This document shows positions 1 through 34,387 of a stretch of 34,387 bases of DNA, piece by piece. This DNA comes from a virus. The translations under genes and the position numbers were made by a program. The notes under the pieces are model-generated. The model saw nothing but the letters and a program-made list of their open reading frames with translations. It made no database searches and was not told where the DNA came from. The DNA lies in the IMG/VR virus record IMGVR_UViG_3300042554_000972, positions 1 through 34,387 of that record. One strand, 5' to 3'. Positions within the stretch are counted from its first letter, which is position 1; each line of letters starts with the position of its first letter.

Positions 1-28
1 GTCATACAAATAAAGCAGACACCTCAGG

Positions 29-271
29 CTAAGGCTTGACCTCAAGTTTGGCGATCCGCTGCTCGATCTGGTTTAACCGACCGAAAACTTCTACGCGATC
101 AGTACGGAAGTCGTCGTGCAGTTGCTGGATCTTTTCAGCAACGCTTTCTACTGCCATCGTCAGCCTGAGCACAGAGTCCCGGCTTTCGCCGCTGCGGCGT
201 GAAACACCTGTATAAGCCATTGCCGCTACAGAGATGCTGGCTCCTGTAACAGCAGCAAGAATCTCAACCAC
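29..271 (-). CDS. Small membrane-anchored coiled-coil protein
   Basis: An 80-residue protein starting at a GTG codon. Residues 2-22 are hydrophobic and small-residue rich (VEILAAVTGASISVAAMAY) and look like one membrane segment or anchor. Residues 28-78 are charged and heptad-like (VAEKIQQL, RLNQIEQRIAKLE), typical of a coiled coil. One membrane segment followed by a coiled coil is common among small phage membrane proteins near lysis genes, but no family is recognised. It is transcribed away from the holin-like gene with only 27 nt between them, so the two promoters must overlap coding sequence. It could be a lysis accessory or a superinfection-type membrane protein; the sequence does not decide. 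Confidence 0.6.
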   Translation of the reverse strand: MVEILAAVTGASISVAAMAYTGVSRRSGESRDSVLRLTMAVESVAEKIQQLHDDFRTDRVEVFGRLNQIEQRIAKLEVKP

Positions 272-298
272 GTTCAGGGCTCTAGCTACGCTCTCATT

Positions 299-547
299 AT
301 GGCAACACCTCGGCGCCGGTCCCCTAACAACACTCGGATTGCCGAGCTGGTCCGGCTGTCGGTGCTCACATGGACCGCAACCTTATTGACTGCCAGCTAT
401 GCCGGTTTGCTGCCTAAAATGGACCCTACCTTTATTGCCAGCATCTTTACCGGCTCGCTGGCTTGGTACGGTATTAGCAAGATGGAACGCGATGAAACAT
501 CGGCTCCTACAGTGAAACCATCGCGTCCACCTGCAAAAAAGCCATGA
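299..547 (+). CDS. Holin-like small membrane protein
   Basis: An 82-residue protein with a basic N terminus (RRR), two probable membrane segments (about residues 19-40, LSVLTWTATLLTASYAGLL, and 44-62, TFIASIFTGSLAWYGIS) and a basic, proline-rich C-terminal tail (KPSRPPAKKP). This topology and size match two-segment holins, which make holes in the inner membrane at the end of infection. No endolysin is next to it, so the role is inferred from shape alone. Its stop overlaps the next start (ATGA at 544-547), implying coupled translation with the exported protein downstream. No clear ribosome-binding site is seen before the ATG. Confidence 0.6.
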   Translation: MATPRRRSPNNTRIAELVRLSVLTWTATLLTASYAGLLPKMDPTFIASIFTGSLAWYGISKMERDETSAPTVKPSRPPAKKP

Positions 548-900
548 AATGGCGTCTTCTGCTGCTGGTCTTGGTGTTTCCCGTTCCGGCAATGGCTCAG
601 TCGGTCACGCCCAACTTCACCCAGGGCAGCATGACCAGCACGACCACCACAACGCAGACCATCAACGAAACGATCCAGACGCAGGTCTTTGGTGGCGCTT
701 ATCGCAGTGTGTCAGCCACCAACGTGACGCCAAGCGGGGACATCAACGCCGCTGGTACTACCTTCAGCGTTACAACCCCTGGCAATACCTACAGCTTGGA
801 AGTGGTAACCCGTGCCGCTGGCATCGTCGAACAAACAGACATCACCCGCACCATTACAACCAACGCCACCACCAACTCGCTGTCTGTCTTCTCGCAGTAG
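544..900 (+). CDS. Exported small protein with signal peptide
   Basis: A 118-residue protein. The first 18-19 residues form a standard signal peptide: KWR, a leucine-rich core (LLLLVLVFPVP) and an AMA cleavage site before QS. The mature part is rich in Thr, Asn and Ser (a run of threonines near residues 32-37, and TRTITTNATTN near the end) with no cysteine, suggesting a small beta-rich exported protein. It overlaps the holin-like gene by 4 nt and runs straight into another exported protein, so these probably act together in the periplasm or envelope during lysis or on the virion. No family was recognised. Confidence 0.65.
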   Translation: MKWRLLLLVLVFPVPAMAQSVTPNFTQGSMTSTTTTTQTINETIQTQVFGGAYRSVSATNVTPSGDINAAGTTFSVTTPGNTYSLEVVTRAAGIVEQTDITRTITTNATTNSLSVFSQ

Positions 901-1406
901 TCCTAGCCTTGCCAGCCAAGGCACAAGACAGCGGCGGCACCACGGCAATCGCTAATCCTGTGGCGACCTCAACCGGCAGCGTGAGTAATCAAGCTGTCCA
1001 GATCAATCAAGGTAGTTACAGCCAACAAGGCTTTGGTGGCGGGCACATTTGCAATAGCGCCACCATGGTGTTCACGCCCTTTTACTTGGGCAACGATATA
1101 TATCAATTAGAAGCGCCTTACACGCGCAACGCTAACTTCGGCGCACAGGTCAGCCTCAGTGTGCCGTTGGACTTTGAAATGGTCAACCTGTGTAAGCAGC
1201 TAGCTAAACGCAAGCTAGAGAAGGAGCGGCTGGACTACGAACTGGTGCGTCTGATCAAATGCACCGAGGTCATGAAGAGTGGTTTTACTTTTGCGCCGGG
1301 ATCGCCGTTTGCAACGATCTGCGGTGACGTTGTGCCAATCGCTGCCGCGCCCAAGACTTCACCGGCTTCCCCCGCATCTTCTGCAACCGTTTTACCGCAA
1401 CGCTAA
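876..1406 (+). CDS. Second exported protein; start codon not identifiable
   Basis: The reading frame from about 876 encodes a hydrophobic stretch ending in an AKA cleavage-like site (LAVCLLAVVLALPAKA before QDS), a good signal peptide core. The mature protein has two Cys in its middle part, a Lys/Glu-rich helix (KQLAKRKLEKERLDYELVRL) and a Ser/Pro/Ala-rich tail. The frame stays open upstream to an ATG at 549, but that part is a His/Arg/Gln-rich shadow of the preceding gene. No ATG or GTG lies in frame near the signal peptide; a TTG at 909 would remove most of it. The start given is therefore approximate. Possibilities are a rare start codon, a -1 frameshift out of the preceding gene, or a sequence error. 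Function is unknown. The 3' end overlaps the oppositely oriented gene at 1285-1875. Confidence 0.5.
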   Translation, partial: LAVCLLAVVLALPAKAQDSGGTTAIANPVATSTGSVSNQAVQINQGSYSQQGFGGGHICNSATMVFTPFYLGNDIYQLEAPYTRNANFGAQVSLSVPLDFEMVNLCKQLAKRKLEKERLDYELVRLIKCTEVMKSGFTFAPGSPFATICGDVVPIAAAPKTSPASPASSATVLPQR

Positions 1407-1875
1407 TCACCGGCTTGAAGAGCGACACCAACCGCTTAAACAATGCTGTCGCACCAAGCGTGGCGGCAACACTGATCACACTGGTGGTTGCTGCGGCGCT
1501 CAAAATCTCCGCCTTTGGCACAGGGATTTGTATTGCGGTGCCCGGTAATGTGATTGTGGTTGTCTCTGCGCTAGTTGGTTGTGCAGGAGCCTCAATCGTT
1601 TTGGCTGGTTCTTTTTCGGGCGACGGCTCCCACGCTGGCGGGGGTTGGATTGCTATTGGCGGTATTGATGCCGGTGTTATGGCTAATGTCGCAGCAGGTT
1701 TCTCAGGAGGTTGCTCCTGGCTCGCGGGTGGTATGCCTACGTCGTTGACCGGGGCGTAGGGATACACCATCGGCGTATAAGAAGGCACCACCGCCCGAGG
1801 TAATTCCAGCCATGGCGCTGGGATCTCAGGCGGATTAGCAAGTGGCAGTGCCGGCAGCAGGACCGGCGGTTGCAT
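1285..1875 (-). CDS. Proline-rich membrane-associated protein
   Basis: A 196-residue protein. Residues 1-100 are unusually rich in Pro, Ala and Glu (PALPLANPPEIPAPW, PPEKPAATLAITPASIPP). Next come a beta-like stretch and a hydrophobic segment around residues 125-160 (AATTSVISVAATLGATALF), then a very basic tail (RQRLAQRHRRS). This suggests an extended linker, a membrane or amphipathic helix and a nucleic-acid- or membrane-binding end. It is the last gene of the leftward operon. Its start overlaps the stop of the 45-residue gene (TAATG at 1873-1877), which supports this start. Its 3' end overlaps the convergent gene by 122 nt. No family is recognised. Confidence 0.65.
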   Translation of the reverse strand: MQPPVLLPALPLANPPEIPAPWLELPRAVVPSYTPMVYPYAPVNDVGIPPASQEQPPEKPAATLAITPASIPPIAIQPPPAWEPSPEKEPAKTIEAPAQPTSAETTTITLPGTAIQIPVPKAEILSAAATTSVISVAATLGATALFKRLVSLFKPVISVAVKRLQKMRGKPVKSWARQRLAQRHRRSLQTAIPAQK

Positions 1876-2012
1876 TAACCCTTACCTTGGCCGCGCATCT
1901 TTTTTCTGCCGTGGTTAGGCAGGCTGTGCTGTCCTTGCCCTTGGCGCGTGCGCTTCGGTTTGCCGGGCGTGTGCTCGACGGTCTTGGCGCCAGTCTTTGC
2001 TTTGACTGCCAT
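1875..2012 (-). CDS. 45-residue basic protein
   Basis: Read directly from the minus strand: ATG at 2012, stop TAA at 1875-1877, 45 residues. It begins MAVKAKTGAKTVEHTPGKPK and ends GRKKMRGQGKG; about a third of its residues are Lys or Arg and it has many Gly and Gln. The start overlaps the upstream stop (TGATG at 2010-2014) and the stop overlaps the next start (TAATG), so it fits perfectly between its neighbours. Small, very basic proteins of this kind are common in phage structural modules, where they may bind DNA or RNA or be packaged; the actual role is unknown. Confidence comes from the two coupled junctions and the skewed composition. Confidence 0.7.
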   Translation of the reverse strand: MAVKAKTGAKTVEHTPGKPKRTRQGQGQHSLPNHGRKKMRGQGKG

Positions 2013-2353
2013 CAGCTAGCCCACGGCACACCAGCAGCCTTAGTGGGATGGCGCTGTTCGTCGATTTGGCCTTGAAGTGCCGCCTGAATTTCGTTGACCT
2101 TTTCTTCGCCGCCAAGGGCTTCCTGCACCCAAGAAACCACAAGCTCCTGCGTTAAATCCGCAAACGGGACGAGGTTTTCGGGGCGCTGGAATCCAATAGA
2201 GCCGTACGCACCAGAGGAGTAGGTGCCGTCATTGGCATTGACGGTGTAGTGGGCGGTAAAAACGAAACCATCTTCGGTTTCGCGTTCCAAGTTGGCAATG
2301 CCCCAAGTGAACACCGTGGTGGGTGCAGCGGGAGCGGAGGCAGCTTTAGGCAT
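2012..2353 (-). CDS. DUF7936-like conserved cyanophage protein
   Basis: A 113-residue protein. After a short Ala/Pro N terminus it has the pattern I associate with a conserved small cyanophage family (DUF7936): an opening beta region (VFTWGIANLERETEDGF), a central stretch (VNANDGTYSSGAYGSIGF), then RPENLVPFADLT and a helix ending in GGEEKVNEIQAALQGQIDEQ. The family has no established biochemical function; members lie among virion genes in cyanophages, so a structural or assembly role is likely. It lies downstream of the fibre gene and shares a TGATG junction with the next gene. The family match is from memory and was not searched. Confidence 0.75.
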   Translation of the reverse strand: MPKAASAPAAPTTVFTWGIANLERETEDGFVFTAHYTVNANDGTYSSGAYGSIGFQRPENLVPFADLTQELVVSWVQEALGGEEKVNEIQAALQGQIDEQRHPTKAAGVPWAS

Positions 2354-2453
2354 GGTGTTAGCTGTTTCTGCTGGAGTTTACTGGAGGTGCAACCTGTTGG
2401 GAATGGCCGGTTGCCCGCCTTTTGAAGGTGATTAGTGAGTAGGACTACGCGCT

Positions 2454-4682
2454 TTAGCAAGCCATCAACACGCAAGGCACGCAGTAGCTGCCGTCGTCGT
2501 AGGTGCAGGTGATGTGAGTGCTGGTCACTTTGGCGACGGTCTTGCTGCGGATGATGTCGTCGTCCTGGGGCTTGGCTGTGCCATCACCAGCGGACATCAG
2601 CAGGTCGCCTCGCTGCACCGTGACACCTTCGGCAATGCGGATGATCATGTCGCCCGTCATACCAACGAAGAAGTCCAACGGACCATCTTCCGAGAGTGAC
2701 GTGGAGACAAACACACCAGCCACATTCGGGTCGCCTTCAACGTCGCTCACTTTGGTTTTGTTGAGCTGTTCATTATCTTCTTCGCCCCACTCGCACATTT
2801 CATCCAAGTTGGACATGACTGTGCCTTTGAGAATACTGGAAGGGTTTTCGTTGTTTGGCAGTTGCGACCAACGCGCAAGGTGACCGCCTCCATATGTGAC
2901 GGTGGTGCCTGAAACGGAGATGGCACCTTCTTGAATTGAGTCTTGGAGGAATTCGACTAAATTCCCGTCATCTGTCAAGCGGTTAACTCGTATTCCTGTT
3001 GCCGCGCTACGGGTACTCCATATGGCTCCGCTGCTTATTTCTGCGCCTACTGCTGTAATTGTACTAGATGTTTTTCCTATTAACGTGGTTCCATCACTAC
3101 TAATCCTCATCCGCTCCGTTGGGCTGCTCGCACCATCTGCGGTAGTGGAGAACACTAGGCGGCCAGGCATATCGTTGGCGCCGGGGGTGCCGTCTACAAG
3201 ACAACGGATTTCAGCGCCGGTAGAATCAGAATCTGTCCCGTCTGCCCCATTAAAACGAATGACTCCTAACTCATCATTTTGCTCAACAATTGTATTTGAC
3301 CCAACAGAAGCCCCCCTAGACTTTCCTAGATGAAGACACCCAGCACTTGTGTTGCTGCTGTTCTGGAAAAGAACAAGCCTTGACCCGGAAGCATTTATTC
3401 CTTCAAATATGCTGGGAGAGAACCCTCCAAGATCACGCGCCGTATTTGTCCCCACCAACAGCCTGCCCGAGCTATCGATGCGGGCTGCTTCACTTCCTCC
3501 TACAGTTATGCCAATAGTATTGGCTGCTGGGCGGAAAAAACCCGTGTCTGGTTCATTGTATACCTGCAATCCCGGCGTTGCTGCGCTATCTGCCAATGAG
3601 GGCCTTAATTGACTTCCACGGATAAGGCCAACAACATCTAGTTCAGACGCTGGTCCAGTAGTGCCAATCCCTACGCGCTTAGAGCTGTCAATATATAAAG
3701 CAGTGCCTAGTGTTCCACTTGTGCGAACATCTAGATGCAATGCGCCGCCGTCTCCGTTGTCTTGTCTTGTGCCGTAGATTTCCGCTGCAGTTACACCCGC
3801 CCAAAACCGGAGCCCCGGTCCCGCTCCATTGATTGTTGTGTCTCCGTAAATACTGCTAATAATTGTTTTTGTCGTTAGTGGATCTCCTGTTGCAGGACCA
3901 ACGCGCATATATTCTTCAGCAGTGGTGCCAGCTACATGTAGCTGGACGGCAGGACTACTAGTCCCCAGACCTACTCGATCAGTCGAAGCATCAACAAAGA
4001 ACAAGTTGGCGTCGGTATCGCCCTCGATGCGGAAATCGTAGTTGGCGCCACCATCATTGAACACCACCTCGCTGGTGCCAAACTCAACACGCTCAACTGC
4101 ATTAGTTGAGATGGCTACTTGATCGGCGCCGGGAGAATAAATACCAGTATTGGGATCGCCTGTAAATGTCAGCGTGGGTGCTGCAGCAGAACCGAGCGGA
4201 TAGCTAAAACGCTCAGAACTGGTCCACGCATCGGTTGAATCAACCCAGTTGATGGTTTTATCGGTCGCACCTTTCAGCGTGATGCCGCCACCGTCGGCGG
4301 TTACATCGGTCGGAACAGCAACATCGCCAAGGATGATATTTTTGTCTTCAATAACAAGGTTGGTGGTGTTGATATTGGTGGTCGTACCGTTGACGGTCAG
4401 GTCGCCTGCAATCGTTACCGCGCCAGCAGAATCAATCAGCAGACGCTGCGTACCGCCGGTGGTCACCGCAACCTGATCGGCGCCGGGGGAATAGATGCCG
4501 GTATTGGGGTCACCGTCAAACGCGATGCCAGGCAGGGCGGCCGTGCCGAGGCTGGCGTTCTTCATCACGTTGGCGATACTGACCTTTTTGGTCACGTCGC
4601 TGGTAACGTCAACGATTGGCAGCACATCCGTATTGACCGGATCTGTGTAAGCCGTCAGGTCGGTGATCTTGGTGGTGGCCAT
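2454..4682 (-). CDS. Repeat-containing tail fibre protein
   Basis: A 742-residue fibre-like protein. The N terminus (TTKITDLTAYTDPVNTDVLPIVDV) is the kind seen in cyanophage fibre proteins. The body has two near-identical repeats (GDPNTGIYSPGADQVA, residues about 58-72 and 176-190), a diverged third copy (EPDTGFFRPAANTIGI), and beta-helix-like GxGT elements (RVGLGTSSP, RVGIGTTGP). The C terminus (from about residue 620) looks like a compact globular domain (VAGVF, GDMIIRIAEGV, GDLLMSAGDG) and ends in a Cys-rich tail (TCTYDDGSYCVPCVLMAC). The likely role is host recognition as part of a trimeric tail fibre; the C-terminal domain may help folding or be cleaved off. It is followed by a 100-nt gap with nothing identifiable. 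Confidence 0.85.
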   Translation of the reverse strand: MATTKITDLTAYTDPVNTDVLPIVDVTSDVTKKVSIANVMKNASLGTAALPGIAFDGDPNTGIYSPGADQVAVTTGGTQRLLIDSAGAVTIAGDLTVNGTTTNINTTNLVIEDKNIILGDVAVPTDVTADGGGITLKGATDKTINWVDSTDAWTSSERFSYPLGSAAAPTLTFTGDPNTGIYSPGADQVAISTNAVERVEFGTSEVVFNDGGANYDFRIEGDTDANLFFVDASTDRVGLGTSSPAVQLHVAGTTAEEYMRVGPATGDPLTTKTIISSIYGDTTINGAGPGLRFWAGVTAAEIYGTRQDNGDGGALHLDVRTSGTLGTALYIDSSKRVGIGTTGPASELDVVGLIRGSQLRPSLADSAATPGLQVYNEPDTGFFRPAANTIGITVGGSEAARIDSSGRLLVGTNTARDLGGFSPSIFEGINASGSRLVLFQNSSNTSAGCLHLGKSRGASVGSNTIVEQNDELGVIRFNGADGTDSDSTGAEIRCLVDGTPGANDMPGRLVFSTTADGASSPTERMRISSDGTTLIGKTSSTITAVGAEISSGAIWSTRSAATGIRVNRLTDDGNLVEFLQDSIQEGAISVSGTTVTYGGGHLARWSQLPNNENPSSILKGTVMSNLDEMCEWGEEDNEQLNKTKVSDVEGDPNVAGVFVSTSLSEDGPLDFFVGMTGDMIIRIAEGVTVQRGDLLMSAGDGTAKPQDDDIIRSKTVAKVTSTHITCTYDDGSYCVPCVLMAC

Positions 4683-4717
4683 CGTTGATGCTCCGGTAGG
4701 TTGAGTTTAGGCGCGGC

Positions 4718-5809
4718 TCAAGTCTTAATACAAGCCAGCAGCGCAATGTTCCTTGGGCGCGTCTCGGTGTCGCCGGTGCTGTTGGTGGTGAAGGTGTGGT
4801 CGTGAGCGCCGGCACCTTGGGTGCTATCAGGACCAATGTCGTTGGTGGTTGCCAGCGCGTATCGGCCACTTTGGCTATTTACGTTGTTATTGCCAGAAAA
4901 ACGTCCCAGCAAGTGGCTGTGATCACCAACGCCGCTAGTTGTTCCTGTGTGGTTGTGGCTTTGGATTGCGCCAGCCTGCGTAGAGCCAAAGGTTCGGCCA
5001 CTGTCAACACCGCGTCCGTCGTCCCACCCACGGGCAAATTCACCACGCAGATCTGGCACGTTAAATGTGGTGGAGCCATCACCCGAGCCAAATGTGGTGC
5101 CAATGGCGCTAAACAACGTGGCGTAAGTTGTGCGGCTGATTGCTGCACCGTTGGCCTTCAGATAGCCGGTTGGTGCAGTGTTGCGTGCGCTCCAGATGAT
5201 GGTGCCAGCAGGAGTCATGTCCTGTGGCGTGATGGATGCAACCTGCGTATCGACATAGCCCTTGTTGGCGGCCATGTTTGTCGTGCTGGGGTTGCCCACC
5301 AGCGTCAGGTTGCCGGTCATCGTCCCACCAGCCAGAGCTAGGTAGGTGCTGGCTGCAGTGGTGATCTGTAGGTAGCGGCCATCGGCAAAGGTCTGGTCGA
5401 TACCGTCAGGATCCACGCGCACCCAGTTGGTGCCGTCCCACATCTTCAGTTCGTCTGGCGTCTGCGCTGTGTCTTGCCACAACTGACCCAGTGCTGGACT
5501 ACCCGGTGCGCTGGCCGAAGGATTGGTGATGATCGACGCGCCGGGCTGGAACGAGACGATGGTGAACGTGGCGCCATTCCAAACCTTGAGCAACGGCGGG
5601 TTGCTGCTGGTATCGACCCAAAGTTGACCGTTGGCAGGGGTGGAAGGCTGCGTCGGTCCAACGCTTGTACCAAGCAAACCCAGTGCCAGTGCAAGGTTGT
5701 TGGCCGTGATGCGCCGAGTCTGGGAGCCACTGACGCTGGAAAATGGCAGGAGATCCGCGCTGGCAATCGCTGTTGCGGCGGGTAACTGGGAGATCCGTAA
5801 GCCAGCCAT
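4718..5809 (-). CDS. Tail collar-domain fibre protein
   Basis: A 363-residue protein. The N terminus (LRISQLPAATAIASADLLPFSS) resembles phage fibre attachment ends. Two related blocks follow (TPANGQLWVDTSSNPPLLKVWNGATF and APGSPALGQLWQDTAQTPDELKMWDGTNW), each ending in a KxWxG/D strand. The phage tail-collar domain runs from about residue 203: GTIIWSARNTAPTGYLKANG, then FNVPDLRGEFARGWDDGRG, then a His-rich SHNHTG. In known collar proteins His-x-His motifs bind metal in the trimer. The gene lies one base downstream of J, so it is probably a tail-tip-attached fibre. Its C-terminal end (ETRPRNIALLACIKT) matches the usual end of collar proteins. Confidence 0.9.
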   Translation of the reverse strand: MAGLRISQLPAATAIASADLLPFSSVSGSQTRRITANNLALALGLLGTSVGPTQPSTPANGQLWVDTSSNPPLLKVWNGATFTIVSFQPGASIITNPSASAPGSPALGQLWQDTAQTPDELKMWDGTNWVRVDPDGIDQTFADGRYLQITTAASTYLALAGGTMTGNLTLVGNPSTTNMAANKGYVDTQVASITPQDMTPAGTIIWSARNTAPTGYLKANGAAISRTTYATLFSAIGTTFGSGDGSTTFNVPDLRGEFARGWDDGRGVDSGRTFGSTQAGAIQSHNHTGTTSGVGDHSHLLGRFSGNNNVNSQSGRYALATTNDIGPDSTQGAGAHDHTFTTNSTGDTETRPRNIALLACIKT

Positions 5810-5810
5810 C

Positions 5811-8800
5811 TCAGTACCCCACCACAGTGATGTCGATCAGTCCAGCCACTGCTGTACCAGAGCTATTGACGCACTTCACTGTAACGCTGCTGGTGGTCTT
5901 AGACAGAACAATGGCGTTGATGGCGCCGGTTCCGGTGTCCTGCAGCGTGACCTGAACGGACTTGACGGCGCGGAATGGTTTGGTCAGCGGGATGGCAGTT
6001 CCAGCTCCACTGCTGCTGATGGCTACATCATTTTGGGATTCGATCACATCGGGGTAATCCAGCTCAAAACAGATGCCCGTGATGGCGCCAGGTGATTCCC
6101 CATCCTTGCTGCGAATCAATGTTTGGACTTGGTACACATCTTCGATTAGGCGCTCATACGGCGCATAGGGGTGCAGGATGCCAGAAGATTCACCAGACAG
6201 AACACCAGCGCCGTAGGTACGTTGCTCGGCAAAAATCTGATCGTCGTTTTCTTGGAAAATATCATCGTCGTTTTCTTGGAACAGAACAGTATCCGCGCCA
6301 GCCAACGCGCCAATGCTGTGCTGGTAGGTGGCCTCAGCGGTGGTGGTGATCAGGATGGCGCTTTCAAGGAAGTTGTTATCGAAGTTCCAGCGGTAGTAAC
6401 CATCAACGGCGGGGTCGGTTTGCTGGACGCTGTAGACGCCGGTATTGCCGGTGATGTAGGCGCCGCTTTGGGTGGTTAGGTAGGTGCCGCTTTGCGTGAT
6501 GAGCCAGTAGTTATCGGTGACTTGAGCGTTGACGTAGCTGCCCGGCCAAGTGGTGTCATCAATGCATTCGTCGTAGACGGCGTTGCTGATCGGCGGGGCG
6601 CCAACGTTGAGCAGGATGGTGGCGGGAGTGTCGCTGCGCCATTGGGTGGCGTCCACCGATTTGACCATCACGGTCCATTCGTCGGTGTCGAACAGGCTGG
6701 TCTCAAACCACTGCTGTGCGGCGGTCACACCACCGGAATACAACTCAATCCCCTGTTCCCATGTAGTTGCGGGATTGCTGTCGATCAGGCCGCCTTGCTT
6801 GTAGCGGACTTCATACGACACCACATCGGACACCACGCCTTGGTCCCAGCTTCCGTAGAGGCTGCGGGGTAGTTGCCAGCTAAAACGCTTCTGGCCGCTG
6901 TTCGTGTTTTCAACGACGGTGAACAGGTTGGGCGTTGGCGGCACGATCTCTTCGCGCTCCACGGTGTCGTACAGATAATCGGTTGGGTTCTCACCGAAGA
7001 TGGCACTGGTGAAGGCAACGCGAATCTCCCAGTCGCCGGGGGCGTGGAACGCGATGGTGTAGTAGCCGGTGAGCGGAATGTCGCTAAGGAAATACCAGCC
7101 ATCGGCGGCGGGTTCCTTGACGCCCGGAATGACGGTTGGAACGTTGGTTGGAAATGCCCAGCAGAGGTAACCCGTGACGCGCTCCGGAATTGGACAGGTG
7201 CCAGCGTCAACAATCAGAAGCTGGGTGCCATCGGGTTGGTTCTGGTGGCGGATGACGCCGTTGAAGGCCGGATCGGAGAGGTCGGGGATTGCTGGATAGC
7301 CCACCACGCCAGCGGTGGCAAAGTCGGATTGCTTGCCGAGGCGGTCAATCGTGGCAACGCGAAACTCGTAGGTGTCGCCGAAGACGTGGTTATCAATCGG
7401 CTGCCAGATGTTGGTGGATGAGACCTGCGTAATGTCTGACCATTCGGTGTCACCGATCTGGCGCCACTGATAGCGGTAACCGCGCACCAGCAGATCGTTG
7501 GCGTCGTTGGTTTGGGGTGGTGTCCAGTAGGCGCTGATTTGGTTCTGACCGTTGCGATAAACCAGCTCGGCGTAGACACCAGTGGGCGGTTTGGCGCCAG
7601 ACAGCGTGAAACGATCCTTAGGCGTAGCGACCGGCAGGTTGTTGTCTACATAGCCAAATTTGCTGGCGTTGTATTGGACGGCTTCAACTTGGAAGACCAG
7701 CGGATCAACTTCGCTGATGGCAATGATCTTGTACAGCGCGGCTTCAAGGCTCTGCCACTCCAGCACCCACAACGCACCAACCTGAGTATCAACAATGCCG
7801 TTGCAGCGGATGACCGTGAAGGCGTCATCGTCTTGGACGACATAACCCACCAGCTCGTCGCCACCTTGGGTGATCAGAAGGTCAAGGTTTTGGGCGCCGA
7901 TGTTGTTGAGTTGGCTGGCACCCGCGAGGTTGGAATAATCAACAACGTTGAGAACCTGCAGCTTCGGCTGAGTAGTGATCGTGCCGTCGGGGTTGGTGGT
8001 CTTCTGCCCGTCGGGGATAACCAGTGTCAGCGTGTAGGTGTTGGCGGGGCTGAGGTTGAGAACAGCGTCAAGCGTGATGCGGTTGTTTTCGGCGTCGATG
8101 GCACGGACGCGACCGCCAAGGCGTTGACCTTGTTTCAGCGGGTCGGCAATCTGGATGACTTCACCGATGCTGGCGGCAAGACCTTCTGCGCCAATGCGGA
8201 AGCTGACTTTCTCGGTCTCGTAGCGGTTGCTAAATAGCGTGTGCTTTGCCGCCCGTAGTGCTTGACCGCGTGAAGTGACGCCCAGCAGGCGAAGGTCGAT
8301 GGGGTTGTAGCCAAAACGCTCCAGCAGGGTGTCATCCTGCAGATACTCGGTGACGCTGGAATAGGACTGATTAGGGTCGTCCCAGTTGGCTAGAACAACG
8401 GATTTACGGGCGGTTTTGGCGGTGCCGTTGTAGGTGAAGCAGGGCGATGTAACGACGCCGTTGTCGTCAACCTCTTGGATGACGTTGGCTTCGCTGAACT
8501 GTTGAACAGGGATCTGGGCGCGATCTTGCGTCAGGTAGAGCTTGCCTTGGCTGTAGTAGACCAAGCCACGGAAACAGGACGCCAGTGCGTTGAGAACTTC
8601 GTAGACGCTGCCGGGGTTCTGAAGGTAGACGTTGCAGGTGAAGCGTGGTTCGTATCCGCCTTCGCCGTTAGGAACTTGTTCGTCGCAGTATTGGCTGACG
8701 GTGTACAGATACCAAGGGTCGATTGCGATGGTCGGCATGTACCGAGCGCACCCGAAACGGGGGTTTAGCACAATGTCGCGGAAGATCCAAGCGGGGTTGT

Positions 8801-9695
8801 CAGTCCAAGCGGTGGTAAAGGTGCCGTCCCAGATGCCGCTGTAGGTGCGGGCTACAGGGTCGTAGTTGGTAGGTATTTGTACTCGCTTACCACGGATGCG
8901 GACGGACAGATCGGGGATGCTGTTGAACTGGCGGGCGTCAACTTTCAGCGCCACCAGTGCGGTGTTGGGGTAGGCAAACTTCTCGTCGATGATCTCGGCA
9001 AAGCTCTGCCACGCGATTCCGTTCTGCAGATAGGCACTGCTGCTATCGGGTGTAATGCGGGTGACGCGGACGCTCCACGGTCCGGTACCACTTAGGTCAA
9101 ATTCGTAAGCACGCTGAAACTGGCTGCTGGATTTGCCGCTGACTTCTGGCTCGGTGATGGTGGTGTACGGTCCACCGTTTGCCGAAACTGCGATCCGGTA
9201 TTTAACGCTGGTGGCGCGGATGTCGCCGTTATCGACGTTGGTGGATTGCAGCGCCGTGTGCGTGATGATGACGCGGCAACGCTCGGTATCAAGGTCGGTG
9301 ATCGTGCGGGTGATCGGACCAGAGGCAACCGTTACTGCCGTGTTGACGCCGACGGTATTTTCAACAGTGCTGAACCCCAGCATCGGGGTTTGAGTTTCGT
9401 CTGTGCCAGTGCGGCTGTCGATTGTGTATCCCGAAAAATTCTTGCTGCCGTCAGGGTTCTGGATTGGCGTCGAGTCAAGAAAAATATCCTCCTCGGCGCT
9501 ATTCGGGAAGCCTTCAATTTCACCCTCGCTGACTGCATAAACAGTCTTGGCAAAGGCAACGGAGAACAGGTTGTTGGCTTCCTCAACAGGCTGCCGCGTG
9601 GGTGCAACAATCGTTTGCTGGACGACTGTGGGTTGAGGTGAAGACGCGCCACCGCCAGCACCACTGATTTCAGGCAGGTTGTTGAGGTCTTCCAT
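5811..9695 (-). CDS. J: Tail tip attachment / host specificity protein (lambda J-like)
   Basis: At 1294 residues, the size of lambda J (about 1130) plus extra C-terminal material. The N-terminal half has the J/hub organisation (FSVAFAKTVYAVSEGEIEGF, IRGKRVQIPTNYD, NPRFGCARYM, LYLTQDRAQIP). Two fibronectin type III-like regions lie at about residues 700-800 (AKPPTGVYAEL to ATIDRLGKQSDF) and from about 920. The C-terminal third is variable and low in complexity: TQSGTYLTTQSGAYITG near residue 1070 and an 8-residue tandem repeat (FQENDDDI/FQENDDQI) near 1140. J trimers form the tail tip, bind the receptor and pass DNA through the hub. The start overlaps the stop of the I-like gene (TGATG). Confidence 0.93.
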   Translation of the reverse strand: MEDLNNLPEISGAGGGASSPQPTVVQQTIVAPTRQPVEEANNLFSVAFAKTVYAVSEGEIEGFPNSAEEDIFLDSTPIQNPDGSKNFSGYTIDSRTGTDETQTPMLGFSTVENTVGVNTAVTVASGPITRTITDLDTERCRVIITHTALQSTNVDNGDIRATSVKYRIAVSANGGPYTTITEPEVSGKSSSQFQRAYEFDLSGTGPWSVRVTRITPDSSSAYLQNGIAWQSFAEIIDEKFAYPNTALVALKVDARQFNSIPDLSVRIRGKRVQIPTNYDPVARTYSGIWDGTFTTAWTDNPAWIFRDIVLNPRFGCARYMPTIAIDPWYLYTVSQYCDEQVPNGEGGYEPRFTCNVYLQNPGSVYEVLNALASCFRGLVYYSQGKLYLTQDRAQIPVQQFSEANVIQEVDDNGVVTSPCFTYNGTAKTARKSVVLANWDDPNQSYSSVTEYLQDDTLLERFGYNPIDLRLLGVTSRGQALRAAKHTLFSNRYETEKVSFRIGAEGLAASIGEVIQIADPLKQGQRLGGRVRAIDAENNRITLDAVLNLSPANTYTLTLVIPDGQKTTNPDGTITTQPKLQVLNVVDYSNLAGASQLNNIGAQNLDLLITQGGDELVGYVVQDDDAFTVIRCNGIVDTQVGALWVLEWQSLEAALYKIIAISEVDPLVFQVEAVQYNASKFGYVDNNLPVATPKDRFTLSGAKPPTGVYAELVYRNGQNQISAYWTPPQTNDANDLLVRGYRYQWRQIGDTEWSDITQVSSTNIWQPIDNHVFGDTYEFRVATIDRLGKQSDFATAGVVGYPAIPDLSDPAFNGVIRHQNQPDGTQLLIVDAGTCPIPERVTGYLCWAFPTNVPTVIPGVKEPAADGWYFLSDIPLTGYYTIAFHAPGDWEIRVAFTSAIFGENPTDYLYDTVEREEIVPPTPNLFTVVENTNSGQKRFSWQLPRSLYGSWDQGVVSDVVSYEVRYKQGGLIDSNPATTWEQGIELYSGGVTAAQQWFETSLFDTDEWTVMVKSVDATQWRSDTPATILLNVGAPPISNAVYDECIDDTTWPGSYVNAQVTDNYWLITQSGTYLTTQSGAYITGNTGVYSVQQTDPAVDGYYRWNFDNNFLESAILITTTAEATYQHSIGALAGADTVLFQENDDDIFQENDDQIFAEQRTYGAGVLSGESSGILHPYAPYERLIEDVYQVQTLIRSKDGESPGAITGICFELDYPDVIESQNDVAISSSGAGTAIPLTKPFRAVKSVQVTLQDTGTGAINAIVLSKTTSSVTVKCVNSSGTAVAGLIDITVVGY
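6241..6281 (-). repeat. 24-nt tandem repeat in J
   Basis: The 17-nt unit tcgtcgttttcttggaa occurs at 6241-6257 and again at 6265-6281, a period of 24 nt that encodes tandem FQENDD(D/Q)I. It is in frame and acidic, probably a variable linker near the receptor-binding end. Confidence 0.85.
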
Positions 9696-10342
9696 CAGAG
9701 GTAGTTCTGCAGCTCAAGGCCGAACGACAGCACCGGCAAACTTCCGATGATGCGCTCACCGTAAAGGACAGGAACAACCTCGCCTTGCTTGGTATTGGCG
9801 TTGGATTTATCGAACGTAAAAGACTTCAGTTGGTCTGATTCGCTGCGGCCGCTAGTTGACGAACCGCCAATATTGTCAACGGTCGGCATTTTGGGCGTTG
9901 GTGTTAGCAACTGTGCTACGCCACCAAACAACATCGAAACACCGATAGAGCCAACCGCCAGAGACAAGGCGCTGAATTTGGTGCCGAAAATTGTTGCCGC
10001 TACGCCACCACCAAGACCCGGAACAAGAATTGCAAAGGCAACAAGAGCCACGCCGGTAATTACAGCGCCAACACCACCATTGCCACCGCGACCTGTCGGA
10101 ATGGGAGCCAGCACAAGTCGTTTGCTCATTGGCCACAACAACTGCTCTTCCGTCAGCCCTTCGGCGTGATCGGTCACCACGCGCCACGCAATGCCGTTGT
10201 CGCCGCTTTCAGTCAGGTACTGGCGCAGCTCTGGCATCTGTACACACAACGCCCGCACAGCCTCGGCAGGAGTCTTGACCGCAAGCTGGAAGCGGCGTCC
10301 GAATTTGCGCCCAAGCTCACCCAGCAACCTGATCGTGACCAT
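9695..10342 (-). CDS. I: Tail assembly protein I-like
   Basis: A 215-residue protein. The ATG at 10342 is chosen because it overlaps the upstream stop (TAATG at 10340-10344) and begins a sensible sequence (MVTIRLLGELGRKFGRRF); an open extension to 10483 merely overlaps the K-like gene. The N terminus is a ubiquitin-like beta-grasp domain as in lambda I, and a glycine-rich hydrophobic stretch follows in the middle (GRGGNGGVGAVITGVALVAFA). The C-terminal end contains EVVPVLYGERIIGS. Lambda I is needed for tail-tip assembly and is absent from the mature virion. It lies between K-like and J genes exactly as in lambda. Confidence 0.88.
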   Translation of the reverse strand: MVTIRLLGELGRKFGRRFQLAVKTPAEAVRALCVQMPELRQYLTESGDNGIAWRVVTDHAEGLTEEQLLWPMSKRLVLAPIPTGRGGNGGVGAVITGVALVAFAILVPGLGGGVAATIFGTKFSALSLAVGSIGVSMLFGGVAQLLTPTPKMPTVDNIGGSSTSGRSESDQLKSFTFDKSNANTKQGEVVPVLYGERIIGSLPVLSFGLELQNYL

Positions 10343-11067
10343 TAACCGAGCCTCCGCACCACCATGTAAGTATTCTCGCGGAAGTATCCGCTGTACGCCG
10401 TTAATCCAGACAACCTGCCAACAAGATGCTGGTACAACAGGTTGGCGCTGGGATCTTCCACAACGGCGACGTGGTTGCAGCAATTCTGATTCCTGATGCG
10501 GAACAGGATTACATCGCCACGCTCCAACGGCACCGTGACCGGCAAACGCACAAAGCCTTCAGCAGCAAAGTTCTCCTCAAAGTGCGTGAAACCACGGGTT
10601 GACCATTCGCCTTCATACAGCCGTTCGTAATCGCCCATTGCCACGCCCATCTGCTGCCAGTACCAATCCCGCACGGCGGAATAACAGTCGTAGACGCCGT
10701 AGTTCCAAGGGCGCTCCAGTAGGCCAGCAGACTGTTGGGGGTCAAGCCAGAACGCTTCGCTGCCGCCGCAATTCCACACGGCATACGGCAGGTTGAGTTG
10801 TTTGCAGGCTTTACGGTCAGCCTCGCTGAATCCGTTGTAATTGATGTGGCTGTGCCAGCAGGCAACCGCGTCGTCGTAATACAGAGCCGTGTCCTCGGCG
10901 CTGATCGTGAACGTGTCAGGTTCGCTGCTGATGTTGGCGCACTCCACCATGGAGCCGTCTTGCAGGATGAAGCCGCAGGTTTCGCGTGGGTGGGCGGCCT
11001 CGGCGTAATGACGCATGGCGAGCCGTTGGGCAGCAGTCAGCGGATTTGACCAAGTAGTCAGTTCCAT
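10342..11067 (-). CDS. K: Tail assembly protein K-like: JAMM peptidase plus NlpC/P60
   Basis: A 241-residue protein, starting at 11067 where TGATG couples it to the L-like gene. The N-terminal domain has a JAB/JAMM metallopeptidase signature: E29 (PRETCGF), H72-S-H74 and D84 (SEAD). The C-terminal domain is NlpC/P60-like, with the catalytic Cys128 (YDCYSAVRDWYWQQMG) and a His at 199 (CNHVAVVED). Lambda K has the same two domains and works in tail-tip assembly; the NlpC/P60 part is thought to cut peptidoglycan or process a tail protein. All key residues appear to be kept, so both activities may be intact. Confidence 0.92.
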   Translation of the reverse strand: MELTTWSNPLTAAQRLAMRHYAEAAHPRETCGFILQDGSMVECANISSEPDTFTISAEDTALYYDDAVACWHSHINYNGFSEADRKACKQLNLPYAVWNCGGSEAFWLDPQQSAGLLERPWNYGVYDCYSAVRDWYWQQMGVAMGDYERLYEGEWSTRGFTHFEENFAAEGFVRLPVTVPLERGDVILFRIRNQNCCNHVAVVEDPSANLLYQHLVGRLSGLTAYSGYFRENTYMVVRRLG

Positions 11068-11774
11068 CAGCCTTGCGAGTCCACCAAGCCGGGGAAGCCT
11101 CCAAAGGGTAAGCGGCTGCCGGAGCCAAAACGCAATCTGCAGCTTTCCAGCCGTTTGCCGCACGCATCCTGCGCCAAGGTGCCAACCACGTTGTCATTCG
11201 CATCCCAGTAGCTTGCGCCGTTGTAATGGCAGCCGATGTTGTCGCGGTAGATCCACTGGCATTGTTCGCGCAACAAACGGCGACCGGGAAGACTGCGACC
11301 TTCAAGATCGAACGGGACAGAAAGCTGGAACGTGACCGACAATTTTGTTTCGTTGGTCTTCTGTTCCACAACCCATTGATCTGGTCCCCAGTAGGCGTCC
11401 GGATCGGCTGCAGGTTGACCGTCAAGGTAGGTGGTCAGTGTGCGGATGCGCTGCACCGTGGCGCCAACCAAGTCGTCGTAGGTGTTTGTTAGTCCGGTGA
11501 TAGCGAGGCCGACATTGGCAAAGGTGATGCTGGGGCGTTCCAGTTGACCGCTGGTGTTCAGCTCAAAGCCACTTGCTTGTAGTGGCAACGCAACGTATGT
11601 ATTGCCGTCATAGATAACATCGGCGCCGTTAACTTGCGACCAGTTACAGAAACGATAAATCGACTGGTCAACAGAGCCAGCCGGAAGCAATACGGCAATA
11701 TCCAGCGTAAAAAGATCGACAACCTCAGGAAGTTGGGTCTTAAATGTTTGGGCATTGGGAGGAGTTTGCGTCAT
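11067..11774 (-). CDS. L: Minor tail protein L-like with four-cysteine cluster
   Basis: A 235-residue protein, close to lambda L (232). It keeps a C-terminal set of four cysteines (C172, C182, C205, C212) in the contexts REQCQW, IGCHY, DACGK and ESCRL, followed by a Phe/Gly-rich end (FGSGSRLPFGGFPGL). Lambda L is reported to carry an iron-sulfur cluster through its C-terminal cysteines, so this protein probably does too. It sits in the tail tip between M and the J-I-K complex. The gene overlaps the M-like stop by 4 nt (ATGA) and the K-like start by 1 nt. Confidence 0.92.
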   Translation of the reverse strand: MTQTPPNAQTFKTQLPEVVDLFTLDIAVLLPAGSVDQSIYRFCNWSQVNGADVIYDGNTYVALPLQASGFELNTSGQLERPSITFANVGLAITGLTNTYDDLVGATVQRIRTLTTYLDGQPAADPDAYWGPDQWVVEQKTNETKLSVTFQLSVPFDLEGRSLPGRRLLREQCQWIYRDNIGCHYNGASYWDANDNVVGTLAQDACGKRLESCRLRFGSGSRLPFGGFPGLVDSQG

Positions 11775-12292
11775 ACGTAAATTCGCACCAGCTCAAAGCT
11801 CACTTTCATGTATGCAGAACTTACTGGCGTCATCTCCCAGCCACTTGCCAAAATGTAGTTTCTGGCTGCCAGCGTCAAGGTTATATCAACCACGGTGCCG
11901 TTGCTGATTGTGACTGAAGTTAAAAGGCCGGTTGCAAGGTTGGCTGTGTAATTTGTCGGTCGCGTATAACCGGCAAGTGTCAAAGAAGAAATATTGTCGT
12001 AGCCAAGATCCAGCACACCAGAAGCAAACGGGCGCTGAAAATTCTTAGTGGCAAGTGGCGGGGTCCAACTAATTTGCTGCCCTTTTTTACTAAGCAAAAA
12101 ACTTTCAATCGAATACGCGCTGGAATACGGAAGTGGCGGCGTCTCACATTGCCAACGCTCCTGATCAATGTTTAAGCCATCGGTAAGAATTTGGCTATAA
12201 CCATCCCCAAAATTGATTAGCTGGCGGCGCTGTGTACGACGAACCGGTGTGGCCATCACCAGCGGAATGTCATCAAAGTTGATGTAGGCCAT
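11771..12292 (-). CDS. M: Minor tail protein M-like
   Basis: A 173-residue protein. The N-terminal half contains RRTQRRQLINFGDGYSQ and ERWQCET, the pattern of the lambda M/minor tail family, followed by ESFLLSKKGQQISWTPPL. Lambda M forms a ring at the end of the tube where the tip joins. Position and order (tape measure, M, L, K, I, J) match lambda. The start overlaps the tape-measure stop (TAATG). The C-terminal half is beta-rich and less conserved. Confidence 0.88.
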   Translation of the reverse strand: MAYINFDDIPLVMATPVRRTQRRQLINFGDGYSQILTDGLNIDQERWQCETPPLPYSSAYSIESFLLSKKGQQISWTPPLATKNFQRPFASGVLDLGYDNISSLTLAGYTRPTNYTANLATGLLTSVTISNGTVVDITLTLAARNYILASGWEMTPVSSAYMKVSFELVRIYV

Positions 12293-14826
12293 TACAGGAT
12301 GCCTCCGCTGCGCTTCTGATTGACCAGTGTTGCCATCACGATACCTTGAACTTGGCTGGCAATCTGTTTCTGTGCAGCAGGGCTGAGGTTTTCACCAGTG
12401 TTCTGCACGGTGATGTTGACTGCACCAACCTGAACGCCGCCACCAAAGCTGCCAGCAGGTGCGATACCACCGCTACGCCCAGGCATGAACAGTTCAGGAC
12501 CACGCTCACCGACGAGGTAAGGCTGACCGGCGCTAACGCTGCCGCCCATGGCGCGTCTACCCAATGAGCCTGTAAGGAAACTGAAAAAGCCTCTTCCATC
12601 ATTACCAGCCAAACCTTGCAAACCAGCTTGCAAAAACAAGTTTGCAAGCGAGTTCAGGACATTACGCAATGAGTCGTTGAAATCATTTGTACCTTGAATT
12701 AGCCCGGTAATAGTTGAAGTAAATGTAGTGCCGATGGCATTGAGCAACTGTTGTTCTTGTTGAAGTAAAAACTGACGCTCTAATAATTGATTGTTCACTT
12801 CTACTTCGGCTCTAACCCTATCTTCCGCAACTTTAGGATCAACGCCTTGAGCAACAAGATCATTGATTCGCTTGCGTATATCTGCTTCTTGTTGTCCAAT
12901 AGTCAAAATGTTTTGCTTATATGCGATTTCTGCTGTAATTGCTTCTACTGCTTTAGCGGCATCTATAGCTTTTTGCTTCTCTGCCATCGCAAGGTCAAAA
13001 GCAAGTTGCCTAGCAATCCCTTTTCCCTTAAGCTCTAAATTTGTTATTGTTGCTAATTTTGCTGCATCGGGCAATTCTTTATTTGCACGCACTTCAGCTA
13101 TTTCATTTGCAATACTTGCCAATTCTTTTTGCGCAGTTCTTGTAGTGACAAGTGCCTCGTTATTTTGTGAGCGAGCAATCAATATTTGACCCTCAATATT
13201 AAATTGATCTTCAGCTAGCCTTAAAAGACTACGTGCGCTGGCAATCTGCTGTTGGTTTCTTTTTTCTAAAGCAGCAGCTTGTTTTTCCCCTGCTGCCCCT
13301 GCCTTTCCTTGCTCTAAACTTTTTAACAACGCCTCAATTTCAGGATTTAGCCCTTGTGCGCCTCCTCCTTGTGGCTTAGATACTGTACCCGTGCCTAGTA
13401 ACTGCTTGATTGCCGGCTCATTTTTTAGCAGCGCTGCAAATTTTTGAGGATCAAATCCAAGTCCTAAAAATCCACCACCTGCTCCTGCTTGTCCCTGAAG
13501 CTGTTTCCGACGGTTTTCTCCTATTAATTCATCAATGCCAGCAATAACGCGTGGTGCGGCATTGCCACGAAGATTGCCTGATTCAAGCGCGCCTTTAAGT
13601 ATGGTTGTATTTGGAGTCAGGCTAAGCAACTGACCTAAGACATTGATTCCCTGTGTGGCCTTCGCAATGATGAAATTTATCTGCTTGATTACACCGCCTA
13701 ATGTTGGACCTAAAACGGTATCAAACGCCCTTGCTAAATTACCTATTTGATTGACCATTTTGGTAATTTCGCTTGACACCGTGCCGCCAAGTTCCTCCGT
13801 CGCTTTGTCTGCAACACCAGCAGCTTTCTGTTGCTTGTCCAAGAATTCGTTGAACTTAGCCAAATCATCATTGACAAGCGGAAGCACTGCTTTCAGCGCA
13901 TCGACGCTGCCAAAGAGTTGTACCAATGCAGTTGTGCTGCCACCTGTTTTTTCTTTAACTTGTTTCAGCAAACCGCCAAAACCATTTGCACGCAAGCCTG
14001 CCTCATTAAAGTCAATTCCCAAAGCCTTCGCCAAATCGCTCGCTTCTTTAGTTGGCTTCAAGATTGAAACAATCGCTTGATTCAATCCTGTAAATGTTGC
14101 CTCTACTGGCACCCCTTGCGCTGTGATAACTGAAACAGCAGCATTAAGCTCTTTGATTCCAATGCCCGCTGCAGCCGCAGTAGGAGCCAACCTACCTATT
14201 TGCTGCGCGTATTCATTCAAAATAATTTTGCCATCATTTTGCGTTTGAATAAAGCCATCAACCAACAGTGCCGCATCATTCGCAGATTTGCCATACGCGT
14301 TAAGCACGCTGGTTACAGCATTGCCAACGGTATTGATGTCTGACAACCCTCCGGTAGCACCTTTGGCAGATGCTTCCAAAATCTTGGCGGCATCGGCAGC
14401 ATTCGCAAAACCAGCACTGGCAACGTCATATGCTGCGGTCACCAGTTGCGTTTGAGAGTACAAACCGCCCAGACGATTGCTGACGGCAAGTAATTGCGCC
14501 TCTAAGACTTTGCTATCTACGCCAAGAGTGCGCACCGCAGCGGCAGCTCTTTCCGCCTCATCAAAGCCTTTGAAAAAACGTCTTGCTAAATCAGCTACAA
14601 CAAGTTGGGACGCTAATCTTCCAACTGCTTTGTTGAGTAGATCAATTTTTGTGCTAGCCTGCTGTGCTGATTGACCTGCTGCTATTAATCTTCCATTTGC
14701 ATCCCGCAGCCTCTCACCAGCACCTTTGACAGAGGCTTCTAACTGCTGCGTCTGACGCGTAAATTGCTTTAGCTCTTGAGTAGGCTGACGCGCATTGACT
14801 TGAAAATCAAGATTTACAACTGCCAC
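12292..14826 (-). CDS. Tail tape measure protein
   Basis: An 844-residue protein. The N-terminal 340 residues are helical and carry the TP901-type core (VRTLGVDSKVLEAQLLAVSN, GATGGLSDINTVGNAVTSVLN). Hydrophobic helices follow, then a long Gln/Lys/Ala-rich coiled coil (about residues 515-720), and a C-terminal end with GGSVSAGQPYLVGERGPELF, a signature of many tape measures. It sets tail length; at about 1.5 angstrom per residue the tail would be around 125 nm. The start is GTG, backed by a strong AAGGAGG site 7 nt upstream. The stretch at about 12790-13600 is more AT-rich than the neighbouring genes, suggesting recent exchange within the coiled-coil region. Confidence 0.95.
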   Translation of the reverse strand: MAVVNLDFQVNARQPTQELKQFTRQTQQLEASVKGAGERLRDANGRLIAAGQSAQQASTKIDLLNKAVGRLASQLVVADLARRFFKGFDEAERAAAAVRTLGVDSKVLEAQLLAVSNRLGGLYSQTQLVTAAYDVASAGFANAADAAKILEASAKGATGGLSDINTVGNAVTSVLNAYGKSANDAALLVDGFIQTQNDGKIILNEYAQQIGRLAPTAAAAGIGIKELNAAVSVITAQGVPVEATFTGLNQAIVSILKPTKEASDLAKALGIDFNEAGLRANGFGGLLKQVKEKTGGSTTALVQLFGSVDALKAVLPLVNDDLAKFNEFLDKQQKAAGVADKATEELGGTVSSEITKMVNQIGNLARAFDTVLGPTLGGVIKQINFIIAKATQGINVLGQLLSLTPNTTILKGALESGNLRGNAAPRVIAGIDELIGENRRKQLQGQAGAGGGFLGLGFDPQKFAALLKNEPAIKQLLGTGTVSKPQGGGAQGLNPEIEALLKSLEQGKAGAAGEKQAAALEKRNQQQIASARSLLRLAEDQFNIEGQILIARSQNNEALVTTRTAQKELASIANEIAEVRANKELPDAAKLATITNLELKGKGIARQLAFDLAMAEKQKAIDAAKAVEAITAEIAYKQNILTIGQQEADIRKRINDLVAQGVDPKVAEDRVRAEVEVNNQLLERQFLLQQEQQLLNAIGTTFTSTITGLIQGTNDFNDSLRNVLNSLANLFLQAGLQGLAGNDGRGFFSFLTGSLGRRAMGGSVSAGQPYLVGERGPELFMPGRSGGIAPAGSFGGGVQVGAVNITVQNTGENLSPAAQKQIASQVQGIVMATLVNQKRSGGIL

Positions 14827-14833
14827 GGCAATG

Positions 14834-14840
14834 CCTCCTT
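14834..14840 (-). promoter_or_regulatory. Strong ribosome-binding site for the tape measure gene
   Basis: AAGGAGG, seven bases before the GTG start at 14826, the best match to the Shine-Dalgarno consensus noted in this window. It decides the start of the tape measure and lies between the end of the GT frameshift product (14852) and that start. Confidence 0.85.
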
Positions 14841-14851
14841 ATGTGCCCAGT

Positions 14852-15384
14852 TTATCGGCGAGACCTTGCTTTATCCATCTCAGCCTTTTCCCGCTTACCC
14901 TTCACTTCATAGTAAGCAGCAAAATGCACAAACTCGGCATCGGTCAGCTCACTGCGCAAGCGGCTGACCGTCATGCCAAGTTCAGTAGCTAGGAAGAACT
15001 CAAAGAACAACCAAGAGTCTTCCTCTAGTCGTTTTTTGCTTCATCCAAACTGCCGCCACCACCCAACCCGAACAGGAACAGTTCCAGCTCGTTCAGCACA
15101 CGCTCAGGCAGCTCGCGCTGAAGTTTGGCAGCATCAGCAGAGGCAAACGCTTTGGTGCCATCTTCAAGCTCAGCCATTTGGCACAGCATCTGCGTGCTGA
15201 TGTCCAATGCTTCCTCAGAACCAGCCAAGGTGCCAGCACGCTTGCGGTCGGCTCGTGTAATTGGCTTGAAATATAGATCCAGCACCGCTTGCCCAGCATC
15301 ATTGGTGACGCTGAATTTACGGCGCTGGTTCAGATCAAAAGCGCCAGTGAGCAGGTCAACGGCGCGGGGTGTAGCAGCAGGCAT
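14852..15384 (-). CDS. GT: GT tail assembly chaperone made by -1 frameshift
   Basis: This is the full frame made when ribosomes on the G gene slip back one base on A_AAA_AAC (15031-15037). The product keeps residues 1-118 of G and adds 59 residues read from 15031 to 14855, ending at TAA 14852-14854. The extension begins RLEEDSWLFFEFFLATELGM and contains TVSRLRSELTDAEF and AAYYEVKGKRE, the pattern of T-type chaperone domains. The T part has no start of its own and can only be made by frameshifting. In lambda, GT recruits tube subunits to the tape measure, and the G:GT ratio matters for assembly. Length is about 177 residues, shorter than lambda GT. Confidence 0.85.
15025..15384 (-). CDS. G: Tail assembly chaperone G
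   Basis: A 119-residue, mostly helical acidic protein (ARRNQR-like basic N terminus with LNQRRKFSV, then ALDISTQMLCQMAELEDGTKAF and LQRELPERVLNELELFLFGLG), ending GGGGSLDEAKND. It lies between the tail tube genes and the tape measure, the standard place for G. The final codons GCA AAA AAC GAC TAG contain the slippery site, so most ribosomes stop here and some continue into T. It binds the tape measure during tail assembly and is not expected in the virion. The start overlaps the stop of the tube gene upstream (TGATG). Confidence 0.88.
   Translation of the reverse strand: MPAATPRAVDLLTGAFDLNQRRKFSVTNDAGQAVLDLYFKPITRADRKRAGTLAGSEEALDISTQMLCQMAELEDGTKAFASADAAKLQRELPERVLNELELFLFGLGGGGSLDEAKND
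15031..15037 (-). promoter_or_regulatory. -1 ribosomal frameshift site A_AAA_AAC
   Basis: In the G frame the codons GCA AAA AAC form the heptamer A_AAA_AAC, a canonical X_XXY_YYZ slippery site, two codons before the TAG stop (15025-15027). The -1 frame stays open for 59 codons and encodes a T-like domain. No obvious stable hairpin was identified right after it. Confidence 0.85.
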
Positions 15385-15803
15385 CAGATACTAAGGGTGA
15401 GAGCACCAGATGTGACGAAGTTAACCGTCACAATTTCGATCTCGCCAACCGTAGCACTGTATTCAGAGCCTGTCACCACAAGCGTGCCGGTAATCTTCTT
15501 ACCGCCAGTCTCGTCCAAATACAGCTCAAAAGCTGCATCGGCTTCGTCGGTGGCTTGGTTAACGTCCTTGATCAGATCTAGCTTGTCGCCAGAGCCAGGG
15601 GCGTCATACATCAGCTCAATGGTGCCCGAACCGCTGATCAGACCACCCACGTTGGCACGATAAGTGTCGCCGTGGTCGGTCACATCCAGCGATTCCTTTT
15701 CTACGGTCATTGACCATGACCGCACTGCTGCGATCTCGGACAGACCGCCGCTACCGGCTTTGTCAAAGAAGACAGTGCCTTGTTGACCGCGATAAAAAGC
15801 CAT
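15384..15803 (-). CDS. Tail tube protein-like, paralogue B
   Basis: A 139-residue beta-rich protein. It shares with the next gene upstream the start MAFYRGQQG, the central RSWSxTVEKESLD, an identical TYRANVGGLISGSGT, and the end SEYSATVGEIE. Small proteins of this type between the tail terminator and the chaperones G/GT are major tail tube subunits. It lacks the extra Ig-like domain that lambda V has. The junction with the upstream paralogue is TGATCATG. Either copy may be the main tube subunit; the other may be minor or form a separate ring. Confidence 0.85.
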   Translation of the reverse strand: MAFYRGQQGTVFFDKAGSGGLSEIAAVRSWSMTVEKESLDVTDHGDTYRANVGGLISGSGTIELMYDAPGSGDKLDLIKDVNQATDEADAAFELYLDETGGKKITGTLVVTGSEYSATVGEIEIVTVNFVTSGALTLSI

Positions 15804-15805
15804 GA

Positions 15806-16222
15806 TCAGATGTCCAGAGAGATGGCGCCGTTGGTCACGAAGTTCAGGGTAATGACTTCGATTTCGCCCACGGTTGCAGAATACTCAGCCGAGGTAATGA
15901 CACCATCAAAACTAATTTTTTTGGTGCCAGTGGTGTCAAGGAATAGCTCAAACAGAGCCAAGCCCTCATCGTTCGCCGTATTGACGTGTTCAATGAAGAC
16001 GTTGGTTTCGTCCGCGCTAGAAGCGGTGTAAAGGATTTCGCAGGTGCCAGAACCGCTAATCAGACCGCCGACATTGGCGCGATAGGTAGCGCCCAAGGCG
16101 GTGGTGTCCAGCGATTCCTTCTCAACGGTCAAAGACCAAGAGCGGGTGCTGGTGATAGCTGCGGCAGAAGAGCCAGCATCGTCAAACTTGACGCTGCCTT
16201 GCTGTCCCCGGTAGAAGGCCAT
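15806..16222 (-). CDS. Tail tube protein-like, paralogue A
   Basis: A 138-residue protein clearly duplicated with the gene at 15384-15803: MAFYRGQQGSVKF, RSWSLTVEKESLDTT, a shared TYRANVGGLISGSGT and an SAEYSATVGEIE-type end. The variable parts are residues 15-25 and the middle (ASSADETNVFIEHVNTANDE). It is expected to form the tail tube with or beside its paralogue. It lies after the tail terminator gene, whose TAA stop is two bases before this ATG. Tandem tube-like genes may let the phage build a tube with two subunit types. Confidence 0.85.
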   Translation of the reverse strand: MAFYRGQQGSVKFDDAGSSAAAITSTRSWSLTVEKESLDTTALGATYRANVGGLISGSGTCEILYTASSADETNVFIEHVNTANDEGLALFELFLDTTGTKKISFDGVITSAEYSATVGEIEVITLNFVTNGAISLDI

Positions 16223-16224
16223 GG

Positions 16225-16650
16225 TTAGAGATCCTCGAAGGTTTCAAAGGTCAATCTGACCTGTGTTTGGAAGTAACCCTCTGGAGCTGGCGATGCCACC
16301 ACCTCGGGTCCAGTAGGCGGATCAAAATGAACGCCACTGACTACTTGCCTATTGTAAAGGTCACGGATTCGCTTACCTATTGTCAGATTTGCGCCAGGTC
16401 CAACACCCTTTGGCGTAAAGACATTCATCACGATGACACCGATGACGCTGTTACTGCTGCCAGTGGTGCCGCCCATCGTCAGGAAGTTATTGTTGCCAAA
16501 ACTGACAAGGCATTGGACAAAGGAACTGTTAGGTGTTGGGGTTGAGGGTTGGTTGTGAAACACAACCGGGATCACTGGTGCCGATGCCAGCTCAGTAGCA
16601 AGCCTGCCCTCGATGGTTGAGCGGATGGTGTTGAGGTTGACGGCTGCCAT
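16225..16650 (-). CDS. Tail terminator-like protein (DUF4128 type)
   Basis: A 141-residue protein: AVNLNTIRSTIEGRLATEL, then PVVFHNQPSTPTPNSSFVQC, VIVMNVFTPKGVG, and an end TQVRLTFETFEDL. This matches the DUF4128/lambda U-like tail terminator pattern, with an N-terminal helix, then strands and a final beta strand. The terminator ring caps the tube to stop its growth and joins the tail to the head. It lies between the gp10-like completion protein and the tube genes, as expected. The start overlaps the upstream stop (TGATG). Confidence 0.8.
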   Translation of the reverse strand: MAAVNLNTIRSTIEGRLATELASAPVIPVVFHNQPSTPTPNSSFVQCLVSFGNNNFLTMGGTTGSSNSVIGVIVMNVFTPKGVGPGANLTIGKRIRDLYNRQVVSGVHFDPPTGPEVVASPAPEGYFQTQVRLTFETFEDL

Positions 16651-17096
16651 CAGTCTTGCCTCCCAATGCGGTCAGCCTGTTGTTTTGCATATGCTTGCAT
16701 CTCACGACCAATCAAATCAACCCAACCGGCAGGAGCTTGAGTGCTATGCCCATTTGCCAGTGCCTCCGCATATGGCAGGCTGTTTGATATGTGATAGACG
16801 TTGCCAATCTTTTCTTGCCCTGCTTGGTAACCGATCGAGACTCGTTTCTTTAATGCAGGCGATGCTGGTGGTTGCGTTTGTCCACGATATTTACCTGTGG
16901 CAGGCTGGTACTCTCCTGCGTCATAGGCTGATGCTTGATTTTCTCCCAATACCCAGCTCCCTCTAAATCTTCCTGTATCAACGGGGCTGCCTAGTTTTAG
17001 ACGGGTTTCGGTTTCAAAGACAACTGCTCGCAGCAGTTTCTCCATTTTTTCCTCGGCGTAGCCTCCGATCTGCGATAGGTTGATGCGTCGTGCCAC
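16650..17096 (-). CDS. HK97 gp10-like tail completion protein
   Basis: A 148-residue protein starting at GTG. It carries the HK97 gp10-type motif GSPVDTGRFRGSWVLG (residues about 36-51) and a second block NVYHISNSLPYAEALANGHSTQAPAGWV, both typical of head-tail joining/tail completion proteins (lambda Z-like role). A basic Pro-rich stretch (QTQPPASPALKKR) lies between them. The GTG overlaps the upstream TAG by one base, supporting the start. It probably attaches to the tail terminator before head joining. Confidence 0.85.
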   Translation of the reverse strand: MARRINLSQIGGYAEEKMEKLLRAVVFETETRLKLGSPVDTGRFRGSWVLGENQASAYDAGEYQPATGKYRGQTQPPASPALKKRVSIGYQAGQEKIGNVYHISNSLPYAEALANGHSTQAPAGWVDLIGREMQAYAKQQADRIGRQD

Positions 17097-17452
17097 TATG
17101 CCCTCAGGATTAGCTCGTGCGTAATAGCCGTGTTGTCCTGCTCAATCGTAGTGACCCTAATAATCTGATGGCTTACGCTGCTGATCACTACACGGTCAGC
17201 CGTGCTAGGTGCTGCTGCAAGGTCTGCCGCAGCTACCGTCAGTTTCTTGTCGCTTGCTTGAATCAGCTCGTTCACCTCACGAGCGTTCACATCCTCAAGC
17301 ACGCCACGCACTGCAGTGTCAGCAGTGGTTTCTGTGATGGCGCCAGTGGTTGTGTTGTAAGCCCCTGGAGTCACTACACGAATTGTTACTTCACCACCAA
17401 ACTTTGCCATCAACTTGCTGGCAACCTTGCGTAGCGGTACAGCCAATGCCAT
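17096..17452 (-). CDS. Head closure / head-tail connector protein
   Basis: A 118-residue protein, beta-rich after a short helix (PLRKVASKLMAKFGGEVTIRVV). It contains AYNTTTGAITETTADTAVRGVLED and DRVVISSVSHQIIRVTTIEQ, a pattern seen in head-closure (SPP1 gp16/HK97 gp7-like) connectors that sit beneath the adaptor ring and gate DNA. The order adaptor, small proteins, closure, gp10-like, terminator fits this. The start is ATG at 17452, sharing its base with the TAA stop of the gene upstream. Confidence 0.7.
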   Translation of the reverse strand: MALAVPLRKVASKLMAKFGGEVTIRVVTPGAYNTTTGAITETTADTAVRGVLEDVNAREVNELIQASDKKLTVAAADLAAAPSTADRVVISSVSHQIIRVTTIEQDNTAITHELILRA

Positions 17453-17700
17453 CAGATTTTATATGCTACGCAATGACCGTTTTGTAGTTGTATGCTTGTG
17501 AACACGCCATAAATTGTCGTTGCAGAGCTAAATGTTTGACCAGAAATACTATTACCGTCATAGTTTTGGGCAATAATTTCATCAACATGCGTATTGCTTG
17601 TAAAGTGAATAGCGCCCCATCGTCCAGTGCGTGTAGCTGTATCGCTGACGTAAGTAGCGCCAACTGAGTAATCAATAGCCAGGTGGTTGGTGTCACTCAT
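17452..17700 (-). CDS. Small head-tail region protein, paralogue B
   Basis: An 82-residue protein from ATG 17700; a TTG two codons earlier also lies in frame but would overlap the upstream stop. It is related to the next gene upstream: GRWGAIHF against GRFGKIVA, YDGNSISGQTF against WTGNTLSAIPF, and a shared GVFTSIxLxxG-VAY ending. It ends HCVAYKI. No family is recognised. Placed between connector genes, these two proteins may be decoration, neck or head-fibre parts. The junction with the upstream paralogue is TGATCATG. Confidence 0.7.
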   Translation of the reverse strand: MSDTNHLAIDYSVGATYVSDTATRTGRWGAIHFTSNTHVDEIIAQNYDGNSISGQTFSSATTIYGVFTSIQLQNGHCVAYKI

Positions 17701-17702
17701 GA

Positions 17703-17930
17703 TCAAAGCCTGTATGCAACAACAGTGCCACTGGTCAGAGTGATGCTGGTAAAGACGCCTTCAATTTCAGTGCTTGCCTTAAAGGGAATCGCGCTCAACG
17801 TGTTGCCGGTCCAGTCCATAGCGGTCAGGCTAGCAATCACCGAATCCTCAAGCGCCACAATCTTGCCAAAGCGCCCGGCATGTGCTGCCGTGTCATCAAT
17901 AAACTCAGCACTGGGATACGGGTAACCCAT
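17703..17930 (-). CDS. Small head-tail region protein, paralogue A
   Basis: A 75-residue protein with the core GRFGKIVALEDSVIASLTAMDWTGN and the end EGVFTSITLTSGTVVAYRL, plainly a duplicate of the gene that follows it. The repeated DWTGN/YDGN and GVFTSI blocks suggest a compact beta fold. The function is unknown; its place after the adaptor points to a virion role. The start is preceded by the same TGATCATG junction (17928-17935), with the adaptor stop just upstream. Confidence 0.75.
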   Translation of the reverse strand: MGYPYPSAEFIDDTAAHAGRFGKIVALEDSVIASLTAMDWTGNTLSAIPFKASTEIEGVFTSITLTSGTVVAYRL

Positions 17931-17932
17931 GA

Positions 17933-18496
17933 TCAGCTCCTGCGAATCGAAAAGTTGCCTGGTCCACTAATTCTAAGCCCCGTCAAATACCGCTCCATAA
18001 TTGGCGGCACTTTGTCAGCGCCCACCGCTCCATAGCCTAAATTCGGCGTCACGTCAATGCTGCCAATTTTGACGTTCTTATAATCTTCCAAGCCGCTTAA
18101 GCCAATGCCATCTGGGTTGTTATTCAGGTAGACCGCCAATACAACCTGCGCCCTTTTTATCTGATCCGGGATTTCAGTGTCGGTAAAATAATCCGTAGAG
18201 ATCCGAAACGGGAAGCCGACTGTGTAGGTGTTGATATAGGTGTCTGGCTTGCGCACACCAGTACGCGGCCATTGCAGCGCCTGCGTATCAGTAGCACGGG
18301 CTCCTAAATATCGCTCACGGTCTAACCGTTGTGTTGCGGTATAAAGGGCACGATTTTTTTGATCGGTGGTAGCTGATGCCCATGCGGTTACATCAGCATC
18401 CTCTACAAGACCATCAATGATCGTCTGGGCGTCCGCCAGAGTCAGATAAGAGTTGGCGCTTGCCGACCCGACGGTTGCGACGATTACTACTGCCAT
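17933..18496 (-). CDS. Head-tail adaptor (DnaT-like family)
   Basis: A 187-residue protein whose first half matches the so-called DnaT-like/adaptor family: ANSYLTLADAQTIIDGL, then WASATTDQKNRALYTATQRLDRERYLG, then ALQWPRTGV, followed by EIPDQIKRAQVVLAVYL. Despite the ssDNA-binding label used for the family, phage members next to capsid and closure genes act as helical connectors docking to the portal (HK97 gp6/SPP1 gp15-like). The C-terminal end (PPIMERYLTGL) is the segment that inserts into the portal in related adaptors. Its first 83 nt overlap the gene upstream in another frame. Confidence 0.85.
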   Translation of the reverse strand: MAVVIVATVGSASANSYLTLADAQTIIDGLVEDADVTAWASATTDQKNRALYTATQRLDRERYLGARATDTQALQWPRTGVRKPDTYINTYTVGFPFRISTDYFTDTEIPDQIKRAQVVLAVYLNNNPDGIGLSGLEDYKNVKIGSIDVTPNLGYGAVGADKVPPIMERYLTGLRISGPGNFSIRRS

Positions 18497-18611
18497 CGTT
18501 GGGTGGCTCCTTTGGTTCTAGTGTAGGCGCAGGCTCTGCAATAGAAAGAGAGGCTGCTTCCGTAGAAGCAACCTCACGATCACGCAGTCGCCGGAAAGCG
18601 AACAGCCCCAT
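18414..18611 (-). CDS. Small basic/proline protein overlapping the adaptor start
   Basis: A 65-residue frame that begins MGLFAFRRLRDREVASTEAA, has an acidic Pro-rich middle (EPAPTLEPKEPPND) and a basic end. Its ATG shares a base with the stop of the capsid-associated gene (TGATG at 18609-18613), and without it a 115-nt gap would remain. The last 28 codons lie inside the adaptor gene in another frame, which weakens the case. Short proteins with a basic start occur at this point in phage head modules. No function is assigned. Confidence 0.5.
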   Translation of the reverse strand: MGLFAFRRLRDREVASTEAASLSIAEPAPTLEPKEPPNDGSSNRRNRRVGKRQLLSDSGGRPDDH

Positions 18612-18982
18612 CAGGCGTTAGCGGCCTTGATCACAGCAAAGCTAAGCACAATGGCTTGGCTGAGCGAACCGCCGGACACGTTACGCACGGTGACCGCAAA
18701 GGATCCCGCTGCGATAGCGTTGGCTACGACGGTATAGGCACCGGCAGTGCCCGCCGATGAGTGGTTAACGATCACAACGTCATTAGCAGCAACAGTGCTG
18801 TTGGTGACGGTGAAGCTAACGTTGGTGGCATCAGCAAGTGCTGCGCCGTTCATGGTGATCGCCCCACAAACTTTGTCGAGGGTGACACCAGTGGACTTGC
18901 TGGTGGCTTGGGTAACCGCACCACCCGAGCCGCTGACATAGCCAATGGCACTGCCAGCAGTTACTTCAAAGAGGGAAGCCAT
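18611..18982 (-). CDS. Small capsid-associated (decoration-like) protein
   Basis: A 123-residue, Ala/Val/Thr/Ser-rich protein with almost no charge: SLFEVTAGSAIGYVSGSG, then TQATSKSTGVTLDKVCGAITMNGAALADATNVSFTVTNS, then HSSAGTAGAYTVVANAIAAGSF and LSQAIVLSFAVIK. I know this pattern from many phages directly downstream of the major capsid gene, where it is a structural protein of unclear role, possibly decoration. It is 11 nt downstream of the capsid gene and so probably made at similar high levels. Confidence 0.75.
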   Translation of the reverse strand: MASLFEVTAGSAIGYVSGSGGAVTQATSKSTGVTLDKVCGAITMNGAALADATNVSFTVTNSTVAANDVVIVNHSSAGTAGAYTVVANAIAAGSFAVTVRNVSGGSLSQAIVLSFAVIKAANA

Positions 18983-18993
18983 AATTAGTTACC

Positions 18994-20019
18994 TCAATCA
19001 AAGTTGGAAGTGTTGGTCGAACGTACACAACCAATATTCTTGGTTTCATACACCTTCGACCAGTTGCCGATGGTCTCCAGTTGAGCACGGGTCGGGTTGA
19101 CAGTGCTCACGCCCCACTTGGCACCAACAGGGTGGTACACGTAGTGGAGGTCGATCGACATGGCATCGCTCTTGGCGAGGATGTCACGGTCAGTTTCCGT
19201 CTGAAGAGCCAGCTGCTCACCGCTGGCGACAGCGCCGTTGGTGAAGAAGTAAGTGGCATATTCAGTGGAACTGCCACTGCCTGCGGTCTGCACATCGTCA
19301 GAGACGATGACACGCAAGCCCATGTACGTTGGCACGCTGGCGTCACCGCCGTAAGCGCCAACAAGGGAGCCACCGGATTGAGTGGTGGTAGTGCCACGAG
19401 CTTCAAGAGTGGACACGTAGTCGATCGCCTTGCGCTCAACGAGGTCGTAATAGACCTTGCTGTGCATACAAATGGCGGTCAGCTTGTCACCTTGATCGCC
19501 CAGCAGGCTGCGGGCTTCAGCAACGTGCCGAGGGGACAGCACGGTTGGGGTGTCAGCGGTCAGACCATCAATCGTCAGATCGACGAAGGATGCGCTGTCG
19601 TTGCTGCCCAGGCTGCCAAACACACCAGCCAAGCAGGACAGGAGGTCCTTCTGGCGCTGGTTAGCAATGTAGTCAGCAATCTTGGCGCCGATAGCAGCCA
19701 TCGGGTCGGAACCTGCGGCAAGTGCAGCGAGGTCACGGCTTTCGAAGGCACGCCCACGGTGCAGGATCACGCCAACTTGCTTGTCAGCAGTGATTTTGCC
19801 AGGGGTCAGCGAGGTGCTGTCAGACAGCACTTCAAAGTCACCAGTCAGGTTTGCTTTGAAAAAAGGCACATTCACGAAGTCCCCGCCTTCCGTCGCGTTA
19901 AGCTCAGCCATCGGCTGCACCACACCGGATGCCAGGAAGGCATCGCGCTGGGTGGTAGCTTCTAAAACGTAGGGGGTGAAAATCTCGGGAATGATAATAT
20001 CAGAGCGAAGAGTCGCCAT
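18994..20019 (-). CDS. Major capsid protein
   Basis: A 341-residue protein right after a scaffold gene and before connector genes. It begins ATLRSDIIIPEIFTPYVLE, continues GVVQPMAELNATEGGDFVNVPFF and KQVGVILHRGRAFESRDLAAL, has AKIADYIANQRQKDLL (spine-helix-like), and ends in a domain with PTYMGLRVIVSDD and YHPVGAKWG. This fits an HK97-fold coat protein of the group with separate scaffold. No protease is nearby, and the N terminus is directly structural, so it is probably not cleaved. It builds the icosahedral shell. The very long plus-strand frame opposite (19081-19965) is a codon-bias shadow. Confidence 0.92.
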   Translation of the reverse strand: MATLRSDIIIPEIFTPYVLEATTQRDAFLASGVVQPMAELNATEGGDFVNVPFFKANLTGDFEVLSDSTSLTPGKITADKQVGVILHRGRAFESRDLAALAAGSDPMAAIGAKIADYIANQRQKDLLSCLAGVFGSLGSNDSASFVDLTIDGLTADTPTVLSPRHVAEARSLLGDQGDKLTAICMHSKVYYDLVERKAIDYVSTLEARGTTTTQSGGSLVGAYGGDASVPTYMGLRVIVSDDVQTAGSGSSTEYATYFFTNGAVASGEQLALQTETDRDILAKSDAMSIDLHYVYHPVGAKWGVSTVNPTRAQLETIGNWSKVYETKNIGCVRSTNTSNFD

Positions 20020-20091
20020 GAAGAATCACCAGGGTTGAGTTGGAAGGATGGGCACAGCCCTACATCACCAGCACAGCCGGTTTGTAACAGC

Positions 20092-20766
20092 TTAGCGGTT
20101 AGCTTGAGCCTTCATCCGATCATACAGATCACGATCTGTTCGATACAGTCGTGCCTGTTCGGTCAGATTAAAGCTGTCGCGGTTAAACGGGTTGACCATC
20201 CCAGCAGGGACGGCACCGCCAATATTGCCGCCCGATGGCGCACCACTGCCCTGCGGCTTGGGTTGCTTCTGCATCCATGCTGGCAAAGTCTTTGCCCACT
20301 CGGCAACAGGCACACGCTTGTACCCATCAACCACAACCACGCTGCCGTCAGCCTCGCGTTCGATAGCTTCAGGCTTCAGCTTAGTCTTGAGCACCATGTC
20401 TGGGTCATGGACAATTTCAGCTAGTGCCGTGACAGCAGGCGTCACCAGCTCCAGTTCTCGCACTCGGGCTTCAAGCTGGCTGATGCGCTGGTCCTTTTCT
20501 GCCGTCGCCTCACGGAACTGCTGCTCCAGAGCTTGTCTTGCTTCTGAATACTTGCCTTGTGATTCAAGTTGCTGTTGCTCGTAGTTGCGTTTGAATTCCA
20601 GCAGCTCATCAACGTTGACTCCATCAGGCACAGCCTTTGCTTGGGCGATGGCTTTTTTGTACTCGTCCAACAACTCTGAGTTCTTGCGCCGCATGGCGTC
20701 AAGTTCAGCTTGCATGTTGGCTACTTCGGCATTTTGCTCCACAGGAGCTTGTGCTTCATCAGACAT
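20092..20766 (-). CDS. Capsid scaffold protein
   Basis: A 224-residue, strongly charged and helical protein. Residues 15-108 read as a coiled coil (MQAELDAMRRKNSELLDEYKK; QLEARVRELEL), then a Pro/Gly-rich linker (KPQGSGAPSGGNIGG), and a short basic C-terminal helix (LYRTDRDLYDRMKAQ). This layout is typical of internal scaffolds, whose C-terminal helix binds the coat protein. It lies 72 nt upstream of the major capsid gene and downstream of a candidate promoter, so scaffold and capsid are probably strongly expressed together. Confidence 0.88.
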   Translation of the reverse strand: MSDEAQAPVEQNAEVANMQAELDAMRRKNSELLDEYKKAIAQAKAVPDGVNVDELLEFKRNYEQQQLESQGKYSEARQALEQQFREATAEKDQRISQLEARVRELELVTPAVTALAEIVHDPDMVLKTKLKPEAIEREADGSVVVVDGYKRVPVAEWAKTLPAWMQKQPKPQGSGAPSGGNIGGAVPAGMVNPFNRDSFNLTEQARLYRTDRDLYDRMKAQANR

Positions 20767-20795
20767 GGACTAGCCACAGGCTTAGTTACGCTGCG

Positions 20796-20825
20796 ATCGT
20801 ACAGCTTCTGACACAAAAGTGTCAA
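20796..20825 (-). promoter_or_regulatory. Promoter for the scaffold/capsid operon
   Basis: On the minus strand a perfect -35 box TTGACA (20820-20825) is followed after 18 nt by TACGAT (20796-20801). The scaffold ATG is at 20766, about 25 nt beyond the predicted start site. It is the only perfect TTGACA promoter pattern I noticed between genes. Confidence 0.65.
20809..20824. promoter_or_regulatory. Palindromic operator overlapping the -35 box
   Basis: TGACAC-AAAA-GTGTCA, a perfect 6-bp inverted repeat with a 4-nt centre. It covers most of the -35 box of the scaffold promoter and the GTG of the divergent plus-strand gene. It may be an operator for a dimeric repressor, or the leader could fold as a small hairpin. 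Confidence 0.55.
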
Positions 20826-21055
20826 AACGAGAATTCAATACGCCAATACGGGAACCCTGGAACCCGTTGATCAAACAGATGCTTGATGCTATTGATCGGC
20901 ATGAGGATCTGTTGCGACGGACGGGTTGCGGGTGGCACGCTGCCAAAGCCCAGGACTTACGCCGCTACGTCGCAGAACTTAAAGATTGGATCCACTGCGA
21001 GGAGGCTACCACTTTGTCTTGTCAGCCCAATACGCAGGAGACATCTTGCCTTTAG
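20819..21055 (+). CDS. Small plus-strand protein within the head module
   Basis: A frame of 78 residues from GTG 20819. An ATG at 20879 begins MLDAIDRHEDLLRRTGCGW, and the 58-residue version from there may be the true one. The core (RHEDLLRRTGCGWHAAKAQDLRRYVAELKDWIHCEE) reads as two or three amphipathic helices with conserved-looking Trp and Cys, so it looks like a real protein. It is the only plus-strand gene inside the long leftward block, and its end overlaps the convergent DUF6321-like gene by 50 nt. The function is unknown; a small regulator or moron-type gene is possible. Confidence 0.6.
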   Translation: MSKREFNTPIREPWNPLIKQMLDAIDRHEDLLRRTGCGWHAAKAQDLRRYVAELKDWIHCEEATTLSCQPNTQETSCL

Positions 21056-21278
21056 CAATGTTGGCAGCATGACGTGCCTTAAAACTGGCACGCCTTGCTG
21101 TTGCTGCTTTTGATTCACCTTGTCGCGGCGGGCTGCCACTAACGCCCTGCTGCCCAAACCGTATCAACTTGACCGTCTCGCCGTCTTTTGCAAGTACGGC
21201 ATGGGACTTGGTTGGGTGGCTTGGCGTGCGCTTCGGCTTGTTGTAGCCGTCAAACTGCTCGCCGCGATAGGTGATCAT
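21006..21278 (-). CDS. DUF6321-like conserved small protein
   Basis: A 90-residue protein. Its second half (VKLIRFGQQGVSGSPPRQGE, then ARRASFKARHAANIAKGK and SPAYWADKTKW) matches a family I recall as DUF6321, widespread in phages of cyanobacteria and other marine bacteria. It is strongly basic and has no known function; nucleic acid or capsid binding is plausible. The start overlaps the stop of the tudor-like gene by 4 nt (21275-21278). Its tail is opposite the plus-strand gene. Confidence 0.8.
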   Translation of the reverse strand: MITYRGEQFDGYNKPKRTPSHPTKSHAVLAKDGETVKLIRFGQQGVSGSPPRQGESKAATARRASFKARHAANIAKGKMSPAYWADKTKW

Positions 21279-21496
21279 CGACGGGGTGCTGCCTTCAGCT
21301 CCGAACGTTTTTTGATGACTGCGTTGCCAGTTGATTCAGATTTGATCCGAACGATTGGATCGTCCTGACTGCCAACACGAGTGACACTGCCACCAGTGCG
21401 TGTAGCAATAGTGGCGCGTTCGCCGCCAATGCTGGTAATTACGCCAAAGGTGCGGGTGCCTTGGTACATCCAACTCACCCTGTCACCGCGCTTCAC
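21275..21496 (-). CDS. Hva1/TUDOR-like small protein
   Basis: A 73-residue protein starting at GTG (21494-21496), which overlaps the upstream TGA as GTGA. It begins KRGDRVSWMYQGTRTFGVIT, continues with a beta-rich core (ATIATRTGGSVTRVGSQDDPIVRI) and ends AVIKKRSELKAAP. This is the pattern of the DUF2945/Hva1 TUDOR-like family, small beta-barrels of unproven function. It is coupled to both neighbours and shares with them a basic composition. Confidence 0.75.
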   Translation of the reverse strand: MKRGDRVSWMYQGTRTFGVITSIGGERATIATRTGGSVTRVGSQDDPIVRIKSESTGNAVIKKRSELKAAPRR

Positions 21497-21591
21497 TTTT
21501 TCTTGCCTCCCTTTTTCTTGGTGCCCTTAGCCATCATGGGTTTGGCTTTGCCGCCACCCTTAGCTTTCATGTCGCCGTAATGCCCAGGCAT
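21493..21591 (-). CDS. 32-residue lysine/glycine-rich peptide
   Basis: Read from the minus strand: ATG at 21591, TGA at 21493-21495. It begins MPGHYGDMKAKGGGKAKPMM and ends KGTKKKGGKKK, with 11 Lys and 7 Gly in 32 residues. The TGA overlaps the GTG of the next gene (GTGA at 21493-21496). Tiny peptides with an MPG(H)YG start and Lys-rich tail occur in phage head modules; they may bind DNA or be packaged. Confidence is moderate because of the size. Confidence 0.65.
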   Translation of the reverse strand: MPGHYGDMKAKGGGKAKPMMAKGTKKKGGKKK

Positions 21592-21612
21592 TGACTTAAA
21601 GCAATGACCCTT

Positions 21613-21912
21613 TCATGCTACTTGGCTTTCGGCTTGCGCTTCCGGCTTTTTCCTGCTTTTGCTAGAGCGATTGCCACCGCTTGCTTTTGCGGCTTGCCTG
21701 CCTTGATCTCCCGGCTGATGTTTTGGGAGATTACTGCCTGACTCTTGCCTCGCTTCAGGGGCATTGCTAGCAACCATCACGCCGGTTCTATCGTACCAAC
21801 CGCCTGTGCCATCAGGTTGCTGGACGTACCGGACCTCAGCACCATTCCGCAGTTCAAACTCCGATGCCTTGCGCCCATCGGCGTAGGTGTATTTAAGAAC
21901 GGGTTGGTCCAT
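21613..21912 (-). CDS. Small protein with basic, disordered tail
   Basis: A 99-residue protein. The first 55 residues look folded and beta-rich ([20 protein letters not shown], then [19 protein letters not shown]). The rest is low-complexity (Gln, Ser, Lys, Arg, e.g. [16 protein letters not shown]). The start overlaps the end of the MuF-like gene by 20 nt. No family is recognised. It belongs to the group of small basic genes between the head morphogenesis protein and the scaffold. Confidence 0.65.
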
Positions 21913-23089
21913 AACGAGCCCGGAGCTGGTCCAAGGTTAGCTCTGTGCCATCTTTGCTAACCAGCTTTGCGATTGCAGCTTCTGGTCCATATTTGTTGGA
22001 TAGTTTGTTGAAGTAAGCAACTTTGCTAGCGCCTAAGGCTTTTGCCTTGGTTGCAAGATCCTGCTCAGATAACCACTTGCCGTAGCTGGTGTTAGCTGGA
22101 ACCTGACCGCCTTGTGCAGCACGGCGTCCTGGCGGTGGTGGGTCAAAGCCAAGCTCCTTATAGTCAATCACCGGCACAGTGGTGCTACGGCAGTTGAAGT
22201 GCTGCGGTGGGGTCGGTCCTTTGCCATACTCAAACACCTTGCCGTCTAACGCTCGGCAGATGGCACTCGTTCTAGTGTCAAGCGTGGCAACGTAGCGGTA
22301 CTTTTTCGTGATGTCTTGGTTTGCCTCATACACCTGCTGGCTAGCGGTATTTGCTACCTGATTGATGCTGGTGCGGACTAGCGCGACGATCTGATTGTCG
22401 GCTATAGCTGTTGCCTGACCGCCTGCTGCCGCAATTTCCCTGACGGTCTTGGCGCGTTCGCCAAACTGCAAACTGCCGATCAACCGTTTAGCGATAGCTG
22501 GCGTCGGTTCACCTGTCAGCAAGCCTTGTCGGACAACTTGGCTGAACCGCTCAGCTTGGTCCACCGCAATGCCACGAAATGCCTTGCTAACGACCTCGCC
22601 GTTGGGCAGCGTGATGGTGGCACCTTGAGCAGCCGTGAGGCTAAATGTCTGCGGTGCGCCCTGTACTGCGGCAAAGAGATCATCGCTAAGTGCCACCACA
22701 TTCAGCTGTGTGGGATCAGTGGTCACCACACTCTGCGCAAACTGTGGGCTGATTTCTACCGTGTTGACGATGTTGCGTGCGCCTGCGGGTAACGCCTTAC
22801 GCAACTCCTCTGATACAAACTCCGATTGCAACTGGGCTATACCCTGCAGCTCTAGCGCTGTCAGCTCTGTCGAATCGCCAGCCCAAGTGCCCAGACTATC
22901 CTTCAGTTGCGCCAAAATGCCACGCAGCCTTGCAGCCTTGACAGGTGCAGCAAGCTCATCAATCGTTCGCAACTGATTGACTGCATCAATAATGATGTCG
23001 TTATAAGCATTGATCACACGCCGAGCAACACTATTGCTGAAGCGATTCAGGTCAATCGCATTGCGAAACAACGCCTCAGGTGTGCTCAT
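21893..23089 (-). CDS. Phage head morphogenesis protein (MuF-like)
   Basis: A 398-residue protein right after the portal. The C-terminal half carries the MuF/SPP1 gp7 signature: LVRTSINQVANTASQQVYE, then VATLDTRTSAICRALDGKVF, then PTPPQHFNCRSTTVPV (residues about 260-305), with two cysteines (TSAIC, HFNC) and a conserved His. Such minor head proteins bind the portal and are injected or help procapsid assembly. The N-terminal 230 residues are mostly helical. There is no toxin-like C-terminal extension, as found in some MuF proteins. The start overlaps the upstream stop as ATGA (23086-23089). Confidence 0.92.
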   Translation of the reverse strand: MSTPEALFRNAIDLNRFSNSVARRVINAYNDIIIDAVNQLRTIDELAAPVKAARLRGILAQLKDSLGTWAGDSTELTALELQGIAQLQSEFVSEELRKALPAGARNIVNTVEISPQFAQSVVTTDPTQLNVVALSDDLFAAVQGAPQTFSLTAAQGATITLPNGEVVSKAFRGIAVDQAERFSQVVRQGLLTGEPTPAIAKRLIGSLQFGERAKTVREIAAAGGQATAIADNQIVALVRTSINQVANTASQQVYEANQDITKKYRYVATLDTRTSAICRALDGKVFEYGKGPTPPQHFNCRSTTVPVIDYKELGFDPPPPGRRAAQGGQVPANTSYGKWLSEQDLATKAKALGASKVAYFNKLSNKYGPEAAIAKLVSKDGTELTLDQLRARYGPTRS

Positions 23090-23298
23090 GGCTCAATGCC
23101 AAGCTGACTGGGCTTGTACTGCGACCGGATACTAACGTTTGCGCCACGCGTCAAGGCGCCGGTGATTGTAGAAGCAAAGGCGTCGTAACCATCTTGCCCA
23201 TCTTCCAAAATCACCATTTCATCTACTTCAGCAGGTTTGCCGTCTTTGTAATACGTCATCCGTACAACTGCCAAAATCTCTTCCGGCAGTTTGCCCAT
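23086..23298 (-). CDS. Small protein between portal and MuF
   Basis: A 70-residue protein. The ATG at 23298 is chosen because the longer open frame to 23475 lies inside the portal gene, while an AGGAG about 10 nt upstream fits this start. It begins MGKLPEEILAVVRMTYYKDG, continues EVDEMVILEDGQDGYDAF and ends NVSIRSQYKPSQLGIEP, a small alpha/beta protein. Its stop overlaps the MuF start (ATGA). No family is recognised; it is probably a minor head or assembly protein. Confidence 0.65.
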   Translation of the reverse strand: MGKLPEEILAVVRMTYYKDGKPAEVDEMVILEDGQDGYDAFASTITGALTRGANVSIRSQYKPSQLGIEP

Positions 23299-23305
23299 CG
23301 TGTAA

Positions 23306-24769
23306 TCAAGCTCCTGCTTCCTCGGCGGTATCTGCATCTTCTGGGTCTTCGCTTCCAGCATTATCGCCCAGTCCACCAACCAATCGATCAGCCTGTTCAG
23401 CAGATTGTAAATCCAGCCCGCCATTAGAAGTTGCCTCCAGTTCCTCGTCCACATCAAAATTATCGCCAAGGACATCGCCCTCGGCTAGCTCACGCAGGAG
23501 GGTTTCTTGGCTGATGGTGCCAGCGGTGTAAAGCGATAGCAGAGCTTGGATGTCTTGCGGTTCAAGGCGTGCGCCAAGGAAGTCACGGTTGACGTAGGAG
23601 CTGCCGGCAGCGGTGGCGTTGCCGATGAACTGCGCATGAAACTGCAGGCAGTTATCAATGAGGTCCTGCACGTTCTGTGCAATCACCATCATGGTGCTGT
23701 CACCCTGGCTACGGTCAAGCCGCTTCGCTTCTGCAGTTTCGGCGCTGAGCTTCTGCCCCAAGACTGCTGACAGCCCTAGCTCGTTGATCTGCTGTGCCAG
23801 TTGCTCTAAGCGGCGGAACTGTGCTTCAAAGCTCTTGCCCTGCGGTTCGATGTACTCCGCACGACCATCAGCAGGAAATGCAATCGCCTCACCAGGACCG
23901 GCGCTTACTTCCTCTGCAGCAGACGGGAAGCCATAAAACGCCAGCATCGGCACGGCGCTGATATGCAGTTGGTTGTCTAGGTCTGACTGGATCTGGTAGG
24001 TCTTGAGGTTTAGCTCGGCAATGTCCTCAAGCGGTGGGCGCGATTCCAGGAACCCATGCCGCTGGGCGTAAGCAACGCTGAACGGGATCTGGGATAAGCT
24101 GGTCCGTCCTTCGTCTACCACGCTGAAATCGCCGGTGGCATTCTGCCGATGCAACTGGTACTCACCAGGCGTTAGCACCCGCACCTGCTGCACTTCTTTT
24201 TCGCCGTAGATGCCGTCAGGTATTGTCACAATCTCTGACAGCCTGAGCTGTGTCAGGACTTGTTTGCCTTCCTGTTGTTCAGTGCGCCAGCCAAGGATCT
24301 GCCGTGGCGTGTACGTCACCCAGTAAGGTCTACCCCCATCAGACGGTGCATCCACCAAGACACCAACGTGCCCATAACGGACCATCTTGCGGGTTGTTTC
24401 ATAGGTCCAGACGTTGAGGTCATTGCCTTGCAGGTCAACGTCAAACAACTGCTCACGGATAATGTCGGCAGTGTCGTCAAGCCGCACGGGCTTGCGGGTT
24501 AGCATCCCAGCCATCATGCGCTCAAGGCGCTGATAAAAGGGCGGCACCACGCTACGAGCTAGGCGATTGTCATAGGACTCGTCCAGCTCGCGTGGTTCCT
24601 GTGGCAGGTAACGGCGATGCTTTTTGCGCATCCCGTAAGTGCCCTGCAGTAGATCCTCTATCAATATCCAGTGAGGTTCCTGCGCGAACCATGCCGTGTT
24701 CGGATCGGTGACTTGCGTGACAGTCCGCTGAGCTAGCGGGCGGTCGTAAAAGTTGTATCCGCTATACAC
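23306..24769 (-). CDS. Portal protein (DUF4055-like)
   Basis: A 487-residue protein starting at GTG. It contains blocks typical of the DUF4055 portal family: LLQGTYGMRKKHRRYLPQEP, RLARSVVPPFYQRLERMMAGM, TYETTRKMVRYGHVGVLVDAP, YVTYTPRQILGWR-type, and a later helix with LSAETAEAKRLDRSQGDSTM. The portal forms the dodecamer through which DNA is packaged and ejected. The C-terminal 60 residues are acidic (EDPEDADTAEEAGA). The gene lies after the AbrB-like gene with a 29-nt gap and before the MuF gene. Confidence 0.92.
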   Translation of the reverse strand: MYSGYNFYDRPLAQRTVTQVTDPNTAWFAQEPHWILIEDLLQGTYGMRKKHRRYLPQEPRELDESYDNRLARSVVPPFYQRLERMMAGMLTRKPVRLDDTADIIREQLFDVDLQGNDLNVWTYETTRKMVRYGHVGVLVDAPSDGGRPYWVTYTPRQILGWRTEQQEGKQVLTQLRLSEIVTIPDGIYGEKEVQQVRVLTPGEYQLHRQNATGDFSVVDEGRTSLSQIPFSVAYAQRHGFLESRPPLEDIAELNLKTYQIQSDLDNQLHISAVPMLAFYGFPSAAEEVSAGPGEAIAFPADGRAEYIEPQGKSFEAQFRRLEQLAQQINELGLSAVLGQKLSAETAEAKRLDRSQGDSTMMVIAQNVQDLIDNCLQFHAQFIGNATAAGSSYVNRDFLGARLEPQDIQALLSLYTAGTISQETLLRELAEGDVLGDNFDVDEELEATSNGGLDLQSAEQADRLVGGLGDNAGSEDPEDADTAEEAGA

Positions 24770-24798
24770 AGCTTGATACGCGCAGGCTTTGGCTCAGT

Positions 24799-25116
24799 TT
24801 AAGCAGCAGTTAGCGTTACGGACTTGCGACCAATTTTGATCTCAAACTCGTCGCCGGGCTTAAAACCCATCTCCTGCACGTAACCCTCACCGATGGAGAG
24901 CTTACCGTTGAACTGCACCTTGGTCTTATAGGTCAGGCTACGACCGCGCTTGCCAGGCACGTTCATCTGCAGCCCCTTGGCTTCAAGGAGCGCCTCATAA
25001 AACTGGGTGAAGCATACCTTGTCATTTTTGACGTAACCACATTCACGAACGAGGTCTGATTTATTCAGATCGCTCAGCTCTTTTACTTTGTTGATGAGAT
25101 CTTGACCGACGAGCAT
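24799..25116 (-). CDS. Cyanobacterial-type AbrB-like regulator
   Basis: A 105-residue protein from ATG 25116; an open frame extending to 25335 covers a non-coding terminator region and is not used. The N-terminal half (LINKVKELSDLNKSDLVRECGY, then FTQFYEALLEAKG) is the helical domain of cyanobacterial AbrB proteins. The C-terminal half (GKRGRSLTYKTKVQFNGKL, GEGYVQEMGFKPGDEFEIKI) is the beta-rich AbrB-like part. Host cyAbrB proteins are global regulators of nitrogen and carbon metabolism. A phage copy could adjust host transcription or control late genes. It lies between terminase and portal, behind its own terminator/leader. It was probably acquired from a host. Confidence 0.85.
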   Translation of the reverse strand: MLVGQDLINKVKELSDLNKSDLVRECGYVKNDKVCFTQFYEALLEAKGLQMNVPGKRGRSLTYKTKVQFNGKLSIGEGYVQEMGFKPGDEFEIKIGRKSVTLTAA

Positions 25117-25152
25117 GAGTAGGCTCAAAGGTGGACAGTCGCTAGGATAGCT

Positions 25153-25189
25153 CAAAAACAGAGAAGCCCCCACTTTTGTGAGGGTTCTC
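25153..25189 (-). terminator. Rho-independent terminator after terminase
   Basis: On the minus strand the arm GAGAACCCTCAC (25178-25189), an AAAA loop and the arm GTGGGGGCTTCTC (25161-25173) form a stem of about 11 bp with one bulge and one mismatch, followed by TGTTTTTG (25153-25160). It lies after the terminase stop and before the AbrB-like start. Confidence 0.8.
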
Positions 25190-25335
25190 CTGCCCGACGC
25201 ATGTGGACCTGAACCATCCCTCGGCTCGCAGCAGCGGTTGCCCGACTTCAGTTTCAGTTGATCATGTTGCGCCGGGGCGACCGAAGTTGCTGATCGGGTC
25301 AACACGATGCACGGCAGGGGACTTCGCCGTTGCAA
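25178..25335 (-). promoter_or_regulatory. Structured leader with possible antiterminator
   Basis: The 219-nt gap between terminase and the AbrB-like gene has no gene. Just before the terminator the minus strand carries GAGGGATGGTTC (25211-25222). It can pair with GAACCCTC in the first terminator arm as GAGG/CCTC plus GTTC/GAAC with a bulge, so the two folds exclude each other. This is how attenuators and riboswitches work. No known riboswitch consensus was recognised. Confidence 0.45.
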
Positions 25336-26655
25336 TCAATATACCCTGATCCCGGTCCCCTTGCCAGCCCTTTCGTAAAGCGGGTTGAACGCCCCCAGAA
25401 CCAAGTAACCCAGTCCATCAGTCCAGTGTTCAATGCCTGCTGTTTTGTCGATGACGTAATCGTCGGCACCCTGCTTATAGGTCACGTTTTTCAGTGCTTT
25501 GATGGTGTGCTTGCAGCGCGGATGCACAAATAGTTTAAGGTGCCCATCAGCAGTGCGGATCATCCAGTTGGTGGCGTTGATCTTGTCCTTCACTGCCCAC
25601 GGCGCTTTGGGGCTAACGCAGTTGAAACCGTAACGCCTGATGATGTCGTGGTCGGTTTTCCCGGCAGAACTGGTTTTGCGTGCTGAACCAGTCGGGTCTG
25701 GATAAGCAATGATGCGACGATCTGGGAAGCGTGCTTTCAGAAGTTGGCAAACTTCATCGGTGTTGGACTGGTTGACAGATACCTCATCCCAAATGTGCAG
25801 CGTGTCACCCACTCTGCTGCCAAGAACACCCGCCATGACACTGACGTTGAAATCAGTGCCCCAGTAGATTTCTGCTCCGGTGTCTTGAACGGTCTCAGAA
25901 ATATTGTCATCACTGAAATCTGGATAAACCCTGCCGGACAAGGTTTCAAAGGATGCAAGGTACTCTTGCCGGAAGGTGCGTTCATCCAGTGTGCGACGAG
26001 CAGCTTCTACCTCCTCTGGTGGGACGTTACCACCTTGCACTGTTGTGTAACTAAAAGCCTCCCAATCGTTTTGCGTATGAGCCTGTTCCCATAAATCATG
26101 AAACCAGTTAAGTCCTGCTGGTGTCGTGATAAACCACGCCGGACCACCTTGATCAGAGAGCGCCGGACGTAAAACCATCTCCCAGGCGTCTTGTTTAACG
26201 TAAGCGGCTTCATCGACGATGAGACTGGAGAGGCTAACGCCACGAAGAGTATCTGGGTTTTCAGCCCCCTTCAATGCAATGATGCTGCCATTGCTGAGTT
26301 CAACACTTAGCTCGGACTCGTTGCGCTTTACGAGAACTTCGGCTGGAATCATTGCTTTTAACTGGCGCCAAGCAATCTGTTTTGCCATGCGGTAGTTAGC
26401 TGTGACATACCAGTTCAGGCTGCTTGGTTTTTCAATAGCCCAAGCGGCAAGTCGAGCAATGCACAGGTAAGTTTTGCCAAATCGTCGTCCAGAGCAAAGG
26501 AGCTTAAACCGTTGGTTGCTGTCCCATACATGCTTCTGAGGAACGGTCAAGCTGTTGTAAAGATCAACCGCCAAAGGCGACCAATCTTTATCAGAAGCAA
26601 CCATGACCGGCGGCTCTAGTAGCGTCCCGCCCGGTAACGCATCAAGGATGCTCAC
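25336..26655 (-). CDS. terL: Terminase large subunit
   Basis: A 439-residue protein starting at GTG (GTGA overlap with the small subunit gene). The ATPase domain has Walker A CSGRRFGKTY (residues 54-63), Walker B SLIVDEAAY (144-152) and the coupling motif ITTP (176-179). The RNase H-like nuclease domain has GTDFN with D268, AYPDPTG with D320 and EHWTDGLGY with D413. TerL powers packaging and cuts the concatemer at start and end. All catalytic residues appear intact. It is followed by a strong terminator. Confidence 0.95.
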   Translation of the reverse strand: MSILDALPGGTLLEPPVMVASDKDWSPLAVDLYNSLTVPQKHVWDSNQRFKLLCSGRRFGKTYLCIARLAAWAIEKPSSLNWYVTANYRMAKQIAWRQLKAMIPAEVLVKRNESELSVELSNGSIIALKGAENPDTLRGVSLSSLIVDEAAYVKQDAWEMVLRPALSDQGGPAWFITTPAGLNWFHDLWEQAHTQNDWEAFSYTTVQGGNVPPEEVEAARRTLDERTFRQEYLASFETLSGRVYPDFSDDNISETVQDTGAEIYWGTDFNVSVMAGVLGSRVGDTLHIWDEVSVNQSNTDEVCQLLKARFPDRRIIAYPDPTGSARKTSSAGKTDHDIIRRYGFNCVSPKAPWAVKDKINATNWMIRTADGHLKLFVHPRCKHTIKALKNVTYKQGADDYVIDKTAGIEHWTDGLGYLVLGAFNPLYERAGKGTGIRVY

Positions 26656-26975
26656 TCAAAAACCCGAGCGATGCGTGCCGCAGTGTTAATGCATCCAAGA
26701 GCAACGTGCGGCTGGTTACTCTTCCGGGCTTCCTTTTGTAAAGAGGCTAGTTGGGAGAGAAGTTCAGCTACAAAGGTTTTGCGGTCTATCTCCCAGTCTG
26801 CGCGTAAGAGTTCTCGTGCTCGTTGAATGTATTTGTCGATCATGCGAGGTTGAAGCCCCCACTCGCTAGCACCGTATTGCACGCACTCAGAGCGAGTAGC
26901 GCCGTTGGCTAAAAGGCGTGCGATGCGGTTAACGCGCAGTTCAGTTTGAGCAAGGGTAGTTCCTTTTGCTGGCAT
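26652..26975 (-). CDS. terS: Terminase small subunit
   Basis: A 107-residue protein from ATG 26975, four bases after the PLP-enzyme stop; a longer frame to 27212 lies inside that gene. The N-terminal part is an HTH-like DNA-binding region (LAQTELRVNRIARLLANGATRSECVQY), followed by WGLQPRMIDKYIQRARELL, and a helical second half (FVAELLSQLASLQKEARKS) that would form the oligomer. TerS recognises the packaging site and regulates TerL. The stop overlaps the TerL GTG (GTGA). Confidence 0.88.
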   Translation of the reverse strand: MPAKGTTLAQTELRVNRIARLLANGATRSECVQYGASEWGLQPRMIDKYIQRARELLRADWEIDRKTFVAELLSQLASLQKEARKSNQPHVALGCINTAARIARVFE

Positions 26976-26979
26976 AGTT

Positions 26980-27705
26980 TTATCCAAGGACGTTCCAGAA
27001 CAATACTTTACCTTGCGATAGTTTAGTGCATAGCTCCCATGCTTTTCTATCGTAATTACCGCAAGAGGGAAAGGGGGTATTGAATTTAGAAGACCATGAG
27101 AAGTCTTTAGGGTACTTGTGAAGCGTGACGTTAGAGGGGTAATTTTGTTTTTGATTACGAGAGGATAGACCAACGATGACGCCATGAACGGGAGTGGGGT
27201 AGAAGGCTTCACCGAGACAACGGGCTAGCATTCCTGAACCTGTGGCTGCCCATACTTGATCAACGTTACCAACCATGTTGCGGACGTTTTGCATTTGCTG
27301 AATGAAGGGTGCAGATGCTTGTGGGACGTCGAAGCCTAGTGGAAGGAAGAGAGCGTTGTTTTCAGCGGCGTATCGTTTTGCTTTGGATTGGACGTTAGAC
27401 ATGTAGCCGTAGGGTACTTGATAGATGGTGGCGCCATTTTGAAGAGCTTTTTTTTGACGTTGATGGAGGTCAGTACGTTTGGCGTAGAAGAGGGTTATTT
27501 TTGTATTTGTTCTTTGACCCCAGACTGAAAGAGCGTAAGGAGCGCCACCGCAAAAAGGACCGCCGAATACGATTTCTTTGGCGTCTTGAACCAAGTAGGG
27601 TAGGAACCTCATTTTGGAACCGCCAGGGACAAGATCATCTCTGACGATTAGAAAGCGGTCGTGTTCATCGATTATGGGTGTTGGTTGCCACCAGTTATTA
27701 GGCAT
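26980..27705 (-). CDS. PLP-dependent fold-type II enzyme, ACC deaminase/D-Cys desulfhydrase-like
   Basis: A 241-residue protein, shorter than the roughly 330 of cellular relatives. It keeps the PLP-lysine motif: VRDDLVPGGSKMRFL with K31, equal to the REDL...GGNKxRKL of ACC deaminase and D-cysteine desulfhydrase. It also has a glycine motif GGPFCGGAPYALS (48-60) and the phosphate-binding loop ATGSGML (154-160). It ends with KVLFWNVLG. Such enzymes act on the alpha or beta carbon of amino acids. It overlaps the GNAT/oxygenase fusion by 8 nt and precedes TerS by 4 nt, suggesting it works with the DNA-modification-type genes upstream, perhaps supplying or trimming an amino-acid-derived group. This pathway role is inference. 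Confidence 0.8.
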   Translation of the reverse strand: MPNNWWQPTPIIDEHDRFLIVRDDLVPGGSKMRFLPYLVQDAKEIVFGGPFCGGAPYALSVWGQRTNTKITLFYAKRTDLHQRQKKALQNGATIYQVPYGYMSNVQSKAKRYAAENNALFLPLGFDVPQASAPFIQQMQNVRNMVGNVDQVWAATGSGMLARCLGEAFYPTPVHGVIVGLSSRNQKQNYPSNVTLHKYPKDFSWSSKFNTPFPSCGNYDRKAWELCTKLSQGKVLFWNVLG

Positions 27706-28852
27706 AAGAGAGCAGCTCCCTAGTTTGAGCGTTACAGGCTACGTCTATTACTAGGTGGATTCTGTTGATTTGGCTGGTGTTTTTAACAGCGTGTGGTTTG
27801 CGGATGTCTAAGTAGAAGAGAGAGCCAGCGGCAAAGTGCTGTTGGTTTAGGGTGCCGTCTAGTTCCCAGCCAGAGAAAAGACAGCCTTGTGCAGTTTGGA
27901 GAGGAATGTGAAAGCGGGCTATTTTTCCGTTTTCCGTACCTGCATCGCGGTCGGTGATGTCAGCATGACGAGTGAGTTCCCCATTTGAAGCGCGAAGGCG
28001 CATCAAGCGTACGCGTTCTAGGTTGCCTGGAACGGAGTATGCAAGTTCCCAGATTGTGGGAAGTGCTTTAGCAGCAGCGGTGGGGGCACATTTAGCAGAT
28101 AGGCGTGAGGCGTTTTCCTGTTTCCAAGTTTTACTCATTTCTGAGGGTTTGATTATGAACTGCGGATCTGAGGGATCAAAACCTTGAAGGGCTATGGCGG
28201 TCCAAGATTGACGTTTGTTGTAAGAGCTGTAATGTTGCTCCCATGAAGGTTGGTAACTGTTGATTTCAGCAATGCAGGCATCAATGGTTGATTGAGAGGC
28301 GCCAGTACCGAGGTGCTTTAGGGCTGGGAGATCAGCGGGGTGAAGTGAGGGTGATACCCGAGCGGAAGGGTTGGTTCCTTTGATGTAGAGAGATTTTATG
28401 TCAGAAGATGCGGCAACTTTTGTTGCTGCCAGTGAGAAGCCTAAGGTTGTAGCGATAGCTGTTGCTTGTTGGTTTTCAGCGTGAAGTTCTAGCCATGTAG
28501 GGCGTGTGCCAGCTTTTGCTATGAGTCGTTCGATCAATTCTTGCAAGAGGTGTGGTGCGCCTGCTGCTGCTTTAATTTGGAGATCACCAGGGCAGATTGT
28601 AATTATGCGTTGAGCGAAGTCTGATTGCTTACTGGTTGTTTTGGCAACGCGAAAGATGGTTGCTGCTGCTATTTTGCCTGATCCATCACGTAGCCAGGCT
28701 AGGTTTCCTTGTTTATGTGCTGTAGCGATGTCGCGTTCTTTAGGGATGCCGAAAGCACCGTAAGTATGAGGTTTAAAGTCTTGCGAGAAGAGGGTTGCTA
28801 CTTGCTTGAGGAAAGCGAGGTCGTAGCCAAGAGCCCAGGCAGGATCTGACAT
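27698..28852 (-). CDS. GNAT acyltransferase-like / Asp-beta-hydroxylase-like fusion
   Basis: A 384-residue protein from ATG 28852, whose A is shared with the MTase TGA stop (TGATG). Residues 1-160 look like a GNAT domain: GNLAWLRDGSGKIAAATIF, ITICPGDLQIKAAAGAPHLL (acyl-CoA loop region), WLELHAEN, and LGF near residue 139. Residues 190-384 look like an aspartyl/asparaginyl beta-hydroxylase-type 2-oxoglutarate oxygenase: ERVRLMRLR, the iron motif H296-A-D298 (TRHADIT), H354 (RKPHAV) and R364 (INRIHLVIDV). So it may both transfer an acyl-like group and hydroxylate. Phage Mu Mom is a GNAT-fold DNA modifier, a useful comparison. The substrate is unknown; it could be DNA base, a carrier amino acid or a protein. 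Confidence 0.75.
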   Translation of the reverse strand: MSDPAWALGYDLAFLKQVATLFSQDFKPHTYGAFGIPKERDIATAHKQGNLAWLRDGSGKIAAATIFRVAKTTSKQSDFAQRIITICPGDLQIKAAAGAPHLLQELIERLIAKAGTRPTWLELHAENQQATAIATTLGFSLAATKVAASSDIKSLYIKGTNPSARVSPSLHPADLPALKHLGTGASQSTIDACIAEINSYQPSWEQHYSSYNKRQSWTAIALQGFDPSDPQFIIKPSEMSKTWKQENASRLSAKCAPTAAAKALPTIWELAYSVPGNLERVRLMRLRASNGELTRHADITDRDAGTENGKIARFHIPLQTAQGCLFSGWELDGTLNQQHFAAGSLFYLDIRKPHAVKNTSQINRIHLVIDVACNAQTRELLSYA

Positions 28853-30420
28853 CAAAGTTCACCTCCTAGTGATTCTGCGGTGAGTTTTTCACCGTATTCA
28901 GTGGATTGACCGACTGAAGGTTGCTGGTCGGCGTCTTCGTTGATTTCAGCAAAGTCGCAGTCACCGCAACGGGCTACAGCTTTGCGTGCATCACCTTTTA
29001 GAAAAACGAGGACGTTTTGGTGAGTTTTGCCTAGTTTGCGAGTTGCAGCAAAGGTTCGACCAGCGCGTAGGGGAAGGGTTCCTACTGGGGTAACGAGGAT
29101 AGCTTCGTTGTAATAGGAAAGCCCAGCATCAATAAAGGCTTGGATTGTATCGCCTACAAAGTTGTAGTAGTTGCCTTTTTTGTCGCGCACATCGCCTACG
29201 ACAAAGCAGGCAAAGGAGTCCGGTTTTAAGAGGCTACAGGCTTTGGCGATGATTTCGCGGTAGGAGGCTACGAAGTCGCTGTAGGGCAAGGTTGACAAGT
29301 CTTTGGGGTCGTCGCTGTAGACCTCAAGGTCTGCGTAAGGAGGACAAGAAAAGATCATGTCGGCTTGCACGCCTTTGCATACACGGTCGATGTTGCGGGA
29401 GTCTGTGCAGTGCCAAAGTGGCGGATTATCTGGCGTGATGGTTGCAGCTTGATCGCGGTTGGCGTCGATCTGTTCTTGCCGGAGATCGCAACCGATATAT
29501 TGGCGGTTGGTTTTAGCGGCGACGATGCCACGAACGGAGCCACCAGCAAAGGGGTCAAGGATGATGCCGTTTTCTGGAGAGAACCAGCGGTAGGCAAGCT
29601 CAGCTAAAACTGGGTCAAAGATGCTGGTGCCACCTGCTTTAGCACCGGAGGCTAGGTACTCTTCGATGATTTGCTCATCGGTCAAGCCTTGGTTTTTCTT
29701 GGTGTAGTAACCAGGCAGCATTTCAATGTTGGCAGTTTGCGTGCCATGGTCACGCATTAGAGCCTTCATTTCACGAAGTTTTTCGTCAGGCTCAAGCATG
29801 GTCTCTGACATGCCTAGCAGGTTGCCTTTTCTACCAACTTCGCTTTGGATGCCTAAGGCTATCCACTGCCGCTTGCGTTCTTGCCACCAGCCTTCACGAG
29901 CGTTGAGGATTGTGAAAGGAGCAATTCCAAAGCGATCAGAGAGTTTGGTTCCTGGGGAAGGAGCGGAGCCGTCGGTTTCGTCTTTGGCGTCTTCTAGTGC
30001 TTGGTCAAAGTCCTCAAAGGTTTCTGGTTCTGCCAAGCCAGAGAGATCGTCAACATTGAACCAAGGTTCTAAGTCGTGATCCTGGGAAAGACGGTGGAGC
30101 ATTTCACGATCCCAGTCGCTGAGATCAGCGGTTCGATTATCAGCTAGTGCTAGCCCTACTTTTTCGTCTTCTGTAAGCCCTTTACGGCGGATAGCGATGA
30201 TCTCGTCGCCTTCGCTTTCGATGATGCGAACATTTTGGATGCCTGCTGCTTTAGCGCCTTCTACGGTGCCGTTGCCAGCGAGGATACGGTTGTCTTCGTC
30301 GATGACGATAGAGCGTGCAGCGCCGTAGCGTTGCAACGATTCTTTAATGAGTTCAGCGGAGCGGTTAGTGCGCTTGCGGGCGTTTTTATGGTCAGCCTTC
30401 AGGTTGTTGATTGATGTCAC
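28852..30420 (-). CDS. ParB-like domain fused to DNA amino-methyltransferase
   Basis: A 522-residue protein from a GTG. Residues 1-100 are ParB/Srx-like: HKNARKRTNRSAELIKESL, RYGAARSIVIDEDNRILAGN, LADNRTADLSDWD. The C-terminal half is a methyltransferase: SAM motif LDPFAGGSVRG (288-298), a following acidic strand (YIGCDLRQEQ) and catalytic SCPPYADLE (358-366), the (S/N)PPY type that methylates N6-adenine or N4-cytosine. An insert with REGWWQERKRQW lies between the domains. It ends acidic. Phages often use such enzymes to protect DNA from restriction. Here it is the first of three overlapping genes that look like a hypermodification set, so it may act with them rather than simply methylate. 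Confidence 0.88.
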   Translation of the reverse strand: MTSINNLKADHKNARKRTNRSAELIKESLQRYGAARSIVIDEDNRILAGNGTVEGAKAAGIQNVRIIESEGDEIIAIRRKGLTEDEKVGLALADNRTADLSDWDREMLHRLSQDHDLEPWFNVDDLSGLAEPETFEDFDQALEDAKDETDGSAPSPGTKLSDRFGIAPFTILNAREGWWQERKRQWIALGIQSEVGRKGNLLGMSETMLEPDEKLREMKALMRDHGTQTANIEMLPGYYTKKNQGLTDEQIIEEYLASGAKAGGTSIFDPVLAELAYRWFSPENGIILDPFAGGSVRGIVAAKTNRQYIGCDLRQEQIDANRDQAATITPDNPPLWHCTDSRNIDRVCKGVQADMIFSCPPYADLEVYSDDPKDLSTLPYSDFVASYREIIAKACSLLKPDSFACFVVGDVRDKKGNYYNFVGDTIQAFIDAGLSYYNEAILVTPVGTLPLRAGRTFAATRKLGKTHQNVLVFLKGDARKAVARCGDCDFAEINEDADQQPSVGQSTEYGEKLTAESLGGEL

Positions 30421-30464
30421 GCAGAGCAGCGGTAAAGCGTTGCGGCAGCGTAAGGCAGTTTGAG

Positions 30465-30656
30465 TTACTGGTCAATCATGCCTGCGGCTTGACGTAGCTG
30501 GTTGATTTTCGGTTCAACGAGATGGTGGCTAGAGACGGTGCCACATGTTGAGCCGATGCAAACGCGGACGGAGCCATCAGCGAGCGTTTGGCAAGTCGGC
30601 TTGACGGAAGTAGCGGCAGATTCGACCAGAAAGTTCAGGCGGTCTCTCGGGGTCAT
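30465..30656 (-). CDS. Small cysteine-containing protein
   Basis: Sixty-three residues from ATG 30656, with an alternative ATG at 30689. It reads MTPRDRLNFLVESAATSVKP, then TCQTLADGSVRVCIGSTCGTVSSHHL and INQLRQAAGMIDQ. Three cysteines and a His pair could bind a metal. It overlaps the next gene upstream by 80 nt or more in another frame, so one of the two may be shortened or wrong. It looks natural in composition. No family is recognised. It lies 44 nt upstream of the MTase fusion gene. Confidence 0.5.
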   Translation of the reverse strand: MTPRDRLNFLVESAATSVKPTCQTLADGSVRVCIGSTCGTVSSHHLVEPKINQLRQAAGMIDQ

Positions 30657-30750
30657 GAGCTGAGCGGTAAAGAGCCGTGTAGTAGTCATCCCACAGTTTG
30701 AGGAGAGCTTGAATCTGCTGGTTAGAGGGTGGAGGGGTTGGTTTCTTCAT
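30577..30750 (-). CDS. 57-residue protein
   Basis: ATG at 30750, inside the end of the ribbon-helix-helix gene, and TGA at 30577. It reads MKKPTPPPSNQQIQALLKLW, then DDYYTALYRSAHDPERPPEL and CRYFRQADLPNAR: a Pro-rich start and an aromatic, charged helix. A longer open frame to 30834 overlaps the upstream gene more and is not preferred. It overlaps the Cys-containing gene downstream. No family is recognised; confidence is moderate. Confidence 0.5.
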   Translation of the reverse strand: MKKPTPPPSNQQIQALLKLWDDYYTALYRSAHDPERPPELSGRICRYFRQADLPNAR

Positions 30751-31030
30751 GGATTGAACAGAGGACAGCAGCGGCGATTGATTCAAGGACAGGGCGAGGC
30801 GCTGAGCCCCTAGCAGCCCTAGAAGCGGCTGCAACAGCGTTCTGGTACTGCTTAAGAGTGAAGTGCGCGGCTTGGGCTCCAGGCGCCTTCCTGGCGACCG
30901 TAGGGTCGGCTAGCGCCCGCAAGCGGATCAGCTGCCCACGCTCGATGTCCAGCGCCTTGGCTTGACGGGTTAGGTGGTCGTTTTCTTGGGAGGTCAGGTA
31001 AACCTTGACAGCAGTGCGTTTTTCAGCCAT
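30722..31030 (-). CDS. Ribbon-helix-helix / MobC-like small DNA-binding protein
   Basis: A 102-residue protein. The N terminus (MAEKRTAVKVYLTSQENDHL) gives a beta strand followed by helices (QAKALDIERGQLIRLRALAD), the ribbon-helix-helix pattern seen in plasmid mobilisation MobC-like and Arc-type proteins. The second half is Ala/Arg-rich and helical (QNAVAAASRAARGSAPRPVLESI). It probably binds DNA as a dimer and regulates this gene group or has a role in replication. The ATG is 20 nt after the next upstream stop. Confidence 0.7.
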   Translation of the reverse strand: MAEKRTAVKVYLTSQENDHLTRQAKALDIERGQLIRLRALADPTVARKAPGAQAAHFTLKQYQNAVAAASRAARGSAPRPVLESIAAAVLCSIHEETNPSTL

Positions 31031-31050
31031 GAGCTAAGTGGTGGCAGCGG

Positions 31051-31284
31051 TTAAAAGGGCAGAGCAGCTTCGCTTGGTTCCGGCTGGAAGTCCCGTGGGC
31101 TAACAACCTCGACCTTTTCGTTGGACGGCGCTTCAGGATCGCGCAGCAGGTTCCTGTAAGCCTGTGGGTTGCAGTGCCCAGGCGGCGGGCTGTCAAGCTG
31201 CTCAACTGTGACGCGCCCTGCATCAACCAAGCGTTGTAGCAGCAGCCGCGCCCCATGCTCCGTCGAAAGCGGTTGTAGCGCCAT
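31051..31284 (-). CDS. Small hypothetical protein
   Basis: A 77-residue protein from ATG 31284, which shares its base with the upstream TGA stop (TGATG at 31282-31286); a TTG one codon before is not preferred. It reads MALQPLSTEHGARLLLQRLVD and then GRVTVEQLDSPPPGHCNPQA, a helix followed by a Pro-rich acidic tail (VEVVSPRDFQPEPSEAALPF). No family is recognised. The coupling to both neighbours supports it as a real gene of the replication-side cluster. Confidence 0.65.
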   Translation of the reverse strand: MALQPLSTEHGARLLLQRLVDAGRVTVEQLDSPPPGHCNPQAYRNLLRDPEAPSNEKVEVVSPRDFQPEPSEAALPF

Positions 31285-31580
31285 CAAGAGAACGCCTCCT
31301 CACGCTTGCGCTCCTCTTCGGCAAAGGGGTGCAGGGCAAACCGCCCTGGCGTAATCCCGTCAACTGGTGGCTTGTAGGTCATGTACCGCCCAAACTCGTC
31401 GTAGCGCCCTAGCGGGTAGGGGTAGGCATTGCGAAGCTGAAACTTGTCGAGCTTGCGGTTGGCTTCATCAAAGTCGTCAGCGTCAACAGTGCGAAAGGCT
31501 GGTGCGGTGCCTTCCTTGGCAGCTTTAGGAAGGACGGCAAAGACGAACTGGTTTCGCGTCTCTGGGCTGTAGAGCTTCAT
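31284..31580 (-). CDS. Small hypothetical protein
   Basis: A 98-residue protein. It begins MKLYSPETRNQFVFAVLPKA, has a middle with VDADDFDEANRKLDKFQLRN and a conserved-looking aromatic/Pro stretch (YPYPLGRYDEFGRYMTYKPP), ending in charged residues (EEERKREE). An alpha/beta fold is likely. Its ATG overlaps the stop of the winged-helix protein as ATGA (31577-31580). No family is known to me; the association with the initiator-like gene suggests a replication or early role. Confidence 0.65.
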   Translation of the reverse strand: MKLYSPETRNQFVFAVLPKAAKEGTAPAFRTVDADDFDEANRKLDKFQLRNAYPYPLGRYDEFGRYMTYKPPVDGITPGRFALHPFAEEERKREEAFS

Positions 31581-32404
31581 CGGATTACGTCTGGGATGTA
31601 GTTGGTGCTGTTAACAGGGCGGTCGTTGACGGTCAGGTAACGCTCGTCGCGCAGCCAGCGGAAGCAATCAGGCAAGGGGCAGACAAAGGCACCACCAGCG
31701 GCAAGCTGGTGCGCCACTTCAGTTTCCAATGCCTCCAGCAGTTTGTCCTCGCTTTCGGTCCGGACTGTTTTCTGCCACTGCGCGACGGCTTTGGGCTTGG
31801 ACTGGCTAGCAGCGCGGACAGGGGCTGACAGGTAAAGCTTCCAGAACCGCTCAAATGCCTCTGAGCCCTTGGCTCTGGTTTTTCGCAAAGCTCCGTTAAC
31901 AGGGCTGCAAAACTCGTTTGCAGCAGCGTTTGTAGGTATTTCGTCAGAAATACCGGAAAACAAGAGGCTGTTGGGATCTTGTTCATTGGGATGTTGTTCC
32001 CCCCCTGGCTCCCAGGAGGGGTACCCCCCCTGGCTCCCAGGAGGGGTCCTGGTGTCCAGTAGGGGTGCTCGCTCCTCGGCGTTCAGGCGCAAGGCACCAT
32101 CAGATTCGGGCTTGCCGCCTTCTAATGTGCATAAGTATCTGGTCGTATAACCAGGGCGCTCTTCTGCAACTAGCCAGTTATTTTGCTTGAGCCATTTAAT
32201 AGCAATTCTGGTTCGATCACGCCCAATCCTCGATACTTTTGACAAGCGATCAACAGAAGCCCAGCAGCCTTGATCGCTTCCATTTCCATGACGCCAGATA
32301 GCACACCAGACCATGATGATGCTGTAATCAGGCGCTGTATCTAGGATTTCATTGGGAACCAGAGAGAAGGCTTTGGGTCGCCTTCCATATTGTTCTTTTG
32401 TCAT
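31577..32404 (-). CDS. Winged-helix replication initiator-like protein
   Basis: A 275-residue protein. Residues 8-92 form a helix-turn-helix domain: FSLVPNEILDTAPDYSIIMVW, then GCWASVDRLSKVSRIGRDRTRIAIKWLKQNNWL, as in phage replication O/DnaD-like initiators. A low-complexity Pro/Gly linker with a repeated nucleotide element follows (PPGSQGGYPSWEPGG), then a helical C-terminal domain (FERFWKLYLSAPVR, KPKAVAQWQKTVR, CFRWLRDERYL) like helicase-loader-recruiting parts of such proteins. In lambda, the origin lies inside the O gene, and the repeat here is a candidate for the same. The gene is preceded by a hairpin and an RHH gene. Confidence 0.75.
   Translation of the reverse strand: MTKEQYGRRPKAFSLVPNEILDTAPDYSIIMVWCAIWRHGNGSDQGCWASVDRLSKVSRIGRDRTRIAIKWLKQNNWLVAEERPGYTTRYLCTLEGGKPESDGALRLNAEERAPLLDTRTPPGSQGGYPSWEPGGEQHPNEQDPNSLLFSGISDEIPTNAAANEFCSPVNGALRKTRAKGSEAFERFWKLYLSAPVRAASQSKPKAVAQWQKTVRTESEDKLLEALETEVAHQLAAGGAFVCPLPDCFRWLRDERYLTVNDRPVNSTNYIPDVIR
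31999..32067 (-). repeat. Palindromic direct repeats inside the initiator-like gene
   Basis: A 24-nt unit occurs perfectly at 31999-32022 and 32024-32047 (seven C, then tggctcccaggaggggt), and a diverged third copy lies at 32048-32067 (cctggtgtccagtaggggtg). Each unit contains an inverted repeat (CCTGG-GAG-CCAGG with C/G flanks). It may be an origin iteron array or a mobile palindromic insert. Confidence 0.8.
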
Positions 32405-32430
32405 GTAAGATTTGTTTCTTGTGTTGGTTG

Positions 32431-32466
32431 CGCCCTGCAGGGTCCTTACCCCTGTGGGGCGTTTTT
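32431..32466 (+). terminator. Strong hairpin terminator, plus-strand oriented
   Basis: A 12-bp stem (32431-32442 with 32450-32461; two G-T pairs) and a 7-nt loop, followed on the plus strand by TTTTT. On the minus strand the same hairpin lacks a U-run and lies about 30 nt upstream of the initiator-like ATG, right at the RHH gene stop. It may block antisense transcription or act as an attenuator. Confidence 0.75.
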
Positions 32467-32639
32467 CATTGTGCCGTAACTCCCGCGGTTAAGGACTTGG
32501 AGGCTTCGCGCTTTTCGACTGCCTCAAACAACAGTTGATTAACGAAGGCTTTTCTGGTCAAGTGAGAGGGCTGTAGCTTGTCAACGCGCACGAGAATCGA
32601 CTGATCTACAGCGATACTAATGGCTTTTCCGATGGTCAT
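32466..32639 (-). CDS. Small ribbon-helix-helix regulator
   Basis: Read directly: ATG at 32639, TGA at 32466-32468, 57 residues. It begins MTIGKAISIAVDQSILVRVD, continues LQPSHLTRKAFVNQLLFEAV and ends EKREASKSLTAGVTAQ. The pattern of a beta strand (ISIAVDQSILVRVD), then two helices with SHLTRKAFVNQLL, is the Arc/CopG ribbon-helix-helix fold. It is the first minus-strand gene beside the divergent nuclease gene and next to a promoter pair, so it probably represses one or both. A minor-length protein like this would be missed by size cut-offs. Confidence 0.75.
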   Translation of the reverse strand: MTIGKAISIAVDQSILVRVDKLQPSHLTRKAFVNQLLFEAVEKREASKSLTAGVTAQ

Positions 32640-32644
32640 GGGTC

Positions 32645-32673
32645 TTGATTCCGAGTGGAAACCGCGCTACTAT
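32645..32673 (+). promoter_or_regulatory. Rightward promoter for the nuclease gene
   Basis: TTGATT (32645-32650), a 17-nt spacer, and TACTAT (32668-32673). The predicted transcript would start near 32680, leaving AGGAG (32684-32688) as ribosome-binding site for a TTG at 32699. Confidence 0.55.
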
Positions 32674-32697
32674 GCCATGCCGCAGGAGAACCGGCAA
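32669..32697 (-). promoter_or_regulatory. Leftward promoter for the regulator/initiator genes
   Basis: On the minus strand TTGCCG (32692-32697), a 17-nt spacer, and CATAGT (32669-32674). Its -10 box is the same DNA as the -10 box of the rightward promoter, so only one polymerase can load at a time. The RHH ATG is 30 nt away. Confidence 0.5.
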
Positions 32698-33310
32698 CTT
32701 GCTTGACCCCATCAAAGGACTGGAGTTTCACGCGGATCTGCACCGCTACCGCTACAACGGGCGCTGGCTGCCCTTTAGCGTTTCCAAAGTCACGAACCAG
32801 GTGACCGCTGAGCAGAGGCGCTTTTTCAAGGAGACTGAGCACATCTGGGCTCCACGCGGCAACAGCGTGCACGCTTTTTGCGAAGCCATGTTGACAAGCC
32901 AGGAGCTACCAGAAACGGATTACAGCGAGTGGACCGATGCGCTGCAAGACTGCTGGCTGTTGCGCGATAGCGAACCCCTTGCTGTTGAGTACCGGCTTTG
33001 CGATGCGCGGAAGGGGCTAGGAGGCAGTTTTGACTTTTTGCTTCGCAGCCCAAGCGGTAAAGTGGTTTTGGGAGACCTGAAGACAGTAAGCAACGAGACT
33101 GCGGTTGACAGGCGGCAGGCTGCCAAAGCCCAGCTAGGGGGTTACCTTGCAATGCTGATCGACCATCACCCGCTGGTTACGGTTGACTGGTGCTACACCG
33201 TGGTCGTTGGTCCTGGGCGCTGCAAGCTCGTCCAAACGGAACCGGATGAATGCTTGATGGCATGGGTTGATGCCTGGGATGCGTTTAAGCAGAAAGCCTG
33301 CCCCTTTTAA
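32672..33310 (+). CDS. PD-(D/E)XK nuclease (Cas4/RecB-exonuclease-like)
   Basis: The ATG at 32672 gives 212 residues; a TTG at 32699 with AGGAG before it fits the promoter better and may be the true start. A TTG at 32645 lies in the promoter. Numbering from 32672, the nuclease motifs are E106 (AVEYRL), D121 (GGSFDFLL), D135-L-K137 (LGDLKTVS) and the QLGGY motif at 154-158. Upstream, GLEFHADLHRYRYNGRWLPF and PRGNSVHAFCEAM are typical of phage relatives. Such enzymes are exonucleases in recombination or replication, or digest host DNA. It is transcribed divergently from the replication genes. Confidence 0.88.
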   Translation: MPCRRRTGNLLDPIKGLEFHADLHRYRYNGRWLPFSVSKVTNQVTAEQRRFFKETEHIWAPRGNSVHAFCEAMLTSQELPETDYSEWTDALQDCWLLRDSEPLAVEYRLCDARKGLGGSFDFLLRSPSGKVVLGDLKTVSNETAVDRRQAAKAQLGGYLAMLIDHHPLVTVDWCYTVVVGPGRCKLVQTEPDECLMAWVDAWDAFKQKACPF

Positions 33311-33531
33311 TGGCAGAGCTGGACTGGTCAGCTATTTTTGCCCGCAGACCAGACCTGGCGCCGCCTGGCTACGAGGAAGCTGCAGGGCTAGCGCCGAAGG
33401 ATAGCGAGTTGAGATACGAGCGAAACGGTAGGAAGCGGGCAGGTAGCAGCGGCAGGAGCAAGCCAAGTCCCGCACAGGGTCAGGGTTCTCGGCGTTTTAA
33501 TGGGATGAAGCACAGCGGCACCCAGGACTGA
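33310..33531 (+). CDS. Small hypothetical protein with basic tail
   Basis: A 73-residue protein. The ATG overlaps the nuclease stop (TAATG at 33308-33312). It begins MAELDWSAIFARRPDLAPPG, which looks conserved and folded, while the rest is basic and disordered (RNGRKRAGSSGRSKPSPAQG). No function is known. Coupling to the nuclease suggests a helper role or simple co-expression. Confidence 0.65.
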   Translation: MAELDWSAIFARRPDLAPPGYEEAAGLAPKDSELRYERNGRKRAGSSGRSKPSPAQGQGSRRFNGMKHSGTQD

Positions 33532-33566
33532 AACTGGACTTTTCGGCAAAAGCGAGCCAAAACCCC

Positions 33567-33595
33567 TTGCTTTTGAGCGCAAAGTGCCCCATAGT
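33567..33595 (+). promoter_or_regulatory. Candidate promoter for the small plus-strand genes
   Basis: TTGCTT (33567-33572), 17-nt spacer, CATAGT (33590-33595), about 50 nt before the ATG at 33645. The -10 box is the same sequence as that of the leftward promoter at 32669-32674. Confidence 0.4.
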
Positions 33596-33644
33596 AACCC
33601 CATGAGCAGCAACGACGCTGCTCTGCCACCTTCCACCAACAGAA

Positions 33645-33824
33645 ATGCAAGCCACCGAAAGCCAGCTAGAGGCAGTCAAACTGCTGCTCTCAGAAGCTCA
33701 AACCGAGTACATGCACTGCTTTGCACGCGGCGATTTTGCCGCCTGCGGACCAGCCAAGCGCAAAGTTAATAAATACATGAAGGCTGTCCAGTTCCTCGTT
33801 GCTCAAAAGCTCGCTGCACGCTGA
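33645..33824 (+). CDS. 59-residue protein
   Basis: ATG at 33645, TGA at 33822-33824. It reads MQATESQLEAVKLLLSEAQT, then MHCFARGDFAACGPAKRKVN and MKAVQFLVAQKLAAR: two or three amphipathic helices with a Cys pair. It is 3 nt upstream of the next gene. Frames on the other strand and in other phases here have poor composition, so this one is favoured. No family is known. Confidence 0.65.
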   Translation: MQATESQLEAVKLLLSEAQTEYMHCFARGDFAACGPAKRKVNKYMKAVQFLVAQKLAAR

Positions 33825-33827
33825 ACC

Positions 33828-33986
33828 ATGACCACCTACAAAATCATCCGCTTTTATCACCCCAACATCGACAAACCCAACCGCACCATCAAACGAGGCT
33901 TGACCCTTGAGCAAGCACAGCAATGGTGCCGCGATCCCAAAACTCGCAAAGAAGGCGAGTGGTTTGATGGTTACGACGAGGATTGA
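33828..33986 (+). CDS. Conserved 52-residue phage protein
   Basis: ATG at 33828, TGA at 33984-33986. It begins MTTYKIIRFYHPNIDKPNRT, continues with KRGLTLEQAQQWCRDPKT and ends EGEWFDGYDED. I recognise this as a small protein found in many phages (KIIRFY...NRTIKRGLTLEEAQ...W-FDGY), of unknown function. It fits a run of tiny plus-strand genes separated by 3-4 nt, typical of early phage genes. Confidence 0.75.
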   Translation: MTTYKIIRFYHPNIDKPNRTIKRGLTLEQAQQWCRDPKTRKEGEWFDGYDED

Positions 33987-33989
33987 CCT

Positions 33990-34175
33990 GTGTACGAAGT
34001 TTTTTGCACGATTACCGATGAACTTGGAACCCGCACGATCCCAACCAGCACTGCCGCGTTTCTCGAATCTGTTGCTTACGACAAGCTCGACATTCTCAGA
34101 CGCACCTGCGCCATTGAGGGTGCGACCTACTTTGTCGAATACGTCCCGTCAGCGGACGAATGGAATGCTTACTAA
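33990..34175 (+). CDS. 61-residue protein
   Basis: GTG start at 33990, three bases after the previous stop. It reads MYEVFCTITDELGTRTIPTS, then AFLESVAYDKLDILRRTC and ends VEYVPSADEWNAY, an alpha/beta pattern. No family is recognised. Its place in the early gene run, with short spacing on both sides, supports it. Confidence 0.65.
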   Translation: MYEVFCTITDELGTRTIPTSTAAFLESVAYDKLDILRRTCAIEGATYFVEYVPSADEWNAY

Positions 34176-34179
34176 AACC

Positions 34180-34305
34180 ATGAACCGCATTAACAATGCC
34201 ATCTGCTGCGTGATTCTTGCTGCCACGTTTGCCATGATTGGCATCGAAGCTGCTAACCACCCCGGCATGACCCACAGCGGCACTCAGTTAGAGATTCGCC
34301 GCTGA
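34180..34305 (+). CDS. 41-residue membrane protein
   Basis: ATG at 34180, TGA at 34303-34305 overlapping the next ATG (TGATG). It begins MNRINNAICCVILAATFAMI, one hydrophobic segment of about 17 residues with two Cys, followed by a short polar tail (HPGMTHSGTQLEIRR). A longer open frame upstream is shadow sequence. It may be a small inner-membrane protein made early in infection. Confidence 0.55.
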   Translation: MNRINNAICCVILAATFAMIGIEAANHPGMTHSGTQLEIRR

Positions 34306-34387
34306 TGTCTGACAGAATCGCCCGCAACTTCGCGCAGTTTGACCGCGAGAACCCAAGCGTCTATGACGGGCTGCGTCGCTTGGCGCT
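34305..34387 (+). CDS. Partial gene cut by the window edge
   Basis: ATG at 34305, coupled to the previous stop (TGATG). The 27 visible codons read MSDRIARNFAQFDRENPSVY, then DGLRRLA. The pattern FxxFxxxNPxVYxxLxxLA is one I know from a small, widely spread phage protein of unknown function. The rest lies outside the window. Confidence 0.6.
   Translation, partial: MSDRIARNFAQFDRENPSVYDGLRRLA

Follow-up and report, generated by a model that had tools for sequence, protein, structure and literature searches.

A terminase-linked phage gene cassette with a probable role in DNA hypermodification and a possible transfer of the SAM tail to DNA bases

The window analysed here is the whole of the 34,387-nt bacterial virus record IMGVR_UViG_3300042554_000972 (positions 1 to 34,387), in which three enzyme genes lie end to end on the minus strand, at the coordinates given in an earlier note on this DNA. 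The first (28852..30420) encodes a ParB domain fused to a methyltransferase (MTase)-like enzyme of 522 aa, which, in the pathway proposed below, would take the first step by placing a SAM-derived group on a base of the DNA. The second (27698..28852) encodes a 384-aa protein in which a GNAT-like domain is fused to an HxD 2OG/Fe(II) oxygenase from the Asp_Arg_Hydrox group, and the third (26980..27705) a short fold-type II PLP enzyme of 241 aa, which is D-cysteine desulfhydrase/ACC deaminase-like. Both overlaps were read as previously claimed, with TGATG at 28854-28850 and 8 nt shared at 27698-27705, and the cassette runs straight into the terminase small subunit gene (TerS, 107 aa, 26652..26975, minus strand), leaving a gap of 4 nt after the PLP stop, with the large subunit encoded on the same strand at 25336..26655. 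The TerS start is most likely 26975 (ATGCCAGCAAAAGG...), which gives a 107-aa protein of the same length as in relatives.

The assignment of the first gene product to the methyltransferase family was borne out by two family collections. A ParB-like N-terminus precedes an N6/N4 MTase domain that matches Pfam N6_N4_Mtase with an E of 2e-14 and passes the PF01555 cut-off (54.7 bits vs 26.7), the protein matches the ParB and MTase families of PHROG, and matches to CcrM-type enzymes are weak. The SAM-binding motif I, DPFAGGSVRG, occupies residues 289-298 (29527..29556, minus strand), and motif IV occupies residues 359-362 (29335..29346, minus strand). The latter had been described as (S/N)PPY; its actual letters are CPPY, which depart from the canonical (D/N/S)PP(Y/F/W) and are invariant in the family sample, being found in all 14 aligned sequences.

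The C-terminal part of the second protein was related to amino-acid hydroxylases by both Pfam and PDB matches, in agreement with the AspH comparison suggested earlier. Its score of 31 bits exceeds the Asp_Arg_Hydrox (PF05118) gathering score of 22.6, and its best PDB matches in sequence and fold belong to the L-proline cis-4-hydroxylase/AspH group (4p7w, 7v4f, 5apa), L-proline cis-4-hydroxylase being the top match. The iron and 2-oxoglutarate residues H296-x-D298, H354 and R364 (27761..27967, minus strand) are invariant in 15 aligned sequences. AspH lacks the carboxylate iron ligand, whereas the window oxygenase keeps HxD and differs from the group in its fusion to a GNAT-like domain. This N-terminal domain (about residues 1-165; 28358..28852, minus strand) was assigned mainly from predicted topology: the strands and helices of the AlphaFold model (mean pLDDT 87.8) succeed one another in the GNAT order, judged by reading the model. 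Sequence support for the GNAT label is weak. No Pfam GNAT profile matched the window domain, in which the acyl-CoA-binding signature was not found; Acetyltransf_18 reached an E of 0.02-0.04, below the cut-off, in two relatives of the protein.

The third enzyme matches PHROG 7093 with an E of 1e-30 and scores just under the PALP gathering score. The fold-type II assignment with a GGxK lysine, made earlier, holds, since the fold is matched, Lys31 of GGSK (27613..27615, minus strand) is invariant in 62 PLP ORFs, and the phosphate-binding glycine loop G156-S157-G158 is invariant as well. The enzyme shares the PLP lysine and a close fold with D-cysteine desulfhydrase and ACC deaminase (4d8u, 1j0a), but it is about 80-100 residues shorter and its carboxylate-binding loop is replaced. 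Fold-type II enzymes usually bind the substrate carboxylate by a Ser/Thr-x-Asn loop; these PLP enzymes carry CGGAP or related GGA(Q) loops instead, so the substrate is uncertain. A cellular origin of the enzyme was considered and set aside, as only two contigs were recovered when 84,980 genomes were scanned with the PLP alignment, one of them clearly a window-like phage.

In total, both partners lie close to the MTase in 35 surveyed ParB-MTase entries, among which a few contigs appear twice, and in 27 of them the genes are contiguous in the order MTase, oxygenase, PLP enzyme, an order kept with start-stop overlaps. In Erythrobacter phage ZS04 the PLP domain lies within the MTase domain as an insertion, and Pseudanabaena phage Pam4 has a PLP-MTase fusion. 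Cultured phages exist for each variant, among them Mae-JY30, ZS04, R6L, Pam4 and Vincenzo for the PLP type, P2559S and ZRG1 for a type with SAM decarboxylase, and LilMcDreamy for the oxygenase beside ADDT/TET. Of the 80 loci in which the GNAT-like/oxygenase protein was detected, its two domains being fused in those aligned, 70 also carry the MTase and/or PLP enzyme, eight carry an amino acid:DNA transferase (ADDT), seven of these together with TET/JBP, and two have neither context. Across relatives the cassette genes occupy the same genomic slot before the terminase. Loss of co-occurrence in related phages, which the earlier note had named as grounds for refutation, was looked for, and the three genes do co-occur; chance is excluded as the explanation, because deeply diverged sequences still carry the cassette. 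The cassette very probably serves DNA hypermodification as such. That part of the earlier interpretation is upheld by conserved co-occurrence, whereas kinship with phage Mu Mom (discussed below) and a final trimming of the modification, for which there is no specific evidence, were dropped.

Many MTase relatives stand directly before the terminase without any partner, and no further conserved partners of these stood out except terminase and portal-type genes. Along the MTase tree the PLP enzyme is gained or lost about 18 times, and neither discriminating alignment columns nor PLP-specific residue changes were found between PLP-linked and partnerless MTases; given both results, the PLP enzyme looks like an add-on that would work after an MTase step common to all.

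Within the same MTase family, one clade has a different partner. SpeD (S-adenosylmethionine decarboxylase) adjoins 75 of the 81 MTase entries with the motif GD(S/T)(V/A)F and none of the 116 entries with GG motifs, the window's among them, a coupling for which the Fisher p-value ignores kinship; the few clade members without SpeD in their records are often from partial ones. Two positions in the SAM-binding loop are exchanged in this clade, G294D and R297F in window numbering, with D294/F297 in 69/69 SpeD-clade sequences and G294/R297 in 102/102 others by alignment column. In class I MTases this loop holds the methionine part of SAM. As the clade is monophyletic on the MTase tree, the exchange may have happened just once, and the other differences of the clade reflect shared ancestry. 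ParB-MTase and SpeD pairs, as in Croceibacter phage P2559S and Pseudomonas phage ZRG1, resemble the window in that the enzyme beside the MTase acts on an amino-acid-bearing substrate, SAM in the case of SpeD, but the partner is a pyruvoyl SAM decarboxylase rather than a PLP enzyme, and D294/F297 stand where the window MTase has G294/R297. The P2559S SpeD is experimentally genuine, since an E. coli speD mutant supplied with it regained spermidine, and phage SpeD was interpreted as polyamine metabolism (PMC9992855).

The comparison with the SpeD clade suggests that the MTase-like enzyme may itself install an amino-acid group, drawn from the SAM tail. The earlier note, in which the MTase altered a base that was then decorated, had left the amino-acid route open. 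We infer that enzymes of this family are able to transfer the tail of SAM in place of its methyl group, as aminopropyl in the SpeD clade and as aminocarboxypropyl in the window. The ParB-MTase-like enzyme would thus transfer the 3-amino-3-carboxypropyl (acp) tail of SAM to a DNA base, probably to the exocyclic amine of A or C, by which the base would come to carry an alpha-amino acid. The PLP enzyme would then work on this base-borne amino acid at its alpha/beta carbons, and the oxygenase domain would hydroxylate the side chain, while the GNAT-like domain may cap its amine. In the SpeD clade, an aminopropyl group would be installed from decarboxylated SAM (dcSAM) made by the adjoining SpeD. 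This full mechanism, a terminase-linked base hypermodification by SAM-tail transfer followed by PLP and oxygenase remodelling, is given a probability of about 0.42. It builds on the observed genes, folds, co-occurrence, PLP-MTase fusion, two oxygenase contexts and SpeD/SAM-loop coupling, and the second oxygenase context, TET/JBP with an amino acid:DNA transferase, and the top PDB match of the oxygenase, an amino-acid hydroxylase, speak for it.

That context belongs to thymidine hypermodification (TET/JBP, DNA kinase, ADDT/aGPT-Pplase; the LilMcDreamy cassette), in which likewise an amino acid is put on DNA and then remodelled, and LilMcDreamy gp4 is homologous to the oxygenase protein of the window over its full length (30% identity, TM 0.82/0.86). 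The window has a ParB-MTase and a PLP enzyme where the thymidine pathway has ADDT, TET/JBP and Ploopntkinase3; in the window record, which is possibly incomplete, no match was obtained to ADDT/aGPT-Pplase, TET/JBP or Ploopntkinase3, LilMcDreamy serving as the positive control for ADDT. We know of no DNA-modifying enzyme that takes its group from the SAM tail, and a precedent for the transfer of acp to DNA was not found. For the use of an altered SAM on phage DNA there is one, the CmoA-CmoX-CmoY carboxymethylcytosine pathway of Synechococcus phage S-B43, in which CmoX uses carboxy-SAM (PMC12783734). There too an MTase-family enzyme with an altered SAM places a reactive handle on a base for elaboration by a partner, and ParB domains are frequently nearby; however, CmoX is a C5-cytosine MTase, whereas the window MTase is of N6/N4 type with CPPY and has PLP and oxygenase partners, and N6/N4 counterparts of CmoX were not found according to the same study (PMC12783734).

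Plain methylation by the ParB-MTase is a less likely reading. The enzyme would merely N-methylate adenine or cytosine, and the PLP enzyme and oxygenase would belong to another DNA modification, separate or parallel, that needs a host-supplied group, in keeping with the N6_N4_Mtase and weak CcrM-type matches and with PLP-linked MTases that are indistinguishable from partnerless ones. The common partnerless MTases before the terminase would be simply explained by plain methylation, which counts against the full mechanism, as do the monophyly of the SpeD clade, its few members without SpeD and the replaced carboxylate-binding loop of the PLP enzyme. PLP enzymes, however, act on amino groups, chiefly those of amino acids, so it would be surprising to find them paired again and again with a plain methylase. 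The PLP domain sitting inside the MTase domain, the changed SAM loop of the SpeD clade and a known amino-acid attachment route (ADDT, TET/JBP, Ploopntkinase3) unmatched in the window record likewise speak against this alternative.

It is rather improbable that the PLP enzyme instead makes a modified donor, or a small amine or amino acid, which the MTase-like enzyme or GNAT-like domain attaches to DNA, as the co-substrate site is unchanged between PLP-linked and partnerless MTases, even though in the SpeD clade it is the co-substrate SAM, rather than DNA, on which the MTase partner acts, and phage CmoA likewise supplies CmoX (PMC12783734). Auxiliary metabolism unrelated to DNA would accord with the polyamine reading of phage SpeD (PMC9992855) and with the metabolic roles of these enzyme families in cells, but it is very improbable in the face of fused and inserted PLP domains, 78/80 oxygenase loci with ParB-MTase, PLP or ADDT/TET, and the constant slot before the terminase. 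Direct adenine modification by a Mom-like GNAT enzyme, by analogy with phage Mu, is hardly tenable: Mom has a GNAT-like fold, and such a topology in a DNA-modification setting is common to both, but profile comparison with Mom relatives (hhalign) gave a probability of 0.1%, against the kinship assumed earlier, and the domain is an oxygenase fusion in the aligned loci with no GNAT profile match in the window.

Extended from the SAM-tail mechanism of the window to the whole family, a tentative proposal is that a widespread group of phage enzymes, for long annotated as DNA methylases, puts the tail of SAM (amino acid) or of dcSAM (aminopropyl) on DNA bases, with PLP enzymes, amino-acid hydroxylases or SAM decarboxylases as interchangeable partners. 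In the literature searched, no paper on dcSAM or acp modification of DNA, or on a ParB-MTase/PLP pair, was found, and parts of the cassette may be mentioned in Iyer et al. 2013 and the thymidine papers of Lee et al.; the consulted passages of the R6L phage paper contain methylase annotations and no restriction or mass data on R6L DNA.

If the SAM-tail reading is true, DNA would receive a SAM-derived group (acp, aminopropyl), a transfer that to our knowledge has so far been known only from RNA, protein and small-molecule chemistry, and the common phage annotation 'methylase' would be wrong. The family would offer enzymes for writing handles, amines and amino acids, onto DNA, and the SAM decarboxylases of at least some phages, part of those now read as polyamine genes, would gain a function.

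In the window, the cassette genes lie on the minus strand in the order ParB-MTase (30420-28852), GNAT-like/oxygenase protein (28852-27698) and PLP enzyme (27705-26980), followed on the same strand by TerS (26975-26652) and TerL (26655-25336). The window comprises an entire virus record of 34,387 bases. The three ORFs matched exactly the coordinates of the earlier note, and both junctions described there were found, namely the TGATG common to the stop of the ParB-MTase and the start of the GNAT-like/oxygenase gene, and the 8-nt overlap of the latter with the PLP enzyme gene. The closest TerL among cultured phages is that of cyanophage S-2L (49.6% identity), whose DNA contains 2-aminoadenine.

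The ParB-MTase joins a ParB-like N-terminus to an N6/N4-type methyltransferase (MTase) with motif I DPFAGGSVRG and motif IV CPPY, the latter identical in all 14 aligned relatives, which come from bacterial and archaeal phages. In the second protein, the oxygenase half scores above the Asp_Arg_Hydrox cut-off of Pfam. All 15 aligned sequences keep its iron and 2-oxoglutarate residues, and among solved structures it is nearest to L-proline cis-4-hydroxylase and to a hydroxylase from a nucleoside antibiotic pathway. As for the N-terminal half, called GNAT-like and likened to phage Mu Mom in the earlier note, the helices and strands of the AlphaFold model (mean pLDDT 87.8) succeed one another, by our reading, as in the GNAT fold; sequence support is weak, and the comparison with Mom gave no match. 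The PLP enzyme is a shortened member of fold type II, and by fold it most resembles Campylobacter protein CJ0600, D-cysteine desulfhydrase and ACC deaminase; neither the PLP lysine nor the glycine loop varies, and the loop usual for the substrate carboxylate is replaced.

A viral-contig search with the PLP enzyme as query gave 35 loci, in many of which these three genes again precede the terminase. The joint survey covered 210 loci, with some contigs entering twice and records often being fragments; both partners occurred near the MTase in 35 entries, 27 of them in contiguous order. MTase and PLP enzyme form a single protein in Pam4, the PLP domain sits between two halves of the MTase domain in Erythrobacter phage ZS04, and ParB, MTase and PLP are three separate genes in Microcystis phage Mae-JY30. 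In Vincenzo, the ParB-MTase is followed by a longer PLP protein, which bears the annotation 'carboxylate deaminase', and then by a short gene and TerS. L280, a Flavobacteriaceae MAG contig closely related to the window phage, has a ParB-MTase and a divergent PLP enzyme with no oxygenase gene between. The oxygenase also accompanies the MTase without PLP. At three loci (L230:5603-6226, L231:7114-7740 and L260:7154-7768), the place of the PLP enzyme after the oxygenase protein is taken by a second small MTase of the N6/N4 type. A distant PLP relative occurs in Staphylococcus phage Alsa_1 (L005:4725-5453), with a DNA methyltransferase ~1 kb upstream.

Among 80 oxygenase loci, the neighbours were MTase and PLP (52), MTase only (13), PLP only (5), amino acid:DNA transferase (ADDT) with TET/JBP (7), ADDT (1) or neither (2), the single-partner counts being blurred by contig ends cutting loci. 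The homolog in Mycobacterium phage LilMcDreamy, gp4, is preceded by ParB, a TET/JBP-like oxygenase and ADDT. The next gene, gp5 (L002:3761-4333), is annotated TerS but matches PF18751 P-loop Nucleotide Kinase3 (E 1e-71) and likely belongs to a hypermodification operon. LilMcDreamy gp2 (L002:855-1787) is annotated queuine tRNA-ribosyltransferase, as is PHROG 6059, but proteins related to gp2 hit TET/JBP with E values as good as 9e-9. Rhodococcus phage Tonitrus has a similar set of five genes, which has been named a thymidine hypermodification system (PMC11955845). The two gene contexts and these sets place the oxygenase protein in DNA modification, and in settings where the base receives an amino acid.

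Another partner is S-adenosylmethionine decarboxylase (SpeD), which follows the ParB-MTase in Croceibacter phage P2559S and Pseudomonas phage ZRG1 and mostly overlaps the MTase gene where paired. SpeD lay within 3 kb of 75/81 MTases with GD(S/T)(V/A)F vs 0/116 with GG motifs, an association that ignores kinship. The MTase domain set came to 173 after identical or short sequences were dropped; the GD...F MTases form a single clade (support 1.0), of which 69/69 have D294 and F297, with G294 and R297 in 102/102 others. ParB-MTase and SpeD pairs with G294D/R297F in the SAM loop were seen at L045, L047 and L130-L209. In class I MTases the loop containing these positions holds the methionine part of SAM, so the loss of Arg and gain of Asp fits a donor lacking the carboxylate. 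Decarboxylated SAM is the cell's usual aminopropyl donor. The P2559S SpeD restored spermidine in an E. coli speD mutant and therefore makes decarboxylated SAM; methyltransferases go unmentioned in the main text of that study (PMC9992855). The SpeD-linked clade would thus aminopropylate DNA. Four members (L173, L178, L179 and L196) have no SpeD in their records and perhaps rely on host SpeD.

For SAM-using members, the aminocarboxypropyl tail may be what is transferred, the weaker half of the proposal. Partnerless members may carry out simple methylation. For the window, aminocarboxypropyl transfer is favoured because the PLP enzyme and the amino-acid-hydroxylase-like enzyme joined the MTase repeatedly (PLP state switches ~18 times across the MTase tree), sometimes in one polypeptide, with no accompanying change visible in the MTase comparison; both enzymes would presumably require a substrate resembling an amino acid.

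In M6-type pathways, PLP and acetyltransferase steps act on thymidines bearing amino acids. In phage S-B43, CmoX uses carboxy-SAM to form 5-carboxymethylcytosine, to which glycine is ligated afterwards, and its authors noted no N6/N4 counterparts (PMC12783734). Since these precedents exist, yet a literature search of partial coverage found no report of 3-amino-3-carboxypropyl or aminopropyl groups on DNA, the cassette is taken as a new variety of phage DNA hypermodification, with chemistry that is possibly new. The ParB-MTase and SpeD pairs are a separate finding, which bears on phage-encoded SAM decarboxylases.
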